Shown piece after piece: positions 1-64,000 of a DNA stretch of 64,000 nucleotides. Where the stretch lies: NCBI GenBank assembly GCA_000247545.1, contig CP003316.1:1459233-1523232 (forward strand), written 5' to 3'. A program made the translations under genes and the position numbers. A model generated the notes under the pieces. The model was not told the origin of the DNA, made no database searches, and was given only the letters and a program-made list of their open reading frames with translations. This DNA is from Pyrobaculum oguniense TE7 (GTDB lineage: Archaea > Thermoproteota > Thermoprotei > Thermoproteales > Thermoproteaceae). Every line of letters begins with the position of its first letter. Within the stretch, counting starts at the first letter, position 1.

Positions 1-2124
1 TTTGGATCTCATACCGAGCGTCCAGTGCCTCACCTGTTGGAGTGATGTGGGCGCGTAGGGGTCTATCCACGGTATGGCAGACGAAAGCGGCGTGGAACAT
101 GCGGCACCCACAGTTATCCCAGTGCCTACTTGGACGCTTGTGACCTCTATTGTCTTGACTTGGTTGTTCGTATCTATCTCAAAGGCCACGACGCGGTGGG
201 CGTCGAACAGTCCAGAGCGCCATCTCACTTGTGCGTAGTCAGATGTCTGCGAAATCGACATGTCCGGGTATAGCAACCTCTCTAGACCTAGGACCTGGTC
301 TATGACAAAACTAATCGGGCCCGGTATCTTATCCGCTATATCGAGTACCGTCTTGATAACTTGGGCTACTCTAAAAGCCCACGCAACCCACCAAGTTTCC
401 TGTGTTGGACCGCCCTTGTAGTACACGCTCACGCCCCCTCTAAACGCCGTAGCCGGCCTTATCCTAAACTCAACAGAGGTGATCTTGTAATCAGAAGGCG
501 CTCCCAAGTTAACCGCTAAGTAATCACGCGCTATACCTTGGTAGCTATACGTATACATGTCGACCAACACTAATGTCCTGTTGACTTGCGGTATACTAAA
601 GCCACAACCCCTCGGCAAAACCGAGAAGTGCCCCCTGAGAATTAAAGCCCGCCACTCATCTGCATATTTATCAACGATGTTTTCTGCAAATCTATATCCT
701 GAGAGACTTGCCTTGTATATGATAATTTCGGAGACGTCGCGGCTAAACGACACCTTGATAAGCACTGCCTTGTCTCTTGCCCGGGCCTCGTCGTACCAGA
801 TGCCTACCGTGTTGGAGCTGAGGGCGATGCTCCTCACCACTTCGTACCTGCAATACCCGTTGTTATACACGCCGGAGAACGTCGCAACGTCTAGGAAATA
901 CTGCGCCTTTTCTCCAACGTAGGTGCTGACCGTAAGCGAGGGGCAGGCAGACGTGCTCGACGGCACGAACACCGTCATGTCCAGATCCAGCTTGGCGCCG
1001 TAGTAGCCGTCGGCCAGCGTAAACGGCCCTATTAAAATATTCCTAATAGGTGGTTGAAGCAGTTGCTTCTCCACAAGGCCTGCGACGGTGTTTGCCCTAT
1101 CTACATGCGCAAGGCCTATGAAGTAGTCTCCCCGGGCCGCGGGCGTTGCGTATTTCCTAAAGCCTAGAGTGGCGTTGGCCCCCACGGTGTAGTAGGCGCT
1201 GTAGTACGGCACGAAGCATAGCTCCAGCCCAATAAATCTCTGCGTCCAGGCCGGATCCAGTCCTAAGGAGTAGGTGAAGGTCACATAGCCGTTTCTCAGA
1301 TCCACCGTCCAAGACCCTAGCTGTTGTCTCTTGTCGAGGTACGACGGATCTATCTCCCACACCTTTATCACGCCTCTCCCCACTACAGTACCCGTTGCAA
1401 AGCTTCCGCTGTGTACGTACCAGGCGGTGCGCCATATGTAAGTGGCGTTGTAGCCCACCGCGGCGACTGTAAGGCTTCTTAGAAGGTCGGCGTCTCTGGC
1501 CCTAAGCACTCCTAGGCAGACCTCCCCTCCCGCGGACATCCACCCGCTGGTCTTGTTAAATATAAAGGCGCCATCCGGCGCTACTGTAGACGCCGTCTGC
1601 AGGTGCACAGGCGCGGACTGGGATGTGGGCCGGCCTTCCGGAGAGGCCCCGCCGCCGCGTTTATCGTCAGCTGGACCCCTCCTAGCGGGCGGTCTCGCCC
1701 AGACGGCCTTCCCCCTCTGCGCCTTGGCCTCCTCCCCAGGCTTGAGGTATGAGTAAGTGGCCACGACCCCGTCAGGCGCTTCGACCAGCTCTACCACAGT
1801 GCCGTTGAGCTCTACGCGCAGAACCCCGCCCCTGGCATTAGGCGGCGCCCTAGCCCTAAACGCCTCCCGAGGGATGTATATCACGGCCTTCTTAAAGCTC
1901 CAGGAAGGTATGTCAACCGTCATGTTTGCCTGTAGCCAAAACGCCTTTTCCCAATCCGCGACATACGCGACGTGGACGGGCTTGTACGCCTTCCCGTCGA
2001 AGTAGGCAAGCGGCGGGATCTCGAAGTCGCTCTCCACGAGCACCCCGACTTCGGCCACCTGCGCAACCGCCAGCGCGGTAAGCGCCAGTGTTATCATTAA
2101 AGCGGGCACTAGCCCTTTTACCAC
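1..2124 (-). CDS. Large secreted protein, 5' part only
   Basis: The frame is open from a GTG at 2124 to the left edge (708 codons) without a stop, so the C-terminus lies outside the window. A TATA-like tttttaagg centred near 2146 places the GTG at the transcript start. Residues 1-21 form a signal peptide (short basic start, hydrophobic core ending ALAVAQ). The rest is Tyr/Val/Thr rich with many N-x-S/T sequons and scattered Cys, as in exported crenarchaeal surface proteins. I recognise no catalytic domain. Short motifs (CPSL, and GVYxNGY followed by SS) recur in the secreted protein at 56831-58324, hinting at distant paralogy. Function unknown. Confidence 0.75.
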   Translation of the reverse strand, partial: MVKGLVPALMITLALTALAVAQVAEVGVLVESDFEIPPLAYFDGKAYKPVHVAYVADWEKAFWLQANMTVDIPSWSFKKAVIYIPREAFRARAPPNARGGVLRVELNGTVVELVEAPDGVVATYSYLKPGEEAKAQRGKAVWARPPARRGPADDKRGGGASPEGRPTSQSAPVHLQTASTVAPDGAFIFNKTSGWMSAGGEVCLGVLRARDADLLRSLTVAAVGYNATYIWRTAWYVHSGSFATGTVVGRGVIKVWEIDPSYLDKRQQLGSWTVDLRNGYVTFTYSLGLDPAWTQRFIGLELCFVPYYSAYYTVGANATLGFRKYATPAARGDYFIGLAHVDRANTVAGLVEKQLLQPPIRNILIGPFTLADGYYGAKLDLDMTVFVPSSTSACPSLTVSTYVGEKAQYFLDVATFSGVYNNGYCRYEVVRSIALSSNTVGIWYDEARARDKAVLIKVSFSRDVSEIIIYKASLSGYRFAENIVDKYADEWRALILRGHFSVLPRGCGFSIPQVNRTLVLVDMYTYSYQGIARDYLAVNLGAPSDYKITSVEFRIRPATAFRGGVSVYYKGGPTQETWWVAWAFRVAQVIKTVLDIADKIPGPISFVIDQVLGLERLLYPDMSISQTSDYAQVRWRSGLFDAHRVVAFEIDTNNQVKTIEVTSVQVGTGITVGAACSTPLSSAIPWIDPYAPTSLQQVRHWTLGMRSK

Positions 2125-2300
2125 GTAGTGAAACGACACACCTTAAAAAACTTTCCTCCAGACCGGGCTGTGTAAGAGGCCGCAGTGGGCTATAAGCTAC
2201 GCAGTCGGTCCTTTGTCACGTCGGGGCGGCGCCGTTCTGCCTTAGAGAGGCTCCGGCCCGGCCCCCGAGATCCGGCAACTGCGGCGCGTTGCCCCAACCC

Positions 2301-2759
2301 TCAGCACGGCGTTTTAAGGAGGGCACCCGCGCCTCTTGCGAAGAAGTGGGCGTTGGCCGGCTCGGCCGCCGCCCTAGCCGCGGCCTCGGCGACGTCGTTG
2401 ACATCCGCGAAGCCCACCGCCGTGTGGTTCACGTCCAAAGCCAACACCCACTTGGCCTCCACGGGGGCTACCTCGGGCTTCACGCCGATTTTGCCCAAGG
2501 CCTCTAGGATCGGCGTTGCGTCCGTCTTGCTCAAGAAGCAGGTGAAGTTGGCGAAGCCGTCGGAGCAGAGCCTTGGCTCCGTGGTCTTAACCACGTCGTA
2601 GTAGGCGAGGGCCCCTATTTTGCCCCATAGTGTCTCAGCCCGCAACGCCTCCTCCGGCACCGGGCTGGGGGGACTCCCCGTTGCTAGAAAATACGCCACG
2701 GCCAGCGCCAATGCAACGGCCAAGGCGAGCAGAAGGGCCCTGGCCAAGTCCCCGCTCAT
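2301..2759 (-). CDS. Small membrane-anchored protein downstream of HEPN/MNT
   Basis: A 152-residue protein starting at the ATG at 2759, which overlaps the stop of the upstream MNT gene (ATGA). Residues about 5-27 are one hydrophobic helix rich in Leu/Ala; the remainder is predicted outside or lumenal, with Cys residues in LCSDGFANFTCF and at the C-terminus. The overlap suggests translational coupling with the HEPN/MNT pair. No family is recognised. It appears intact although both upstream genes are frameshifted. In-frame codons upstream of 2759 belong to a shadow frame and were not used. Confidence 0.6.
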   Translation of the reverse strand: MSGDLARALLLALAVALALAVAYFLATGSPPSPVPEEALRAETLWGKIGALAYYDVVKTTEPRLCSDGFANFTCFLSKTDATPILEALGKIGVKPEVAPVEAKWVLALDVNHTAVGFADVNDVAEAAARAAAEPANAHFFARGAGALLKTPC

Positions 2760-3024
2760 TCCCACTCCTCCGCCGCGTAGATGAACAGCTCCACGCCGGG
2801 CTCGAGCGCGTCGGCGAAGATCTCGGCGCGTTGCAACGCGTTTAGCCTCTCGGCGCCTTTGACGGCCAGGTCCAAGTCCACGTCGCTCTCCTCTGTGTCG
2901 CTCCCCTGGCCTTGGACCCCACCAAGTAGGCCGCGGCCAGCTCCAAGCCGGCGCGCGCCGCCGCCTCCCTCGCCCTCTCCGCGAAGCGGCAGGCCCTCTC
3001 AAGGGTCTCCACCTGGCTCCTCAA
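2756..3024 (-). pseudogene. MNT-type nucleotidyltransferase (antitoxin), frameshifted
   Basis: The TTG start at 3024 overlaps the stop of the HEPN gene (TTGA). The first frame gives an N-terminal helix and the nucleotidyltransferase motif VGSKARG, then runs out of frame. Restoring one G in the G4 run (2903-2906 on the + strand as cccc) gives DTEESDVDLDLAVKG, the expected GSx(n)DxD metal-binding signature, continuing to the end at 2756. The restored product would be about 90 residues, normal for minimal nucleotidyltransferases that AMPylate HEPN toxins. It is either a broken gene, a slippage-controlled gene or a sequencing error in a homopolymer. Confidence 0.75.
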
Positions 3025-3417
3025 CGCAGATTTCGCCTTGCCCAGTCCAACACCCTCTTGGCCCTCTCCACGAGATCCCTAGCCTTGCTCTCGTCGTAGA
3101 GCTCGTAGGGGAGTGCGTTGGCGGCATTTGGGTACCTCGAGATGACGTAGTGTACTGTGAGCTCCCTCAAGTCAGTCGCCACCTCGGCCGTGCTTATCCC
3201 CAGCTTCCTCCACCAGCCTCCCCAGCTCGATTAGGTTATGCCCCCTCGCCACCTTGCCGTAGTGGGGGAGGAGCGCCTTCAAAGCCTTCTCGGCCGCTTG
3301 TTGGGACCGAAAAGCCGCGCCGTCCCAACCACCGGTGACTGGGTCGTTCTCGGCCTTCTTCAAATCCCCCTCCGCCTGCCTTAACCAGAGCGACGCCTCG
3401 CGCCGCACATTATTCAA
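3021..3417 (-). pseudogene. HEPN-domain protein (toxin), frameshifted
   Basis: Begins at TTG 3417 (an in-frame GTG at 3408 fits the TATA box tttaaaaaa at 3430-3438 at least as well). The first 70 or so residues match HEPN proteins (LWLRQAEGDLKKAE, RSQQAAEKALKALL). After LVEEAG the frame shifts at a G4 run (3198-3201); dropping one G continues as ISTAEVATDLRELTVHYVI and on to a natural end at 3021, with the HEPN helix RYPNAANALPYELYDES. The restored length is about 131 residues. HEPN/MNT pairs are common toxin-antitoxin modules in Thermoproteales. The characteristic RNase motif Rx4-6H is not clearly seen. Confidence 0.75.
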
Positions 3418-3466
3418 CTAGACTACGTGTTTAAAAAACCGTCGCGACCTAGACAAAAGAGGGGAC

Positions 3467-3793
3467 TTACCTTCTCCTATAGAGCAGGACTATCTTATCG
3501 CCTTCTCTCCTAAGTACTAGAAATCTGTCCACCATGGGGCATGTGCAGTATATGAGGAAGCTTTCCCCCTCGTTTAGTCTCAGTGCCTCCATAAAGGCGT
3601 GCCACGTCTTGGCGAAAGAGACCACTCCGTTACCTTCGTGGCGTATTTTTACATTTGTAAAATCTATGTACTGGCCGGGAACAAGTTCCTCCTTGACTAG
3701 TCTTTCTATTTTGAGAAATTCGGCGTATCTGCCCTCGTCAAGGGGCTCGCCGTCGAGGCCCAGGGCCTTGAGAGTATTTAGGTCGTATTCCAT
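3467..3793 (-). CDS. Conserved hypothetical protein, 108 aa
   Basis: ATG at 3793 lies about 24 nt from a TATA-like cttttatgg on the minus strand, so the message is probably leaderless; longer readings upstream were discarded. The protein is small, acidic in the N-terminal half, and contains TCPMVDRFLVLRREGDKIVLLYRRR at its end with two Cys around residue 86-88. There is no signal peptide or membrane segment. It is transcribed divergently from the membrane protein at 3864. I do not recognise a family; a small cytosolic alpha/beta fold is the most that can be said. Confidence 0.6.
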   Translation of the reverse strand: MEYDLNTLKALGLDGEPLDEGRYAEFLKIERLVKEELVPGQYIDFTNVKIRHEGNGVVSFAKTWHAFMEALRLNEGESFLIYCTCPMVDRFLVLRREGDKIVLLYRRR

Positions 3794-3863
3794 GTATATA
3801 TTTCGACAGTTCCATAAAAGTACCTGCACGAAAATTTTAAAAATGGAATTAGAAACGGGTCGC

Positions 3864-4259
3864 ATGTTGTACGAGCTTCTGCTGGTGGTACATCTGCTAT
3901 CCTTTGTGGGATGGGCTGGCCTCACTACTGGCGCCTACATGGTGGTTAGGGAGGTTGCGCGGGGGGATCTCCCCCATTCGTATAGAAGGCTGGCGTACGT
4001 GCAAGCAGGATTTGCGGGGCTCCTCTTCCTCTCCGGGCTGTCAATGGCGGTGGTGGTATACGGATTTCCCAAGTCGCCTCTGTGGATCCACTACGCCCTC
4101 GGAGTGGCGCTGATTGCGGGGATCATAGAGGCGATCCACGTAAGGGCGGCTAGGAGATACGACGCGGATAGATATCACAAGTTTCTGAGAGCGCTTATAC
4201 CGATGTGGGTCGCAATAGTGGCTGTTATGCTGTGGCTCATGGTGTGGAAGCCCTTCTAG
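3864..4259 (+). CDS. Four-helix integral membrane protein
   Basis: The TATA box ttttaaaa at 3834-3841 is centred 26 nt before the ATG at 3864, favouring this start over the ATG at 3843. The 131-residue product has four hydrophobic helices (about 3-25, 48-68, 78-95, 108-128) with His near the first helix and HYALG in the third, resembling small DUF2269/CopD-like membrane proteins. The assignment to that group is by general appearance only. It is a single-gene unit followed directly by a 51-bp tandem repeat. Confidence 0.6.
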   Translation: MLYELLLVVHLLSFVGWAGLTTGAYMVVREVARGDLPHSYRRLAYVQAGFAGLLFLSGLSMAVVVYGFPKSPLWIHYALGVALIAGIIEAIHVRAARRYDADRYHKFLRALIPMWVAIVAVMLWLMVWKPF

Positions 4260-4261
4260 GG

Positions 4262-4363
4262 GGTGCTTGTGCCCCTTTCGGGGCCGCATCCCCACCCGCA
4301 CGTCGTTCGGGCGGTGCTTGTGCCCCTTTCGGGGCCGCATTCCCGCCCACATCCTCGCGATTT
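4262..4363. repeat. Two-copy 51-bp degenerate tandem repeat with hairpins
   Basis: Copies start at 4262 and 4313. The first 28 bases are identical except for the last position, and the rest is similar. Each copy contains a perfect GCCCC-TTTC-GGGGC hairpin (4271-4284 and 4322-4335). The repeat lies immediately after the stop of the membrane protein and before the DUF3800 promoter. No T-tract follows, so it is not a standard archaeal terminator. Confidence 0.7.
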
Positions 4364-4394
4364 GGTGTAGTAGTTTATAAGTTTTTTCTCTGTC

Positions 4395-4865
4395 GTGAAG
4401 AGGGTAGCCTTCGTCGACGAGTCTGGCCTCAAGTCGCCGTGTCACTGTGTGGCAGTGGCCGTGATAGTCGCCGAGGTGAGGGGTAGCTACCTCTACTGGG
4501 GCCTTGACGTCATCTCCCAGCTGAGGGCGTCTGCGGGCGTTAAGGGGGAAATTAAGTGGAGGTTAGTGAAAAGGCGAGGTTTGGCGAGCCGGGCCTTGGC
4601 TCTTATAGGCAGTTTAGAGACGCATAAGGATGTCCACCACTATGTAGACAGGGAGAGTTTTGAGACGTGGCTGTGGCGGCTCTTGACTGGGATTAAAGCT
4701 GACTTGTACGTACTTGACGAGGGGCTCGCAGATCCGCGTAAGTTCCCCCGGGCAGTTTCGAAGCCGTCGCATAAAGTGCCGGGAATTCAACTTGCCGACC
4801 TTTTGGCAGGATACACCGCGGAGTTATTTTGTAAACGTAGCCGGGGCTTTTATCAGCCGGCGTGA
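4395..4865 (+). CDS. DUF3800 family protein, intact copy
   Basis: GTG at 4395, with a TATA-like tttataa at 4374-4380. The product of 156 residues opens with the family hallmark VDESG (Asp8, Glu9) and ends with PGIQLADLLAGYTAELF, the conserved C-terminal helix; an internal KADLYVLDEGLADPRKFP segment holds further acidic residues. DUF3800 proteins have an RNase H-like fold and are often found near mobile or defence genes; substrate unknown. A badly decayed paralogue lies 800 bp downstream (5641-5958), and both sit in a stretch of broken genes. Confidence 0.75.
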   Translation: MKRVAFVDESGLKSPCHCVAVAVIVAEVRGSYLYWGLDVISQLRASAGVKGEIKWRLVKRRGLASRALALIGSLETHKDVHHYVDRESFETWLWRLLTGIKADLYVLDEGLADPRKFPRAVSKPSHKVPGIQLADLLAGYTAELFCKRSRGFYQPA

Positions 4866-4887
4866 GAACGCTGGCTGTTAGACCTTT

Positions 4888-5615
4888 TCAGCCTCTCCCG
4901 GCTTGACTATTTTTTATTCCCATCTTCCCCGCCACTACCAACGGGGGGTTTCTGTCGTGTATAATCGCCGTCACGTCGATTATTATGTCAACCCCCTGCC
5001 AGACACCCGCTAGTAGAGCTCGGCATTTCTCCTAACCACTTGGAGATCGCCTCTTATCAAAGCCGCAGTTATTTCAACGGCCATGACATCGCCGTCTTCT
5101 ACAACTATGTCTAACTCAACTTCGCCGGGGTTGGCCGTAGACATGCCCCTCAGAGTGGAAATAAACCCACTTCTCCACGGCGTATCCAGCCTCCCTGAGG
5201 AGCTCCCTAACCGCCTCCCTAAAGGCCCTCTCAGAAGCCAAGCCCCAACGGGCACCCAACGCCTCAAGCCTCAAATTCGGTCTTTTCTCTAAGGCCTTAA
5301 GCTCGTTATCCACAGCGTCGAATTTCATAGCCGCTCTCCTCTCCAAGGCAAAAAGCCCTTCCTTTGTCGCCATCTTCTCCCCTATATCTTCAACTTCTTT
5401 ATCCAGCCTTGCGACGTCGTCTTTCGTGGCCATTCTCTCACCCATGTCTGCAAGCTCTCTTCTCAACGCCTCTGTTTCCCTCCTCACGGCGCCCACGTCC
5501 CCCTCGTGTCTAGCCTCTCCCACGGCGTTAATTTCGAAAGGGTCTCGTAAAAGATCTGAGACTCCGCCGTATCTCTACAAAAATCTCGGGGGTGCTCCAG
5601 CAAAACTCTCTTCAC
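4888..5615 (-). pseudogene. DUF3782-type archaeal protein, multiply frameshifted
   Basis: The pieces in order read like one protein: VKRVLLEHP from GTG 5615, then YETLSKLTPWERLDTR, then a coiled coil (RRETEALRRELADMGERM), then FREAVRELLREAGYAVEKWVYF, then GEVELDIVVEDGDVMAVEIT, then VDIIIDVTAIIHDRNPPLVV near 4920-4975. The pieces are in different frames, broken at least at a C4 run near 5590, a G5 run near 5500, the C run near 5137 and after a TAG near 5010. This arrangement (helical N-terminus, coiled coil, PD-(D/E)XK-like EVELD...VEIT) is that of the DUF3782 family. Clearly non-functional unless the sequence is faulty. Confidence 0.75.
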
Positions 5616-5640
5616 CTCCTAAGCAAGAGACATAGAGTAG

Positions 5641-5958
5641 GTGGCGAGGAAATATAAAACATCTACAAGTGGCCAATACACAGCGTCTGGTGTGCGACGC
5701 GTTAACCGAACGTCGACCACGAGGAGGGAACTGGCTGAGAGGGCTTTGGCAATTCTCAGCGGCCTAGAAAGGCGCTTGGCCGCCCATCACTACGTCGATA
5801 AGGAGGGCTTCGAGGCGTGGCTGTGGAGTCTTCCCTCGGGGTGCAGAGGTATATGTGCTGGACAAGGGGGCTTGCCGATCATAGGAAAATTTCCGCGGGC
5901 CGTTGCTAGGCCCCCTCCCATACAGCTGGCCAACGTCTTGGCCCGGATGCGCAACTGA
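5641..5958 (+). pseudogene. DUF3800 remnant
   Basis: Aligns with the intact copy at 4395-4865: ELAERALAILSGLERRL, HHYVDKEGFEAWLW, GKFPRAVARP and IQLANVLA match in order. The N-terminal VDESG block is missing. Between HHYVDKEGFEAWLW and GKFPRAV the matching segments EVYVLDKG and LADHRK are found in the two other frames, so at least three indels have accumulated. It is a decayed duplicate. Confidence 0.8.
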
Positions 5959-5991
5959 GGTCTTGTGCAGGAGGCGCGGGGCGGCGATGGG

Positions 5992-6477
5992 CTAGCCGCG
6001 GCACGCCTCGCGGTACGCGGCCTCTATCTCCAACAAGGCGTAGTACTGGCTGTCTGTCAGCGAGACCGCGGGGTTTACCTTCTCCACTTCTCTTATGGCG
6101 TCGTCTGCCTTTAGGCACTTGGTTGCTATGAGGTAGGCGGCGAGGACGGTGGGGGTTCTGCCCATGCCTCCCACGCAGTGCACAACCACGGCGCCTCTTG
6201 CCGACTCGGCCTTGAGGAGCTCCACCAACTCTTCGAGGTCGCGGGGCGGGTAGCCGTCTGGGGTTGGCCAGTGGACCCACGTAATGCCCCTCTCTGCGAG
6301 GTGCTTTCTGAGCTCTAGAAGCCCCCACCTGCCGTAGTACTCTATCTCCCAAGCCTCTGCCAGCGAGATGACGGTCCTCACGCCTAGCTCCGCCCACTTG
6401 TCTATGTCTTCTTTTCTCGGCATGCACGAGCCGCCCACCCTTGCCGTGACCCAGTAGGGGCATTCTATCTTCGCCAC
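5992..6477 (-). CDS. Dual-specificity / tyrosine protein phosphatase
   Basis: 161 residues from GTG 6477; a TATA box ctatatata lies about 25 nt upstream. The protein shows the cysteine-phosphatase P-loop HCVGGMGRTPT with nucleophile Cys101 and Arg107 (CX5R), and PTPDGYPP supplies a plausible general acid Asp74. The length fits the compact archaeal DSP/PTP fold. It dephosphorylates phospho-Tyr or phospho-Ser/Thr on cytosolic proteins; no partner is evident from the neighbours. It is a single-gene unit at the right border of the decayed island. Confidence 0.88.
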   Translation of the reverse strand: MAKIECPYWVTARVGGSCMPRKEDIDKWAELGVRTVISLAEAWEIEYYGRWGLLELRKHLAERGITWVHWPTPDGYPPRDLEELVELLKAESARGAVVVHCVGGMGRTPTVLAAYLIATKCLKADDAIREVEKVNPAVSLTDSQYYALLEIEAAYREACRG

Positions 6478-6571
6478 GGGGCCTGCTCGGTACCTGTATA
6501 TATAGGTTGGCGCCGGGGCTTCTACGCTTTAAGTAACAGTTGCTCGTTCATAACGCTTGCGTACCGCCTAA

Positions 6572-6700
6572 GAAGATCCCGGGCACAGCGACTTAATAAT
6601 CGAGACGGTAAAGAACGCCGCGAGGGAGGGCGTAGCCGTAGACGCCACGGCGTCTCTCGCCGACTTGCCCTTGAGGGGCTACGTTTTAAATATCATGGAG
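6572..6700 (+). other. Possible gene fragment
   Basis: Between the phosphatase and the ccdA-type gene, one + frame just after a TAA (6569-6571) has coding-like composition: DPGHSDLIIETVKNAARE followed by GVAVDATASLADLPLRGYV. There is no start codon and it runs into sequence antisense to the ccdA-type gene. It may be a remnant of a deleted gene. The family is not recognised. Confidence 0.25.
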
Positions 6701-7929
6701 AATGTGCCGAGGCCCAGGGCCTCGCCTATGAGCAGTACGCCCAGTACAATGGCCAAGGCGCCGACTATGTACTCGACTCTTCTGCCCCATATGCCCCATT
6801 TCATGGTCTTAGTGGTTTTCGCGACGCCCCTCCTAACAAGAGTAATTATGAGGTATATAACGACGGCGAGACCTGCCGCGTAGGCCATTGTGGATGCGAA
6901 TAATGTGACGTAGTTCCCAGTCAGCGCGGCGGCGGCTAGGTTGGCGACTACTACTGTGCCAAGAAACGGCGCTATACATGGCGTCCACACGGCGCCTAGT
7001 GAGGCGCCCAGCGCGAGGTCGGCCGCGGCACCCGCGCCCGTCTTGGACATCTTGTTGGCTATTGTCTGGAATCTGGAGACCCATATCACGAAGGCGCGGT
7101 TTAACCTCTCCACAACTAGGACTGCCCCAAGCGCGATTAGCACAACCCCGCCGACTGCGTACAGGATGGCACTGGCAACCGGCCCCACCCACGCCGCTGC
7201 AGTGGACACCAAGGTGGCCACCGCGGCGAAGGAGATGACCATCCCGACGAGGATAAACGATAGGCGCCTCCTGGCAAGATAGGTCGTGGCAGCGATTGTG
7301 AGCACGGGGAGGACGCATGGGGAGAAGACGCTGACGGCGCCTGCGGCGAAGGAGGCCGCAACAATAAACGCACCTGTCACGGCCAGCGTGGGGGCAGTGG
7401 GCAGCGCCTCGGTGGGGGCGGCTGTCACGGCATCATTATTTGTGGGCTGGGAGGGGCCGTAGGCTACCTTAAGGAATTGTACGAACTGATCTGGCGGGGC
7501 GGCTCCCACCATAATGAATGTGACGTATATCTTCCCGTCTTTTACATATCCCATTACCACTGTGGGAGTGCCTAGTATCGGCACGTTTTGAGCGCCGCTG
7601 GCCTTTTGCAGGCGGAGAACACCTTCGGAGTATATGTAGACTTGTCCGTCTGCCACAACATTGAGGCTACGGATGAAGTACCTGGCGAGATCTATGGAGA
7701 TGAGGTTGACCCCCCTCAGCTCGGCCGCGACGTCGTTGCGGGGGAATACTTGAGTCTTGAGATATTCGCAACCCAAGCAGTCCGGCTGGTGTATGAAAAT
7801 CAGCACGGGCCCGTCCTTCAACGCGGCGGCGAGGTCTTGCGCCGAGTTGATATCAGTGAAGGTTAGCTGGCCTAGTTGGAGGGCGAGGGCTGTGAGGGCA
7901 AATAGTGTTAGGGCTAAAAGGAGGCGCAT
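6679..7929 (-). CDS. Thioredoxin-like / CcdA (DsbD-type) fusion
   Basis: 416 residues from ATG 7929. A signal peptide (1-18) leads to an extracytoplasmic thioredoxin-like domain with CLGC (Cys51, Cys54), then a Pro/Thr/Ala linker near 160-180, then a CcdA-type transmembrane domain with the paired functional cysteines FSPCVLP (Cys205) and WTPCIAP (Cys318) and about six helices. It would carry electrons from cytosolic thioredoxin across the membrane to an outward thioredoxin fold, for thiol reduction or cytochrome maturation. The domain order is the reverse of bacterial DsbD, where the C-terminal domain carries the thioredoxin. Divergent from the metallo-hydrolase at 7959. Confidence 0.85.
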   Translation of the reverse strand: MRLLLALTLFALTALALQLGQLTFTDINSAQDLAAALKDGPVLIFIHQPDCLGCEYLKTQVFPRNDVAAELRGVNLISIDLARYFIRSLNVVADGQVYIYSEGVLRLQKASGAQNVPILGTPTVVMGYVKDGKIYVTFIMVGAAPPDQFVQFLKVAYGPSQPTNNDAVTAAPTEALPTAPTLAVTGAFIVAASFAAGAVSVFSPCVLPVLTIAATTYLARRRLSFILVGMVISFAAVATLVSTAAAWVGPVASAILYAVGGVVLIALGAVLVVERLNRAFVIWVSRFQTIANKMSKTGAGAAADLALGASLGAVWTPCIAPFLGTVVVANLAAAALTGNYVTLFASTMAYAAGLAVVIYLIITLVRRGVAKTTKTMKWGIWGRRVEYIVGALAIVLGVLLIGEALGLGTFSMIFKT

Positions 7930-7958
7930 GGCTTAATAGGAATTTGGCATATAAATTT
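7930..7958. promoter_or_regulatory. Interlocked divergent promoters
   Basis: Start codons 7929 (-) and 7959 (+) are only 30 bp apart. A TATA-like cttaatagg (7933-7940) is spaced for the + gene and atttatatg, read on the minus strand (7950-7957), for the - gene. Each TATA lies next to the other gene's start, so the two transcription complexes should exclude each other. Confidence 0.55.
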
Positions 7959-8579
7959 ATGCACGTCGAGAGGGTTGTAGTAGGGCCTCTGGCCACAAAC
8001 GCCTATTTAGTATGCCAAGACGACGAGTGCGCCGTGATTGACCCTGGCGACGAGGCCGCCGCTATTTTGAAAAGGCTGGGGAGTAGGGCCCTTGTGGCAA
8101 TCGTCGCCACCCACCTCCACTTCGACCACGTGGGGGCTGTGTTGGAGCTCGCAGAGGCGACTGGGGCGCCCTTCTACGCCCACCCGGCGGACTGGGCCGT
8201 GTACCGGGAGTTGAACAAGGTTGCGGAGGAGTGGGGGTTCCCCGTCCCGGAAATCCCCCCTCCCAGGAACCCCGGCCTGAGGGTGTGGGAGCTCGACGTC
8301 TTGCTCACGCCCGGCCACACGCCGGGCTCTATTTCGCTCGTGGGCGACGGCGTGGTCTTCACAGGGGATACCCTATTCCATATGTCGGTGGGGAGGACGG
8401 ATCTCCCTGGAGGCGACTGGGATGCGCTAGTCGACTCGATCTGCCGCCTGTATAGGCTACCGCGGGTCTACTTGGTTTACCCCGGCCACGGACCCACCAC
8501 GACGATAGGCAACGAGGCTGAGGGAAACCCCTTTGTAGACGCCTCCGTTTGTGATAGGGGAGTACGCCGCAATGAATAA
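7959..8579 (+). CDS. Metallo-beta-lactamase fold hydrolase (glyoxalase II-like)
   Basis: 206 residues from ATG 7959, the first usable start after the TATA-like cttaatagg. The zinc-binding motif THLHFDH is present, followed by the downstream ligands TPGHTPGS, FTGDTLF and YPGHGP, the complete set for two metals. The length and motif spacing match the YcbL/glyoxalase II-like subgroup, which hydrolyses thioesters such as S-lactoyl-thiols. The physiological substrate in this organism is not evident, as glutathione is not expected. A cytosolic, single-gene unit. Confidence 0.85.
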   Translation: MHVERVVVGPLATNAYLVCQDDECAVIDPGDEAAAILKRLGSRALVAIVATHLHFDHVGAVLELAEATGAPFYAHPADWAVYRELNKVAEEWGFPVPEIPPPRNPGLRVWELDVLLTPGHTPGSISLVGDGVVFTGDTLFHMSVGRTDLPGGDWDALVDSICRLYRLPRVYLVYPGHGPTTTIGNEAEGNPFVDASVCDRGVRRNE

Positions 8580-8601
8580 AGAACCTTGTACATAGAAAAG
8601 C

Positions 8602-9270
8602 GTGCAGGTAGCAACTAGGGCAGTGCTTTTGCAGTACCCGCCGCCTCCTGTGCTGACGCCTCAGTTAATAACGGCGGTTTCGGCTATCTCTACTAGGCTC
8701 TACGGCTTTTTCGACTTGGGGGTTTTCATTACGAGGCTTGTGGAGGCGGGGGTTTTGAAATACGGCGAGGAGCTGGACCCTTGCTGGCTGTACATCGTGC
8801 TCCCCAATGGCTACAAGCACTTTGCCTACTTCTCTCGCCAGGTCCCAAAAGAGGGCGTGTTCGCGTCGCTCTATCCAGATCCGTATCTCGGTGCCTTGTT
8901 CACCGCCGCCTCGGGCAGGCGGGCGGTTTTTAGGCCTTTGAGTGGGGACTACCTAGATGGGCTTTTCCAGTCGCTGGCCCAGGCGGAGGGGTGGAATATA
9001 CACATATCAAACTACGTGGAGTATGAGCACTTCCAGAACCCCCACGACGTGTCGGAGAGTTGTATAATGGAGAGGCTGAGGACTATTCTGCCTGAGGCGG
9101 CTACCTATGAGAAGGATGCCTTACTGACTCTGCTCGTTCCAACGATGCCCCAGGCATTTCTGACAGACCCCCGCCTGGTGAAGCTAATTGCCCTAGGCCT
9201 GATGGAATACCGGGAGACGACTATCGTCCCTACTCAGCTTTTAGTGTCGCTTCTGGGGATACTTTTTTAA
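8602..9270 (+). CDS. Hypothetical protein, 222 aa
   Basis: GTG at 8602 lies about 24 nt after a TATA-like gaataaag, so the transcript is probably leaderless. The protein is of mixed alpha/beta composition with no signal peptide or clear membrane helix, and shows no motif I can name (HFAYFSRQVPKEGVF and NIHISNYVEYEHF are its more distinctive parts). The neighbours (metallo-hydrolase upstream, FAD oxidoreductase downstream with its own TATA) do not give a pathway. Probably lineage-specific. Confidence 0.55.
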   Translation: MQVATRAVLLQYPPPPVLTPQLITAVSAISTRLYGFFDLGVFITRLVEAGVLKYGEELDPCWLYIVLPNGYKHFAYFSRQVPKEGVFASLYPDPYLGALFTAASGRRAVFRPLSGDYLDGLFQSLAQAEGWNIHISNYVEYEHFQNPHDVSESCIMERLRTILPEAATYEKDALLTLLVPTMPQAFLTDPRLVKLIALGLMEYRETTIVPTQLLVSLLGILF

Positions 9271-9290
9271 CTTATGAAAGATGGCGAGGC

Positions 9291-10337
9291 GTGAGGGCGG
9301 TTATACTTGGGGGCGGCATAGCGGCGGTCTTCACGGCATATTTCCTAAGAGAGAGGGGTTTCGACGTGGTTGGGGTCGGGGGAGAGGCTTCCTACCCCCT
9401 CGTCTCTCTTGTGCTGACCACGTCGATGCCTCACAGAGAGGATATAGAACTGGCGTTGAGGAGCTTAGAAATTTGGAAAAAATTTGTCAATCCAAAAGAG
9501 GTAATTTCTGTCGATATTCTTCCGAGGTGGGTTGACCTCTCACGTCTGCGTGGCGTTTCCTACGAGGTTGTGGATAAGGTAGACGGCGTGCGGCTCGCCG
9601 CAGACGAGGTTGCTGTGTTGACCAGGGACTACTTAATCCCTGTGAGGGATGTGGTGTCTAGGCTCAGGCGCGAGTTGGGGTTTTCCAACTCGTATGGGTT
9701 GTTGAAGGTGGAGGGGAGGAGGGCCGTGGTGGTGGCGGATGGGGGGAGGATAGAGGGCGACGTCGTGGTGCTGGCAGCCGGGTATAAAAACAGCATACTC
9801 GCAGGAGAGGCCGGCGTGAGGTTGCCGCTGGCCCCCTATGAGTGCTACGCGGTATTGCTAGTGACGGGGAGGAAGGCGCGGCGGTACAGCATAGGGGACT
9901 ACGTCCTCGGGTGGTACGGGCGGCCAGGCCCGCCTCTCTTGTACATCGCTGGCGACGGGTGCGGGAGGGTGGGCGAGGGGCCGCCGCCTAACTACCAGAG
10001 GAGGCTGGCGAACTTGGTATCGCAGAGGCTCGGCGCCGCGATTCCGCTGTATCTAAAAGTCGGCTACTGCGAAGTTGGCCCACACGGGGGCCCGCTTTAT
10101 GGGAAGCACCCGGAACTAGAAAACCTGTACGTCATAGGCGGCTTTAACGGATATGGTAGCATGGTTGGCCCGGCTCTGGCAGAGCGACTTGCAGAACTCA
10201 TGGCCGGTAGGGCTCGGGAAGATGGCTTTAGGCTTGAAAAATATCTGGGGGCTCGTGTTTTTGATCCGTGTGATGTAGCCGAGCGGCATGACTGGGGCGC
10301 TGTGTTGCTACGTAACGCTTATAAACACAATGAATAG
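9291..10337 (+). CDS. FAD-dependent oxidoreductase (D-amino acid oxidase/glycine oxidase fold)
   Basis: 348 residues from GTG 9291, with a TATA ttttttaac at 9264-9271. The N-terminus has the Rossmann FAD motif VILGGGIAAVFTAYFLRERGFDV, and the C-terminus has the second dinucleotide-side signature NLYVIGGFNGYGSMVGPALAERLAELM typical of DAO-family enzymes. The family oxidises amines or amino acids with flavin. The substrate cannot be read from the sequence. It overlaps by a few bases the region used as promoter for the RHH gene that follows. Confidence 0.78.
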   Translation: MRAVILGGGIAAVFTAYFLRERGFDVVGVGGEASYPLVSLVLTTSMPHREDIELALRSLEIWKKFVNPKEVISVDILPRWVDLSRLRGVSYEVVDKVDGVRLAADEVAVLTRDYLIPVRDVVSRLRRELGFSNSYGLLKVEGRRAVVVADGGRIEGDVVVLAAGYKNSILAGEAGVRLPLAPYECYAVLLVTGRKARRYSIGDYVLGWYGRPGPPLLYIAGDGCGRVGEGPPPNYQRRLANLVSQRLGAAIPLYLKVGYCEVGPHGGPLYGKHPELENLYVIGGFNGYGSMVGPALAERLAELMAGRAREDGFRLEKYLGARVFDPCDVAERHDWGAVLLRNAYKHNE

Positions 10338-10344
10338 CCGCGGT

Positions 10345-10512
10345 ATGACTAGGGAAAAGGAGAAGATGATTCTGATCTCTTTTCACGTCCCGCGGTCTTA
10401 CGTAGAGATCTTAGACGATCTAGTAAGGATGGGGCTTTATCCAAGCCGAAGCGAGGCGATTAGGTCGGCTCTGAGAGAGTTTCTGAACAAGTACAGCGAC
10501 ATGGTCAAGTAG
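10345..10512 (+). CDS. Ribbon-helix-helix (CopG-like) regulator
   Basis: The TATA-like cttataaa at 10317-10324 points to ATG 10345 rather than ATG 10330. The 55-residue protein has the RHH pattern: a strand MILISFHVPRSYVEILDDLV, then a helix-turn-helix LYPSRSEAIRSALREFL. RHH dimers bind operators by the N-terminal strand. The stop is 2 nt before the GTG of the EamA transporter, so the two are cotranscribed and the regulator may control this transporter operon. Confidence 0.8.
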   Translation: MTREKEKMILISFHVPRSYVEILDDLVRMGLYPSRSEAIRSALREFLNKYSDMVK

Positions 10513-10514
10513 CG

Positions 10515-11327
10515 GTGATTGGGCTCCTCTCTGCGCTACTGGCGACGCTGTTGTTTTCTATAAACGCCCCTATTGCATATGCCGCTTCTAGAAGAGGTGT
10601 CTCGCCCCAGGCGCTGGTGGCTCTACGCAACTTAGTGGCGCTCGCTGTCTTGCTACCTCTGGCTGATTTCAGAATATCCGGCACAGCGCTGGGCGTCGTC
10701 TTGCTCTCAGCCCTGCTGGGCCCAGGCCTGGGGGACTACTCTTACTTCAAGGCAATGGCCCAAAGCGGCGTAGCCACTGCCATAACAGTGGGGTACACAT
10801 ACGTCTTCACCGCCCAATTCTTCTCCTGGTTGCTAGGTGTAGAGAGGCTAAAGGTAGGAACAGCGCTCGGCGCTGTCTTGGCCTTTGCTGGTCTATATAT
10901 CGCCTTGGGAGGCAGGCCGAGGGGGTTTGGGGTCCTATACGGCGCCTTAGCCTCCTTGTCATGGGGCCTTGCCTCTGTGCTTCTCGGAGTTGCTTCAAGG
11001 GAGGCGACTCCCTTCACAGTTGCCGTGGTTAGGTCGGCGCTTCTGGTGCCTCTGTTTGCGCCTTTTTCAAAACTCCAGGGTCTTAGAAAGGAGGGTCTCC
11101 TATATGCGGCCCTCTCAGGCGTAGTGGGGCTGGCCCTGGGCTCTGTATTCTTTATCTACGCCATGTCGCAGATTGGAGTGGCGGCAACGGTCATCGCCAC
11201 CTCGCTTACTCCAATTCTATCTCAGATTTTCGACAGGGCTATTAACAAGACGAAGATCTCGCCAAAATACATATTAGGGGCGTCGTTAGTAAGCTCGGGG
11301 ATAGCCCTCAGTGTGATGACTAACTAG
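10515..11327 (+). CDS. EamA/DMT-family transporter
   Basis: 270 residues from GTG 10515, with about ten hydrophobic helices in two repeated five-helix halves, each ending in the Gly-rich EamA pattern (GDYSYFKAMAQSGVATAI in the first half; GSVFFIYAMSQIGVAATVI in the second). DMT proteins export amino acids, nucleotides or other small metabolites. The substrate is unknown. Coupled to the RHH regulator upstream. Confidence 0.85.
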   Translation: MIGLLSALLATLLFSINAPIAYAASRRGVSPQALVALRNLVALAVLLPLADFRISGTALGVVLLSALLGPGLGDYSYFKAMAQSGVATAITVGYTYVFTAQFFSWLLGVERLKVGTALGAVLAFAGLYIALGGRPRGFGVLYGALASLSWGLASVLLGVASREATPFTVAVVRSALLVPLFAPFSKLQGLRKEGLLYAALSGVVGLALGSVFFIYAMSQIGVAATVIATSLTPILSQIFDRAINKTKISPKYILGASLVSSGIALSVMTN

Positions 11328-11570
11328 AACGCAGAAAAATGAAGATCTGACGACGGGCTGAACCAGCCGCATCGGCAGGGCCTCGGATCTAACTTACATG
11401 CTGGGAGCTTCGTCATCTCAAGGCTTAGCACAGTGGCAAAAAATGCCGCCCCATCACCATTATTCTTGCGAGAAGCTTTCATAAACACGTAGCTTGTCCT
11501 TAACAACAAGTACTATTAGGTGCAGTATCTAGCTCGAACGTGGCATGTGAACAAAAGGCTCTTATTCTGT
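11328..11570. other. Intergenic, no supported feature
   Basis: Between the EamA transporter and tatA. Short frames on both strands lack promoter support. Possible C box-like words (atgaaga, gtgatgg on the minus strand) lack a properly placed D box. Confidence 0.5.
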
Positions 11571-11870
11571 TTACTGTTTTTTCAGTTCTGCAAGCTTCTT
11601 GTTTATCTCGTCAAGGATCTGCTCCTTGGTCTTTCCCTCTGTGGATATTCCTAGGGACTTTGCCATTTCAACGATTTTTTGATCTATCTCTTCTTTTTTC
11701 TCAACACGTTTCGGCTCCTCCTCGATGCCTGATGCTGCCTTTCTAAACTCCCTAATTGCCTCGCCCATTCCTCTAGCCAGAGAAGGCAACTTGGAGGGGC
11801 CCCATATCAGAATTATTACGAGTGCTATTAGAATGACTATCCACTCCTGGCCGCCGAAGATTAGATACAT
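11571..11870 (-). CDS. tatA: Twin-arginine translocase subunit TatA
   Basis: 99 residues. ATG 11870 lies 26 nt from the centre of the TATA aattaataaa (11891-11900, minus strand), so it was preferred over the GTG nine bases upstream. The short N-terminal membrane helix GGQEWIVILIALVIILIWGPSKLP carries the typical FGxxE-like start and the Pro hinge, followed by the amphipathic helix LARGMGEAIREFRKA and a charged Lys/Glu tail. TatA oligomers form the protein-conducting element for folded proteins. It is divergent from tatC (start codons 74 bp apart). The window also contains a Tat substrate (49296-50630). Confidence 0.92.
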   Translation of the reverse strand: MYLIFGGQEWIVILIALVIILIWGPSKLPSLARGMGEAIREFRKAASGIEEEPKRVEKKEEIDQKIVEMAKSLGISTEGKTKEQILDEINKKLAELKKQ

Positions 11871-11943
11871 AGGTCTCACTGTGGTTCTAGTTTATTAATT
11901 TAACTCCCTGGGAAAGTTTTTTTATATCTACGGGGAGAGACGC

Positions 11944-12789
11944 GTGGAGTCTAAGCCTCCGCGCGATAAGGAGATGCCGCTGTGGGAGCATTTGGCTGAG
12001 CTGGGCCAGCGGCTTAAGCGCGTCTTTATCGCATTTATCGCGGTTTTTATAATAACGTGGTTGCCGGCTCCTGATTTACAAGGCGGCAATATCCTAAGTG
12101 TCGTTGCCTCTTTTTTCGCCACAGGCGAGTACAGCCCTTTGGCGTACTGGGTATTTATGCAGACGCTGACCCCCATGTTGCAAGATCTTAACAAGACAGT
12201 AAATGTCAAGATTGCCCTAATAGCGGGGGAGGTGTGGAACCCCCTCGCCTCTGTTATGTACGCCTCCCTCTACCTAAGCGGCATGGTTGTATTTCCGTAC
12301 TTGGTATACGAGTTGTGGAGATACGTGCAGCCAGCCCTATACCCCCACGAAGAGAGGGCTGTGAAGAAATACCTGTGGGTTGCCATTATCCTATTCTATG
12401 CTGGGAACCTCTTTGGAATGTACGTAATATACCCCTCGCTGTTTCGATTTATCGTAGGGCTTTCCAGCATAATCAAGGTGGAGCCTATTCTAAGCATATA
12501 CTCCGTAGTGAGCACGTGGATACAAATGGCGTTTTGGACAGGCGTGATTTTCGAAACCCCGATCGTAATTGCCATTCTGTCCGAAATCTGTCTTCTAAAC
12601 CCCTGGACAGTCGCGTATTATAGGCCTTTGGTATACGCAGCGGCGCTTATCCTCATCGCGGCTATAACACCCGACACCACGTTGCTGACAACTTTCCTCA
12701 CCTTCATACCTTTTGCCGTGCTATTCGAGCTTGGGCTTATCTGGAGTAAGAGAATTGTGCGTAAATGTCCCGACATAAGGCCGCCGTAG
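11944..12789 (+). CDS. tatC: Twin-arginine translocase subunit TatC
   Basis: 281 residues from GTG 11944, with a TATA tttatat at 11921-11927. Six transmembrane helices; the N-terminal MPLWEHLAELGQRLKRVF is the conserved signal-recognition region, and FPYLVYELWRYVQPALYPHEER contains the TatC family signature. TatC recognises the RR motif of substrates in the membrane. The periplasm-side loop between helices 1 and 2 (about 45-90) is long. Organised divergently with tatA. Confidence 0.93.
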   Translation: MESKPPRDKEMPLWEHLAELGQRLKRVFIAFIAVFIITWLPAPDLQGGNILSVVASFFATGEYSPLAYWVFMQTLTPMLQDLNKTVNVKIALIAGEVWNPLASVMYASLYLSGMVVFPYLVYELWRYVQPALYPHEERAVKKYLWVAIILFYAGNLFGMYVIYPSLFRFIVGLSSIIKVEPILSIYSVVSTWIQMAFWTGVIFETPIVIAILSEICLLNPWTVAYYRPLVYAAALILIAAITPDTTLLTTFLTFIPFAVLFELGLIWSKRIVRKCPDIRPP

Positions 12790-12790
12790 T

Positions 12791-13630
12791 TTAGCGGCCT
12801 CTGGCCAGCCCATATAAGTACATAAGCTTTGAAGTGGCTGTCCAGCCGCCTGGGGCTTGTCGGATTAAGTCCCACTTAGCCAAGTAGCCGATTTGCCAGG
12901 TTGTTGCAAATTCCTGGAGGTAGGTGTGGCTCACCGCCGGCTGTGAGACTACGTGGTCTAAAAGCCCCATGTCTAGATCTAGCACCTGTGCCACTCTTTC
13001 TAGGGTTTTTGCGAAATCCGGCGCAGATATGTCGCAGTCTTCGTCGATGTACGAGAGGGGTTTCAGCCTCACGGATCCTCTTGTTATTGAGACTTCTCCT
13101 GCCGCCTTGACGTATCGCTCTTTGAGGTAGGGAGGGGTGGATGAGTGGAAAATCACATCTCCTGGGAGGGCCAGGGGCTTGGTGAGTAGTAGCTGTAGCT
13201 TGGCGTTGGTGGCGGCTGCGTATTCGGCGATTATGTCGGCGTACTTGGCATAGCCGTATCTCATGTCGACGACTACGTTGCCGACGCCTGCGGACAGGAT
13301 GGACAACGCCGCCGTGATGGGGTCCGGCATAGGTGCTACGCACCGCGCCGTCTCCTGGCTGTTGGGGAGAAGTCTAGCGAGCCAAGAGTCGCCCAGAGGG
13401 AGCTGTCCGTGGAGCAGAACCACGTCGAGGCGCCGTAATCCGAGGTCTAGCTGGTCTGACAAGGCGCTACTGATGTCTACGCCATATATCTCCCTTGTGG
13501 CCCGTGCAATATATGGGAAGGCGTCTGCATGTGGCGAGGGGGGTTTGCACCTACAACGAGGCGACACAACCACAGCGGCTTCTTCTACGACGTGGGCTTC
13601 TTCGCTGTAGTCGACGATTTGGATACTCAC
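12791..13630 (-). CDS. Conserved hypothetical protein with Cys cluster
   Basis: GTG 13630 is the start placed by the minus-strand TATA ctttaaaac (13652-13659); this trims an upstream extension. The 279-residue protein has CRC near residue 29 and further Cys (ARCVAPMPDP, DEDCDISAP), and an alpha/beta core (DVVLLHGQLPLG, VGNVVVDMRYGYAKYADII). A C-terminal part of about 50 residues looks like a winged helix (LQEFATTWQIGYLAKWDLI). I do not recognise the family; a metal- or nucleotide-binding role is possible but unproven. Confidence 0.65.
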   Translation of the reverse strand: MSIQIVDYSEEAHVVEEAAVVVSPRCRCKPPSPHADAFPYIARATREIYGVDISSALSDQLDLGLRRLDVVLLHGQLPLGDSWLARLLPNSQETARCVAPMPDPITAALSILSAGVGNVVVDMRYGYAKYADIIAEYAAATNAKLQLLLTKPLALPGDVIFHSSTPPYLKERYVKAAGEVSITRGSVRLKPLSYIDEDCDISAPDFAKTLERVAQVLDLDMGLLDHVVSQPAVSHTYLQEFATTWQIGYLAKWDLIRQAPGGWTATSKLMYLYGLARGR

Positions 13631-13663
13631 ATCACATTTATAAGAGCAGGGTTTTAAAGAGAC
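13631..13663. promoter_or_regulatory. Interlocked divergent promoters
   Basis: The starts at 13630 (-) and 13664 (+) are 34 bp apart. The + TATA tttataag (13637-13644) and the - TATA (gttttaaag on the + strand, 13652-13659) both lie between them, each about 25 nt from its own start. Binding of TBP at one should block the other. Confidence 0.65.
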
Positions 13664-14029
13664 GTGAGCGTCGCCGGTATTAGATTTGACTATATCCATG
13701 CCGAAAGGCTCGGCGTGCCTCCACCTGGCGTGCAGTTGCAGATGAATATGCAGGTCATGATCGAGGGGGAACGCGCCGTGAAGAGAAGCGGGATAACGGA
13801 GATCCCCTTTACTATAAGCATAGCCTCAGCTCCCAGCGTGGTATCTGTCACCATAAGAGGCACGGCGGTGGTGCAAGGCGACGTTGATGTGAAGAACCTC
13901 CCCCCGCATGTGGCTACGCCGATAATGCAAGCCGCCCTCTTTGAGGCCGCTCTCATAATGAGGGAGCTGGGCTTCCCGCCGCCGTTGCCAGTCCAGCCGC
14001 AGACCCCGCAGAGTCCGCATTACGCGTGA
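13664..14029 (+). CDS. Conserved hypothetical protein, 121 aa
   Basis: GTG 13664, 24 nt from the TATA tttataag. The product is beta-rich (VQLQMNMQVMIEGER, VSVTIRGTAVVQGDVDV) with a helix (ATPIMQAALFEAALIMRELG) and a Pro/Gln tail. This layout resembles SecB-like or other small chaperone-type beta proteins, but no motif settles it. Its TGA stop overlaps the C box of the sRNA at 14026-14073, and the MFS gene follows directly, so the three may share one primary transcript. Confidence 0.6.
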   Translation: MSVAGIRFDYIHAERLGVPPPGVQLQMNMQVMIEGERAVKRSGITEIPFTISIASAPSVVSVTIRGTAVVQGDVDVKNLPPHVATPIMQAALFEAALIMRELGFPPPLPVQPQTPQSPHYA

Positions 14030-14073
14030 TGAGCCATTCCGGCACGGAGGGGTGAAGTAGGCGCTTGATCTGA
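14026..14073 (+). ncRNA. Candidate C/D box sRNA at a gene junction
   Basis: C box GTGATGA (14026-14032), 12-nt guide, D' variant CGGA (14045-14048), 3-nt linker, C' variant GTGAAGT (14052-14058), 11-nt guide, D box CTGA (14070-14073). This compact geometry is that of archaeal 2'-O-methylation guides. The C box overlaps the upstream stop codon and the D box touches the ATG of the MFS gene. C' and D' deviate from consensus, so the call is tentative; targets were not identified. Confidence 0.55.
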
Positions 14074-15159
14074 ATGAGTCTTTTCTATATTATCCTCTTG
14101 TCCAGAGGGGTATACTCGCTTATGTGGTTCTTTGTTGCTCCTGTACTCCCGCTTGTTCTGAAAGAATTCGGCGTAAGCCCAGCCCAGGCGGGCCTTCTGC
14201 CAGCGGCGTTCATAGTAGGGGCGGCGGTCATGCAGCTACCGGCGAGCTACTTAGGCGCTCGCCACGGCCACGACAAGATAGCGGGGTTGGGAATGGTCCT
14301 ATTCGGCGCCTCTTCAGTACTGATGGGGCTCGCCCCCAGTTGGGGGTGGTTATTATTCTTCAGGGCTCTGGGCGGCATGGGGGCAGGCTTGTTCTTCTCC
14401 ACGGCTGGCGCCGTGTTGATAGCCCTAAGGCCCGATGCCGTGGGGTCGGCATTGGGCTGGTACAACGCCTCTTTCAACATCGGCGCCTTTGTGGGTTTCT
14501 ACTGGGGGTATGTCGCTAATATTTTGGGCTGGCGCCTCGCCTTTGTAGCGCCGGGTCTCGCCTCGGTGGCGCTAGGCCTCTTGTTGCTAAGAGGGAGGGG
14601 TTACAAAAGCCCCGCCTCGGTGAGCAGATCGACGTTTGTGTATGGTCTAGCCTCGTTTCCGTTTTGGGGCGCCGTCTACGCCGCCAATAGCCTCACGGCT
14701 ACGTGGCTACATCTATTTAGAGGACTCGGCGAAGAGTGGGCTGGCGCACTCTCCTCTACGGCCATGTTGTCGGGTTTCCTAGGCGGCTTTGTGGGGAGGC
14801 TTTACGACACGGTGAATAATAAGCTCCTGTTGCTAGTGGGCGCCCCCCTCGTTGCGTCGCTCGTCTACTTAATAATACCACTAGCTCCACTTGCCATCCT
14901 CCCAATCCTCATCTTCGCCTACGGTCTCTCGTTCAGTATGTATATTACGGCTGTCTACGCGACGTCGTCAAGAACTGCAGCGAACCCAGCCGCGGCTCTC
15001 GCGGTCATAAATATCACAAACATGGCGCTGGGGCTACATTTCAGCTACGTCTTCTCTTTGTTAATGACGTCGTCTCCCGCCTACCCGTGGCTAATGTTGT
15101 CGGTTCTCGCGCTTATTTCTGCCGTAGCCAGTTACAAAATATATAAAACCAAGGAGTAG
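14074..15159 (+). CDS. Major facilitator superfamily transporter
   Basis: 361 residues from ATG 14074, with about 11-12 hydrophobic helices. The loop between helices 2 and 3 holds YLGARHGHDKIAG, a form of the MFS motif GxxxDRxGRR, and FFRALGGMGAGLFFS resembles motif C/antiporter-type sequences. No TATA box stands at the expected distance, so it is probably read from the upstream gene. Carbamate kinase follows 8 bp later, suggesting a joint operon, but the substrate remains open (a nitrogen compound is a guess from context). Confidence 0.82.
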   Translation: MSLFYIILLSRGVYSLMWFFVAPVLPLVLKEFGVSPAQAGLLPAAFIVGAAVMQLPASYLGARHGHDKIAGLGMVLFGASSVLMGLAPSWGWLLFFRALGGMGAGLFFSTAGAVLIALRPDAVGSALGWYNASFNIGAFVGFYWGYVANILGWRLAFVAPGLASVALGLLLLRGRGYKSPASVSRSTFVYGLASFPFWGAVYAANSLTATWLHLFRGLGEEWAGALSSTAMLSGFLGGFVGRLYDTVNNKLLLLVGAPLVASLVYLIIPLAPLAILPILIFAYGLSFSMYITAVYATSSRTAANPAAALAVINITNMALGLHFSYVFSLLMTSSPAYPWLMLSVLALISAVASYKIYKTKE

Positions 15160-15167
15160 GCGGGGAG

Positions 15168-16064
15168 GTGAAGGTTGTAATAGCGCTCGGGGGAAACGCG
15201 TTTAGCCGCCCCGCCGAGCCCATAACACAGGAGGGGCATTTGAGAAATGTGGAGGCCGCGGCTAGGGTAGTATACCGCATTATCCAAGAGGGGCACAGGG
15301 TTTTGGTGACTCACGGAAACGGGCCTCAAGTTGGTTTTTTTGTAGAGCTTCAAAAAGACAGACCAGCCTTTCTGTTGGATTCCTTAACGGCGGCGACACA
15401 GGGCTTGTTGGGCTACCTAATAGTCTCGGCGCTTGATAAATACCTGGGCAGGGGACGGAGCGTTGCCGTGGTCACGAGGGTAGAGGTTGACTGCGACGAT
15501 CCAGCTTTCAAAGACCCTACAAAGTTCATAGGGTCGCTGTACACCGAGGAGGAGGCTAAAGCCCTTGCTGAGAAGTACGGCTGGGTCTTTAAACGAGACC
15601 CACGAGGAGGGATGCGGAGGGTGGTCCCATCGCCGACCCCCCTGAAGGTCGTGGAGATGGAGGCAATACGCCAGCTTTTTGAAGAGGGCTTCGTTGTTGT
15701 CGCCGGCGGCGGGGGAGGGGTGCCCACATGTGACGGAAGAGGCGTAGAGGGGGTAGTGGACAAGGATTTAGCTTCCGCCCTAATCGCGGCGGGGCTGGGG
15801 GCCGACTTCTTCATTATCCTAACAGACGTCGACGGCGTCTACTTAAACTACGGAAAGCCGAACCAGAAAAAGCTGGCTACCGTCCGCGTAGACGAGTTGG
15901 AGAAATACTACTACGAGGGCCACTTCCCACCCGGCTCAATGGGTCCCAAGGTCCTGGCAGCTATAAACTTCATCCGACGAGGGGGGAAGAAGGCGGCGAT
16001 AGGGGCCCTGGAGGAGGGGTACGAGGTTTTTAAAGGAGAAAAAGGGACCCAGATCCTAAGATAG
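15168..16064 (+). CDS. arcC: Carbamate kinase
   Basis: 298 residues from GTG 15168, preceded by a GGGGAGG ribosome-binding sequence. Family motifs are all present: VIALGGNAF at the N-terminus, LVTHGNGPQVG, VVAGGGGGVPT, VDKDLASALIAAGLGADFFIILTDVDGV and PGSMGPKVLAA. It interconverts carbamoyl phosphate plus ADP with carbamate plus ATP; in hyperthermophiles it often makes carbamoyl phosphate. It overlaps hisS tail-to-tail by 9 bp. Confidence 0.93.
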   Translation: MKVVIALGGNAFSRPAEPITQEGHLRNVEAAARVVYRIIQEGHRVLVTHGNGPQVGFFVELQKDRPAFLLDSLTAATQGLLGYLIVSALDKYLGRGRSVAVVTRVEVDCDDPAFKDPTKFIGSLYTEEEAKALAEKYGWVFKRDPRGGMRRVVPSPTPLKVVEMEAIRQLFEEGFVVVAGGGGGVPTCDGRGVEGVVDKDLASALIAAGLGADFFIILTDVDGVYLNYGKPNQKKLATVRVDELEKYYYEGHFPPGSMGPKVLAAINFIRRGGKKAAIGALEEGYEVFKGEKGTQILR

Positions 16065-17315
16065 TAGAGCCGAGAGAGGCACCTCGACCTCTTCCCTTTT
16101 CTGCAAATCTCTTATCTTCACAACGCCTTTTTCAAGCTCCTTACGGCCTATCAATACCAGGTATCTGGTGCCAATTTTCAACACATATTCAAAAACGTCC
16201 TTTAAGTTCTTTTCTCCTAACTCAACCACTACGCTGTGTCCCTGTTTGCGTAGCCTATTGGCTAGGGCCACGGCGTGTTTGTACGCGTCGTCGTCGAAGA
16301 TGTATATGTAGTAGTCGAGGGGCTTCTCCACGCTTTGCAAGCCGACGGCTTCCATAAGCCTCTCTACGCCTATGGCGAAGCCGAGAGCGGGGATCTTGAC
16401 TCCGCTGTACAGCTCCAGCAAGTCGTCGTAGCGGCCGCCTCCGCCCACGGCGAGCCAGTAGTCCCCCACAAAGGCCTCGAAAACCACGCCGGTGTAGTAG
16501 TCGAGTCCCCTGACAATAGACATATCGAATTTAAACCTCTCCATGGGCACCGCGGCTTCGAGGTATTTTACAAACTTGGCGTAGGCCTCGCCGAGCCTTC
16601 CGTCCAGCCTCCTTAGAACCTCTACGGCCTCGTCTAGGCTCATCTCGCTGGCCGTGTCGTAGATCTTTTCCGCGGCATCCCTCGACACGCCGCCGGATGT
16701 CATGATCCCAATTACCTCCTCCCGGGGCAGTTTTAGCTTCTTGTCAAGCGCCCTGTACACCGCATCTCTGTGGGACAACGCGCCTAGGGACTCAAGCAAC
16801 TTGTCAACAGCCCTCCTATCGTTTATCCTTATGACATATTTTGACGCTCCAGCCGCCTCAAGCGACGCCGCGAGGAGCTGGATCACCTCGGCGTCTGCCC
16901 TCGGTGAGGCTGAGCCGATTAGCTCTACGCCGAATTGGAAAAACTCCCGGTACCTCCCGTGTTGCGGCTCGTCGTATCTAAAAACCTTGCTGAAGTAGTA
17001 CCACCGCACTGGCCTCGGGAGGTCAAGGTTGTAGGATAAGACCCTGGCGATGGGCACAGTCATGTCGAATCTAAGCCCCAGCTCCCGCCCCGCCTTGTCC
17101 CTAAAGTAGTAGATTTCGTTAATAACCTCCTGCCCGGCCTTTTTTGCAAGAACTTCGAAGTGTTCTACTACAGGCGTCTCGACCCTTCTATAGCCGTACT
17201 GCTCGGCTACAGACGATAAGACCTCCTCCATACGCCTCAGTGCGTAGAGTTGTTGCGGCATCCAGTCTCGCATGCCCCTTACAGGCCTCCTCAGCTGGTC
17301 GGGAAGCCCGGTCAT
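16056..17315 (-). CDS. hisS: Histidyl-tRNA synthetase
   Basis: 419 residues from ATG 17315. Class II motifs are present: motif 2 FRYDEPQHGRYREFFQFGVELIG, the His-specific LDYYTGVVFEAFVGDYWLAVGGGGRYDDLL, and motif 3 ALGFAIGVERL; a C-terminal anticodon-binding domain covers about 320-419. It charges tRNA-His. The ATG overlaps the TGA of the saccharopine-dehydrogenase-like gene (ATGA), so the two are translated from one message whose promoter lies upstream of 18352. Confidence 0.95.
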   Translation of the reverse strand: MTGLPDQLRRPVRGMRDWMPQQLYALRRMEEVLSSVAEQYGYRRVETPVVEHFEVLAKKAGQEVINEIYYFRDKAGRELGLRFDMTVPIARVLSYNLDLPRPVRWYYFSKVFRYDEPQHGRYREFFQFGVELIGSASPRADAEVIQLLAASLEAAGASKYVIRINDRRAVDKLLESLGALSHRDAVYRALDKKLKLPREEVIGIMTSGGVSRDAAEKIYDTASEMSLDEAVEVLRRLDGRLGEAYAKFVKYLEAAVPMERFKFDMSIVRGLDYYTGVVFEAFVGDYWLAVGGGGRYDDLLELYSGVKIPALGFAIGVERLMEAVGLQSVEKPLDYYIYIFDDDAYKHAVALANRLRKQGHSVVVELGEKNLKDVFEYVLKIGTRYLVLIGRKELEKGVVKIRDLQKREEVEVPLSALLS

Positions 17316-18352
17316 AGCGCTCTTCTTTCTACTATCTCTTGGACGATTTCCACGCCGTGTTGCCTTACAGCGGCGAGGAGCCGGGGAAAGAGCCTGTTGG
17401 ACATGCCGATGTACTCGGGCGGCGTCACGCCTGGATCTAGGTCTTTGATCACGTACAGCATCCCTATGGCGACGCTACCAGTCGCCACCTGCATCGCAGT
17501 CCACCCGGCGCGAGGCCTGACGGTGACTTCATATTGAACTTTCTTCTGGCCGCCGCTCCCTACAACCTTCATATATACCACATCAGGCACATCGAATTTG
17601 AGGCGGGAAAGCAGATTAGCCGTCACTAGGCGCGGGGGCGGATCCCCCTCCTCCGACATGAACCCCAAATCGCGAAGAAGTTTGATCTTTTCTATATGGC
17701 CTGGCCACCTCAACGTCTTTTCGTACATGTTAGGGACGTCCAGCGTCTTCAGGAGTGTGCATAGGCCGTCTGTGTAGAACGCCTCAAGCATCCCAAGAGG
17801 CGAGGGGACGAGCTCAACGCCGCTGAGCGGATCAACCGACGCTAACTCGCCGCTCCTCCTCACCCTTGCCGGCCTCGTGTACTCCTCAATTAGGTCCAGG
17901 GGGCTCCACGTTATTGAATACCCGAGAGGACCGACGGGTCTCTCGGGTATGCCCCCCACGTATATGCCCAGCTCGTCAACCTTGCCTAGCTCCGCCACCA
18001 ACCTACCTGCCAACACGTTGCTAAGCCCAGGGGCAATCCCAGCGTCTGGGATGTACCTAGCCCCGCTTTTCTTTGTAACCTCGTCAAGTTCAAAGGGGTC
18101 TTCCGGGAAGAACGATACATCTACAACGTCGACACCCGCCTCTAAGGCCCGCCGCGACGCCTTATACGCAATATTCCCAGGCAACGCGTTGATTACAAGG
18201 TCGTACCCGCCGAGGGGCACCTCCAGAGCGTCGCGAGCAATGGTAGAAGGACACCCCCCGGCCTTGTCGGCCACGGCTACTTCGTGCCTCTGGGAAAGAG
18301 CGTTGTAGATGTACTTCCCTATGTTGCCGCATCCCATTAGCAGAATCTTCAC
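17312..18352 (-). CDS. Saccharopine dehydrogenase-like / lysine dehydrogenase family
   Basis: 346 residues from ATG 18352, about 25 nt from a TATA tttaaatag (18371-18379 region, minus strand). The N-terminus has the NAD(P) Rossmann motif LLMGCGNIGKYIYNALSQ; DLVINALPGNIAYKASRRAL and DAGIAPGLSNVLAGRLV are typical of the saccharopine dehydrogenase/L-lysine 6-dehydrogenase group. The likely reaction is oxidation of lysine or a related amino acid at the terminal amine; which one is not decided by sequence. First gene of a two-gene operon with hisS. Confidence 0.82.
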   Translation of the reverse strand: MKILLMGCGNIGKYIYNALSQRHEVAVADKAGGCPSTIARDALEVPLGGYDLVINALPGNIAYKASRRALEAGVDVVDVSFFPEDPFELDEVTKKSGARYIPDAGIAPGLSNVLAGRLVAELGKVDELGIYVGGIPERPVGPLGYSITWSPLDLIEEYTRPARVRRSGELASVDPLSGVELVPSPLGMLEAFYTDGLCTLLKTLDVPNMYEKTLRWPGHIEKIKLLRDLGFMSEEGDPPPRLVTANLLSRLKFDVPDVVYMKVVGSGGQKKVQYEVTVRPRAGWTAMQVATGSVAIGMLYVIKDLDPGVTPPEYIGMSNRLFPRLLAAVRQHGVEIVQEIVERRAL

Positions 18353-18370
18353 AAGTTCTCACTTGTTCTT

Positions 18371-19390
18371 CTATTTAAACACCTCCAGCTCTGAAAATAC
18401 GTAGTTGGCAACGTACCCAGCCGCAACGCCTATAAGGTAGGCCACGTAAATCCATACGCCCAGAAAAGCCAAGGCGTTTGTAACCAAGTAGTTTGTGGAG
18501 TTCCCTATCGCGGTGGCGAGGTGGTATTTGGCCCACCCGCCGAGTATGGGTGTATGCCTCTCGGCAAAGGTCCACGCCCTGTTCAAGATATAATTCGAAG
18601 TCAGACTCACCTCAATAGCTATTGCGGTTGAAACGAGGGTGGGGAGCCAGCTGAGGAAGTGCAGGACGGCCAGCGCAACGCCGATGCCCGTTGCCCCCAC
18701 CGCGGCGAATTTCACAGGCCGCCATTTAGAGAGGGCGAGTAGCTGGCGGAGGTAGTCGAATATGTGACGTCTCCCCAACTTAGACCTCCCTCTAGTCCTT
18801 TTGCCAAAGACAAAGGGAATCTCGACGACGCACTCCGGCTTGCACTGCACTAGCACGTCTAGGAGTATTTTGTACAAGCCGGTTGGCTTTACCCTTGATA
18901 AGCAGTCTCTTCTATATGCAAAAAAGCCGGAGACGGGGTCTTTAACCCTCCTAGCCTCTGGTAAAAGAAGTCTTGCGAGGAGCACGGCCCCCCGTGATAC
19001 CACCCTTCTCGTGATTGGCCACCCTTCTACGCGGCCTCCTCTCACATATCTAGATGCAACAGCGAGGCAGCCCCTAGCCGCCTCTCTGGCCAAGGCAGGC
19101 GCCAGCTCCGGGGGGTGTTGGAGATCTGCGTCCATAACCACCACCACGTCTCCCCTAGCTACTGAGGCGCCCTCCACAACTGCGCTGGCGAGGCCTAGAC
19201 GTGTTTGCCTGACAACTACACGGACTGGGTATGTGGCTGAGAGCTTTTTTGCCGCATCGGCAGTTCCATCAGGGCTGTTGTCATCTACTATAATAACCTC
19301 GTAGTCGCTACGAAACACACTGGCCAACCTCTTCACCAGCTCCTCGATATTCTCAGCCTCATTGTAAGTTGGCACAACCACCGAGATCAT
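18371..19390 (-). CDS. GT2 glycosyltransferase with GtrA membrane domain (dolichol-phosphate sugar synthase type)
   Basis: 339 residues from ATG 19390. Residues 1-215 are a GT-A fold: VVVPTYNEAENIEELV, VDDNSPDGTAD, MDADLQHPPE (the DxD-type metal site) and KDPVSGFFAYRRD. The remaining 125 residues form a GtrA domain of four helices (KWRPVKFAAVGATGIGVALA onward). This architecture matches the crystallised archaeal dolichol-phosphate mannose synthase type. It would transfer a sugar from a nucleotide donor to a polyprenyl phosphate for N-glycosylation of surface proteins. Confidence 0.9.
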   Translation of the reverse strand: MISVVVPTYNEAENIEELVKRLASVFRSDYEVIIVDDNSPDGTADAAKKLSATYPVRVVVRQTRLGLASAVVEGASVARGDVVVVMDADLQHPPELAPALAREAARGCLAVASRYVRGGRVEGWPITRRVVSRGAVLLARLLLPEARRVKDPVSGFFAYRRDCLSRVKPTGLYKILLDVLVQCKPECVVEIPFVFGKRTRGRSKLGRRHIFDYLRQLLALSKWRPVKFAAVGATGIGVALAVLHFLSWLPTLVSTAIAIEVSLTSNYILNRAWTFAERHTPILGGWAKYHLATAIGNSTNYLVTNALAFLGVWIYVAYLIGVAAGYVANYVFSELEVFK

Positions 19391-19466
19391 CTGCCTAGTG
19401 CAGTATCTACAAAGTATATTAATCTGGGAAACGCAAATTTTTTAATAGAGACAAAAGCCCTATTCT

Positions 19467-20483
19467 GTGGATTTAAAACAGCTTTTTGATAATAAAGTTA
19501 GCTACGTGTATGGGCCAAGCGGTGCAGGCAAGACTATACTAGTATCGAAAGCCGCATTTGAATTTGCCAAGGAAGGGGCCAAGGTGGTGTGGATAACTTT
19601 CAACGAAGGCAGAGACTCCCTCTACGAGACATGGCAAAGTTTTGGGTGGAATTCCCGCGACGTGGCGGTATTTGACTTCCCGTATATCCCCCAGTACAGG
19701 GAAACCCTGTTCAACCAGGTGGTGGACTTGGCTTACAAAGAAAAGGCAGATATCTTCATTGTAGATGGAGTAGACGCTGTTGTAATCGATAGAGCCACAG
19801 CCGACGCCTTTGCGAAGATGGGGCTTCGTAGCATTATAGGCATTGAGACAAGGTACAACCCACTAGCTGACATCGCAGATGTTATAATAAAATTAAGGGC
19901 GGTAAATACCGACTACGCCACTATAAGAAGAGTTGAGATACAAAAGGCGAGAGGCGTCAGTATTAAGAAGCCTGTGTGGTACATGGCAATCCTCCCCAAC
20001 GGCCCCGTCCTTCTGAGCAACGAGCGCTCATATCCCCTAGAGAGCTCGCGAGTGCCGGCCCCTGGCTTATTGGCACAGCTACTGTCGGATGTACCCCTCG
20101 GCGCACAAATCGCGGTGTATGGGCACTCCCAGTGGATAACGGCTGCTGTGGTGGATACGTTAAACGCCGTTGCGTACGTACACAAGCCTTACCAGATGCA
20201 GTTTTTTAAAAAGGCGAAGACCCGCCTAGTATCGATATATGAACACCGAAGACTAGAGCATTACGCCGAGCGGGTTATATCGAGGTACATCATTACGCTC
20301 GACGCGGAGTACGTACCAAGGAGGTATAGAGATTTTAGAAGCACCAGCGCCGTGTGGGTAGATCTCTACACAGCTCCTCCTAACCAGCTGGAGTACGACT
20401 ACGTAATCTACGTAGACGACAAAGTTGCGAGGGTGGAATTTTCCCGTACCCCGCTGGAGAGAAAAGAGCTACAATTGCCGTGA
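19467..20483 (+). CDS. KaiC/RecA-like ATPase
   Basis: 338 residues from GTG 19467, about 25 nt after the TATA tttttaatag. Walker A is YGPSGAGKT (residues 15-23), and a Walker B-like ADIFIVDGVD follows near residue 95. The first 200 residues resemble the single-domain archaeal RecA superfamily ATPases, whereas the C-terminal half (about 190-338) is unlike KaiC and has no recognised motif. Role unknown; such proteins have been linked to recombination and signalling. Confidence 0.78.
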   Translation: MDLKQLFDNKVSYVYGPSGAGKTILVSKAAFEFAKEGAKVVWITFNEGRDSLYETWQSFGWNSRDVAVFDFPYIPQYRETLFNQVVDLAYKEKADIFIVDGVDAVVIDRATADAFAKMGLRSIIGIETRYNPLADIADVIIKLRAVNTDYATIRRVEIQKARGVSIKKPVWYMAILPNGPVLLSNERSYPLESSRVPAPGLLAQLLSDVPLGAQIAVYGHSQWITAAVVDTLNAVAYVHKPYQMQFFKKAKTRLVSIYEHRRLEHYAERVISRYIITLDAEYVPRRYRDFRSTSAVWVDLYTAPPNQLEYDYVIYVDDKVARVEFSRTPLERKELQLP

Positions 20484-20553
20484 CTTCATACATCCACGTA
20501 GTGAACTAAATATAAACATTACCCTTCTGCTCTGTTCATCGCAAAAAACTGAA

Positions 20554-20580
20554 GTTCACCACGACAACTTTGTCGTGAAC
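20554..20580. promoter_or_regulatory. Palindrome upstream of the 20621 gene
   Basis: CACGACAA and TTGTCGTG form a perfect 8-bp inverted repeat with a 2-nt gap (20560-20577), flanked by GTTCAC and GAAC. Further GTGAAC/GTTCA half-sites lie at about 20501 and 20534. It sits about 15 bp before the TATA ccttaaaaac (20591-20600), where an activator or repressor could bind. It could instead be a terminator stem, but no T-tract follows. Confidence 0.45.
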
Positions 20581-20620
20581 TTTGCTTATCCCTTAAAAAC
20601 CGCCGTGGCAGATGCGTTTT

Positions 20621-21025
20621 ATGGAAATTATCGCCGTGGCCAGGGGGCCTTGGCGCGGCTCTTACTACATCGCGGTGGGGCCGCCTCGTTGTGGAGTACT
20701 CCCAATACGACTGGAGGAGCTCCCCACAAACGCGGATCCGCCTTTCAAGGCGACATATATAAAAACAAAAGAGGGAGCGGCGCTTTTCAACATAGTTAAG
20801 GTGGACATAGAAGAGTACCTCATAACCTACATGGATCACTTAATAGAAGGTGAAATAAACAACGGTGTGTTAGAGGGAGTTGTCTGCAATAAGAAGGTAA
20901 AAATAAGAATATTGGATAGATCATTTAACGGTCCTGTTCTTGCAGTTGTCCCAGTAGTTGGGACCAGGAAAAAGGTGCCTAAAACAGCTATTCTGTTACT
21001 GGCTTACAAGATCCAGCTAGTCTAG
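20621..21025 (+). CDS. Hypothetical protein, 134 aa
   Basis: The TATA at 20591-20600 is centred 25 nt before ATG 20621, so this start was preferred to the ATG at 20612. The protein is beta-rich and basic toward the end (KVKIRILDRSF, VVGTRKKVPKTAILLLAYK) without membrane segments or a signal peptide. No family is recognised. It is preceded by a palindrome that may regulate it and converges on ndk with a 9-bp overlap. Confidence 0.55.
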   Translation: MEIIAVARGPWRGSYYIAVGPPRCGVLPIRLEELPTNADPPFKATYIKTKEGAALFNIVKVDIEEYLITYMDHLIEGEINNGVLEGVVCNKKVKIRILDRSFNGPVLAVVPVVGTRKKVPKTAILLLAYKIQLV

Positions 21026-21568
21026 CACCTCTCCATCTCTGAACCAGAACTTTATCTCTCTCTCAGCCTCGGATATGCTGTCTGAGGCGTGTACAAGGTT
21101 AAACACAACACGCCCCTCCTCTGCTGCCAGGTCGGGCGAGTCGGTTGAGTAGTCCCCCCTGATAGTCCCCGGCGGCGCCGAGTGTGGTGATGTTGGGCCA
21201 ATTATTTTCCTGACAACCTCGACTGCCCTGTTCCCCTTGAGCACTAGCACGACAATAGGCCCCGAGGTCATGTATTTCACCAGACTCCTCTTAATAGCCT
21301 TCCCAACCTCCACCGGGTCATCTGTGCCCAACCTGGTTTTTGGGTCGATGCCGAGTTCTTGGTAGGCCTTCAGAAGTTTAGCCCCAGCTGACCGGAACCA
21401 CTCTTCTGAAGAGGGGTAAAACCTCTCCACCTCTTCCGGCGCGGCCTTGACCATTTTCATCGCCACGATCTTAAGCCCAGCCTTCTCGAACCGAGAGATG
21501 ATTTCTCCGACAAGTCCTCTCGAAACCGCGTCGGGCTTTATGATCACCAATGTCTTTTCAATAGGCAT
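21017..21568 (-). CDS. ndk: Nucleoside diphosphate kinase
   Basis: 183 residues from ATG 21568. It opens with EKTLVIIKPDAVSRGLVGEII, and the catalytic histidine is His160 in NLVHASDS. At 183 residues it is about 35-40 longer than most NDKs; extra segments occur around residues 52-95 and 142-155, consistent with the insert-bearing NDK known from Pyrobaculum. It transfers gamma-phosphate between nucleoside triphosphates and diphosphates by a ping-pong phospho-His mechanism. Confidence 0.95.
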   Translation of the reverse strand: MPIEKTLVIIKPDAVSRGLVGEIISRFEKAGLKIVAMKMVKAAPEEVERFYPSSEEWFRSAGAKLLKAYQELGIDPKTRLGTDDPVEVGKAIKRSLVKYMTSGPIVVLVLKGNRAVEVVRKIIGPTSPHSAPPGTIRGDYSTDSPDLAAEEGRVVFNLVHASDSISEAEREIKFWFRDGEVLD

Positions 21569-21597
21569 AGGGGGGTTGCAAAGACTTTTTTAAAAAA

Positions 21598-22833
21598 TTA
21601 CAAAAATGCGTATATTACAAACGGGAGGGTGAGACCTACTATCGTAGTTGCGAATGCCGTATACGACGAAGTTATGTTATCGGCTACTCTGCCCGGCGCC
21701 TCGGCCACCATCCTAATAGCTCTTAGGTAGTAGGGCGTTGCCAGGGCGCTGTTTAAAACAATCCAAGCTACGAGAAAGGCTGCCAGCGGCGCGCCTGGAT
21801 ATGCCAAAATCAGCAGTATCAGGAATAGTTTGGGCCAAAAGCCCAGCAGAGGCGGCAGGCCGAGAAGCGAGAAGATATTCAAAACATTCAGCACGCTCTT
21901 CCTGGGCGGGAGCAGGTCCGAGAGCCGAGTCGGCATGTAGCCAAACACCCCGGCTTTTGCAAGGCCGGAGGCCAAGGCTTCCAGCACAACTACCAAAGCG
22001 GCTAAGTCCACGGTGGAAATGAATACGCCGAAGACATCGGCCGGAGAGCTGGAGACCCCCCTCCACCACACAAGAGACACGGCGGCGAGGGCATAGGACA
22101 TGTGCGAAATGGAGGAGTAAGCCATAATCCGGCCCAGCGTCTTGGCGCCGAGACCCGCCACGTTTGCCACGAGCATAGAGGCAAGGGCTATTATTAGCGC
22201 CACAAGTCCCACATCGCTAGGCGCCTTGAGGCTCTTGAAAATTGTCAAAAGGACGAACAACGCCGTTACTTTGCTAAATGCCACTAGCGCCGCGGCACCG
22301 CGCGGCGAGCCCAGGGCATACGCGTCTACAACCCAGGCGTGGAAAGGCGCGATGCCTAGCTCGAACATAAAGCCCAGCACTGTTACGTAGAGCCCCGGAT
22401 GCCAGCCCAACACGGCCAGCACGTACCCAACGACTATGAGGACTTTGCCGACGCCTGAGAACAACAAGTACTTCACAGCGCCCTCCACGTTCTCTTTTTC
22501 TCTGTCCATGGCCAAGAGGCCGTACACAGCTGCAGTGGACAGCGCCAGGGCAACTAGCCCATAAACCACGGGCTCGGACTTATAATACACGTAAATAGCC
22601 GTCACAGCCGCTGTTACGGCGAAAGACAGCGCAAGGCCGAAGGGCCCAAGCCTCCAGTCTAGAGACAACGCAAGGGCCACTAGGGACACGACAACGCCCA
22701 CCGGCACGCCGGCGGCGGCTGAAATGAGCAGTAAAACTAGCGAAGTTGCCGCCGCGATGTATCTGCTGTCAAATCTCAGCGCCAGCGGCGCGGCCAAAGA
22801 CAGCGCCAGGATTAAGTAAACCAGGTAGATCAT
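21598..22833 (-). CDS. nuoN: NADH-quinone oxidoreductase-type subunit N
   Basis: 411 residues, with about 13 hydrophobic helices of the proton-pumping antiporter fold. Conserved features include a Lys in KYLLFSGVGKVL, FELGIAPFHAWVVDAY (PFHxWxxDxY), and AYSSISHMSYALAA (YSSIxHxGY). Last gene of the nuoH-I-J-K-M-L-N operon; its ATG overlaps the nuoL stop. It forms part of the membrane arm of complex I. Confidence 0.92.
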   Translation of the reverse strand: MIYLVYLILALSLAAPLALRFDSRYIAAATSLVLLLISAAAGVPVGVVVSLVALALSLDWRLGPFGLALSFAVTAAVTAIYVYYKSEPVVYGLVALALSTAAVYGLLAMDREKENVEGAVKYLLFSGVGKVLIVVGYVLAVLGWHPGLYVTVLGFMFELGIAPFHAWVVDAYALGSPRGAAALVAFSKVTALFVLLTIFKSLKAPSDVGLVALIIALASMLVANVAGLGAKTLGRIMAYSSISHMSYALAAVSLVWWRGVSSSPADVFGVFISTVDLAALVVVLEALASGLAKAGVFGYMPTRLSDLLPPRKSVLNVLNIFSLLGLPPLLGFWPKLFLILLILAYPGAPLAAFLVAWIVLNSALATPYYLRAIRMVAEAPGRVADNITSSYTAFATTIVGLTLPFVIYAFL

Positions 22834-24680
22834 AGCAACAGCAGGAGAAGGGTAATTAATATTCCAACCATGCCGTACAAGACGTAGATGTTTATATCGC
22901 CGGTGATAAGTCTCCTGGCAAGCCGCGACAACGCATCGAACGCCCCCGGTAGCACGTTGTGGTAAAGCCCGTCAAATAGGCCCTTGTCGAACACCACATA
23001 GATGAACTTAGCAAACCCCGTATACAGCAAGGGTAACACACCGTCGTAGAGAACTGGCAGGTAGAACCTGCGGTATAGGAAATTCCACAATGGACTTAAC
23101 ACCTCTGACCTAAAGCCCGGTAGCCAGATATAGAGTATAAAACCTGTGAGGAAGCCGGCTAGCACCGAGACGAGGGCCTCAGTAAGCGGGAACTTCACAG
23201 CCACGGCGAAGTAGGCGCCTAGCACTATCGTGGCAATTGCCAGGGCCGTGTATGGGATCCACATGAGGGCGGGGGCTTCGTGAACCTCCTCCGCCTCCTT
23301 GCCGTGCACAAAGGTGAGGCCCAGCAGGCGGAGGCCGTATATGGGCGTTATGAAGAGCAACAGGTAGAGGACGGGCGCGAGGAGCTCTATGTGGTAGGCG
23401 TGCCCCGCCTCGAACACGTTCTCCAAGGCCAAGTCCTTGGTGATGTAGCCAACAAACGGCGGGATGCCCACAAGGCTCAGCATAGAGAGGGCCATGGCAA
23501 CCCCCGTAATTTTCATGTGGCGCCACAGCCGCCCCACCTCGCCGATAAACCTAGTGCCGGCCTCGTGGATGACTGCGCCGAATCCCATAAACAGCGAGGC
23601 TTTAGACACGGCGTGGCCCACAATGTGCAGAAAGGCGAAGAAGAGCAACGTAGAGAGGAGGTGCTCATCGTGGAGGCCCAGGAGGCCGGCGGCGCCCGTC
23701 GCGGCGGCTATGATGCCGAGGTTAGCCGCCGTAGAGCCGGCGAGAACTAGCTTAAACTCCATAGCCGTGAGGGCTATCAGCGTCGCGGCCAGCGCCGTGA
23801 CTACGCCAAGCGACATCACGACAAGGAAGTAGAGCTCGGCCCCCCTGACTAGCAGGAAGATGGGAGTAGTCACGATCAGCACGTAGACCCCAGCCTTGAC
23901 CATCGTGGCGGCGTGGATTAGGGCCGAGACGCTGGTCGGCCCCGTCATCGCCGTGAGGAGCCATTCGTGGAAGGGGAACTGCGCGCTCTTCGTAAGAGGC
24001 CCAAGGGCGAAGAACAGCAGAGGCACAACCCCCAGAGCCCTCAACGCCTCCGAGGCCTTAAGGCCGGTTAGAGACACCGTCCCCGCCAGCGCGTAGAATA
24101 GGGCAATCGCGACGAGGAAGAAGGCGTCCCCAAAGCGCACGGTGAGAATGGCCCTGAGCCCTGCCTTACTCGGCGTCCACCAATACGGCACCCCGGCCAC
24201 CCTCTCCTCTCTGCCAACCCAGTACTCAAACTCGTCGCGGTACCAGTGGCCTATGAGGGCCCACGAAGCGAGGCCTACCCCCTCCCAGCCGACGAGGAGG
24301 AACCAGAGGTTCTCCGCGTAGACGATGATAAGCATAGACGAGGCGAAGAAGCCGAAGAAGAACCAGTACCACCCAGGCCGGTAGTCCCCCTCCATGTACT
24401 TCACGGAGTAGAGCGAAATCGCTGCCACAAGCCACGCCACCAGCATGCCCATCGGTAGGCTAAAGTTGTCCAACCTGACCTCTATCCTTGCCCCTATTGC
24501 CGTGATCCAGTCCCACCCGTAGAGGCCGGGAGAGGCGTTGAGGAACAGATACGTCGCAATAAGCGCCGAGATGAATGTGCCTGCTGTAACGGCCCACGCC
24601 TTGAACTTCTCAGAGGCGCTGAACAGCGATAAAATCGAAGTTATGAGCGGGAAGAAAATTGCGAGAAGTACTACCTCCAT
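22830..24680 (-). CDS. nuoL: NADH-quinone oxidoreductase-type subunit L
   Basis: 616 residues. Typical NuoL features: FLLVGWEGVGLASWALIGHWY, SAQFPFHEWLLTAMTGPTSVSALIHAATMVKAGVYV, and LDEHLLSTLLFFAFLHIVGHAVSKA-like helices with pump Lys/His residues; the C-terminal stretch contains a long amphipathic region before the last helix. It is the distal proton-pumping subunit. The start overlaps the end of nuoM by 10 bp. Confidence 0.95.
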   Translation of the reverse strand: MEVVLLAIFFPLITSILSLFSASEKFKAWAVTAGTFISALIATYLFLNASPGLYGWDWITAIGARIEVRLDNFSLPMGMLVAWLVAAISLYSVKYMEGDYRPGWYWFFFGFFASSMLIIVYAENLWFLLVGWEGVGLASWALIGHWYRDEFEYWVGREERVAGVPYWWTPSKAGLRAILTVRFGDAFFLVAIALFYALAGTVSLTGLKASEALRALGVVPLLFFALGPLTKSAQFPFHEWLLTAMTGPTSVSALIHAATMVKAGVYVLIVTTPIFLLVRGAELYFLVVMSLGVVTALAATLIALTAMEFKLVLAGSTAANLGIIAAATGAAGLLGLHDEHLLSTLLFFAFLHIVGHAVSKASLFMGFGAVIHEAGTRFIGEVGRLWRHMKITGVAMALSMLSLVGIPPFVGYITKDLALENVFEAGHAYHIELLAPVLYLLLFITPIYGLRLLGLTFVHGKEAEEVHEAPALMWIPYTALAIATIVLGAYFAVAVKFPLTEALVSVLAGFLTGFILYIWLPGFRSEVLSPLWNFLYRRFYLPVLYDGVLPLLYTGFAKFIYVVFDKGLFDGLYHNVLPGAFDALSRLARRLITGDINIYVLYGMVGILITLLLLLL

Positions 24681-26101
24681 AGCCCCGCCCCAACTACGGT
24701 ATTATATACATTGTCCACGAGCGACGTTGATAGCGGCGGGAGGAATAACAAGAGCGAAATCAACGCCGTAACTACAAGCGCTACAAGAGCCAAGTCGACA
24801 GGTCCCTTATCCTCGCGCCTGGGCGGCCCAAAGAAAACAACGCGGATGGTATTAAACGCGTATATGCCGGTCACTAGCAGAACCACAGCGTAGGGGATGT
24901 AGGCGAGGTACTCCGTCCCGAAGTACTTAGCGAAAGACACTGTGAGGGTTATCTCCGATATCATGCCCACAGACAGTATCCCGGCGAGGTTCAGAAAGCC
25001 AACTACGGCGGCGCCGGCTAGTTCAGGCCGCCAGCCGTAGAGGCCGCCCATTTTTTCCACGTCGCGGGTGTGTAGGTGCATAATGAAGTACCCGGCGGTC
25101 ATGAAGAGGACTGCCTTGCCGAGCCCGTGGCTGAGGTAGAGCAACGCGGCGGCGGTGTAGCCGAATGGGTTAAACAGCGCGACGCCTAGGAGCAGGTAGC
25201 CCATCTGGCTTACCGTAGAGTAGGCAAACAGCCTTTTCAGATCTTTTTGGAGGAAGGCCATCAACCCACCGTAAATAGCCGTGGCTATGGCGTAGTACAC
25301 CAGCCACCGGGTCCACCCAGCCTCTGGCAATACGTACATGGCCGTAGCCGCTATTAGGTACCCCCCTATTCCCACTAACACAGGTGACAAGAGAGCAGAC
25401 AGCGGCGTGGGAGCCTCGGCATGTACATAGGGAAGCCACATGTGGACGCCGAGGGCGGCCATTTTCACTAGGGAGCCCAGCAGTATTAACAAAAACGCCA
25501 CCGAGTCGGCGCCGAGGGGACCAGAATCGATCAACAACGGCACGTAGTAAACGCCTTTCAGATACAGTAGCACGAAACCTGCCAGCACTAGCAAAGCCCC
25601 TACGTGCGACCAGACGAGGTACATAATTGTAATCCTAACCCTGTCGCCGTAGCCGTAGTAGAGGATCTGGAACAGGGAGGCTATGAGCGCCACCTCAATA
25701 AACACATACACCATGATCAGATTAGCAGCGGCGAAAGCCCCCGCTAGGCCGCCTACGAAAAAGCCGTATGTGAGGTAGAAAATAGCCGTGTCTCCGCCAA
25801 GTTCGTGAGCTCTGTGTTCCATGTACGGCGAGGAATACAGAGCTACCAGCGCTCCCACTAACGCCACTGTGAAGATAAAGACGCCGTTGAATGGGATAAT
25901 CCTAAACGCCAAGAGATCGAACGTGTGGAAAGACCCCTCGCTGAGCGGATTACCCGAGAATACCACGTAGGCGGAAAGCGCCAAGAGCGGGATTAAAGCC
26001 CCTGCCGACAAGTAGCCGGCAAGATAAGACGACCTCTTAGCCAGTGGGTATGCCAGCAAAGACAGCGCCATTGGCAATAGGACAGAGGCTAGGATTATCA
26101 T
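24671..26101 (-). CDS. nuoM: NADH-quinone oxidoreductase-type subunit M
   Basis: 476 residues, about 14 helices. FIEVALIASLFQILYYGYGDR carries the functional Glu, KMAALGVHMWLPYVHAEAPTPLSALLSPVLVGIGGYL is the family core (Lys and His in the channel), and LFAYSTVSQMGYLLLG is the YSTxSQxGY motif. It is a proton-pumping subunit of the complex I membrane arm, overlapping nuoK by 4 bp. Confidence 0.94.
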   Translation of the reverse strand: MIILASVLLPMALSLLAYPLAKRSSYLAGYLSAGALIPLLALSAYVVFSGNPLSEGSFHTFDLLAFRIIPFNGVFIFTVALVGALVALYSSPYMEHRAHELGGDTAIFYLTYGFFVGGLAGAFAAANLIMVYVFIEVALIASLFQILYYGYGDRVRITIMYLVWSHVGALLVLAGFVLLYLKGVYYVPLLIDSGPLGADSVAFLLILLGSLVKMAALGVHMWLPYVHAEAPTPLSALLSPVLVGIGGYLIAATAMYVLPEAGWTRWLVYYAIATAIYGGLMAFLQKDLKRLFAYSTVSQMGYLLLGVALFNPFGYTAAALLYLSHGLGKAVLFMTAGYFIMHLHTRDVEKMGGLYGWRPELAGAAVVGFLNLAGILSVGMISEITLTVSFAKYFGTEYLAYIPYAVVLLVTGIYAFNTIRVVFFGPPRREDKGPVDLALVALVVTALISLLLFLPPLSTSLVDNVYNTVVGAGLWR

Positions 26102-26391
26102 GTCTCCCTCCCAGCGGTGATGGATGATACGTCTGTCTCGCCTGTCAACGCGTAGTTGCGGTAGATCAGCGCAGCGAGGATAGACGCCTCCGAAACTGAA
26201 ATCATGACAAGAATTAATACGCCGTAGAAGACCAGCGTGGGGTTGACGCTAGCCACTGCGGCAAGTGCGGCAAAGGCGCCCACGGTGATAAGCTCTAGGG
26301 AAATTAGAACCCTCACGAGGTTTCTAGTCACTGCAATGCTGTACAGGCCAAGCAGTATTAGAACCACACCTACGAAAATGGCGAGGGTCAT
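26098..26391 (-). CDS. nuoK: NADH-quinone oxidoreductase-type subunit K
   Basis: 97 residues with three membrane helices. LISLELITVGAFAALAAVAS contains the conserved membrane Glu, and VMISVSEASILAALIYRNY the second. The size matches the usual about 100 residues. Both ends overlap neighbouring nuo genes by 4 bp (ATGA), indicating tight translational coupling. Confidence 0.92.
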   Translation of the reverse strand: MTLAIFVGVVLILLGLYSIAVTRNLVRVLISLELITVGAFAALAAVASVNPTLVFYGVLILVMISVSEASILAALIYRNYALTGETDVSSITAGRET

Positions 26392-26828
26392 GTCCTCCTC
26401 GCCACTTCTATTCCGACAACTAACGAAACTGCTGCGACGCCTAGGAGCATAATCACAATAGAAAGGAGGTCTCCGGTCTGCACCAACGCCGGTGCAGTGG
26501 GAGGCGCATAGAAGGCCAAAACGCCGAGGATTGCCGCGAAGAGGAAAACCAAGGTCGTTGCAAGGACGTATCTCCCACTTCTCCTCTGGGCGCCGCCGTA
26601 CATGGCGGCTGTCATGATAACCAGCAACATAACTGCCCCTATGTATATTACAAATAGTAGAAAAGCCGGGGCAAATTGCATTATGTATATGTAATAGGCG
26701 CCTACCGCCCCCGCCGCGGCCGCCAAGCTGGCAGCCGAATACACGTTATCCTTAGAGTAAACGGTCAAAACACCGAAAAACAACGTGGCCAAGAGGAGGA
26801 TTTCACCTATCATAACGTCTAGGTACAT
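26388..26828 (-). CDS. nuoJ: NADH-quinone oxidoreductase-type subunit J
   Basis: 146 residues, five hydrophobic helices. AFLLFVIYIGAVMLLVIMTAAMYGG matches the family core around the pi-bulge region of TMH3. Separated from nuoI by about 70 bp, the only real gap in the operon; no convincing TATA was found there. Confidence 0.88.
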   Translation of the reverse strand: MYLDVMIGEILLLATLFFGVLTVYSKDNVYSAASLAAAAGAVGAYYIYIMQFAPAFLLFVIYIGAVMLLVIMTAAMYGGAQRRSGRYVLATTLVFLFAAILGVLAFYAPPTAPALVQTGDLLSIVIMLLGVAAVSLVVGIEVARRT

Positions 26829-26897
26829 GGCCTTATTAAAGCATTATCACTGTGTTAAGGCTATGTACTAAAAGGTTAATTATAGAATACTGAAAAA

Positions 26898-27365
26898 CTA
26901 ATCGACCTTAACTTTTTTCGGGACTCCGCCAGCGTATTTAATGGCGACCTTTACATATTTGTACGGTTCTTGCACCTTCGGGGGCTCTCTTTCCATGTCG
27001 GGAGTATATATCATCTCTTTGTAGTCATACCAAGCTAGCTCCTTGATCCCGGTGCCGTAGAGGGCGTCAGTGGGACACACGTCAATACAGAAGTGGCACA
27101 TAATGCAACGGCCGTAGTCTATGCCGGGGTATCTCTTGTTGTTAGGGGCCAGATACATCTTGATGGCGTTTGTGGGGCATATACGGGCGCACAGCATACA
27201 CGACGTGCACTTCTCAGTCCATAGGCCAATCCAGCCGCGCATCCTCACGTACTCAAGCTTCTCGTAGGGGTAGTATATAGTAATGCGCTCCGGCTTGGCG
27301 AAATTCTTCGCCGCAACCGCCATGGCGTCTACAGTAGCCTTTATAATCTTGCTCACCCCCATCAT
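26898..27365 (-). CDS. nuoI: NADH-quinone oxidoreductase-type subunit I (2x[4Fe-4S])
   Basis: 155 residues from the ATG at 27365, which overlaps the nuoH stop; longer upstream readings lie inside nuoH. Two ferredoxin motifs are complete: CTSCMLCARICP and CIMCHFCIDVCP. It carries the N6a/N6b-type clusters linking the peripheral donor to the quinone site. No nuoE/F/G are present in this window, as in archaeal 11-subunit complexes that accept electrons from ferredoxin or another donor. Confidence 0.95.
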   Translation of the reverse strand: MMGVSKIIKATVDAMAVAAKNFAKPERITIYYPYEKLEYVRMRGWIGLWTEKCTSCMLCARICPTNAIKMYLAPNNKRYPGIDYGRCIMCHFCIDVCPTDALYGTGIKELAWYDYKEMIYTPDMEREPPKVQEPYKYVKVAIKYAGGVPKKVKVD

Positions 27366-28414
27366 GGCGCCACCCCCACAAGCCTCAGTACTACGGACCA
27401 CACCACTCCGGCCATGCCTAGGAGCAAGAGACCCCGCCAGCCGAGCGCTAGGGTGTGGTCAAGCCTCAGCACGGGCATCGCGGCTCTCAAAAAGGCGAAG
27501 AAAAACATGAGGGCGGCTACCTTTACATATACCCATATTGCCAATATCAAATTGCCAATAATATCCTGGGGCCATGGGCCTGCCGAAAAGCCTGGGAGGG
27601 CCCACCCGCCGAGGAAGAGCAGAGATGCGAGGAATGAGTAGGAGAAGGTGGCGTAGTAGGTGCCGCCGGCGAAGGATAGGACGAGAAATATCCCACCGTA
27701 GTCGCTGTAAGGCCCCGTAGCCACATCCCCCTCGTAGTCGGCGATTTCGAAGGGAAATCTAGCTGTGGCCATGGCAGTGGCAATTATGAAGACTAGGAAG
27801 GCGAGGGGGTTCCACAAGGCGCCCACAAGCAGGCTCTGCTTATTCACAATCTCCAGCGGGTTCAACGTGCCGTACAGCACCGCCATGGCCAAGAAGGAGA
27901 GTATAAGAGGAAGCTCGTAGGCGGCTACCAGAAGGGCCTCGCGCGCAGCGCCTATGTAGGCGAATTTGTTATTCGCAGACCAGCCTATGATGACCACAGA
28001 TATGGACACCAGGAGGAGAACTACGAGAGAAAAGACAAGGCCGTAGGGCAAAAGAGTGGGGTCTTTTATAAGTCTAAGTTCGGGAGTCAGCGGGAGGAGT
28101 AGCGAGGCGCCGAAGGCGAGCGTTACAAAGAGCGGCGGGCCCCAGACAAATAGCACCCTGTGCGCCCCGCGGGGCACAATCGGCTCGCTTATTATGAACT
28201 TGAAGGCGTCTGCCAGAAGTTGCAGATACCCCCCAGACCATGGCGACACGTGATACGGCCCAACCCTCATCTGAACTCTCGCAGCCGCCTTCCTCTCAAA
28301 CCAAACTACCGTCAATAAGACGCCCCCCGACAGCGCGAACATCAATAGGAAAAACCAAAGACGAGGAGAGAGAGCTATAGACCACCAATCCATATCCACT
28401 AGGTTACTTGCCAT
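27362..28414 (-). CDS. nuoH: NADH-quinone oxidoreductase-type subunit H
   Basis: 350 residues from ATG 28414, about eight helices. ERKAAARVQMRVGPYHV is the conserved quinone-chamber loop motif, and FPFEIADYEGDVATGPYSDYGG holds the acidic residues that couple quinone chemistry to the pump. First gene of the operon here; nuoA-D are not in the window. The TATA of the divergent binding-protein relic overlaps the nuoH start. A minus-strand gttatacac near 28446-28454 could give nuoH a short leader. Confidence 0.94.
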   Translation of the reverse strand: MASNLVDMDWWSIALSPRLWFFLLMFALSGGVLLTVVWFERKAAARVQMRVGPYHVSPWSGGYLQLLADAFKFIISEPIVPRGAHRVLFVWGPPLFVTLAFGASLLLPLTPELRLIKDPTLLPYGLVFSLVVLLLVSISVVIIGWSANNKFAYIGAAREALLVAAYELPLILSFLAMAVLYGTLNPLEIVNKQSLLVGALWNPLAFLVFIIATAMATARFPFEIADYEGDVATGPYSDYGGIFLVLSFAGGTYYATFSYSFLASLLFLGGWALPGFSAGPWPQDIIGNLILAIWVYVKVAALMFFFAFLRAAMPVLRLDHTLALGWRGLLLLGMAGVVWSVVLRLVGVAP

Positions 28415-28436
28415 TTTAATATGTTAACTGGGCGTC

Positions 28437-28907
28437 TTGGAGAAGTGTATAACAACTAGCAATTACCTCTCCCCCGTGAAACCAAGTGCTGTGCTGGGGT
28501 TAGCTGCCACATTGGTTGTAGTAGCGGCGCTCATCTGGCTCATCGTATCGTCGCCTAAGGCCGAGCCCGGCACGACCCAGCAGACCGGCGGGGCGCCCTC
28601 TGCCAACACACAGCCTATGCAACAGACTACGTCTTCTTCTCCCCAGACCTCTACGCCTGTGCGCTACATCGTATACATGGCTACTACCACTAGCGTGAAG
28701 GACACGGGGCTTCTCGACGTGTTGATCCCGGATTTCGAGAAGTGGGCAAGGGCAAGGGGCTACGACGTGGAGGTGCGCTACACGGCGGTGGGCACCGGCC
28801 AAGCGCTTCAAATGGCGCAGAGAGGCGATGTCGATGTGATAATAGTCCACGCCCCATCGCTTGAGGCTCAGTACTCGAAGAACGGGACTCTGAAATGCAG
28901 AGTGTAG
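28437..28907 (+). pseudogene. Tungstate-type ABC substrate-binding protein, truncated
   Basis: TTG 28437, with a TATA ttttaata (28413-28420). The 156-residue product has a membrane/lipoprotein-like helix (about 18-40), a Ser/Thr/Gln linker, then the first part of a TupA-like domain: MATTTSVKDTGLLDVLIPDF, TAVGTGQALQMAQRGDVDVIIVHAPSLEAQY. It stops soon after KNG, whereas family members continue for about 150-200 residues more, so the second lobe of the oxyanion site is lost. No permease or ATPase genes follow. Likely the stub left by a deletion ending near the tRNA gene. Confidence 0.75.
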
Positions 28908-29088
28908 CTACCCTTTACGAGCTAATAGACGGCGCACTGAGACCCGTAAGCCGACCCTAGGCCCACCTCGTCACAGCCATTTGCTCGCGGTAGTGTAGCC
29001 GTCTTAGTCGCGGCGTCGATCTGCATCGAATTTCTGCACTACACATAATAGCCGCGAAAAATTTAAAAACAGTAACCTACGTATAGTC
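28908..29088. other. Gap between binding-protein relic and tRNA-Glu
   Basis: No gene seen. A short frame continuing from the truncated protein (TLYELIDGALRPVSRP) may be residual coding sequence. The tRNA promoter TATA tttaaaaac is at 29062-29070. Confidence 0.4.
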
Positions 29089-29201
29089 GCCCCGGGCGTA
29101 GGGGAGCCGTGGCTTGCCGGCCACTCCAACCGGTAGTCTAGCCCGGTCAAGGATGCGGGCCTCTCGAGCCCGTGACCCGGGTTCAAATCCCGGCCGGGGC
29201 A
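29089..29201 (+). tRNA. tRNA-Glu(CTC) with an acceptor-stem intron
   Basis: The mature tRNA is built from GCC at 29089-29091 plus 29130-29201: 7-bp acceptor GCCCCGG/CCGGGGC, D arm GTCT/GGAT, anticodon stem CGGGC/GCCCG with loop CTCTCGA (anticodon CTC), T arm CCGGG-TTCAAAT-CCCGG, discriminator A, no encoded CCA. About 38 nt of extra sequence interrupts the 5' acceptor strand; because CCGG occurs at both ends, the splice point can lie anywhere between positions 3/4 and 7/8. A relaxed bulge-helix-bulge fits best at position 3/4. Such non-canonical introns are characteristic of Thermoproteales. Confidence 0.88.
29092..29129 (+). other. Non-canonical intron of tRNA-Glu
   Basis: The 38-nt insert contains an internal stem-loop (GTGG...CCAC and GGAG...CTCC). 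Exact ends may shift by up to 4 nt because of the repeated CCGG. Removal by the archaeal splicing endonuclease is inferred. Confidence 0.7.
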
Positions 29202-29312
29202 TTAATTATTGTATTATCACTTCGCAACAAGTCTGGGCAAAACTTCGGTTAGAGTACTGTAGAGGAGGTACGGAGATGTGAAAAATTTAACCTAGATATT
29301 GAACTGCATGTC

Positions 29313-30116
29313 ATGAAGGTAATTACGAAGTATCTGGAGGGGGCACCTCTCTTGACTACCTACGTCATTGAGGTTGGCGGTTTCAAGGTAGTGGTTGATC
29401 CGGGTCCTGCGTCTCTCCACCAGCCGATGGAGGTAGATGCTGTTCTATGTACTCACCTCCACCTGGATCACTGCGGCTCGGCGGGGCATTTGGGGAGGCC
29501 TGTATACGTGCACGAGAGGTACGTAAGGCACGTGGTTGATCCGTCGAAGCTCTACGAGTCTAGCCGGGCCGTATTGGGCATTTTCGCCGAGAAGTTCGGC
29601 CGGCCTCTTCCCAACGAGCGCGCCGTAGGGGTGGCGGACGGGGCTAGGCTTTTCCACGCCTTCGACGTGTACTACACCCCCGGCCACGCGCCGCACCACA
29701 TTATGTACTTCTTCCGAGACCAGAAAGTACTATTTGCAGGAGATGGGGCCGGCGTCTACATCCCTGAGCTGGGCGTTGTGATCCCAACAACGCCCCCGCC
29801 GTTTAGGCTAGACATGTATCTGCAGTCCTTGGAGAGGGTAAAGGCTCTCGGCGCTGAGGTTGTGTGCTTCCCCCACTACTCCTGCACAAGAGACGTCGAC
29901 GTGGTGGATAGACACGTGGAGCAGGTTAAGGCGTGGGTAGAGGCGCTGGGCGGGAATTTAGACAAGACCGCTGACGAGGCGCTTAGGGAGCTGGCCCGTG
30001 TTGATCCAAACGTGGAGAGGGTACTTGCCGTGGGTGGGCTCTACCTGGAGTTCTACCTTAGGTTCAGCGTGTTGGGCTTTATGGAGTATTTAAAGGCTCA
30101 GAGGGCCTCCTCGTAG
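29313..30116 (+). CDS. Metallo-beta-lactamase fold hydrolase, 267 aa
   Basis: ATG 29313, preceded by a TATA gaaaaattt near 29280-29288. The motif CTHLHLDHCG gives the zinc ligands, with YTPGHAPHH, FAGDGAG and CFPHYS as further ligands, an atypical last His context. A C-terminal extension of about 60 residues (helical) follows the hydrolase core. Related archaeal proteins are annotated as generic MBL hydrolases; substrate unknown. It converges on gatA with a 19-bp overlap. Confidence 0.83.
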   Translation: MKVITKYLEGAPLLTTYVIEVGGFKVVVDPGPASLHQPMEVDAVLCTHLHLDHCGSAGHLGRPVYVHERYVRHVVDPSKLYESSRAVLGIFAEKFGRPLPNERAVGVADGARLFHAFDVYYTPGHAPHHIMYFFRDQKVLFAGDGAGVYIPELGVVIPTTPPPFRLDMYLQSLERVKALGAEVVCFPHYSCTRDVDVVDRHVEQVKAWVEALGGNLDKTADEALRELARVDPNVERVLAVGGLYLEFYLRFSVLGFMEYLKAQRASS

Positions 30117-31303
30117 GCCTTGGCTATTGAGAGGAGGACGTCTTCGTCGCGTGCGGCTATTTGCAGGCCGACGGGGAGGTCGGAGGCCGGCGCAGGTACC
30201 GATATGGCTGGGTGCCCCGTCAGGTTGAAGAGCTCCGTGTAGGCCAGTAGCCTCCCCCTAACATCTAATTTGCCCGCCTCTTCAATAGCCAGCGCCTCGG
30301 CGGCCGTCGTGGGCGTCACCACCACGTCGTATTTCTTGAACAGCGACTCGAAAAACCTCGTAGCCTCCTCTTTTACCCGCTTCGCAGTTATGTACGCCAC
30401 GGCGGGGAGGGCGGCGCCGGCGCTGAGAAGGGCCGCCACGTCGCGCCCCATGTGCTCCGCCGCACTTCTTAGGTAGTGGTAATAATTCGCCGCGGCTTCT
30501 GAGAGGAGGATGGCAGCCCGGGCCGCCCCGTACTTCCCTGCGTCTATGAATACCTCGTCCCGAATCCCGCCGATGGACTCAAGTACTGAGACGGCCTTCC
30601 AAAACGCCTTGTCTACGTGTTTCGTGTTCTCCGCCACGCCCATCAACACGGCGAATCTAAACCTCTTCATCTGGGGTAGCTCCGCGGGGCCCCACCCAGC
30701 CGCCGACAAGATGTGCACAAGCTCCTTGACCGTCCTTGTTATGAAGCCGACGTGGTCGAGGCTCTGCGCCAGGGGTAGCACCCCCTCAGTCGGTATTTTG
30801 CCGTACGGCGGCTTGTAGCCAACTACCCCACACAGCGCCGCGGGGATCCTCACGGAGCCTCCCGTGTCTGTACCTACCCCGAGATCCGCAACGCCAATTG
30901 CCACCGCCCCTGCGCTCCCGCCGCTGGAGCCTCCAGTAATCCGCGAAGGGTCGTGTGGGTTCCTCGTGGGGCCGTAGTGGGGGTTGATGTTCGTGGCGCC
31001 TAGAGCCAGCTCGTGCATATTCGTCTTGCCGATGACCACCGCCCCCTCGGCTATGAGGCGCCTCACCACAGGCGCCGTTCTGTCGGCCATCCTCCTCATG
31101 TACGGAGCGCCGTTTGTAATAGGCATCCCCGCCACTTCTATGTTGTCCTTTACGGCGACGACAAGGCCGCAAAGAGCCCCACAACGCCCAGCTCTCTTAA
31201 CGGCCTCCAGCTCCGCCGGGGCGTTTTCATTTAAGTATATGAAATAGTTCAGATCAGCCCGCCGTTTTGCCTCCTCCAGCCTCTTGGACAAATCCGTGTT
31301 CAT
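30098..31303 (-). CDS. gatA: Amidase, Glu-tRNA(Gln) amidotransferase subunit A type
   Basis: 401 residues from ATG 31303. The amidase signature is complete with the Ser-cisSer-Lys triad: VAVKDNIEV (Lys52), TGGSSGGSAGA (Ser126) and TDTGGSVRIPAALCGVVGYKP (Ser150). In GatCAB this subunit releases ammonia from Gln for Glu-tRNA(Gln) or Asp-tRNA(Asn) transamidation. It is shorter than bacterial GatA (about 480), so a stand-alone amidase is possible. Its ATG overlaps the stop of a 35-residue gene that may be a minimal GatC. gatB is not in the window. Confidence 0.82.
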   Translation of the reverse strand: MNTDLSKRLEEAKRRADLNYFIYLNENAPAELEAVKRAGRCGALCGLVVAVKDNIEVAGMPITNGAPYMRRMADRTAPVVRRLIAEGAVVIGKTNMHELALGATNINPHYGPTRNPHDPSRITGGSSGGSAGAVAIGVADLGVGTDTGGSVRIPAALCGVVGYKPPYGKIPTEGVLPLAQSLDHVGFITRTVKELVHILSAAGWGPAELPQMKRFRFAVLMGVAENTKHVDKAFWKAVSVLESIGGIRDEVFIDAGKYGAARAAILLSEAAANYYHYLRSAAEHMGRDVAALLSAGAALPAVAYITAKRVKEEATRFFESLFKKYDVVVTPTTAAEALAIEEAGKLDVRGRLLAYTELFNLTGHPAISVPAPASDLPVGLQIAARDEDVLLSIAKAYEEAL

Positions 31304-31407
31304 AGAAGTTGCAATCGCTTCAAGATTGACTCCACTAGCTGTTTTACCTCGTCCACATCTCTAGCCGGGATGCTCAGCTCACGGAGAAGCGCGTCGACGT
31401 ATTCCAT
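31300..31407 (-). CDS. 35-residue helical mini-protein, candidate minimal GatC
   Basis: ATG 31407 lies about 24 nt from the minus-strand TATA gttttaaga (31427-31435), and the stop overlaps the ATG of gatA (ATGA), which is strong evidence for a coupled first gene. The peptide begins MEYVDALLREL and ends VKQLVESILKRLQLL, likely two amphipathic helices. Its position directly before gatA is that of gatC, but GatC is normally about 95 residues and sequence support is weak at this length. Confidence 0.6.
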   Translation of the reverse strand: MEYVDALLRELSIPARDVDEVKQLVESILKRLQLL

Positions 31408-31439
31408 AAGCAGTGTTTTCAACACATCTTAAAACTATA

Positions 31440-32042
31440 ATGGTTTTATACATCCACGATAATTGCGCCGTGCTAGACGTGAGGAATCTCTACAACGAAC
31501 TGCGGGAATACGAGTCTGTAAAAGACGAGGTAGTCCAGACCTCCATCAAGGTGGCGAGGCTGTCGAAGGCTGTCGTCTACTCCGTAATCCGCAAAGACTT
31601 TGAGGCGGCTGAGAAGGCCCTCCGCGAGATGAACCAGACAGCGGCTAAGCTAAAGGAGCTAATAGCCAAGTGGCCCATGTTCTACGGAAGCGCCACCACC
31701 GGCCTCCAGGAATACGTCGAGGCCAACGTCCTCTACTACTTCATGAAAGAGGGGAAGCTCCCCCCGCGCGAGGAGCTCGGAGTAGACGTGTACGTCTACC
31801 TAATGGGCGTCGCCGACGTGGCGGGGGAGTTGGGTAGGTCGGCCACAGAGGAGCTCTTGAGGAAGAACATAGAAGCGGCGAAGAGGTTGAAAGAGGTCGT
31901 GGAGAGGCTCTACCTGGACCTCCTGTCCCTAGAGCCGAGGGACTTCGAGCTCAGGAAAAAGGTCGACTACGTGGGCTCCCAGGCCAACTGGATATCCGAG
32001 AAGCTGTTCTACGCCACCACTTGCCGGAGGGAAGAAGCCTAG
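31440..32042 (+). CDS. Translin family protein
   Basis: 200 residues if started at ATG 31440. A GTG at 31470, placed 24 nt from the TATA-like ttttatac at 31444-31451, is an alternative that would remove ten residues. The all-helical sequence matches the translin fold (LREYESVKDEVVQTSIKVARLSKAVVYSVI; ATTGLQEYVEANVLYYFM; GVADVAGELGRSATEELLRKN). Archaeal translin binds RNA or DNA, and relatives of TRAX act in tRNA processing. Acidic catalytic residues of TRAX are not obvious. Converges on the presenilin-like gene with a 4-bp overlap. Confidence 0.82.
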   Translation: MVLYIHDNCAVLDVRNLYNELREYESVKDEVVQTSIKVARLSKAVVYSVIRKDFEAAEKALREMNQTAAKLKELIAKWPMFYGSATTGLQEYVEANVLYYFMKEGKLPPREELGVDVYVYLMGVADVAGELGRSATEELLRKNIEAAKRLKEVVERLYLDLLSLEPRDFELRKKVDYVGSQANWISEKLFYATTCRREEA

Positions 32043-32893
32043 GCCAGCCAAGCCGCGGCGATGAGGGGTAGCAACATTAGCATTGGCAACGGCAAAGCGG
32101 GGCCGTAGCCCCAGCGCCTTAGAAATACCCGCACAGTTAGTCTCAGTCCTACGTAGATAAGGGCGGCCCCCGCCACTAGGGCTAGTAGGGCTACGAAGCC
32201 GTAGGTGTAGAGGCGTACAGTAATGTAAGTGAGCGCCATGGCATACACCACGAAATCTCCCACTCCTAGCGACATGGCCTTCAATCTCACAACAAAGCCA
32301 AATAGGGGCGTATCCCCCCTTGCCGGGACACCACCCCCTGCGGCTTCTTTAGACTTACGTATAAGACTCCCCAAAAGCCCCCTTGTCACCATTAAGTAGT
32401 CGTACACCGGCAAGGCGACGAGCAACGCCACTACGGTCATCTCGGGCAGAAGCTGGACCATCATGGCGCCGGCGAGGCTTCCCAAAAAGCCGAGGAGGAG
32501 GTCCCCCCTCCTCTTGTGTATAGCGGCCACAGTTAAAAAGCCGACGAGGAGCGACGCCCACATAAGCTTGACGGCGACATCCTCGTTAAGCAGGCCCGAC
32601 CAGTAGTACAGGATGGTGTAGAACTGGACTACCCCCACAGCTAGGACAAACCATATAAAGTAGAGGAGGAGGTTGAGCCACTTCCTCCTCGTAAAGAATA
32701 TGTAAATAATGGCGGTGGCGGCTACCAGCACCGTGAAAAACACGGCTAGGTTGTAGACGGTGGCTCCTACGTCCTCGGCGCGGACATATGGGGCGGCGTC
32801 TAGAGGCAACGGCTCCACGTTTCTGACGAAAAACAGCGGTGCAGTCCCAATCAACACTGCTACTACCACTAGTAGCAGAGCTATAATCACCAC
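32039..32893 (-). CDS. Presenilin/signal-peptide-peptidase-like intramembrane aspartyl protease
   Basis: 284 residues, nine predicted helices. The three diagnostic motifs are in place and order: LPVYDYLMV (YD, Asp165) in helix 6, LGVGDF (GxGD, Asp213) in helix 7 and GPALPLP (PAL, about 265-268) in helix 9. Between helices 6 and 7 is a soluble loop of about 30 residues. These enzymes cleave transmembrane segments within the membrane. Archaeal targets are unknown, although remnant signal peptides are plausible. Confidence 0.85.
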   Translation of the reverse strand: MVIIALLLVVVAVLIGTAPLFFVRNVEPLPLDAAPYVRAEDVGATVYNLAVFFTVLVAATAIIYIFFTRRKWLNLLLYFIWFVLAVGVVQFYTILYYWSGLLNEDVAVKLMWASLLVGFLTVAAIHKRRGDLLLGFLGSLAGAMMVQLLPEMTVVALLVALPVYDYLMVTRGLLGSLIRKSKEAAGGGVPARGDTPLFGFVVRLKAMSLGVGDFVVYAMALTYITVRLYTYGFVALLALVAGAALIYVGLRLTVRVFLRRWGYGPALPLPMLMLLPLIAAAWLA

Positions 32894-32972
32894 CGAAGTA
32901 GAACCTATCTGGCAATTAAATATGTTTCACGTCGCTACGCAAAAATTTTTTAAGCTGGACACTCGGCAGGGC

Positions 32973-33119
32973 ATGAAGTCGGCGGCAGAAAAACTCGGCC
33001 CCTTGGCTAAACTCCTTGAAGACTTAGGCATAAACCCATACGCCCCTGCAAACCTGATATTGGCAAGGCTATTCATCATAGCGCCCAAGCTTGCGAGGAG
33101 GCTGGCAGACGCGTCTTAG
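32973..33119 (+). CDS. Small basic helical protein, 48 aa
   Basis: The TATA ttttttaag (32946-32953) is centred 24 nt before ATG 32973, favouring it over ATG 32922. The peptide has helices KSAAEKLGPLAKLLEDLG and ANLILARLFIIAPKLARRLADAS; the second is amphipathic and basic and might lie on a membrane. No family is recognised. Confidence 0.5.
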   Translation: MKSAAEKLGPLAKLLEDLGINPYAPANLILARLFIIAPKLARRLADAS

Positions 33120-33160
33120 ACCTGGCGAAATGCAATTAAAACTGGGGCTAACACGGATCG

Positions 33161-33208
33161 GTGATGAGGAACTCGGGTCTGTTCTATGAAGACGACATAG
33201 GCCGCTGA
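33161..33208 (+). ncRNA. C/D box sRNA
   Basis: C box GTGATGA (33161-33167), 11-nt guide, D' variant CTGT (33179-33182), 3-nt linker, C' ATGAAGA (33186-33192), 12-nt guide, D box CTGA (33205-33208). A TATA-like caattaaaac at about 33133-33142 lies 24 nt before the expected 5' end. It fills the gap between two genes and its D box abuts the stop of the reductase gene on the other strand. It should guide 2'-O-methylation; targets would be rRNA or tRNA sites complementary to the 11- and 12-nt guides. Confidence 0.72.
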
Positions 33209-34177
33209 TTATTTAATCAACGCGGCCACAAGTCTCACGCCGACGGCCGGCCTCTTGGCGAGCGCCGCGAAGAGGGCCCTTGCGGAGAGGTTCTCCTCGA
33301 TGTAGTCCCGCAATACGCCGTCGTTGGCGAGCTCCATAATCGAAGCCCCCCGCTCTATCAACCGCCGCGCCGCCTTTAACAGCCTTTTCTGGAATTCCAC
33401 CTGCTTGGCGATGTCGGCAACGGCCCTTCTATACGTTTCCAGCGGCTTTTTCGTAGTAAGGGCCTCCGCCAGGGCCTTTGCCGAGAGGACCCCCGGCCTA
33501 ATGCCCTCGCCCGTCAGAGGGTACACCAGCCCGGCGGCCTCGCCTATGCGGAAGGCCTCCCCGTCGTGGAGGACTATCTTAGGCTCCACGGTTAGCGGCG
33601 CCCCCCGGACGTCAACCACGCGGCCCCCACCCAGCCACTTCTGCACAAAGGCCCTTACCAGGGGCACTGGGTTCTCCACGCCGATGAACCCGCCTCCGAC
33701 ATTGTAAACCCCGCCGTGGGGGAAGGCCCAGTAAAAGCCGACCGAGTCCGGCGGGAAGACGAAGTAGACCGCCTCGTCCTCCAGCTTGACCCCCTCCACG
33801 TACGCCCGCACCACCGTTATCTTACCCCCCTCGCTCTGGTACGGGCCGCCCGCCTTGACCACCACCTCCCCGTCCACCGCCCCGCTCCCCGTAGCCGCGG
33901 CCCTCAGTTGCTCCACCCACTTGGCCTTGTCGATTATGTACCACCTGGGCTTCTGATAGGCCACCTCCCCCACCTCCCTCTTCCAATAGTAAAAGCGGAA
34001 GAGCCTAACCTTGTCGACCACGTGTTCTTTCCCCACCAGCGGGGTCTCTACGGGTACGGCCTCGCCGCAGGCCTTGAAATACCGCGGCGACCTCTCCACG
34101 CCGCGGGCGGCGCCGTAAAAGTGGAGGAAGGCGGATCCCGAGGGGCCGAGGCCCACAACCCTAGCTGTGGCCCTCAT
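33209..34177 (-). CDS. Geranylgeranyl reductase family FAD protein
   Basis: 322 residues. The N-terminus has VVGLGPSGSAFLHFY (FAD Rossmann), the middle VGFYWAFPHGGVYNVGGGFIG (YxWxFPxxxxxNVG, the family signature), and then RIGEAAGLVYPLTGEGIRPGVLSAKALAE (second FAD-contact motif). Such enzymes hydrogenate the isoprenoid chains of archaeal ether lipids. It is slightly shorter than the usual 390-450 residues. Follows the CBS-domain gene end-to-end with no gap, as an operon. Confidence 0.87.
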   Translation of the reverse strand: MRATARVVGLGPSGSAFLHFYGAARGVERSPRYFKACGEAVPVETPLVGKEHVVDKVRLFRFYYWKREVGEVAYQKPRWYIIDKAKWVEQLRAAATGSGAVDGEVVVKAGGPYQSEGGKITVVRAYVEGVKLEDEAVYFVFPPDSVGFYWAFPHGGVYNVGGGFIGVENPVPLVRAFVQKWLGGGRVVDVRGAPLTVEPKIVLHDGEAFRIGEAAGLVYPLTGEGIRPGVLSAKALAEALTTKKPLETYRRAVADIAKQVEFQKRLLKAARRLIERGASIMELANDGVLRDYIEENLSARALFAALAKRPAVGVRLVAALIK

Positions 34178-34603
34178 CTACGCCGACATCCCAGGCTCAA
34201 ATGACCATTCGTAAAAGCTTGCGACCTCCCTCAACGCGGCGTCATCGCGTATGATATCCCTAATGGAAAGAACTCCATAGAGCCTTCCGCCCTTAGTCAC
34301 CACCACGTGGCGTATGTTGTATTTCCTGAAGATCTCGGCCGCCTTGGCCACGGGCTGGTCGTACTCGATAGTGATCACATTTTTCGTGGCCACGACATCG
34401 CACGGGCTGTCGAGATCTATGTCAAACGCGACAGCCTTAACTACGTCCCTCTCGGAAATCACCCCAACGATTCTGTCATGTTCTTTTGGATCTACGAGAA
34501 CCACCAGCCCCACCTTCTTCTCCGCCATCAGTCGGGCAACGTGCCTGATGGAGTTTGTGGGAAAGGCCTTGACTACGTCAGTCTTGGCAAAGGCCCCTAT
34601 CAT
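34178..34603 (-). CDS. Tandem CBS-domain protein
   Basis: 141 residues from ATG 34603, forming a single Bateman module: repeats ARLMAEKKVGLVVLVDP...VGVISERDVVKAV and AAEIFRKYNIRHVVVTKGG...YGVLSIRDIIRDD. CBS pairs bind adenine nucleotides or related ligands and act as energy sensors. Cotranscription with the lipid reductase suggests, but does not show, a link. The promoter is the shared TATA at 34621-34634. Confidence 0.88.
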   Translation of the reverse strand: MIGAFAKTDVVKAFPTNSIRHVARLMAEKKVGLVVLVDPKEHDRIVGVISERDVVKAVAFDIDLDSPCDVVATKNVITIEYDQPVAKAAEIFRKYNIRHVVVTKGGRLYGVLSIRDIIRDDAALREVASFYEWSFEPGMSA

Positions 34604-34652
34604 GTGAAGAAGTTGGGACGATATTAAAAAATATGTTCACAACGGGTTAGAC
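34604..34652. promoter_or_regulatory. Bidirectional promoter with one shared TATA
   Basis: The only AT-rich element, atattaaaaaatat (34621-34634), is centred 25 nt from both the minus start 34603 and the plus start 34653. The element is nearly palindromic. One TBP site appears to serve both genes. Confidence 0.65.
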
Positions 34653-35039
34653 ATGGACAGAGTAAGAAGCGAAGAGCTCCTCCACCTCGTCGAGCTGATG
34701 AAGCTTAAAAACGTGGCGAAGTCTGAGTACCTGGCGGAGTTCATCGACGGTATTATAAGAGAGACCTACCTGAGGCTTAGGCTCCTTGATGTGTTGTCAA
34801 CGCCCGAAATAACCCTAAACGTAGAGGAGCAAAAGCCGTTGGACGAGATCATAAGGACGCTGGAGGACATGTGCAAGCACTACGAGGCCCACCTCGCCGA
34901 GCTTAGGAAACTAAGGGTAGCGGCAAAGACGCCGCTGGAACTGGAGCTGGTGGCCGCCATGGAGAAATCGCTCGAAAGATCGCACGTGGCCATACGCATG
35001 CTCATAAACGCCCTGACAGAAACAACCGCGCGTGGCTAA
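34653..35039 (+). CDS. Helical hypothetical protein, 128 aa
   Basis: ATG 34653, 25 nt from the shared TATA. It is almost entirely alpha-helical with several Glu/His positions ([46 protein letters not shown]). The spacing is reminiscent of a four-helix bundle, but I cannot identify ferritin-type metal motifs. The stop overlaps the end of the small gene on the opposite strand by 4 bp. Confidence 0.55.
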
Positions 35040-35215
35040 GGCGGCAACTTCATCACAACTTTCCTCACAGTCTTCCCATCGGGAAGCCTGAACAGCGCCA
35101 CCACTACGCCTGGCTTCCCGGGAGGCTGGAGAACCCAAGCCTTTATAGGTCTTAGGATGTACCTCTTCCCACCGTACTCCACCTCGTACTCCCTGTTCAA
35201 AATCTCCTCCGCCAC
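35036..35215 (-). CDS. 59-residue beta-rich mini-protein
   Basis: GTG 35215 lies 22-24 nt from the minus-strand TATA tttatactt (35232-35240). The product has a helix [13 protein letters not shown] followed by strands [27 protein letters not shown] and [12 protein letters not shown], consistent with a compact beta barrel or sheet. Its own promoter, codon use and convergent 4-bp overlap with a neighbour support a real gene. Family unknown. Confidence 0.6.
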
Positions 35216-35267
35216 AGACGTTTACACGCCCAAGTATAAAAATAATTGCCGTAAGGAGTCGTCGTCT

Positions 35268-35623
35268 TTATTTGCCGCCGCGTGTCACGAGGCTATACGT
35301 CGCTAGAACCTTCTCCGCCCACTCTACCAGCGCTTGGATTATGGGGTTCTGACCCTTACGTCTGATACGCTGATCTCGACCTCGTGGATGCCGTTTAAGT
35401 AAAGGAGACAGCCCCCCATCCACGCCATCCGCACAATGTTGCACAGCCGCCTGGCCGCCTTTTCCAGCGGGGTCTCTGTCCACCTCCCCTTTACCGACGC
35501 CTTTTTCGCCTCGTCTAGAGACGGCCGAGGCCCCTCCACTGCCCTGTACAGTTATTCGCTGGCCTGTGCCACGTCACTCCTCTCCGCCAAAGGCCCGTCC
35601 CGTGACGCACTAGCGGCGAGCTC
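35268..35623 (-). pseudogene. PaREP1-family pseudogene
   Basis: One minus frame carries DVAQASE, an in-frame TAA, then LYRAVEGPRPSLDEAKK, VKGRWTETPLEKAARRL and GIHEVEISVSDVRVRTP. After a C4 run near 35345 the match continues in another frame as PIIQALVEWAEKVLATY. This is the PaREP1 pattern (QASEKLYKA, RGRWT...L..AA..L, a C-terminal helix). A nonsense codon replaces the usual Lys and one C is missing, so it is inactive. PaREP1 genes are multicopy in Pyrobaculum. Confidence 0.72.
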
Positions 35624-35934
35624 AGCAACGCCTTGGCCAAGCTGGGGGGGATCCATAGGGCTCTTTGCCAAGAACTACGTGGCCTATGTCGATGCCCTCT
35701 TACTCAACGCCTGGAAAAAGAAGGCGGAGGCTCCATTTAGCTGTGTGGTATTATCTCTTTTTCTTCGCCGAACCCAGCGGCGAATGGTTGATCACAAGGC
35801 CCCGGCACGGGGGTTAGCGCAAATGCTCCCTCTCCGTCGCCACTACGTGGGCCGAGTTGCGCGTCCCAGTGGGGTGCCGCACACGGAAGACTCGGGGTAC
35901 GCAGGGGTTATATATCCGAGACGTAGCGATACGC
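35624..35934. other. Gap left of the 35992 gene
   Basis: No intact gene. The minus strand shows a short coding-like stretch (AFFFQALSKRA near 35700) interrupted by stops, perhaps more relic sequence. A TATA-like ttatatatcc at 35908-35917 belongs to the downstream secreted-protein gene. Confidence 0.4.
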
Positions 35935-35991
35935 ATGGTTGCGGGTTCGGCTACGGTGTTGTCTAGTGCGGCCCCGCGCCGCGGAGGGGGG

Positions 35992-37095
35992 ATGGTATGC
36001 TTGAATGGGGCTGGGACCGGCGGCGTTGCAGCCGTACTGCTTGCCTTATTGCTCGTCTCTGTTGCCTTAGCAACCACCGTGATAAGGTTTCCGGAGGACT
36101 TCCGCCAGGTGAGAGCGGGAGGGGTTGTGGCGCTGTACGCCCCGCAGGCGGCTTGCCCCGTAATTGAGGTCCCCATGGCGTTTACTGAAGTGGAGAAGGT
36201 CTTTGCGGGACTACTCGGCGTTGCGCCTAATTTAACAGATCCCAAGGCCTCGTTCTACGTTGCTAATACTCCGAGGGCCACGGCGGAGGCGGCTGGGGGT
36301 AGGGTGTACGCAGTTGGCGTCTTGAGCCACTCGCCCCCGGCGGGTTTCGTCGCCGCGTCGCCGCTTAACGTGACTGAATTTGCCCGCAGGGCCGGAGCCG
36401 TTAAGGCCGTGGTTGCGGTTCTGCCTTGGGACATCCCTGAGGTAAGCGACACGAGGATCGAGGTGAGGCTTCTCCAAGAGCTCAAAAAGCACCCGGAGTG
36501 GGGAAGGGCCGAGGCGTATCTCCAAAGTGCGAGGTTGGAAAAGGCCAGAGCCTTCAGGAGCTGGCTAATGGGCAACGACTCGGCTCTAAGCGTTATGGAT
36601 CTTGAGGAGTTGCGCAAGGCCGTGAGGAGCTCTAGGGGCGAGCTCGACGGCGAAGCCCTCCGCCGGGCTGTGAAGAGGAACGTGGAGAATAGGATAGGGA
36701 AGCCCGTTGAGAAGGCCTCTGACGAGGAGCTGGCGGAGGTGCTCCCGTACTACGTGTGGACGCCGATGTTAACCACCGCCTCGGCCGGTGTTAGGGACAC
36801 GTTCTTTGGAATTCCCTCAGTAAGCTTCGACGTCATTAAGGGCTCGGACATGACCGCCGAGGGCGTAAGCGAGGCTTTGCTAAACGCGGTCAAGATGCTG
36901 AACTGCACGCCCGTCGTCATATATCACGGCGAGGTAGACACCCCACTCTTTCGCTACGATGTGGGCATCGTAGCCGATTCGCAGGAAGAACAAGCCACCA
37001 ACCCGGCAAGCGGAGCCGGCGCCCCCTGGCTACCCATAGCCGTCGCAGTGGCCGCCGCCTTGGCCGTCGCGTATACCTTGTCAGATAGGAAATAG
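35992..37095 (+). CDS. Secreted, C-terminally anchored protein
   Basis: 367 residues from ATG 35992, which is preceded by GGAGGGGGG; the ATG at 35935, 24 nt from the TATA at 35908-35917, is an alternative leaderless start that would add 19 residues before the signal. The signal helix is GGVAAVLLALLLVSVALATT, and a C-terminal helix LPIAVAVAAALAVAYTL is followed by DRK, so the protein is probably anchored on the outside. The interior contains a charged helical section (about 140-240). Family not recognised. Confidence 0.65.
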   Translation: MVCLNGAGTGGVAAVLLALLLVSVALATTVIRFPEDFRQVRAGGVVALYAPQAACPVIEVPMAFTEVEKVFAGLLGVAPNLTDPKASFYVANTPRATAEAAGGRVYAVGVLSHSPPAGFVAASPLNVTEFARRAGAVKAVVAVLPWDIPEVSDTRIEVRLLQELKKHPEWGRAEAYLQSARLEKARAFRSWLMGNDSALSVMDLEELRKAVRSSRGELDGEALRRAVKRNVENRIGKPVEKASDEELAEVLPYYVWTPMLTTASAGVRDTFFGIPSVSFDVIKGSDMTAEGVSEALLNAVKMLNCTPVVIYHGEVDTPLFRYDVGIVADSQEEQATNPASGAGAPWLPIAVAVAAALAVAYTLSDRK

Positions 37096-37167
37096 CCCCC
37101 TTTTTCACCAGCTTACAGCGGCGGGTGGCTGGGTGCAAGGCATTTATACTGCTACCCAGCTGGTTTT

Positions 37168-38946
37168 ATGGCCGGTGTCCGTTCGCCCTTCGTCGTGGTT
37201 ATGGGGCACGTCGATGTGGGGAAGACGTTGTTGCTGGATAAGATTAGAGGGACTTCCGTGGCGTATAGGGAGCCGGGGATGATCACCCAGCACATAGGGA
37301 TGTCCTTCGTGCCGTGGCAAGCGGTGGAGAAGTTCGCAGGGCCGCTGGTGGATAGGCTAAGGCTGAGGGGGAGGATCTGGATTCCGGGCTTCCTCTTTAT
37401 CGACACGCCGGGCCACGCCGCCTTTTCCAACCTACGCAAGAGGGGCGGCTCAGTGGCCGACCTCGCCATATTGGTGGTGGACATCACCTCGGGGCTGGAG
37501 GACCAGGGCGTCGAGTCGCTTAAGCTCATCCAGAGCCGGGGCGTCCCCTTCGTCATAGCGGCGAACAAGCTGGACAGGATCTACGGCTGGAAGTCCGTGG
37601 AGAACCGGCCCTTCCTCTTCGCCGTGGAGGACCAGGAGTGGCACGCCGTGGCGACGCTGGAGGAGAGAATCGGCAAGCTGATAGAGGAGCTGTCTAAGTT
37701 CGGCATAGAGGCGGATAGGTACGACCGCGTCAGGGACTTCTCCAAGCAAGTGCCCATAGTCCCCACCAGTGCCGTGACGGGGGAGGGGATCGCCGACCTA
37801 CTACTAGTACTGGCCGGGGTCAGCCAGCGCTTCATCCCCAAGGAAAAGTTGCAGGTGGGGGAGGGGCCTGCGAGGGGCGTCGTCATGGAGGTCAAGGAGG
37901 AGCGGGGCCTCGGCGTCGTGGCAGACGCCATCATATACGACGGGAGGCTGAGGAAAGGCGACACAATAGTCACGGCCGGCCTCGAGGGGCCAAAGGAGGC
38001 GAAGGTGAGGATGTTAATAATGCCCAAGCCGCTTGAAGAGATGCGCGACCCAGAGGACAGGTTTATGGCGGTGGAGGAGGTGAAGGCGGCGGCGGGCGTG
38101 AGGATCGTGGCTGACGGCCTAGAAGGTGTCGTGGCAGGCGCCCCCCTGTTAGCAGTGTGGAGCCTGCAGGACCTGCCCAACGCCCGCAGGCTGGTAGGCG
38201 AGGAGATCTCCGAGATAAAAATAGAGTCTGACAGGGAGGGTGTTATAGTCCGCGCCGACACCTTCGGCACGTTGGAGAGCACGGTGCTATTCCTAAGGCA
38301 ACAGGGAGTCCCCGTGAGGAAGGCAGACGTGGGGCCGCCTACACACAAAGACGTGGTGGAAGCCGTCTTGAGCCGGAGGAAGAACCCCGCCTTCGGCGTG
38401 ATCCTGGCGTTCAACGTCAAGATACCGCCGGACGTGGAGAAGGAGGCTACCTCCTCCGGCATCAAGATAATAAGGGGCGAGATCCTCTACCGCATATTCG
38501 ACGAGTATTTGAAATGGTCGCAGGAGGTGAGAACCAAAACTATAGAGCAGATACTCTCGCAACTCACCAGGCCCGGGAAAATACAGATCTTGCCAGGCTT
38601 CGTCTTCCGACGCAGCGACCCAGTCATCGTCGGCGTTAAGGTCCTAGCCGGCACGATAAAGCCCGGCGTCACGCTTGTAAAAGACGGCAGAGAAGTGGGC
38701 AAGATAATGCAGATACAAAAACAGGGCAAGCCGGTCAACGAGGCGGCAGTCGGCGACGAGGTCGCGATCTCGATACAGGGCGACGTCATGGTGGGGAGGC
38801 AGATAAAAGAGGGCGATGTCCTCTACGTATACGTCCCCGACGAACAGGCAAGAGAGTGGCTTTTCAAGTATAAGCAGTACCTCCGCGACGACGAGAAAAA
38901 GGCGCTGGAGGAGTTTCTAAAAGCTAGGAAAAGCGCACATCAATAG
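37168..38946 (+). CDS. infB: Translation initiation factor aIF5B
   Basis: 592 residues from ATG 37168, 24 nt after the TATA atttatac. GTPase motifs: GHVDVGKT (13-20), DTPGHAAF (G3) and NKLD (G4). Domains II-IV follow, with the archaeal/eukaryotic IF5B length of about 600 (no bacterial N-terminal extension). A long alpha-helix links to the C-terminal domain, ending in Lys-rich helices. It promotes subunit joining with initiator tRNA. No intein is present. Confidence 0.96.
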
Positions 38947-39146
38947 CCCCACGGCCAAAACCCCATGCCTTTGCGAAGTAGCAACTTAATAACGACGAAT
39001 TTCTGCCTATCAGATCTGGCCCACCTTTTGCACTGCTGTGTATTGCGGTGCGCCCATAGCCCAGGGCCATGAATCCGCGATGGGTCAAGAAGTCGCCGCT
39101 CACAACGGCGAAAAAACTTAAATTCTGCTAAGATTAAATATGTCAG
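38947..39146. other. Gap before tRNA-Leu
   Basis: No supported gene. A TATA acttaaatt (39116-39124) is spaced for the tRNA. A 60-codon minus-strand frame from GTG 39103 lacks convincing composition. Confidence 0.4.
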
Positions 39147-39234
39147 GCGGGGGTGCCCGAGCCAGGCCAAAGGGGCAGGGCTCAAGACCCTGTGGCGTAG
39201 GCCTGCGTGGGTTCAAATCCCACCCCCCGCACCA
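39147..39234 (+). tRNA. tRNA-Leu(CAA), CCA encoded
   Basis: Acceptor GCGGGGG/CCCCCGC, anticodon stem CAGGG/CCCTG with loop CTCAAGA (anticodon CAA), long type II variable arm, T arm TGGGTTCAAATCCCA, discriminator A and encoded CCA at 39232-39234. No intron; length 85 nt without CCA. The TATA centre lies 26 nt upstream. Confidence 0.92.
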
Positions 39235-39286
39235 ATTGTCAATTTTGTAATCAGAAATATTTAAAAACGGCTTTGATGGTATATTC

Positions 39287-39529
39287 ATGGTTGAGGCGTT
39301 TGTGTTTATAAACACGGAGATCGGAGCGGAGGACGAGGTGATGGAGGCGTTGATTAAGATGCCCGAGATCAAAGAGGCGTTGATTGTGTATGGGCCTTAC
39401 GACCTAGTAGTAAAGGTGTCAACAGATACTGCTGAGAATTTGAGGAAGCTTATTAGTGAGAAGATTAGGAAGCTTCCAAAGATTAAAAGCACGACGACGC
39501 TAATAATTGCGAAGTCTATAGTAAAGTAG
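39287..39529 (+). CDS. Stand-alone Lrp/AsnC ligand-binding (RAM) domain protein
   Basis: 80 residues from ATG 39287, with a TATA atttaaaaac at 39258-39267. It is a single RAM fold: VEAFVFINTEIGAEDEVMEAL, IKEALIVYGPYDLVVKVST and KIKSTTTLIIAKS. There is no helix-turn-helix, so it is not a DNA-binding regulator by itself; such proteins bind amino acids and may pair with full Lrp proteins. Its stop abuts that of rps6e on the other strand. Confidence 0.88.
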   Translation: MVEAFVFINTEIGAEDEVMEALIKMPEIKEALIVYGPYDLVVKVSTDTAENLRKLISEKIRKLPKIKSTTTLIIAKSIVK

Positions 39530-39976
39530 TTACTGGGCAGCGGCCTCCTCCTTTTTTGTCAACTTCTCCAGCTCCTTTGCGCCTATCGGAATCGCGGGCG
39601 GGCCGCTGTAGTCTTTGGGATAGACGATGACCGCATTTATCTGCACGATGGAGTCGCTGATTGTGTCCCCCCTCACGAGTTTCTTCCTACGCATTCCCCG
39701 CTTCTTTGGGCGGTAGCCCGGCGGGCCCTCTGCGAGGATGTAGCGCTTGACTGGCCCCGGGACGCCGGGGACCATGGGCGCGCCCTCTATGCCGCTACCG
39801 CCGGTTATTTTGATCTTTGCGCCCTTGGGTAGCGATATGAAGTCCTTCAGTATTACGCCGTCTATTTCGTCTCCTATTCTCAGACCGACGAAGCGCTGTG
39901 AAAGCGGATCTTTTATCTCGAACTGCATTGCCTTCCCGCTGATTGGATCTGATAGCACTAGCTTGAAAGTAGGCAT
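39530..39976 (-). CDS. rps6e: Ribosomal protein S6e
   Basis: 148 residues from ATG 39976; this start is 24.5 nt from the shared TATA, so a short upstream extension was rejected. MPTFKLVLSDPISGKAMQFEI is the S6e N-terminus, and KRGMRRKKLVRGDTISDSIVQINAVIV is the conserved central part. Archaeal S6e lacks the long C-terminal phosphorylated tail of eukaryotes, consistent with this length. Component of the 30S subunit. Confidence 0.95.
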   Translation of the reverse strand: MPTFKLVLSDPISGKAMQFEIKDPLSQRFVGLRIGDEIDGVILKDFISLPKGAKIKITGGSGIEGAPMVPGVPGPVKRYILAEGPPGYRPKKRGMRRKKLVRGDTISDSIVQINAVIVYPKDYSGPPAIPIGAKELEKLTKKEEAAAQ

Positions 39977-40023
39977 GTGGCAGGTCAAGCCTACTGTTTT
40001 TAAACATTTCCCTTAGTAGGGGT
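39977..40023. promoter_or_regulatory. Bidirectional promoter with one palindromic TATA
   Basis: gtttttaaac (39996-40005) reads as a TATA box on both strands. Its centre is 24-25 nt from the rps6e ATG (39976) and from the GTG at 40024. No other AT-rich element is present in the 47-bp gap. Confidence 0.7.
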
Positions 40024-40650
40024 GTGGAGCTGGTAATTCCTCTGTGTGGACCGTGGGGCGACTTCGACGACGCTACTATAATAGTGAGGGAAAGTTCTGC
40101 ACTTGTGGTAGGGCGCACCGGCTCTGAGTTCGACGAGCGAGCAGTGGGGGTGGAAGAGGTTGAGAGCGTGGCGAGGTCTTACATGGCTCTCTACGACTGG
40201 CTTGCCGGCGAGGTTGCTAAGGTTTTGGGCGTTGAGTACAGCCCGGCGGGCGGCGGGTTGGCGCAGTGGCTGAGGGCCCACGTGGCGTTTATAGACGCAG
40301 CCGGCGTTCGTTGGGCCAAAATAGTGGACGGCCTAGGCCCGTTTACCGTGAGGCGCTACGTGAAAAAGGTCTACCTGCCCTATATAGGCCACTCTCTCAC
40401 GTTGACCTACGTGGCCTACCCGTACCCCGACGCCTTAGTCGTTGCGGAGAACAAGGGGAGAACAATGGCAATCGGTAGCGTCTGGGTTGAGTGGGGCGGG
40501 GTAAAGGTCGCGTCTGCCGGACTGAGGACCCTCCCCGGCGCCCTGCTCCTAGCCCAAGGGGCGCCGGAGCTGGCCCCCCAGCTGGGGGAGTTGAAAAAAG
40601 TGATGGAGGAATTCGTGGCGAGGTTCGCCTCTATCTCGGCGTGTCGGTGA
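40024..40650 (+). CDS. Conserved hypothetical protein, 208 aa
   Basis: GTG 40024, set by the shared TATA. Mixed alpha/beta with strands WGDFDDATIIVRESSALVVG, KVYLPYIGHSLTLTYVAYPY and a C-terminal helix LGELKKVMEEFVARF. No signal peptide or catalytic motif is evident. It is paired head-to-head with rps6e, hinting at coordinated, mutually exclusive or growth-linked expression. Converges with the 40631 gene, overlapping by 20 bp. Confidence 0.6.
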   Translation: MELVIPLCGPWGDFDDATIIVRESSALVVGRTGSEFDERAVGVEEVESVARSYMALYDWLAGEVAKVLGVEYSPAGGGLAQWLRAHVAFIDAAGVRWAKIVDGLGPFTVRRYVKKVYLPYIGHSLTLTYVAYPYPDALVVAENKGRTMAIGSVWVEWGGVKVASAGLRTLPGALLLAQGAPELAPQLGELKKVMEEFVARFASISACR

Positions 40651-40984
40651 CGTCGAAGGACAGCTCGCCCCACTCCTTCGTCTTAGCCTTTATGTCGATC
40701 TTGTGGGCGCCTGGGGACAGCGTTACGCCTTGGAGTAGTACTGTGACCTCATCTCTTACGTTGAACTTGTAGCCTGTCGACGCCAGTTCCGACGCGGGTT
40801 TTTTCTCCCCGCGTACAACTACGTAGATCTTCTCGGCTGGGACCTTTTGGCCGTCTACCGCGATTTCCATCCCGGTAACTGTGGCTGGGGCGAGGGAGTT
40901 TCTTAATTTAAACGTCGCCCCCTCCGGGGTGTTGGCTAAGCTTCCCTGTACATACAGCTGTCTCAACACGGTTGGTGGTAGCAT
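40631..40984 (-). CDS. Small beta-sandwich protein, DUF6379 / C-glycoside deglycosidase beta-subunit-like
   Basis: 117 residues from ATG 40984, 24 nt from the minus-strand TATA tatatttaga (41004-41013). The pattern SLAPATVTGMEIAVDGQKVP, then KPASEL, then VTLSPGAHKIDIKAK, resembles the small beta subunit family of C-glycoside deglycosidases (VDGxxVPxExI...SPGxHxVxV). The catalytic alpha subunit, an isomerase-like TIM barrel, is not adjacent. Similarity was judged by eye, so the name is tentative. Confidence 0.5.
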   Translation of the reverse strand: MLPPTVLRQLYVQGSLANTPEGATFKLRNSLAPATVTGMEIAVDGQKVPAEKIYVVVRGEKKPASELASTGYKFNVRDEVTVLLQGVTLSPGAHKIDIKAKTKEWGELSFDVTDTPR

Positions 40985-41057
40985 GCAACATTAAAATTAA
41001 CATCTAAATATACGTAGCTTAGCCAAAAATTTAAACGGAATTCAGAACTCAGAAATT

Positions 41058-41333
41058 ATGGTTCCCTTAGAAAAGGTCGAGAAGCTGAAAGAGGGGGGAT
41101 ACGACGTGGTTGTGAGGGGGGACGTGGTGGAGATCTACTTCACAACCCCCACGCTCGGCGAGGCGGCCTCTGCCCCAGAGACCGGCGACGAGAGACGCCG
41201 CTTCGTAGTAAGAGGGATTGTCCAGGGTGAACAAGTAAAATTCACAGAGGCTTACGTAGAGGAGGGGCAAGACAGGAGGAGAGTAAACCTGGCGGATCTA
41301 GAACTGTGGATTGAGTACCTAAAAAGCTTGTGA
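41058..41333 (+). CDS. Hypothetical protein, 91 aa
   Basis: ATG 41058, with a TATA atttaaacgg about 25 nt upstream. The protein is acidic with strands YDVVVRGDVVEIYFTTP, RRRFVVRGIVQGEQVKFTEAYV and a C-terminal helix LADLELWIEYLKSL. Divergent from the 40984 gene, with two separate TATA boxes 74 bp between starts. No family is recognised. Confidence 0.6.
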   Translation: MVPLEKVEKLKEGGYDVVVRGDVVEIYFTTPTLGEAASAPETGDERRRFVVRGIVQGEQVKFTEAYVEEGQDRRRVNLADLELWIEYLKSL

Positions 41334-41390
41334 CGTGTGTATGACGAAAGAGGCGTAGGGGAAAGTTTTTAAAGAGGGGCCCCGGTTTGT

Positions 41391-41456
41391 ACACCCCCGG
41401 ACGGGGGCGAATGAGCGGCGGGCACCTGTGGCGGCTCCGCCGCGACTACTTTAGAA
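41391..41456 (+). ncRNA. Candidate structured small RNA
   Basis: A TATA tttttaaag (41366-41374) predicts a transcript start near 41395 with no gene behind it. The following 60 nt form two GC-rich hairpins: CCCCCGGACGGGGG (41394-41407) and GCGGCTCCGCCGC (41430-41443). The only frame is a 24-codon one running antisense into tpiA. It could be an H/ACA-like guide, an antisense RNA to the tpiA end, or a terminator. Confidence 0.3.
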
Positions 41457-42120
41457 GCGGCTTCGCGAGCTCCATTATCTTCTGGTAGTGGTCCTTCGCC
41501 TTGACAGCGGCGCTTGCCAACAGCACGCCCCTGGTTCCCAGCCTTAAGGCCGCCTCTACATCCTCGCCGCTCTCTATGCCGGCGCCTGTAATAACCGCCA
41601 CATCTGGGAAGTGTTTCCCAACAAGCTGGACGGTTTTGACCACAGTCTCCGGCTTGTACTTGGAGACTGCCCGCCCCGTGCCGATAAGCTCAGGGGGTTC
41701 CACGGCAACGGCGTGGGGGCCCAAGGCGGCCGCCGCCAAGCTGGTTGTCGGGTCCGGGGCGCAGACCACCACGTCTAGGCCCAACTCCCTCGCCCTTCCC
41801 ACGTATCTGGCCAATTCGTTCAGCCTGAGGGGCGCCTCGCTGTGGTTTAGGATAACCCCAGCCGCACCCGCCTCTTTCAAGTTGCCCAGCGCCACGTGGG
41901 CCGTGTGGGCGCCCGGTGACTCCACGTCGACGCCCTGGGCGTAGACGGGGATCTCCACGCTCTGTGCTACGAGGGCCAGCTCCAGGTGGTTAGGCGCCAC
42001 GGCGATGTTGACGCCCAGCTCCTTCGCAACCCTCTCGGCGGCCTTTGCTATCTCCACAGCCCTGCGCCCAGCCGCCTCAGCGTACGCTTTGAAGTTCAGG
42101 ATTAGTACTGGAAACTTCAT
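41446..42120 (-). CDS. tpiA: Triosephosphate isomerase
   Basis: 224 residues from ATG 42120, the shortened archaeal TIM barrel. Active-site features: NFKAY (Asn, Lys near the N-terminus), [10 protein letters not shown] (His), [11 protein letters not shown] (catalytic Glu loop), and [29 protein letters not shown] (phosphate loops). It interconverts dihydroxyacetone phosphate and glyceraldehyde 3-phosphate in glycolysis and gluconeogenesis. A single-gene unit. Confidence 0.95.
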
Positions 42121-42280
42121 AAAGGATGTATTATCTGAGTTATTAAAGATAGTGACTGCGGAAAATTCGCCGCTCCGCTTTCCGCCCTCGTCGTGTTGAT
42201 TGTTGATCCTTTGAAGAAACAGTCAGCCGGTAAGTTGCCCCCGCATTCTAGAAATACCAGACACGGAACCGGGTGGGGTT
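42121..42280. other. Gap between tpiA and the 42281 gene
   Basis: Upstream of tpiA; no gene or RNA motif is recognised on either strand apart from AT-rich promoter-like sequence near 42130-42150. Confidence 0.4.
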
Positions 42281-42610
42281 TCACTTCTCTCTTAGGAGTA
42301 ACGCGGCGGCTAGTGCGGCTACCGCTATGAGGTACAAAAGTAGTGGTGCGTGTTCGGCGGCCAGGGGTCCAAAACCCGTTGTCGGCGACCACACAGAACG
42401 CGATACGCGGCCGGCGTTGAAGGCGGCGATGAGCGTAGTCGCCAACAGGGCCGTCTTGCCGTATCTTAACAACGTGGCCGCTCCCAACGATGCGTATACA
42501 GTTGCCAAGACCAAGTTCTCTGCGACAAGTAGCGGGGGGAGACCCACTATATTTATGCCCACGTAGCCGGCGGCGAGTAGGAAAAGCATAGCTGAAAGTA
42601 GTCTGCGCAT
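42281..42610 (-). CDS. Four-helix membrane protein, 109 aa
   Basis: ATG 42610 is 24 nt from the minus-strand TATA gttttaac near 42630-42638. Four hydrophobic helices alternate with short loops (LLSAMLFLLAAGYVGINIVG; LLVAENLVLATVYASLGAATLL; ALLATTLIAAFNAG; LLLYLIAVAALAAALLL). The protein ends in REK. The promoter lies within the end of the aconitase gene. No family is recognised. Confidence 0.55.
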   Translation of the reverse strand: MRRLLSAMLFLLAAGYVGINIVGLPPLLVAENLVLATVYASLGAATLLRYGKTALLATTLIAAFNAGRVSRSVWSPTTGFGPLAAEHAPLLLYLIAVAALAAALLLREK

Positions 42611-42630
42611 ATTTGCCAGAAATCCAAAAG

Positions 42631-45255
42631 TTAAAACGTTTTCTGAAACAGCTTCTTTAAGACGTAGGGGAGTATTCCGCCGTGTTTGATGTACTCCACC
42701 TCTGCCCACGTGTAGACGGCTAGCCTTGCCTTAACCTCGTCGACGCGGCCGTCTTTTCTGTGTATCCTTATGACGACTTCCTTCCCAGGTGCGAGCTCCG
42801 ACAGCCCCATTATGTCGAAGGTCTCAGTGCCGTCTAAGCCGAGGCTGTCCACAGATACGCCTGGCGGTAGCTGGATTGGTATAATTCCCACCATCGTGAG
42901 GTTTGACCTGTGAATCCTTTCGAAGCTCTCCGCGATTACCGCCCTTACGCCCAAGAGCTTCGGCCCCTTGGCGGCCCAATCGCGGCTCGACCCAGCGCCG
43001 TAGTTCTTGCCAGCGACTACAATAACCGGCGTGCCCTCTTTCTTGTAGGCTTCTGCCGCCTCGTATACAGTCATGACTTTGCCCTCGGGGAACTTAACGG
43101 TGAGCCCGCCCTCTAGGTTTCCTATCTTGTTCCTGTACCCCTTGCTGGAGAAGGTGCCCCTAACCATCACCTGCCAGTTGCCCCTCCTCGCGCCGAAGGT
43201 GTTGAAGTCTGCGGGCTTCACTCCTAGGGACATCAGGTACTGCCCGGCGGGGTTGTCCTGGGTTATTCCGCCGGCTGGGGAGATGTGGTCTGTGGTGATG
43301 CTGTCGCCTAGGATCAGCAGAGGCCTCGCACCGGCGATGTCGCTCACTTTTACCTCGCCTTCGAAGAGCGGCGAGGGCTGTATGTAGGTGTCGTCCGGCC
43401 GCCAGTCGTAAAGTATGCCGCTCGGCGCCTCAAGTGCCTGCCACTCGGGGACCAACTCGCCGACTTTGCTGTACTTCTCGACATAAATTTTCGGATCTAG
43501 CCACTCCTCCACCACTCTGTTCACCTCCTCGGGGCTTGGCCACAGATCTTTTAGGTAGACCGGCCTCCCATCGCCCGCGTGGCCTAGGGGGTCTTTCTCT
43601 AGGTTTTTCCACACGTTGCCGGCGAGAGCATAGGCCACTACAAGAGGCGGCGAGGCGAGGTAGGCAGCGCGGACGTCTGGGTGGACCCTTGCCTCGAAGT
43701 TCCTATTGCCCGACAAAACGGCCGTTGCTAATATGTCGTGTTGCTTAATGGCCCTAGAGACGGGCTCAGGGAGGGGTCCCGAGTTGCCGATACATGTGGT
43801 ACAGCCGAAGGCCACCACGTTAAAGCCCAGCTGGTCCAAGTACTTCTGCAACCCGCTTCTCTCCAGCAGGTCGGCGACCGCCCTCGACCCCGGGGCGAAG
43901 CTCGTCTTTACGAAAGGCGGCAGCCTCAAGCCAAGTTCAACCGCCCTCTTGGCCACCAGACCCGCCGCCACGAGGAGGTAGGGGTTGCTGGTGTTGGTGC
44001 AGCTAGTTATTGCGGCGATCACCACGTCTCCATCGCCGAACTCCGCCCTCCTGCCGTCAATCTCAATCTCCACCGCCTTCCTGGCAGTCCTCTTCTTACG
44101 CTCTTGTAAAAACACCGCGAAGCTCTTCGGCACATCCGCTAGGCTAGTTCTCTGCCACGGTAGCGTGGGGCCAGCCACGTTCCTCTCCACGGCTGAGAGG
44201 TCGAAGTCCACCACTTGGCTGTACTCCGCCCCCTCGACGCCGCCGAAGACTCCCTGGAGCTCGTAGTACTTCCTCACCAGCGCTATGTGGGCCTCCGGCC
44301 GACCCGTGGCTCTTAGATAGGAAAGGGTGTTCTCGTCTACGGGGAAGAGACCTGTGGTGGAGCCGTACTCAGGCGCCATGTTGGCAATCGTGGCGCGGTC
44401 TGGGACGGACAGCTTCTTCACCCCCTCGCCGAAGAACTCGACAAAGGCGTCAACCACGTTGACCTTCCTGAGGAACTCGGTTATTGCCAGCACCACGTCT
44501 GTTGCGGTGACGCCGGGCCTCAGCTCGCCGTATAGGTGGACCCCCACCACTCTCGGCACCTTGATAGTTATGGGCTCGCCCAGCATGGCGGCCTCCGCCT
44601 CCACGCCGCCTACTCCCCAGCCCACTACTCCCAGCCCGTTTATCATCGTGGTGTGGCTGTCCATGCCCACGAGAGTCTCAAAGAAGGCGAGATCGCCGTC
44701 GGTCATCACCACCTTGGCCAGGTACTCGAGGTTCACCTGGTGGATAATGCCCGTCCCCGGCGGGAAGACGCGGAGGTTCTTAAATGCTTGCTGTGCCCAC
44801 TTCAAAAACCTGTACCTCTCCCTATTCCTCTTAATCTCGAAGTCAAGGTTTAGCCTAAGCGCCTCCCTTGACCCCCAGAAGTCCACCTGCACAGAGTGAT
44901 CGATGATGAGGTCGACGGGGACTTGTGGGTTAACTACTGTAGGGTCTCTCCCCATCTTCTTCGCGATTTCCCGCATAGTGGCAAGGTCTACGATGGCGGG
45001 GACGCCGGTGTAGTCCTGCATCACGACTCTAGATATCTTAATGGCCACTTCCCCCTCTGGCGCCTTGGGGTTCCACTGGGCGAGCCTCTCCAGGTGCTCC
45101 TTGGTGATGTCCCTGCCGTCAATGTTGCGCAGGACGTTTTCTAAAAGCACTCTAATGGAGTAGGGAAGTCGCCCCACGTCGTAGCCCTCCCTCTCCAGGG
45201 ATTTCAGGGGGTAGTACCTATAGGCAACGCCCCTCACTTCAAACCTCTCTGCCAT
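42631..45255 (-). CDS. acnA: Aconitate hydratase (AcnA/IRP type)
   Basis: 874 residues from ATG 45255, 24 nt from a minus-strand TATA attattaac. The three [4Fe-4S] cysteines are present in AAITSCTNTSNP and GCTTCIGNSGPLPEP, and the swivel domain contains GAGSSRDWAAKGPKLLGVRAVIAESFERIHRSNL. It converts citrate to isocitrate in the citric acid cycle. The size and AcnA-type domain order (swivel at the C-terminus) match bacterial AcnA and IRP1. Cytosolic. Confidence 0.96.
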   Translation of the reverse strand: MAERFEVRGVAYRYYPLKSLEREGYDVGRLPYSIRVLLENVLRNIDGRDITKEHLERLAQWNPKAPEGEVAIKISRVVMQDYTGVPAIVDLATMREIAKKMGRDPTVVNPQVPVDLIIDHSVQVDFWGSREALRLNLDFEIKRNRERYRFLKWAQQAFKNLRVFPPGTGIIHQVNLEYLAKVVMTDGDLAFFETLVGMDSHTTMINGLGVVGWGVGGVEAEAAMLGEPITIKVPRVVGVHLYGELRPGVTATDVVLAITEFLRKVNVVDAFVEFFGEGVKKLSVPDRATIANMAPEYGSTTGLFPVDENTLSYLRATGRPEAHIALVRKYYELQGVFGGVEGAEYSQVVDFDLSAVERNVAGPTLPWQRTSLADVPKSFAVFLQERKKRTARKAVEIEIDGRRAEFGDGDVVIAAITSCTNTSNPYLLVAAGLVAKRAVELGLRLPPFVKTSFAPGSRAVADLLERSGLQKYLDQLGFNVVAFGCTTCIGNSGPLPEPVSRAIKQHDILATAVLSGNRNFEARVHPDVRAAYLASPPLVVAYALAGNVWKNLEKDPLGHAGDGRPVYLKDLWPSPEEVNRVVEEWLDPKIYVEKYSKVGELVPEWQALEAPSGILYDWRPDDTYIQPSPLFEGEVKVSDIAGARPLLILGDSITTDHISPAGGITQDNPAGQYLMSLGVKPADFNTFGARRGNWQVMVRGTFSSKGYRNKIGNLEGGLTVKFPEGKVMTVYEAAEAYKKEGTPVIVVAGKNYGAGSSRDWAAKGPKLLGVRAVIAESFERIHRSNLTMVGIIPIQLPPGVSVDSLGLDGTETFDIMGLSELAPGKEVVIRIHRKDGRVDEVKARLAVYTWAEVEYIKHGGILPYVLKKLFQKTF

Positions 45256-45300
45256 ACCGGAGGAGACAGCAAGAGTTAATAATAGTTATTCACTACGTGT

Positions 45301-45486
45301 CTATGTGGCTTGCGTGTTGTGTCTAACAACGGCTTCTCTAACTGCCTTGGCGCTACCCACGGCGATTACGGCGGCCTTTTCTATGTTTATAAGCGTGCCG
45401 CAGTAGGGGCACTGGTGTTTCTTTGCATCAGCCCGAGCCGCGCTTGCCCTCCCACATCGGGGACAGACCACGGCAACATACTTCAC
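45301..45486 (-). CDS. Zinc-ribbon protein, 61 aa
   Basis: GTG 45486 overlaps the TGA of the upstream gene (GTGA), which sets the start. Two knuckles, CPRCG and CPYCG, separated by about 20 residues, form a zinc ribbon (DUF1922-like). After that comes a basic helix VGSAKAVREAVVRHN. Small zinc ribbons of this kind often belong to the transcription or translation apparatus. Second gene of a two-gene operon. Confidence 0.8.
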   Translation of the reverse strand: MKYVAVVCPRCGRASAARADAKKHQCPYCGTLINIEKAAVIAVGSAKAVREAVVRHNTQAT

Positions 45487-46049
45487 ATACGTCTGGGCTC
45501 TAGGATACTTTTTAGCTTTCTCACAGCCTCTCCTAAGTTGTAGGGTTCGCACCTATACCGCGCAAGCTCCAGCGTAATGCCCCCCCTCGGGTTCCCCCTC
45601 CACCTGGCCTCAACGGCGAACAAAAGGCCTCGGTACTTCACAATGGCGTATCCGCCGCGGAGCGTCACCCGCCCAAGGCTCTTAACGGTAGGTGTGTGTA
45701 AAGTTATATACTTCGCCGCTGTGCCAGGCGGGGCGATGGGCTCAACACATATGTCAACTCTGTCCACAGGAATTTCGAAAGATAGGTGGGGAGCCCCGGG
45801 GTGGGAAACCGGCGTGCATATCGAGACGTCGGCTACGAGGTGACCCCCGTTCCACTCTATGAGTAGACTGCCCAGGCTGGGGAGGTGTATGATGGGGCAG
45901 AAGACGGCTCCCCACTCTTCTTCGAGGAGAGTCGCCACGTTGCCCAAGTCCTCCGCCACCCACATGGCTATTGGCCGGGGAGGTTCTAAGTCGAAGCGGT
46001 ACTTCACCCGCCTCTGCGCAAGCCCCCGCACGTAGCCCACTCTAGTCAC
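45483..46049 (-). CDS. Conserved hypothetical protein, 188 aa
   Basis: GTG 46049 lies 26 nt from the centre of the shared TATA, so longer readings were trimmed. Mainly beta, with RVKYRFDLEPPRPIAMWVAED, GSLLIEWNGGHLVADVSICTP and YAIVKYRGLLFAVEARWRG. No catalytic motif is evident. It is coupled to the zinc-ribbon gene, pointing to a joint function. Unknown family. Confidence 0.65.
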   Translation of the reverse strand: MTRVGYVRGLAQRRVKYRFDLEPPRPIAMWVAEDLGNVATLLEEEWGAVFCPIIHLPSLGSLLIEWNGGHLVADVSICTPVSHPGAPHLSFEIPVDRVDICVEPIAPPGTAAKYITLHTPTVKSLGRVTLRGGYAIVKYRGLLFAVEARWRGNPRGGITLELARYRCEPYNLGEAVRKLKSILEPRRM

Positions 46050-46099
46050 AACACGCGGCACGGTTAGAATGTTTATAAATAGCAAATTTCGGGGGGTCT
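46050..46099. promoter_or_regulatory. Bidirectional promoter with one shared TATA
   Basis: tttataaat (46072-46080) is the only TATA candidate between GTG 46049 (-) and ATG 46100 (+), 24-26 nt from each. Confidence 0.65.
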
Positions 46100-46198
46100 A
46101 TGCCGATATGGTACTACAGAGAGGAGGAGGAGTGGGAAGAGGAGGAGGAGCTTTGGGAAGAGTTCGAAGAAGAGTGGGAGGAAGAGGAGGAGTGGTAG
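46100..46198 (+). CDS. 32-residue Glu/Trp-rich mini-protein
   Basis: The ATG at 46100 is exactly 24 nt from the centre of TATA tttataaat (46072-46080), and T-tracts begin directly after the TAG, so this is a complete tiny transcription unit. After MPIWYYR the peptide is almost only Glu (19 of 32 residues) interrupted by Trp at 4, 12, 19, 26 and 32 and by Leu18 and Phe22. The Trp spacing of about seven residues suggests an amphipathic helix with an aromatic stripe. Extremely acidic; possibly binds a basic partner or mimics nucleic acid. No family is recognised. Confidence 0.7.
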   Translation: MPIWYYREEEEWEEEEELWEEFEEEWEEEEEW

Positions 46199-46237
46199 TA
46201 TCTTTTTCTCGCTATTTTTCCCTTTTTCTTTTCAGCT
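46199..46237 (+). terminator. T-tract terminator
   Basis: Four runs of 4-5 T within 38 nt directly after the mini-gene stop (ctttttctc, atttttccc, tttttcttttc), the usual archaeal intrinsic termination signal. Confidence 0.75.
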
Positions 46238-46406
46238 CCCGCGTTGTGTGAAATATCTCAATTTTTGTAAACAGGGTTTTTGACTCCTCCTTTGTGTTTT
46301 TCTAGGAGAACCAAGATATTTTACAAGTAGGGTATCTGCAAGTACAAATCTGTAGGTGGGGGATTGTTGGGGGTTAAATTTTTAAATCGCCGAAAATGTG
46401 GGACTT
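46238..46406. other. AT-rich leader region before the decarboxylase gene
   Basis: More T runs (46263-46267, 46277-46281, 46295-46299) and a weak ACTCCT/AGGAG pairing (46283-46308). The TATA tttttaaat (46379-46387) of the downstream gene is at the end. No ORF is supported. Confidence 0.4.
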
Positions 46407-46784
46407 ATGGCGGGGGGCGTGGGGGGTAGGGTAGTAGTCGGCAGGCACGTCTACGGGAACTTATACGGATGCGACGCCAGGGTGTTGGGAGATGAGGCGG
46501 CTCTGATAACGATTGTAAAGGAGGCGGTGAGGGTGGCAAACGCCATGTTGCTGTCGATAGGTTCTTACAGGTTTGGGCCTAACGGTGGTTTGACCGTATT
46601 CGCGGTTGTGGCAGAGAGCCACATATCTATCCACACGTGGCCGGAGCATGGCTTTGCCACTGTAGATGTCTACACGTGCGGGGATCACACAGACCCCAAG
46701 GCGGCTTTTGATTTTATTGTGGAGAAGCTGAGTCCCAAAAAGATAGAGGTTTTCTACGGCGACCGTTCAATGTATAGTGAGTAG
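46407..46784 (+). CDS. speD: S-adenosylmethionine/arginine decarboxylase proenzyme
   Basis: 125 residues from ATG 46407, 24 nt from the TATA. The self-processing site ESHISIHTWPE is present: cleavage between Glu70 and Ser71 would give the pyruvoyl group; catalytic Cys91 lies in DVYTCG. In Crenarchaeota, proteins of this family act either on S-adenosylmethionine or on arginine, and sequence alone does not settle which. Either way it supplies polyamine synthesis. A single-gene unit. Confidence 0.9.
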   Translation: MAGGVGGRVVVGRHVYGNLYGCDARVLGDEAALITIVKEAVRVANAMLLSIGSYRFGPNGGLTVFAVVAESHISIHTWPEHGFATVDVYTCGDHTDPKAAFDFIVEKLSPKKIEVFYGDRSMYSE

Positions 46785-46812
46785 ATTTAAAAATAGACCT
46801 TTTTAGAAGTTT

Positions 46813-47421
46813 GTGGTGACATACTTCAAACATGCATATCTAGAAATCTCGAATTTTATACTTAAAGCACTGGATAAGATAAAACTAGATGAAATAGAGG
46901 CATTTGTAAAAATACTTGAAGAATCTTATAAGTCTAACAAGAAGATTCTCGTCGTTGGTGTAGGGAGAAGCGGCCTGGTGGGGCGTGGATTTGCCATGAG
47001 GCTGAGGCACCTCGGCCTAAGGTCCTACGTGCTTGGGGAGACTATAACTCCGCCGGTAGAGGAGGGCGATGTAGTAGTGGCTATTTCAGGAAGCGGTAGC
47101 ACGCAGATAGTCGTAGCCGCGGCTGAGGCGGCCAAGAAGATGAAGGCACGTGTCGTCGCTGTCACTTCATACTACGACTCGCCGCTTGGCCGCGTGGCTG
47201 ACCTAGTAGTGTTTGTGCCCGGCCGCACGAAAGTGGCGGCTATGGACGACTACTTCGCCAGGCAGATTTTAGGCATACACGAGCCGCTGTCACCCCTTGG
47301 CACTCTGTTTGAGGACACGGCAATGGTGGTGCTGGATTCCATAATCGCGGAGCTTATGAAGCGGATGGGGAAAAACGAGAGCGATCTAGCAAAGAGACAC
47401 GCCAACATCGAGGTGCCGTAG
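46813..47421 (+). CDS. SIS-domain sugar isomerase, 6-phospho-3-hexuloisomerase type
   Basis: 202 residues from GTG 46813, with a TATA gatttaaaaatag about 24 nt upstream. SIS features: KILVVGVGRSGLVGRGFAMRLRHLG, VVVAISGSGSTQIVVAAAEAAKKM and VVAVTSYYDSPLGRVADLVVFVPG, with C-terminal GTLFEDTAMVVLDSIIAELM. This matches PHI, which interconverts hexulose 6-phosphate and fructose 6-phosphate for pentose supply in archaea. The synthase partner (HPS) is not adjacent. Confidence 0.85.
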   Translation: MVTYFKHAYLEISNFILKALDKIKLDEIEAFVKILEESYKSNKKILVVGVGRSGLVGRGFAMRLRHLGLRSYVLGETITPPVEEGDVVVAISGSGSTQIVVAAAEAAKKMKARVVAVTSYYDSPLGRVADLVVFVPGRTKVAAMDDYFARQILGIHEPLSPLGTLFEDTAMVVLDSIIAELMKRMGKNESDLAKRHANIEVP

Positions 47422-47443
47422 GTGGCCTTGTAAGTTAGAGCTA

Positions 47444-48526
47444 TCAGATTTTAGCCCTTATTGATAGGCCGATCTTCGCGCCTATGAATAGCCCCACTGC
47501 GTAAAGCCAGCCGTCTGCCCTGAGCGAGGCAACAGCACTCCAGAAGCCGGATATGTTGCATCCCACCGCTATCCATACTGAGTACCCCATTATGAAGCCT
47601 CCTATAAATGCAACGGCGGCATCTCTAGGAGGTATTCTGCTAAAGCCGAGGAAAGCCCCCTTGAAAAGCGCGGCGGCGGCGGAGCCTGCCAGCAAGGCCA
47701 ATATGAGTAACAACAACGGGTCCTCGTTCGGGACTCTTACTCCGCCTACGAAAGATATCCACCCCTCGGGCGGGTTGACGCCGCTTGCCCAGACCATGAG
47801 CCTAGCCAGCGGGACTTGTGTAGTTAAGGCGCTGTGATAGGCAAATTGGGTTATCCACACGAGGGCAAAGGCGCCCGCCGCTATAAAATGCGTGCTTCTT
47901 AAATCCTCTGCTAGTATCCGCAACGGGGGGGTTCCAGAAGCCTTTGCCTCCCTGAGCGTTAAGAGGAGGAGCAAAAGGGCGATTATGGCCACGTTTGCCG
48001 CAAGTCCCCCGTCGGGTCCCAGCACTGGGTAGAGCCTAAACGTGCCCACGGCCGACTGCAACATCTCGGTTATAGGCCAAGCGTATAAGACGCCAAATAA
48101 ATTGCCGATTAAGATGCCCGCGAAGGCCGCGGCGGCGTATAGGCTCCCGCCCCCAAGCCTAAACATTACACCCGACATGCAACCGCCGGCTAGGGGCATA
48201 GCCATGCCGAAGATTATCGAGCCTACCAAGACGTTAATGCCGGAGGGGGGTACCGCCGGAACTCTTAGCCCCGCCTTGATAATGAGGTACGCCCCTATGC
48301 TTGCTACGAGCAGTCCAAAAAGAATAGCCCTTGTAAGCCTTAGGTTAAACCCGTACATCGCGGTGGCGAAGCAGAGATAGCCGTAGTACAAGAAAAACCC
48401 GTAGGCAAGCCCAGATAAGATTAGCAACGCGGCATCTTGGAAACCGGCGGCGTAGTACATTGCAGAGGCCGCCGCCGCAACGGTGAGCGTCAAAAAGCCG
48501 ACGGCTCTCTGGTCTCCTACCCGCAT
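47444..48526 (-). CDS. YeeE/YedE-family sulfur-compound transporter
   Basis: 360 residues, about nine or ten helices. The conserved Cys motifs of the family are in both halves: MPLAGGCMSGVMFRLGGG and WIAVGCNISGFWSAVAS. Bacterial relatives (TsuA) import thiosulfate by Cys-sulfur hydrogen-bond relay. The gene overlaps the beta-protein gene by 10 bp and follows the FCSD-like gene, forming a sulfur operon. In a sulfur/thiosulfate-respiring archaeon, import of thiosulfate or polysulfide fits. Confidence 0.85.
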   Translation of the reverse strand: MRVGDQRAVGFLTLTVAAAASAMYYAAGFQDAALLILSGLAYGFFLYYGYLCFATAMYGFNLRLTRAILFGLLVASIGAYLIIKAGLRVPAVPPSGINVLVGSIIFGMAMPLAGGCMSGVMFRLGGGSLYAAAAFAGILIGNLFGVLYAWPITEMLQSAVGTFRLYPVLGPDGGLAANVAIIALLLLLLTLREAKASGTPPLRILAEDLRSTHFIAAGAFALVWITQFAYHSALTTQVPLARLMVWASGVNPPEGWISFVGGVRVPNEDPLLLLILALLAGSAAAALFKGAFLGFSRIPPRDAAVAFIGGFIMGYSVWIAVGCNISGFWSAVASLRADGWLYAVGLFIGAKIGLSIRAKI

Positions 48527-49299
48527 GTCCCCACCTTAATAAGCAATTCGGGAGTAGCCACAAGCTCGTAGGTCAGCTTCATCTTCCCCGAAGCGACGAT
48601 GTATGCCGGGTCGGAGCTGTCGCTCATCAACTCAATCGACCCCCCTCCCCTAATACAGTTGTCGGGCCGGCAGAATTTCTCCAAAGAGCCCCCCTCCCTA
48701 AAGCTCCTGTACTCCTTACTCCATAAGACCGCCACGATGCCCTCGCCCTCCGCTCTTATCCTCAAGGCTGTACCCGGCGAAAATAGCGGAATCCTCACCA
48801 CGTATGGCCCATCCACTTGCGCCATCGCCTTAGCCCTAGTTATATTGCCGCCGCTCCTGAGGACATTCGTGGCCTGGTCCACAGTGCCCATGGTGGCCGT
48901 AACGCTAACCGCGGCGGACTCATCCGACTTAATCACCATGTAGAACGTCTCATCAAGTAAGGCAGGCACGGCGGCCTCCACCTCGTACACGTTGCCATAT
49001 TCCTGGTCCGCCGTCGCCCTAGAGCCTTTTAACATCTTTTCATACTCCAGCGAGGAGTATATATACACGGAAATAGGCCTATCAGACAGAACTCTGATCA
49101 CAAGCCTTTGACCAGCCTTAAGCGGGAGCTCAATAACTCTTTGGCCTTGTAAAGCCCCTTCAAAAAGGGGGGGCTGGGGGCCACTTGCCTCTGGTTGCAC
49201 GGGGGAAACGACATTTGGCCCACTTCCGCTAAATAAAAAGAAGGTGGCCGCCATTACTAATAGAAAAACTGGGAAAACCAAGGCGGATAGATATCTCAT
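48517..49299 (-). CDS. Membrane-anchored extracytoplasmic beta protein of the sulfur cassette
   Basis: 260 residues from ATG 49299, which overlaps the FCSD-like stop (ATGA). One N-terminal helix (LSALVFPVFLLVMAATFFLF) is followed by two beta-sandwich-like repeats with similar openings (QGQRVIELPLKAGQRLVIRV...; DGPYVVRIPLFSPGTALRIRA...), each resembling pre-peptidase C-type domains. Two Cys (KFCRPDNCIRG) may form a disulfide. It may tether or shield the flavoprotein or bind sulfur compounds. No known family is assigned. Confidence 0.7.
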   Translation of the reverse strand: MRYLSALVFPVFLLVMAATFFLFSGSGPNVVSPVQPEASGPQPPLFEGALQGQRVIELPLKAGQRLVIRVLSDRPISVYIYSSLEYEKMLKGSRATADQEYGNVYEVEAAVPALLDETFYMVIKSDESAAVSVTATMGTVDQATNVLRSGGNITRAKAMAQVDGPYVVRIPLFSPGTALRIRAEGEGIVAVLWSKEYRSFREGGSLEKFCRPDNCIRGGGSIELMSDSSDPAYIVASGKMKLTYELVATPELLIKVGTCG

Positions 49300-50630
49300 G
49301 CCAACGGCCTCCAGAGCCCCAATAAACCCATTTCCCACGAGGCCCTTGTTTGAGCTAGTTCTTTAGAAGGCGGCTGGACTTTCGGGTATCCTGGTTGCAA
49401 TTGGAGATTCTCGTCCCACGCCACTTCGATTATCGTTGCCTCTGTCTTAGAGACATAGGGCCAGCATATATTGCTGACTGTGGCCGGCTTTACGGACTTG
49501 CCCAGTAGCCCTGCGAAGATGTCGGCCAGTCTTTGACCCTGATTTGTGGCCGCAAAGGCGGCTTTGCTGACGGGGAGCTGTGCGGCGTCTCCAATGGCGT
49601 AGATATCGTCGTACTTCTTAGACCTAAATGTCGAAAGGTCTACCTCTATATACCTATCGCCGAGGCCGGCGGCCCTCGCGAAGTCCGGCGCCACGTTTCT
49701 AGGAAGTATGGACAACACGTCGTATTTAAACTTCTCCCCCTTCTCCGTTTCCACCACCTTCTCCATGGGGTCAACCCTCAGAATGGGATCGCCAGGCACG
49801 TACTCTATGCCGTACTTCTCGAAGTACTGCTTAAAGATGCTGGCGAGAGCCCCCGGCTCCGGATTAGGCTTCGCGTCGATAAACACGATCTTTACCCTGT
49901 CCCGTCTGTCCATTGTCGCCTCTCCTATTAAGTTCGCCACCTCGTAAGGTCCGGGCGGGCATTTATACGGCGAGGGCGGGGCGCTTAACACGATCGTCCC
50001 CTCTCTAAGTCTCTTCACGGCTTCTCCCAGCTTAATCGCCGTGCCTGGCTTCCAGGCGTGTAAGTTGGGAGCCCCCGACAGCCACTCAATCTCCCAAGTG
50101 GCCAGCTCAATGCCAGGCGACAGTACCAAATAATCGTAGCGGGTAAATCCTATGTTTGTATGCACCACCCTATTTTCGGGATCTAGCCCCGCCACCTCTG
50201 CGTTTACAAACCTAACCACGTTCTTAAGCTCAAGATTAGCGATGCTGACAGTCACCTCTTCTATGTTCCTCATGCCGCCGACGAAGTCGACGTGGCTAGG
50301 CCCAGATACCCAGTACGGCTCTTTGTCAATAATAGTAATGGTAAACGGCGGCGATTCCTTAAAGTGTTCCACAAGATATCTGACAAAGGAGACGCCGCCA
50401 GGTCCGCCCCCTATTACTACTATGTTTGTTTTACCCGGCTCCTTCCACGTAAACTCGTTTCCCTTAACGCTGGGGATGCCGGCCGCTACAGGCTTTTCCA
50501 CCACCCGTGGGAAGGCGTAGCTACCCGCCGCAACCCCCACCGCCAATCCCGCTACGGCGCCGACCACAGCACCTAAGAAGCCCCTCCTTGTTGTGCCTTT
50601 ATCTGTACCTTTTTCTACATCTTTAGCCAT
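49296..50630 (-). CDS. Tat-exported flavocytochrome c sulfide dehydrogenase-like flavoprotein
   Basis: 444 residues from ATG 50630. The Tat signal is TTRRGFLG (Arg15, Arg16) plus a hydrophobic stretch to about residue 40. FAD motifs are VVIGGGPGGVSF and YAIGDAAQLPVSKAAF. The two redox Cys of the FCSD flavoprotein are present: Cys224 in YKCPPGPYE and Cys389 in NICWPYV. It would oxidise sulfide to sulfur or polysulfide outside the cell, passing electrons to an unknown acceptor; a cytochrome c subunit is absent nearby. First gene of a three-gene operon. Confidence 0.88.
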   Translation of the reverse strand: MAKDVEKGTDKGTTRRGFLGAVVGAVAGLAVGVAAGSYAFPRVVEKPVAAGIPSVKGNEFTWKEPGKTNIVVIGGGPGGVSFVRYLVEHFKESPPFTITIIDKEPYWVSGPSHVDFVGGMRNIEEVTVSIANLELKNVVRFVNAEVAGLDPENRVVHTNIGFTRYDYLVLSPGIELATWEIEWLSGAPNLHAWKPGTAIKLGEAVKRLREGTIVLSAPPSPYKCPPGPYEVANLIGEATMDRRDRVKIVFIDAKPNPEPGALASIFKQYFEKYGIEYVPGDPILRVDPMEKVVETEKGEKFKYDVLSILPRNVAPDFARAAGLGDRYIEVDLSTFRSKKYDDIYAIGDAAQLPVSKAAFAATNQGQRLADIFAGLLGKSVKPATVSNICWPYVSKTEATIIEVAWDENLQLQPGYPKVQPPSKELAQTRASWEMGLLGLWRPLA

Positions 50631-50988
50631 GGAAGTCCATAATTTTCTGCTTTAAACCATTATTCCACATATTTCTGAGAATATTGATAAGGCGAAGTCG
50701 AAATGACAAGCATAACTAAATCTACATTAAGAACGACTCTTAAAGGGGCTTGCATAAGAACGTGGCTGAGAATTGGTAAATTAGCCCAACGGGGCTAATG
50801 GCTTTTGGTCATACCACCTATCTGCCGTTGTTATGTAGGATGCGGCCAAGGAGGCGCGGGGATCAGCCTTGTCACCACCGCTCACCGCTCACCACACACC
50901 TGCCCTCATCAGCGCGTGGATGTGTATATATGCTTATGTACTTAACTGTTGCCGATGAGATTTTTATAGTCGGTACAACCTCCGTGTG
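50631..50988. other. 358-bp intergenic region with hairpin and repeats
   Basis: Contains a perfect 7-bp stem TTAGCCC/GGGCTAA with 4-nt loop (50781-50798), a ctcaccg direct repeat (50881-50894), a minus-strand C/D box-like array (50863-50911), and the TATA tttttatag (50960-50968) for the next gene. No protein gene is seen. Confidence 0.5.
50860..50912 (-). ncRNA. Weak C/D box sRNA candidate
   Basis: Minus strand: C-like TGATGA (50906-50911; preceding base C rather than purine), D box CTGA (50863-50866), and 39 nt between them with a poor D'/C' (GTGA, GTGAGCG). The spacing is right; the internal boxes are weak. Confidence 0.25.
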
Positions 50989-51708
50989 ATGTACCACCTC
51001 CATCCTAGAAAGGCGTTGCTTTCGACAAAGACGTGTGTCAGATATGTAAGTGCCCTATTCTCCTCACTAGTCGGCGGCGGCCCCCTGGTCTACGGCCGGG
51101 GAGACGAGCCGATCCTAGCCCTTTCCGGGTTCTACCCAGAAGACGCCCCGGCAGTAAACCTCTTGTCCCTTCTGGCATACCAACAGGCACGGGGTATGCT
51201 CAACGCGCCGCCGCTTGCCGCTGTGCCTATTGTAAACGAGAAGGCTTTTTTAGAAGGGCCGGCAGTGGGCGGAGGCGGGGACATCTACTTCGACTTCTTG
51301 GAACTAAAGACAGAGGTTGCACGGGAAATTAACCGCTACTACCACGCCTCTAGGCCGAGGGTCGTCGTCGTCTTTCAAGGGGGTAAAGAGTTCGAAGTGG
51401 TGGCAACCACAGACCTTGCGGCGGAGATGTTGTCTGTCAAGAAGATCACCCCCTCGCCGCATACGCCGGAGGGGGCCTTTACGTTGAAATACAGCCACGG
51501 CATCGTGGTGAGGATACCGCCCAACCCGCGGGAGTTCTACATCATCTCAAAGCACATAGCCGACTTGTTGCGGGTAGCTGCAAAGCTCCCCCCTGTGGAG
51601 AGGCGCCCAGTGAAGGTGGAGAAGAGGCCTATCTACCTGTTGCACGGGGGTAAGGAAGTAGAAGACGGCGTAATCCTAGACAACGACGTCCATATATACC
51701 TGGGATGA
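50989..51708 (+). CDS. Conserved hypothetical protein coupled to ubiX
   Basis: 239 residues from ATG 50989, 25 nt after the TATA tttttatag. Alpha/beta with segments VYGRGDEPILALSGFYPEDAP, GGGGDIYFDFLELKTEVAREINRYY and RPRVVVVFQGGKEFEVVATTDLAAEM; the last 20 residues include YLLHGGKEVEDGVI. Its stop overlaps the ATG of ubiX (ATGA). A role next to flavin prenyltransferase or decarboxylation is possible, but no enzyme family is recognised. Confidence 0.65.
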   Translation: MYHLHPRKALLSTKTCVRYVSALFSSLVGGGPLVYGRGDEPILALSGFYPEDAPAVNLLSLLAYQQARGMLNAPPLAAVPIVNEKAFLEGPAVGGGGDIYFDFLELKTEVAREINRYYHASRPRVVVVFQGGKEFEVVATTDLAAEMLSVKKITPSPHTPEGAFTLKYSHGIVVRIPPNPREFYIISKHIADLLRVAAKLPPVERRPVKVEKRPIYLLHGGKEVEDGVILDNDVHIYLG

Positions 51709-52259
51709 GGGTTTTTCTAGGAATTACAGGCGCCTCTGGGGTGATTTATGGAATAAAGACTCTGGAACTGCTGAAAAGGGTAGGCGCAGAGGTCCACCTC
51801 TCTATTTCCCGCGTCGCTGAGAAGGTCATTGAGCACGAGACAGACTACGACGTAGAGGAGGTGAAAAAGATGGCCGACTTCGTCTGGGAGGAGGGCGACC
51901 TCACGGCGCCGCCTGCCTCTGGTAGCTACCCAATAGACGCAGTGGCCGTAGTCCCTTGTTCCACCAAGACATTAGCCGCCATCGCAAACGGCGTGACGCT
52001 AAATCTTATCGTCAGGGCAGCTGAGGTGGGGCTTAAGGAGAGGAGGAGGGTAGTGCTGGTGATAAGGGAGAGCCCCCTCTCTCTGATCCACATCAGGAAT
52101 ATGGAGGCGGTGACCCTGGCCGGCGCGGTGGTCATGCCAGCGGCTCCTGGGTTCTACACGAAGCCGAAGACCATCGACGAGTTGGTGACGGCCTTTGCCG
52201 GCCGCGTTTTAGACGCGCTGGGGATTCGGCATAAGCTAACTCCAAGATGGCGCCTCTGA
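51705..52259 (+). CDS. ubiX: Flavin prenyltransferase (UbiX family)
   Basis: 184 residues from ATG 51705. RVFLGITGASGVIYGIKTLELL is the FMN-binding N-terminus, and VAVVPCSTKTLAAIANGVTLNLIVRAAEVGLKERRRVVLVIRESPLS with HIRNMEAVTLAGAVVMPAAPGFY is the family core. It makes prenylated FMN from reduced FMN and dimethylallyl phosphate for UbiD-type decarboxylases; no ubiD is in the window. The end overlaps a convergent small gene by 24 bp. Confidence 0.92.
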   Translation: MRVFLGITGASGVIYGIKTLELLKRVGAEVHLSISRVAEKVIEHETDYDVEEVKKMADFVWEEGDLTAPPASGSYPIDAVAVVPCSTKTLAAIANGVTLNLIVRAAEVGLKERRRVVLVIRESPLSLIHIRNMEAVTLAGAVVMPAAPGFYTKPKTIDELVTAFAGRVLDALGIRHKLTPRWRL

Positions 52260-52406
52260 CTCGGCCAGTGCCTTGAGGAGAGAGGCCAGGTGGGGCGCCC
52301 TGACCTCAAGTATCCTAACCGCGCTGTTTACGTCGTCGTCTGGGTGTACTCCATATCTCAGGAGAGAGACGGCTGAGACCCCGAGAAGCTCCCTGACACG
52401 CCTCAT
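52236..52406 (-). CDS. 56-residue helical mini-protein
   Basis: ATG 52406 is 23-24 nt from the minus-strand TATA (gtataaata on + at 52425-52433). The peptide starts RRVRELLGVSAVSLLRYGV, then HPDDDVNSAVRILEV and a C-terminal helix HLASLLKALAES. The middle segment resembles a DNA-binding or dimerisation helix pair, but no family is assigned. It overlaps the last 24 bp of ubiX on the opposite strand. Confidence 0.55.
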   Translation of the reverse strand: MRRVRELLGVSAVSLLRYGVHPDDDVNSAVRILEVRAPHLASLLKALAESEAPSWS

Positions 52407-52453
52407 TGAGATAATGTATACGAGGTATAAATACAGTTACGGTGTACCCTCAT

Positions 52454-53290
52454 TTATGCAACGTAGAGCTGGTGCACGGCGGGCACCACTATGGGCACTG
52501 TTAGCGTGAGCAAGACGCCGTTTGCAAAGGCATATATCGAAAAGGAGGGGCCATAGAGGGCGACGTAGAGCGGCAAGGTGTTGTCCATGGTCGTCGCACC
52601 GCCGGCGGCCAGCACCCCGACTCTGCCAAACCTCCGCGACAAGAGGGGAGCCAAGACGAAGATTAGTTGTTCTCTGAAAAAGTTTACCAAGAGGCCGTAC
52701 GCCCCTCCGGCGGCATCTCCCGCACCTGCTAGGTAGGGGCCTGTGAAGCTGTACCACCCCAGGCCGTACGCCACCGCCGGCGTTATCTTAAACGCCGCCG
52801 TGAAAAGCGGCGCCACTACAGTAGCGGCTAAAAGAGAGACGGCGGGGGCTGCTAGGGCCTTCCTCTCTAGCCTTATCTTAACGCCAGCCATGTCGGTGCC
52901 TGCTACGAGGAGCAGAGTAATTAGTAATGGATCTATTGCAACCCCGTAGTCGAGACTGGCGTAGTACCCCACAGCTAGGCCAAGGGCCATTGCCGCGACG
53001 GCGTAGAGGGAAATCGCAGGCCTTCCCACCGCCTCGTAAGACGTGGATCGATCAAAGATAGAACCAACAGCGGCGGTCGTCAACACCAGCGCCGCCGCAT
53101 ACGCCAGAGACACCGCTAGGAAAAGCCCAAGGTTTCCCAGGACTACCCTAGATGCGTTGGCGGCCACAAAAAATATCAACGACGCCACTAGGGGGGTGTA
53201 CGCCCACTGAGGAGGCCTCCTCCTGGTCAGCCTCCCCACGGCGTATCCGAGAGCTATAGCCCCCGCGTATCTAAACAAGGGCTCCAGCAC
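52454..53290 (-). CDS. lysO: LysO-family lysine exporter (DUF340)
   Basis: 278 residues, about eight helices. The family core is YGLGWYSFTGPYLAGAGDAAGGAYGLLVNFFREQLIFVLAPLL and GVLAAGGATTMDNTLPLYVALYG, with the small-residue/Asp motif of LysO (YbjE). Bacterial LysO exports L-lysine and thialysine. An amino-acid efflux role in archaea is inferred. A single-gene unit. Confidence 0.82.
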   Translation of the reverse strand: MLEPLFRYAGAIALGYAVGRLTRRRPPQWAYTPLVASLIFFVAANASRVVLGNLGLFLAVSLAYAAALVLTTAAVGSIFDRSTSYEAVGRPAISLYAVAAMALGLAVGYYASLDYGVAIDPLLITLLLVAGTDMAGVKIRLERKALAAPAVSLLAATVVAPLFTAAFKITPAVAYGLGWYSFTGPYLAGAGDAAGGAYGLLVNFFREQLIFVLAPLLSRRFGRVGVLAAGGATTMDNTLPLYVALYGPSFSIYAFANGVLLTLTVPIVVPAVHQLYVA

Positions 53291-53351
53291 CGGGGTGCGT
53301 CTCTCACCAGTTTTTTAGCCTTAAGTCTCTTTTAAATCCCAGTAAAATAAT

Positions 53352-53621
53352 GTGAAGAGCCAGAGAGGGAGTTCTCTGAAACTAAGAAAAATGAGGTTTT
53401 TCAAGCTGGGAGGGTACCGACACTGCGAAATGGACGAAACTGAGCTGAAACTATTTCTCACAACACTTAAGCCGCGGTGTCACATGTGCGGAGTCCAGCT
53501 AAGCCATGGCAACTTAGGCTACATGAGGGTTGCCGACAGCGTCGAGCTGGCGCTCTGCGGCGAATGTTTAAAAGAGCTGGCGGAGTATATTATAGAAATG
53601 AGGGCAGGCCGTCGCTACTGA
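53352..53621 (+). CDS. Small zinc-finger-like protein, 89 aa
   Basis: GTG 53352 follows a TATA tttaaatc at 53331-53338 (distance somewhat short); ATG 53391 is an alternative start. Two Cys pairs, PRCHMCGVQL and ALCGECLKEL, about 30 residues apart form a probable zinc site. The C-terminus is helical and basic. The last 32 bp overlap the end of the convergent phosphorylase gene. Function unknown. Confidence 0.65.
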   Translation: MKSQRGSSLKLRKMRFFKLGGYRHCEMDETELKLFLTTLKPRCHMCGVQLSHGNLGYMRVADSVELALCGECLKELAEYIIEMRAGRRY

Positions 53622-54324
53622 GCCGTGATGTCAACCGCCCTGCCGATGTCTCCACGATGTCTAGTGCTGTAAGAGTCTTGAAGAACACATCCTTGAATCT
53701 CTCCGTTAGGTCAACGACGTCGTGCCGCCCCACTATATTCGAGATCACGAGGACGCACCCCGTTTTAAAGCCTCTGAGCCACCCCAGAGCCATCGCTGTG
53801 GCGCACTCCATCTCGACGGCGAGGGCCCTGCGGCTTTTCCAAAACTCCACAAAGTGGGGATCCTCGGCGTAGAACGCATCGCTCGACACGACATAGCCCA
53901 TCCTTGCGCCGAGCGCCTTTGCCAAGGCTAAGGTGAGCTGGGGGTCTGCGGCAAGCGGCGGCAAGTGGCCGCCGAAGTATGCGCCTAGCACGCCGCCGGG
54001 AGGCGCGGCCGCTGCGGCGGCCACCACCACGTCGCCCACCTCCAAGTCGCCGAAAGAGCCTGCGGTGCCGATGCGGATGAAAATCTCCATCCCGAGCATC
54101 CTTAACTCCTCTATTGCTATCGCCGCCGAGGGTCCCCCTATCCCGTGGGCCGCCACCGTTATCGGCCTGTCTCTGAAATACCCCGTGTATACAGGATATC
54201 TATGCTCGTTCACCTGCCTCGCCCTGTCAAGTAGAGACGCGAATAGCTTTGCCCTAGCTGGGTCCCCCACGCCGATGACTACAGGTGCGACGTCCCCCTT
54301 CCCAGCTCTGATGTGGTAGGGCAT
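53590..54324 (-). CDS. Nucleoside phosphorylase (PNP/UDP family)
   Basis: 244 residues from ATG 54324. PNP/UDP motifs: VIGVGDPARAKLFASLLD, AHGIGGPSAAIAIEELRMLG, FIRIGTAGSFGDLEVGDVV, the substrate loop VVSSDAFYAED and ALAVEMECATAMALG. It phosphorolyses purine or uridine nucleosides. The hexameric archaeal enzymes of this group often accept purine nucleosides or 5'-methylthioadenosine; specificity is not decided here. Shares a promoter region with the M42 peptidase gene. Confidence 0.88.
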   Translation of the reverse strand: MPYHIRAGKGDVAPVVIGVGDPARAKLFASLLDRARQVNEHRYPVYTGYFRDRPITVAAHGIGGPSAAIAIEELRMLGMEIFIRIGTAGSFGDLEVGDVVVAAAAAAPPGGVLGAYFGGHLPPLAADPQLTLALAKALGARMGYVVSSDAFYAEDPHFVEFWKSRRALAVEMECATAMALGWLRGFKTGCVLVISNIVGRHDVVDLTERFKDVFFKTLTALDIVETSAGRLTSRLSSDGLPSFL

Positions 54325-54369
54325 AGCTACATAACAGAAGTAAATAAATTATAGTGTAAATACGCAGAC
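54325..54369. promoter_or_regulatory. Bidirectional promoter with overlapping TATA elements
   Basis: The starts 54324 (-) and 54370 (+) are 46 bp apart. One AT-rich block (54341-54354, taaataaattatag) gives aaataaat for the + gene and tataattt for the - gene, overlapping by four bases and each about 25 nt from its start. Confidence 0.6.
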
Positions 54370-55320
54370 ATGGACTTGGAGTCTTTGACAAGGGCTCTGG
54401 GAGTCTCTGGATTCGAGGAGGAGGTTAGGCGTCTAATCCTCGGAGCAGTTAAGGACGGAGAAGTGGACGAGTTTGGTAACGTATTGACAAAAACCGGCAA
54501 GTCGAAGGTGGCGTTCGTCGCCCACATGGACGAGGTTGGGCTTCTTGTCACAAGCATAGAAGAGGACGGCAAGCTCAGATTCCGCAAGGTCGGCGGCGTG
54601 GACGACAGGATTCTGCCAGGATCCTCTGTGGTGCTCTACGGCGACTGGTTTAAGGTCGAGGGGGTCATCGGGGTTGCCCCGCCCCACTTCCAGCAACAGC
54701 AACAACAAGTGTCGTGGCAGGACCTCTACATAGACATCGGCGCGGCGAACAGGCAAGAGGCCGAGTCCATGGGCATAGGGCCGATGACCCCCGCGGCGTT
54801 TTCCAGGCGGTACGTCGAAATGGGGAAATTTGTCTCCGCCACGGCGCTGGACGACAGGGCCGGCTGCTGGGTGTTGCTCGAGGCGTACAGGAGAGCCGAC
54901 GCGACCTACGTCTGGACCGTGCAGGAGGAGGTGGGGCTCATGGGAGCCCGCGCGCTTTCTAGGCGCCTAGACGTCAACTATGCTGTGGTCGTCGACACGA
55001 TGGCCTGTTGCCACCCCAACTGGACAGGCGGGGTGAAGCCGGGAAACGGCCCAGTCCTCCGCCTATTCGACAACTACGGCGCCTACAACAACAAGCTGGC
55101 CAAGAAAGTGCTGGAAATCGCGAAGAGGCAAGGCATACCCATACAGATAGGCTCGGGAGGTGGCGGCACAGACGCAGGCGCCTTCTTCGCCGCCGGGATC
55201 CCAGCCGTGGCCATTGGCATATTGACCAAGTACTCCCACTCGCCGGTGGAGATGGCGCACAAAGACGACCTAAAGCACGCCGTGGAGCTAGTCGTGGCAC
55301 TTGCCGAGGAGCTCGCCTAA
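54370..55320 (+). CDS. M42-family aminopeptidase
   Basis: 316 residues from ATG 54370. Metal ligands: His52 and Asp54 in VAHMDEVG, Asp in TALDDRAGCW, Glu pair in TVQEEVGLMGARA, Asp in VVDTMACCHP and His near YSHSPVEMAHKDD. The PDZ-like dimerisation domain spans about 70-155 and contains a run of six Gln (HFQQQQQQV), unusual for this fold. M42 enzymes form dodecameric tetrahedral (TET) aminopeptidases that degrade peptides in the cytosol. Confidence 0.92.
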   Translation: MDLESLTRALGVSGFEEEVRRLILGAVKDGEVDEFGNVLTKTGKSKVAFVAHMDEVGLLVTSIEEDGKLRFRKVGGVDDRILPGSSVVLYGDWFKVEGVIGVAPPHFQQQQQQVSWQDLYIDIGAANRQEAESMGIGPMTPAAFSRRYVEMGKFVSATALDDRAGCWVLLEAYRRADATYVWTVQEEVGLMGARALSRRLDVNYAVVVDTMACCHPNWTGGVKPGNGPVLRLFDNYGAYNNKLAKKVLEIAKRQGIPIQIGSGGGGTDAGAFFAAGIPAVAIGILTKYSHSPVEMAHKDDLKHAVELVVALAEELA

Positions 55321-55396
55321 GAAATGGGCCTTTGAACAGGTAGGCGATTTATTTGCGGAAAATGGTTTAAAGTTTATGTAGGGGGTTAATAGGGCC

Positions 55397-56731
55397 GTGG
55401 CTGTCCACCGCGACTGGTTGCGCCGGAGGCTGGGGGTGTTTGAGATGTTTGCCCTAATTTACTCAGACATCCAATCAACCTTCTACTTCGTTCTTGGGTT
55501 TCTGCTTCTCTACGGGGGTCAGTACGGGTTCTTTGCTGTAGCGTACAGCATAGCGCTTATGGCGGCCATAGCGTTGTCATACGGCGAAATGGGGTCAAGG
55601 TTTCCCGAAGCAGGCGGGTCTTATCTCTACGTCAAGTACTCATTTGGAAAGACGATTGCCTATCTCTCAGTCTGGTTGCTGGCCTTTGACCAAATCATTA
55701 TGATAAGCTACGGGGCAATAGACGCGGCCAAGGTGTTGCACAAGATCTGGGGCGTGGGGACAAGCGAGGCCGTAGTCGCGGCAGCCATTTCGACAGCTCT
55801 CTTCGTCCTCTCCCTCATCGGCATTAGGGAGTCGGCTAATTTCGCCAAGGCGGTGGCGGTCTTCGACGTGGTGATTATGGCCACTGTCATAGTCGTGGCA
55901 CTGGCCACCTACCCCGCGGCGCCGCCAAGCTTCAACTGGGACGGCGTCGTGGCGGCCAACCTCCTCTTCGCGTTTTCCCTCGCGTCTCGGGGCTACACCG
56001 GCGTGGATGCCATAGGCCAACTCGCCGGAGAGGCCAGGGAGCCCCTCGTACAGGTGCCGAGGGCGACTCTATTGGTAATCGGTATGGGAGTCTTCATAGG
56101 TCTCGGCCTAACTGCCGCGGCCATGAGCGCCTTGGCGCCGGGGGATCTGCACGACCCAGCCCTAGCGCCCGTGTACCTCGCCCAGAAGGTCAACCCCGCG
56201 CTCCAGCACCTAGTCTCGGCGAGCATAGTACTGGTAATGACCGCGGCAGCCCTGGCGGGCTACACCTCGTTTACGAGACTGACATACATACTCTCCGACG
56301 AGGGGCTCATGCCCCCCTTTTTCAAGAAGCTCCACAAGAAGTTTAGAACCCCTCACTCTTCCCTTGCCTTGGCGTATTTGGTGTCGCTACTGTTTATTGC
56401 GCCGGGGGAGGTGGACCTCATATTGTCCATCTACGCCGTGGGTTCCCTCACCAACTACATGCTCGTCGCGTTGGCCTTAGCGAAGGCCGCCAGAAGCGGG
56501 ACGCTATACGGCGCATTTAAAACACCACTGATCAGGGGAATCCCCCTATCAGCTCTACTAGCCATAGTCATGGTGACTGTTGGGCTAGCCTTGACAATAC
56601 TCGAAAAATACACATACCTCTGGATAATAGGCGTATGGGCGGCGGCGGGGGCGCTTTTCTACGCCGCCGTTGCTCACAGAAGCCGGCAGACGGGCAACCG
56701 CGGCACATCTACCACTACGAATAGCCGCTAA
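55397..56731 (+). CDS. APC-superfamily amino-acid permease
   Basis: 444 residues from GTG 55397, about 12 helices. GEMGSRFPEAGGSYLYVKYSFG is the helix 2-3 motif of APC permeases, and LLFAFSLASRGYTGVDAIGQLAGEAREP is the helix 6 / loop signature. It imports amino acids or amines; substrate unknown. TATA-like gtttaaag lies at 55367-55374. The C-terminal tail is short, Thr/Asn/Arg rich and cytoplasmic. Confidence 0.9.
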   Translation: MAVHRDWLRRRLGVFEMFALIYSDIQSTFYFVLGFLLLYGGQYGFFAVAYSIALMAAIALSYGEMGSRFPEAGGSYLYVKYSFGKTIAYLSVWLLAFDQIIMISYGAIDAAKVLHKIWGVGTSEAVVAAAISTALFVLSLIGIRESANFAKAVAVFDVVIMATVIVVALATYPAAPPSFNWDGVVAANLLFAFSLASRGYTGVDAIGQLAGEAREPLVQVPRATLLVIGMGVFIGLGLTAAAMSALAPGDLHDPALAPVYLAQKVNPALQHLVSASIVLVMTAAALAGYTSFTRLTYILSDEGLMPPFFKKLHKKFRTPHSSLALAYLVSLLFIAPGEVDLILSIYAVGSLTNYMLVALALAKAARSGTLYGAFKTPLIRGIPLSALLAIVMVTVGLALTILEKYTYLWIIGVWAAAGALFYAAVAHRSRQTGNRGTSTTTNSR

Positions 56732-56830
56732 GCATTGAGATCAACGGCGAAAAACCCCAACACAACTTAGCCAAAAAATTAAAAGATTTACGATCAAAGA
56801 CTTAAAAAATAGGAAATTCTGCGGGGTGGC

Positions 56831-58324
56831 ATGCTGTTGCGGGGGGTAGTAATCGGGCTGGCGCTGGCCGCCGCCGCGGCGTTGTACGTCGTGTTGAAGC
56901 CCAGCTACCAAACCCCGCTGGGCGTGTCCGTGGACGTGGTGAAGGAGGACTCGTTGAGATACAGGCTGGTTGTCCAGCCGTATTTCGCCAGGTACGAGCC
57001 GAGCAGAGAACCCGCAGTTATCGTCATCTTGCCGCCCGCCAGCGAGATGGGAAAGCCGCCCATGAGGAGCGTTCAGCTATCCGCTGTGGGGCCCACCGTG
57101 GGCGAGGTTTGGCTAGACGACGCCGAGGTGGGGGGCAACACCGTCGTGGTTAAGCTAAGCGGGAAATTCGGCCAAGTCCTCGACGACTGGGTTCACCACC
57201 TGGGCAACGCCACCGGCGTAGAGCCCTCCATCCACGTACACATATGGTACGGCGACGAGTATTGGGGCTTCGCATTTGTAAACTACGACCCCCACAAGCT
57301 GGCCAAGAGAAACACCACCTACGTCGTCAAGGCGCAGGTAATTACTTCAAAGCGTCCTACAGAGGGAAGGAGACCCACCAGCTATAACTTCGCCAACTTC
57401 GGCCTGGACTGCGCCTACGAGTGGCGCTACAACTTTACAGTGTTGGACACAGAAAAAGACCTAGGAGGGAGGATACCCATACTATTTGTGTACAACCAGT
57501 ACTCATACTCAGGGGAAGTGGGATTAAACTACGAGATTACGATAGGGTCACGCCTCTACATATCCGGGGCGCTGGCATTAGGGTATCAAATAGGGGACGT
57601 CGGCATTAAGATAACAGACCTCATCACAGGCCAGTGGGTTCTAAAGGACAACACAACGACAATAAAAGCGTTTCACTCTGTGTCGCCAGAGAGGGCCATT
57701 TGGGCGGGTGTTTATGGAAGGCTCACTGTTGACCGCTATGACGAGTGGCAAGTGTGCCGCGACGGCGGGAGGGTGGTGGGCTCTTCGCGTACCGGCAAGG
57801 TGATGTATAAGACTAATGTATACTATTTTAGGAAAGATGCATCAGGAAAAACGTTAGTATTTTCAGAGGGGGTTAGCACAGATGTATTAAACAAAGTGCT
57901 GGAGTTGAGAAACTACTATAAGCTATTTAAAACGATCACTGCGGAAGTTTCAACTGCGCAGAGTCCAAAAATTATAGATCTTGGAAATATACTTACCGAT
58001 TATGTAAACTCTCAGTGTCCCTCGCTCTCTCCGTCGTTTGACACCCCATTGGGCATAATCGCGGTAGCCTTTACGGGGGTCGTAAAAGGTGTGCAATTTG
58101 TAAAGCAGAATCCGTGGCTGGCGGCTATACCATTGTCTATTGACGCGGATTACAAACAGTTCTCCGGCATAGAATACAAAGCTCAGTATCAGAATTATGG
58201 GGGCGTCTACAAGAATGGCTACAACGTAGTCGAGTATGTAGATCTATATGTTATTAGTAGCCCGGTAAAGATTAGCGATAATTGCGTCGTGGATCTTCCT
58301 GTTGGCTACGTCATAAGCCGCTAG
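56831..58324 (+). CDS. Secreted protein, 497 aa
   Basis: ATG 56831. N-terminal signal or anchor helix ([18 protein letters not shown]), followed by 470 extracytoplasmic residues with N-x-S/T sequons (NTTY, NATG) and four or more Cys ([21 protein letters not shown]). The 5' half is GC-rich, while about 57830-58010 is distinctly AT-richer than its surroundings. The end contains [18 protein letters not shown] and CVVDLPVGY. Weak motif sharing with the 1-2124 protein. No domain recognised; it overlaps the acyltransferase tail by 14 bp. Confidence 0.7.
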
Positions 58325-58997
58325 TCTCGTAAATAGCCCGTTTTTTCAAGTAATCCTCAGCTTTTCCGATTACCCGGGCGGGGACCCCGGCGACTACGAC
58401 GCCGGGGGGTACGTCTCTGGTGACCACCGCACCCGCCGCCACCACTGCGCCTTCCCCTATTTCGACCCCCGCCACGAGTGTGGCGTTCGCCCCTATTACC
58501 GCGCCCCTCCTTATCACTACGGGGGCGAGCCTCTTGCTGGGTGGGTACTTGTCGTTGGTGATCACCGCGTTTGGGCCAATGAAGACGTCCTCCTCTATCA
58601 CCGTGCCGTTTGGTATGTAGACCATGGACTGGATCCAGGCCCTGTCTCCGATTTTCACGTCGCGCTCTACAATTGCGTTGGTGCCTATCCTCACTCCACG
58701 CCCGATTTTCGCTAGCTCCCTCACTAGGACGTTGTGGCCGAACTCGCAGCCGTCGCCGATCTCCGCGTTTTCGTAAATAACCACGCCGCTTCTAATAATC
58801 ACTAACTCGCCAATCTTCGCGCCGTCGCTCAGCTCGTCCAGCGGGCCGTTGCCCTTTAGTATCTTCTGGCGAGTGGGGTACCCAATTACGGCCGCGTCTA
58901 CGAAGCTACCGCTTCCGATGTTGGTAGGGCCGTATATGTAGGCGTCGGGTGACACGTAGCGGGCTTGGACAACAGCTTTTTTCGACACGAATCCCAT
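58311..58997 (-). CDS. Hexapeptide-repeat acyltransferase (left-handed beta-helix)
   Basis: 228 residues from ATG 58997. Repeated [LIV]-G-x4 hexapeptides run from about residue 20 to 195 ([82 protein letters not shown]). It is a trimeric acetyl- or acyltransferase of the NeuD/WbbJ type, probably acting on a nucleotide sugar or surface glycan. Promoter shared with the coiled-coil gene at 59046. Confidence 0.87.
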
Positions 58998-59045
58998 AGG
59001 CGCCGACTGGGCGTTAGTTATAAATTATACACCGCTCTTGGTTCC
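58998..59045. promoter_or_regulatory. Bidirectional promoter with one shared TATA
   Basis: gttataaattatac (59016-59029), nearly palindromic, is the only TATA candidate between ATG 58997 (-) and ATG 59046 (+), and its centre is 25 nt from both. Confidence 0.68.
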
Positions 59046-59372
59046 ATGGCGGAGGAGTATCCGGAGTATGTGGTAGAGATTTTGGCCGAGCTGAGGGAGC
59101 TGAGGAGGGAGGTCGCAAAGTTGCAAAGAGACGTGGCTGAGCTGTACAAGAGGCTTTCTGAGCTTCAGCCAAGCTCGCCGGCGAATGCAGACGCCGCAGC
59201 GAGGGCTCTGCGGGAGGCAGCGGAGAAGCTGGAGGCCGTGGCCCAGGCGGTGGCTGAGCAGGTAAGTTTTATCAAGTCGCTGGCTACCGAAGAGCGGGCC
59301 AAGAGGGACGAGACCTGCCTTGCCTTGTTGGAGAGGCTGATGGCTCTGCAAGAGGCCCCAGCTAAACGCTAG
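59046..59372 (+). CDS. Coiled-coil protein, 108 aa
   Basis: ATG 59046, 24 nt from the shared TATA. The first 45 residues are a heptad coiled coil (ILAELRELRREVAKLQRDVAELYKRLSEL), then a Ser/Pro/Asn break and a second long helix (ALREAAEKLEAVAQAVAEQ). One Cys near the end. It is followed by a second, much longer coiled-coil gene, suggesting a structural partnership. No enzymatic motif. Confidence 0.72.
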   Translation: MAEEYPEYVVEILAELRELRREVAKLQRDVAELYKRLSELQPSSPANADAAARALREAAEKLEAVAQAVAEQVSFIKSLATEERAKRDETCLALLERLMALQEAPAKR

Positions 59373-59416
59373 GCATTAGGCGAAGCGTATATATACCATC
59401 TTACAAAACAGCTCTT

Positions 59417-60664
59417 GTGTTTAGAAGAGAAGATGCCGGGAAGAAGGTAGATGAGGTCTTGACTAAACTCTCGGCGGACGTCAGCACCATCTCAACACGC
59501 ATCGAGGACATCAGGAATGAAATAGTCGCCGAGGTCAAGGCCAACTCCCTGGACTTAAAAAAGTCGGTGGAGGGCCTGGGCTCTCTCCTGAGCCGACTGT
59601 CTAAGGACCTCGTCGAGGCCACGGCACAGCTCAACCGCGCGGTGGCCCAGATCAATGCGTCTGCTGACAAACTGGCTGAGCTGTCCGCCGTTGCCGACCG
59701 CCTGTCTGCCTCGGCGAAGCTCGTCACAGATGCGACGAACCAGTTCATATCGGTGGCGGAAAAGCTAGACGCAGTGGCTGGTAGGGTTGAGAGCCTCGCC
59801 GAGCAGCTAAACGCCATCAAGGCTCAGAGCGACCAAATTCGGGCAGTGGCCTCTGCTATGCTGGAGATGATAAAGGACTTCAACGCCAAGATGCAGGACT
59901 ACGAGGCTAAGATCAGGCAGTTGGCCTACAAGGAGGCGGAGCTCAAGACGAGGGAGGAGGCCTTGAGGAAGAGGGAGGGAGAGCTAGCCCTCTTGATGGA
60001 GAACGCCAAGAAAGTTGCCGAGCTGTCCGAGCCCACCAAGAGCTCTATGGAGGAGGCGAAGAAGGCGCTGTCGCTCCTGGCGTCGCGTCTGCGGGAGCTG
60101 GAGGAGCGCGACGCCCAGCTGAGGCAACAGAGGGAGGAGCTTCTACGGAAGGAGTTCGAGCTTAAGAAGCTGGAGCAGGAGCTGGCGGTTAGGCAGAGGC
60201 AGTTGGCGGAGCAGGAGGAGCGGGCCAAGGCCCTCCTCTCCCAGGCCGCAGAGGTTGAGAAGAGGCTTGCCGACTTGGCGAAGAAGGAGAAGGAGCTAGC
60301 GGAGGTCCAAGCCTCGCTGGAGAAGAAGAAACAGGAGCTGGAGGAGCTCGTGGCGAAGTACAAGATGTTCGAAGACGCCGTGGCCAAGAAGCAGGAGGAG
60401 TTGAGAAAGCTGGAAGAGGCGGTAAGGGCCAAGGAGGTAGAGCTCCTTGACAATCTCGGCCGCTTCGCCAAGAGGCTAATAGAAGAGGAGCAAAGGCTTA
60501 ACGAGTGGGAAAAGAGGTTGCTGGAACAGGAGAGGGAGACGTTGGCATTTTACAGAAGTCTACTACTCAGAGAGGCGATGGTGGCCCAACTGAAGGCACA
60601 GCTCGACGAGTGCAAGAAGAGGCTAGAAGGCGCGCCGGACAAAGAGGGCGCCGGAAGCGGCTGA
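59417..60664 (+). CDS. Long coiled-coil protein, 415 aa
   Basis: GTG 59417, 25 nt after the TATA gtatatatac. The N-terminal 160 residues are Ala/Ser-rich helices like methyl-accepting or apolipoprotein-type repeats (VSTISTRIEDIRNEIVAEVK, LVEATAQLNRAVAQINASAD). Residues 165-400 are a nearly uninterrupted Glu/Lys/Arg coiled coil with heptads. No membrane segment, ATPase or SMC head is visible. Possibly a cytoskeletal or scaffolding protein; function unknown. Confidence 0.75.
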   Translation: MFRREDAGKKVDEVLTKLSADVSTISTRIEDIRNEIVAEVKANSLDLKKSVEGLGSLLSRLSKDLVEATAQLNRAVAQINASADKLAELSAVADRLSASAKLVTDATNQFISVAEKLDAVAGRVESLAEQLNAIKAQSDQIRAVASAMLEMIKDFNAKMQDYEAKIRQLAYKEAELKTREEALRKREGELALLMENAKKVAELSEPTKSSMEEAKKALSLLASRLRELEERDAQLRQQREELLRKEFELKKLEQELAVRQRQLAEQEERAKALLSQAAEVEKRLADLAKKEKELAEVQASLEKKKQELEELVAKYKMFEDAVAKKQEELRKLEEAVRAKEVELLDNLGRFAKRLIEEEQRLNEWEKRLLEQERETLAFYRSLLLREAMVAQLKAQLDECKKRLEGAPDKEGAGSG

Positions 60665-60783
60665 GAAAGGGAATAGGCAAAGAAGGCTCTTGCAAGCTGG
60701 AGGAGACCGCTAAAGCAAGGGGATCCTACGATGTAGTTGAGGAGTACCTCAAGCTGGCACGGGAGGCAGAGATCGTAGACCCA

Positions 60784-60957
60784 ATGAAAGGCGTGGCTGA
60801 GGACAAGGAGAGGGGCTGTGGCGAGAGGCGCCTGTGCGGTGTGGAGAAGAAGGGCCGGCTAGAGGCCGAGCTGTCGAGGTGGGGGTTGATTATGACGAAG
60901 GCGGAAGAAAAAGTTCTACTTAATGCGGGGGTGAAAAAGATGGCGGAGTTGTTGTGA
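60784..60957 (+). CDS. Hypothetical protein or displaced C-terminus of the coiled-coil gene
   Basis: The frame is coding-like from about 60670 (ARGSYDVVEEYLKLAREAEIVD) but its first ATG is at 60784, giving 57 residues with GCGERRLCG and a C-terminal AEEKVLLNAGVKKMAELL. No TATA or ribosome-binding site is evident. The frame stays open upstream, antiphase to the coiled-coil gene, so a one-base frameshift near 60650 separating one original gene into two is possible. Confidence 0.4.
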   Translation: MKGVAEDKERGCGERRLCGVEKKGRLEAELSRWGLIMTKAEEKVLLNAGVKKMAELL

Positions 60958-61119
60958 TTTTAGACGGCGGCGCGAGGGCGGCCACGCTTCTATGTGACGA
61001 ATAGATAAAGTGAAAGGAGGCGTCGTAAAAGCGACATATTCGCCCTAGCTAGGTAAAAGGGCGTCGGCTAGGAGCTACTCGGTACGCCGAGGTCATAGAC
61101 GAGTATGGCTCCGGGGGAG
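60958..61119. other. Gap with small hairpins
   Basis: No gene supported. Short inverted repeats occur (cgtcgtaaaagcgac near 61020; tcggtacgccga at 61079-61090). A gtgacga word at 60994 lacks a D box. Confidence 0.4.
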
Positions 61120-61416
61120 TTAAGGAATAAATGGGAAGAGGGCTTTTAAGAACCCGTAGGCGAGGACTGTAGCTGATATTACGAAGGTAGATATTAGGAG
61201 TGCTTGTACCATTCTCAGTTCAACCCGCTCTTTGTCGTCAGCCGCGATGTCTAAGGCTGCTGAGACGTCCTTTGCCGCCACCCTAAAAAGGACGATTGCG
61301 ATGACTAGGAACACCAAGTTCAAGGCTGCGGCGATTACCTGCTCTGCTCCGACTAGCAGTAGCCCCATCGTGAGCACTCCTATGAGGTACAGAATAGCGT
61401 AAAGAGACCACTTCAC
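61120..61416 (-). CDS. Small membrane protein, 98 aa
   Basis: GTG 61416, 24 nt from the minus-strand TATA cttaaatag (centre near 61440). Three hydrophobic helices (LYAILYLIGVLTMGLLLVG; ALNLVFLVIAIVLFRVA; MVQALLISTFVISATVLAYGFL) with an acidic cytosolic loop LDIAADDKERVELR. Divergent from the 61498 gene. Family unknown. Confidence 0.62.
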   Translation of the reverse strand: MKWSLYAILYLIGVLTMGLLLVGAEQVIAAALNLVFLVIAIVLFRVAAKDVSAALDIAADDKERVELRMVQALLISTFVISATVLAYGFLKALFPFIP

Positions 61417-61497
61417 GGCGTATTTGATAGAGGACTATTTAAGAGTTAGGAGTTTAAAATCACTACTGCCTTTTAAAGACTGTAGGCGGATAGCTAC

Positions 61498-62997
61498 ATG
61501 TTGGGCCTTCTGACTCTGCTGATCAACGCCACTGTTCTGTACATCCCCATAACTGCGGTACCCTTTATCTACACAGCCCCGCTCAGCGGCTGTGCAAACT
61601 TCTCTGCATATGTAGACCCCCTGTCGCCTTGGGGCATCGCGTCTGTATACGCCGTGAGTACCACCGGAGCGTTGGCGCAGCCTGGGCTCGACCCGTATCC
61701 AACTCCTAAATATGTGAAGGGACAGATCTGCGGCGACTTCATATCCGTTAGAATAGATAGGTGGAGATCAATAGGGCCGGCTGTGCCGATTTCCGTGAAA
61801 GGCACAGACACGTTGTTGATCTACCAGGGAGTGCCTCTAGAGATCAACGGGACGGCGATAGTCAAGGTAAAGTCTTTCACCCAGCCACAGGTAGATGGAC
61901 GCTTCTACTACAAGATCTCGTCGCAGGTTGTGATGGGCGTCTACGTGGAGGAGTACGTCGTGTACAGTTACGCGAAGATATCTGCCTACGGCATTGCGAA
62001 TATCACATACCTCAGCCTAAGCGAAGACAAGCCGGATTACTACTTGGTGGTCCCAGCGTTGGGAGTCCGCGTAGACGGGGTCAAGCCTTGGACCCCCGAC
62101 TTCGTCCTTTGGTTCTCCCCCAACCAAACAGCGGCGGTGGGCAAGCCGAGGGTGGTGGTGGAACAAGTAAGAATCCCCGTGGCGGGGGAGTGCAACGGCA
62201 CGGCCACGGTGTCTAACCCGCTGGAGAGGCCGTACCAGGTGCTGGTGAAGCTAGACACTGGAGAAGAATACGCACTGCAGATGTACCAGCCCCCCTCTGT
62301 GGTGAGGACTTGGAGGCTCAGCGGCGCTGAGGCCAAGACCGCCGACGGCAAGCCCCTGCCTGTGTACATGGTAACCACAGAAGACGGGTCTCCAGTGGCC
62401 ATGTGCATCGTAGAGGGGGCTACGTACTACCTCTACGTGAAGGTGGGCGACACGCTATACCGATACCCCGCGACGTCCTCCTCGGGCGTATTAGAGGCCT
62501 ACACCGACTTGGTAAAGCCTAGGGTGGTGCTAGACTACCCCGGCTTCAACGCCACCGCGACGCCGGAGGTGGCTAGACTAGGCGAAAACATCACGGTGAA
62601 GGTATACTACAACGACACCTTTGTGCAAGAATACCGCGTGAAGGCATCTCCTCTAGTTGCCCTCAACGTCTCCCGCCTCTTCGTGGAGGTGAGGGTTGAA
62701 GATGTGTTGGGCTCTCCCATAGATAGCTTCTACGTATACGTAGGGGGGCTAAGGTTTAGGGGGCAGGGAGGGACGGCGCGCATACTTCCTCTGGCTGACC
62801 CAATAGCGGTAGAGATTAACGGAGTCAAATATCTCACAAGACTTCAGCCCACTGTACGTGTACCTACGCTCACGCAGTCTAGCTTTCTCAAAATCGTAGC
62901 AGCCGCGGTTGCTGTCGGCGGAGGCATCGCCATAGGTTTCAAGAGAAGGGAGAGCTCCGCTAAAGAGGACAGAGATCGCGACGTGCTGGAAATCTGA
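61498..62997 (+). CDS. Secreted, C-terminally anchored beta-rich protein, 499 aa
   Basis: ATG 61498, 24 nt after the TATA ttttaaag. N-terminal hydrophobic signal (LGLLTLLINATVLYI), extracytoplasmic part of about 450 residues with many sequons (NATA, NITVK, NVSR) and beta repeats, then a C-terminal helix FLKIVAAAVAVGGGIAIGF followed by a charged tail RRESSAKEDRDRD. The topology is that of S-layer-associated or pilus-like surface proteins. No domain is identified. Mutually similar in style to other secreted proteins here. Confidence 0.72.
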   Translation: MLGLLTLLINATVLYIPITAVPFIYTAPLSGCANFSAYVDPLSPWGIASVYAVSTTGALAQPGLDPYPTPKYVKGQICGDFISVRIDRWRSIGPAVPISVKGTDTLLIYQGVPLEINGTAIVKVKSFTQPQVDGRFYYKISSQVVMGVYVEEYVVYSYAKISAYGIANITYLSLSEDKPDYYLVVPALGVRVDGVKPWTPDFVLWFSPNQTAAVGKPRVVVEQVRIPVAGECNGTATVSNPLERPYQVLVKLDTGEEYALQMYQPPSVVRTWRLSGAEAKTADGKPLPVYMVTTEDGSPVAMCIVEGATYYLYVKVGDTLYRYPATSSSGVLEAYTDLVKPRVVLDYPGFNATATPEVARLGENITVKVYYNDTFVQEYRVKASPLVALNVSRLFVEVRVEDVLGSPIDSFYVYVGGLRFRGQGGTARILPLADPIAVEINGVKYLTRLQPTVRVPTLTQSSFLKIVAAAVAVGGGIAIGFKRRESSAKEDRDRDVLEI

Positions 62998-63102
62998 CAG
63001 CAACTCTCAGCTAGAAGCTAAGCCCCAAAAGGCTTCGCCGTGTCCGAGTAAACTGGCCAGCCTCGGCTAGCTTGAGGGAGGCGGGGGTGGGCCTTGGCCC
63101 TT

Positions 63103-64000
63103 TCAGCTGTTGGCAGATTTTACCATCTCGGCGGCGTATTTGTCGCAGAGAATGCCTCGGGTGAGGCAGGCATATCTGTAGAACTTCTCATGTATTTTGG
63201 CGTCGCGGTATTTCAACAGCCTTTTAAGGGCTTCGCTCTTAGCGGCGCGCCAGTCGACGCCTTCGGGAACCTCTATTTTTATCCTCAGGATCACGTAGTC
63301 CTTATCGCTCTGTTCTGTGTAGTCTACTGCCAAGACTTTCAACCCGCCGAGAACCTCTGTTATTTCCTTCTCCAAATTGTCAAAATCGATTATCGAGAGG
63401 GGTAATTCTAGCCGTATCATGACGATGTTGCGCTCGCTCCACTTAGGCGTGTAGTCCACGACCCCCGAGCTTAGGACGATGGAGTTGGGTATGCGCATCT
63501 CCTGGCCCGTGTCGAGGATGATTGTGGTGTAGAACAGCCCAATCTCCACGACGCGCCCCTTGTACCCGGGCACGACGTAGTCGGGGGAGAACCACTTATA
63601 CGCGGGTAGCATTGCCCACTGGTAGGGGAGGCCTGTTGAGGTTATCCTCACCACGTCGCCTACTGTTATGAACCTGGTGGCTAAGATGATGAGGCCGGCA
63701 AATAGGTTCCCCAGAACTTGTTGTAGCGCGAGGCCCAGCACAAGCCCCGTGACGGTGCCTCCGAGCACCGCCGCCTCTGCGCCTATCTTCGCAATGGTGA
63801 ATGCTATGATGATCGAGAAGAAGAAGCCGAGTAACTTTACCACGTTGCCAACGGAGAACGCCTTCTCCTTGAGGGCCGGCCTCAGGTGGACAATCAGGGC
63901 GTTGCCAACGATATTCGACACTATGACCCCCGCCGCGGTGGCTATGAAGGCGGCGGCGAAGCCGTATGCCTCTTGGGTAAGGCCGAGATTGAACACCGCG
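63103..64000 (-). CDS. Small-conductance mechanosensitive channel (MscS family), possibly 5' truncated by the window
   Basis: The frame reaches GTG 63996, 4 nt from the right edge, so the true start may lie outside. About three N-terminal helices precede the MscS pore helix (LGGTVTGLVLGLALQQVLGNLFAGLIILATRF, Gly/Ala packing), then the beta domain (GDVVRI, KGRVVEIGLFYTTIILDTGQEMRIPNSIVLSSGVVDYT), the family signature, and an alpha/beta C-terminal domain. It releases solutes on hypo-osmotic shock. Confidence 0.88.
   Translation of the reverse strand, partial: AVFNLGLTQEAYGFAAAFIATAAGVIVSNIVGNALIVHLRPALKEKAFSVGNVVKLLGFFFSIIIAFTIAKIGAEAAVLGGTVTGLVLGLALQQVLGNLFAGLIILATRFITVGDVVRITSTGLPYQWAMLPAYKWFSPDYVVPGYKGRVVEIGLFYTTIILDTGQEMRIPNSIVLSSGVVDYTPKWSERNIVMIRLELPLSIIDFDNLEKEITEVLGGLKVLAVDYTEQSDKDYVILRIKIEVPEGVDWRAAKSEALKRLLKYRDAKIHEKFYRYACLTRGILCDKYAAEMVKSANS

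Follow-up and report, generated by a model that had tools for sequence, protein, structure and literature searches.

A conserved Glu/Trp microprotein of the Thermoproteota, frequently encoded next to ABCE1, as a candidate accessory factor of ribosome recycling

A stretch of 64,000 nucleotides from the genome of Pyrobaculum oguniense TE7 (contig CP003316.1; hereafter, the window) contains an open reading frame (ORF) of 32 codons whose product is dominated by glutamate and tryptophan. Is such a short and simple ORF a gene, and if so, what does its product do? The original prediction, made from the letters of the window, proposed a mini-gene that is served by a promoter and a terminator of its own, encodes a zipper-like helix, and is too regular to have arisen by chance. 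The features of the locus are listed in Table 1.

Table 1. Features of the microprotein locus, in window positions, with the basis of each assignment
Feature	Position	Strand	Basis
Glu/Trp microprotein gene, 32 aa	46100..46198	+	Sequence, codon test, homologues
TATA box TTTATAAA, palindromic	46072..46079	+	Sequence; element and spacing kept in most genus relatives
T-rich tract, probable archaeal terminator	46199..46235	+	Sequence; T-tracts 3' of the stop codon in relatives
Divergent gene, ~188 aa	45483..46048	-	Start (~46048) inferred from relatives; context, outside the conserved system
S-adenosylmethionine decarboxylase gene (speD)	46408..46784	+	PF02675 match, sequence; context only, next same-strand gene

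The ORF starts with ATG, spans 32 codons, and ends with TAG (46196-46198). Its product, MPIWYYREEEEWEEEEELWEEFEEEWEEEEEW, contains 19 Glu and 5 Trp residues, and both this composition and the coordinates had been predicted exactly. The gene stands alone in the window, with its own promoter and terminator; the two signals foreseen for it, the TATA box TTTATAAA and the T-rich tract, recur in relatives, the latter in nearly all of the genus relatives shown. Since the TATA box is located at -28 to -21 relative to the ATG, and since 21 to 28 nt is the distance typical of leaderless archaeal mRNAs, the microprotein gene is predicted to give a leaderless mRNA. A G-run element (TTCGGGGGGTCT; 46086-46099) lies directly 5' of the ATG and downstream of the TATA box; it is kept in most genus relatives and is a possible initiator or operator. 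The next gene on the same strand, speD, has a TATA-like element of its own (approximately 46373-46386, about 24 nt before its ATG). Because TTTATAAA is its own reverse complement and sits between the start codons of the two genes (ATG for the microprotein, probably GTG for the divergent gene), it is plausible that this one TATA box could drive transcription in both directions, and the sharing of the element with the divergent operon that had been claimed is plausible to this extent.

Given that the ORF is very short and simple in composition, the locus might instead specify a purine-rich untranslated RNA or a GAG-repeat DNA element. In the core of 15 orthologues from the window's family, however, 15 of the 18 third codon positions were variable, compared with 1 of the 18 first positions and 1 of the 18 second positions, and these first- and second-position changes stem from one sequence with a shifted residue. 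The pairwise differences among the 15 orthologues were 703 synonymous and 64 non-synonymous (i.e., 92% synonymous), with 11 to 25% being the synonymous share expected in this test without selection. The third-position variation includes CTT/CTG/CTC for Leu and TTC/TTT for Phe, and no core Trp residue varies within the window's family. The same test applied to the other two frames of the ORF revealed no third-position pattern. The conservation of the frame with a synonymous excess, which the original prediction had proposed to look for in relatives, was thus found. A product consisting of untranslated RNA only, which it had named as a refuting outcome, is contradicted by variation that falls nearly entirely on the third positions of this frame; the codon test refutes both an RNA and a DNA element, and we assign the non-protein explanation practically no likelihood. 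Since the codon pattern is that of purifying selection on the frame and the reversed-pattern controls were near zero, the ORF is far beyond chance, as had been argued from its regularity. In another family (f15), a Shine-Dalgarno sequence (GGAGGTGAAAA) precedes the microprotein ATG in place of the leaderless TATA box of the window's family, so that two independent kinds of start signal mark the same ORF. On the basis of these sequence comparisons, the microprotein gene is translated and under strong purifying selection, and its product is almost certainly a real conserved protein.

Within the phylum Thermoproteota, Glu/Trp ORFs were detected in over 40 families, mostly at one locus per genome; these family counts depend on the DNA patterns and on the sample of loci and cover the genomes of this phylum. 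At the order level, DNA similarity and patterns revealed a single copy in each of most genomes (one genome, G003, has four). A looser pattern (two W-E-E units) matched 182 of the 398 phylum genomes, its reversed control being present in approximately 20, and most of the matches that were read were free-standing Glu/Trp ORFs of 20 to 60 residues (e.g., MVFEEEEWEEGEDEEWEEEEW, MREEEEWEEEEWEEEEWEEEEW, and MMFEEEWEEEEWWEEEEEWEEEEW). A relaxed third pattern, which allowed Asp and one codon of any kind, matched 32 of 80 genomes picked mostly for the absence of the earlier pattern (control, 0). HMMER profile searches of six-frame translations matched 17 of 81 class genomes and were nearly blind to the family, probably because of its composition bias; the DNA patterns outperformed the profiles, and the census is therefore pattern dependent. 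No copy was seen among the genomes read in family f54, and the few pattern matches in f17 included no microprotein. Across 84,980 species, the Thermoproteales-type motif occurred at 18 archaeal loci and at one Bradyrhizobium locus, the latter being the end of a short unrelated frame. Over 93 sequences, the microproteins consist of 68% Glu, 15% Trp, 4% Phe, and 3% Asp, and a typical member has 30 aa (median) and a net charge of about -19. As defined here, the family comprises free-standing proteins of 20 to 60 aa that are mostly Glu/Asp, with Trp or Phe every 3 to 8 residues and usually an aromatic end; the window's member fits this definition.

The prediction that such a gene would be missed by standard annotation was borne out by the family libraries: the 32-aa product had no Pfam match at E<=1, and searches of NCBIfam, of PDB sequences, and of PDB folds were empty. 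The absence is apparently due to proteins that are too short and too simple for gene finders and low-complexity filters. No report of such a protein was found in the open-access literature searched, which is not proof that none exists. A viral origin was also considered and rejected, as the window's motif was not found in IMG/VR and the looser pattern matched mostly long acidic proteins there, plus a single ORF of 34 residues at the end of a contig.

Glu/Trp stretches were also seen in larger proteins. In G003, which belongs to the same genus, the module forms the C-terminal tail of a Cys-containing domain of approximately 65 residues without known family at three loci (L088, L089, and L090), each of which adjoins TnpB-like genes; this genome also has a free-standing copy (L091). 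At L190 (f53) and L214 (f64), a small zinc-finger protein (MPICDICGME...) carries the Glu/Trp stretch as its C-terminal tail; here the module occurs as a fusion and does not stand alone. At two loci of f37 (L312 and L313), a LysW-like zinc-ribbon protein bears a long Glu/Trp-rich C-terminal extension that replaces the short EDWGE end.

The Trp residues of the window's product, at positions 4, 12, 19, 26, and 32, are spaced by 8, 7, 7, and 6 residues; the seven-residue period that had been proposed is therefore approximated but is not strict. The zipper-like amphipathic helix with an aromatic face that had been derived from it does not hold for the family. Over 83 distinct members, the aromatic-to-aromatic steps are mostly 3 to 8 residues and include Trp-Trp pairs, and the hydrophobic residues gave no greater helical moment than in shuffled sequences (median P, 0.41 outside the window's family and 0.12 inside). 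A leucine zipper or heptad coiled coil was rejected on these grounds, the window's member alone being near a spacing of seven. What is conserved is an alternation of acidic runs with a single Trp or Trp-Trp, plus an aromatic end (the last residue is Trp in 61 and Phe in 10 of the 83 members); composition is more conserved than spacing. AlphaFold predicted one continuous helix (pLDDT, 92), which carries little weight, as such a prediction is readily obtained for Glu-rich peptides.

Clues about function came from the genomic context. When the ORFs neighbouring approximately 75 loci were clustered, the gene for the ribosome-splitting ATPase ABCE1/RLI was the one recurrent neighbour; these loci had been selected by peptide pattern, independently of ABCE1, and a given gene would lie within 3 kb by chance in well under 1% of genomes. 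A separate tblastn test placed ABCE1 directly 3' of the microprotein gene, in the same orientation, in one or more members of 21 of the 32 families, at a distance of about 50 bp to 1.3 kb. Loci from the relaxed pattern also adjoin ABCE1 in f18, f22, f31, f36, and f48, bringing the total to 26 families, and the microprotein gene is almost always just upstream and on the same strand. Found in 26 families of very different genomes, the association is strong as linkage, and it is the sole functional evidence. The microprotein gene precedes ABCE1 either by itself or with a gene for an RPB9-type zinc ribbon protein of approximately 95 residues (PF02150) between them, the latter arrangement being frequent. 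This zinc-ribbon protein, which follows the microprotein at L099, may be a second uncharacterised member of the cluster. At ten loci (L092, L094, L099, L220-L222, L241, L242, L249, and L250), a single RPB9-type N-terminal ribbon with an acidic tail and no second ribbon was observed. Upstream of the cluster are genes for a THUMP protein (PF02926), CGI-121 (PF08617), and, in some cases, a phosphoribosyltransferase (the last read by eye), and downstream is a gene read by eye as a probable fructose-1,6-bisphosphatase. Since the neighbours of ABCE1 thus have roles in transcription, tRNA modification, and metabolism (the RPB9-type ribbon and these THUMP, CGI-121, and probable fructose-bisphosphatase genes), the linkage may reflect a general housekeeping cluster.

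ABCE1 is non-adjacent in about a third of the families and also in the window's genus. The window's genome carries ABCE1 (at 551,662) and the microprotein gene (at 1,505,332) on one contig, approximately 950 kb apart. Within the order, genera g2 and g7 and family f3 retain the linkage and the window's genus has lost it; there and in g3, the peptide adjoins the unrelated divergent gene, whose protein has no Pfam or NCBIfam match. The microprotein had been suggested to be a ligand of the divergent operon products, and a partner or regulator of that operon would fit the palindromic TATA box that may be common to both and the adjacency kept in the window's genus and g3. However, the divergent gene is present only in the window's family and the microprotein is spread across the phylum, with ABCE1 as its recurrent neighbour elsewhere. 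The sister genus g2 (G011/G013; L241 and L242), moreover, has the divergent gene and the microprotein on different contigs and keeps the peptide, the zinc ribbon, and ABCE1 together. As a conserved role, partnership with the divergent operon is thus contradicted by the distribution, and we consider it very improbable. Since the microprotein gene still precedes the zinc ribbon and ABCE1 in g2, its separation from ABCE1 can be dated to within the window's family.

The same loci bear on whether the ORF is a leader peptide, i.e., whether its N-terminal acidic run would cause intrinsic ribosome destabilization and so set ABCE1 expression in cis in response to ribosome stability or ionic conditions. 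Acidic runs at the N-terminus are known to destabilize ribosomes, and proteomes avoid them (PMC9718836); the ORF is situated approximately 20 to 135 bp upstream of ABCE1 in seven families (f15, f20, f26, f32, f39, f49, and f51). This arrangement is not general, however: the next gene is convergent, on the opposite strand, in the Vulcanisaeta-like genomes of f2 and in f16, f24, and f25, and the window's peptide is conserved despite the remoteness of its ABCE1 and the separate promoter of the gene that follows. Since the microprotein persists without a target in cis, it must act in trans. The convergent and unlinked loci speak against a leader peptide, which was rejected as the general role, and we judge this explanation improbable.

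From the gene linkage, we infer that the microprotein assists the ABCE1 step of ribosome recycling as an accessory factor, with a probability of roughly one half. ABCE1 splits ribosomes and remains on the 30S subunit, and eIF3j, the helper of this step in eukaryotes, is said to aid it in recycling (PMC7196836). The single-copy, trans-acting, hyper-acidic peptide would act in ribosome splitting or in the 30S-ABCE1 post-splitting complex. Its acidic tract would lie against a basic protein or rRNA-facing surface, and hydrophobic pockets would take up its Trp residues (in many members also the last one), much as with the eIF3j/Hcr1 motif on eIF3b. Candidate partners are ABCE1, a ribosomal protein, an initiation factor, or the RPB9-type zinc ribbon protein encoded between the two genes. 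In the acidic motif of eIF3j, a conserved Trp inserts into a hydrophobic pocket of the eIF3b RRM, to which acidic neighbours add binding (PMC2824034), and HCR1 binds RLI1/ABCE1 directly, with extra RLI1 suppressing an hcr1 deletion (PMC3836723). The two systems are alike in having Trp inside acidic stretches and in their ties to ABCE1/RLI1, which are functional and physical for eIF3j (PMC2824034, PMC3836723, PMC7196836) and consist of gene linkage for the microprotein. They differ in that eIF3j is larger, with the acidic motif a small part of it, while the archaeal protein is the acidic-Trp module only. The microprotein lacks a Pfam match and is too short for the eIF3j domain, and the likeness, as an analogy, is one of composition and mode, not of homology or membership. 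That the microprotein works like the eIF3j motif is a tentative suggestion. It is likewise rather doubtful, if conceivable, that it is a phylum-wide archaeal translation factor of approximately 30 residues that, with ABCE1, splits ribosomes or keeps the subunits apart and foreshadows the acidic-Trp module of eIF3j/Hcr1. ABCE1 works without the microprotein in lineages in which no copy was detected (e.g., f17 and f54).

The partner of a basic protein and the nucleic-acid mimic that the original prediction had offered are also possible readings. In their general form, the microprotein would be a nucleic-acid mimic or acidic chaperone that shields or delivers a basic protein, in the manner of Sem1/DSS1 or of DNA mimics, and the ABCE1 linkage would reflect co-expression only. 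Candidate clients would be a ribosomal protein, an OB-fold single-strand binding protein, or a chromatin protein, for which Alba and Cren7 are examples. The median net charge of -19 together with the aromatics, the retention of composition over spacing as expected of a polyanionic mimic, and the continuous helix predicted by AlphaFold (pLDDT, 92) are all in keeping with such a role. It leaves unexplained, however, why ABCE1 recurs and not chromatin or replication genes, and the invariant core Trp residues of the window's family would be needless for a purely electrostatic mimic; we regard it as unlikely. Sem1/DSS1 is an acidic, Trp/Phe-containing protein of the proteasome lid, TREX-2, and BRCA2. 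Like the microprotein, it is small and hyper-acidic, with aromatic anchors and little fixed fold, but it is longer and Asp-rich and has a C-terminal helix. The microprotein loci showed no linkage to genes of the proteasome or of recombination. The acidic C-terminal tip of bacterial SSB (DDDIPF) similarly joins an acidic run to a C-terminal aromatic residue, but it is the tail of a larger bacterial protein and not a free-standing archaeal peptide. The LysW/ArgW carrier protein, which ends in EDWGE and in LysW carries the substrate on its C-terminal Glu, shares an acidic Trp-containing end and is resembled by the f37 matches described above, but the microproteins mostly end in Trp and have no zinc ribbon. 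The crenarchaeal ribosomal proteins aS33 and aS34, found recently, are comparable as archaea-specific, formerly overlooked translation proteins, but they are folded, are not present in Thermoproteales, and are not acidic Glu/Trp peptides (PMC11698992).

The window thus contains a member of a family of proteins built from essentially two types of amino acid, selected across much of the phylum, tied to ABCE1, and absent from the family libraries searched. If the proposed role in ribosome recycling is true, the microprotein would show how archaea, which to our knowledge lack eIF3, may aid ABCE1. It would then be among the smallest translation factors known and a first archaeal counterpart of the eIF3j/Hcr1 recycling helper. 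The finding also suggests that there may be a class of core microproteins hidden by the filters of annotation and homology searches.
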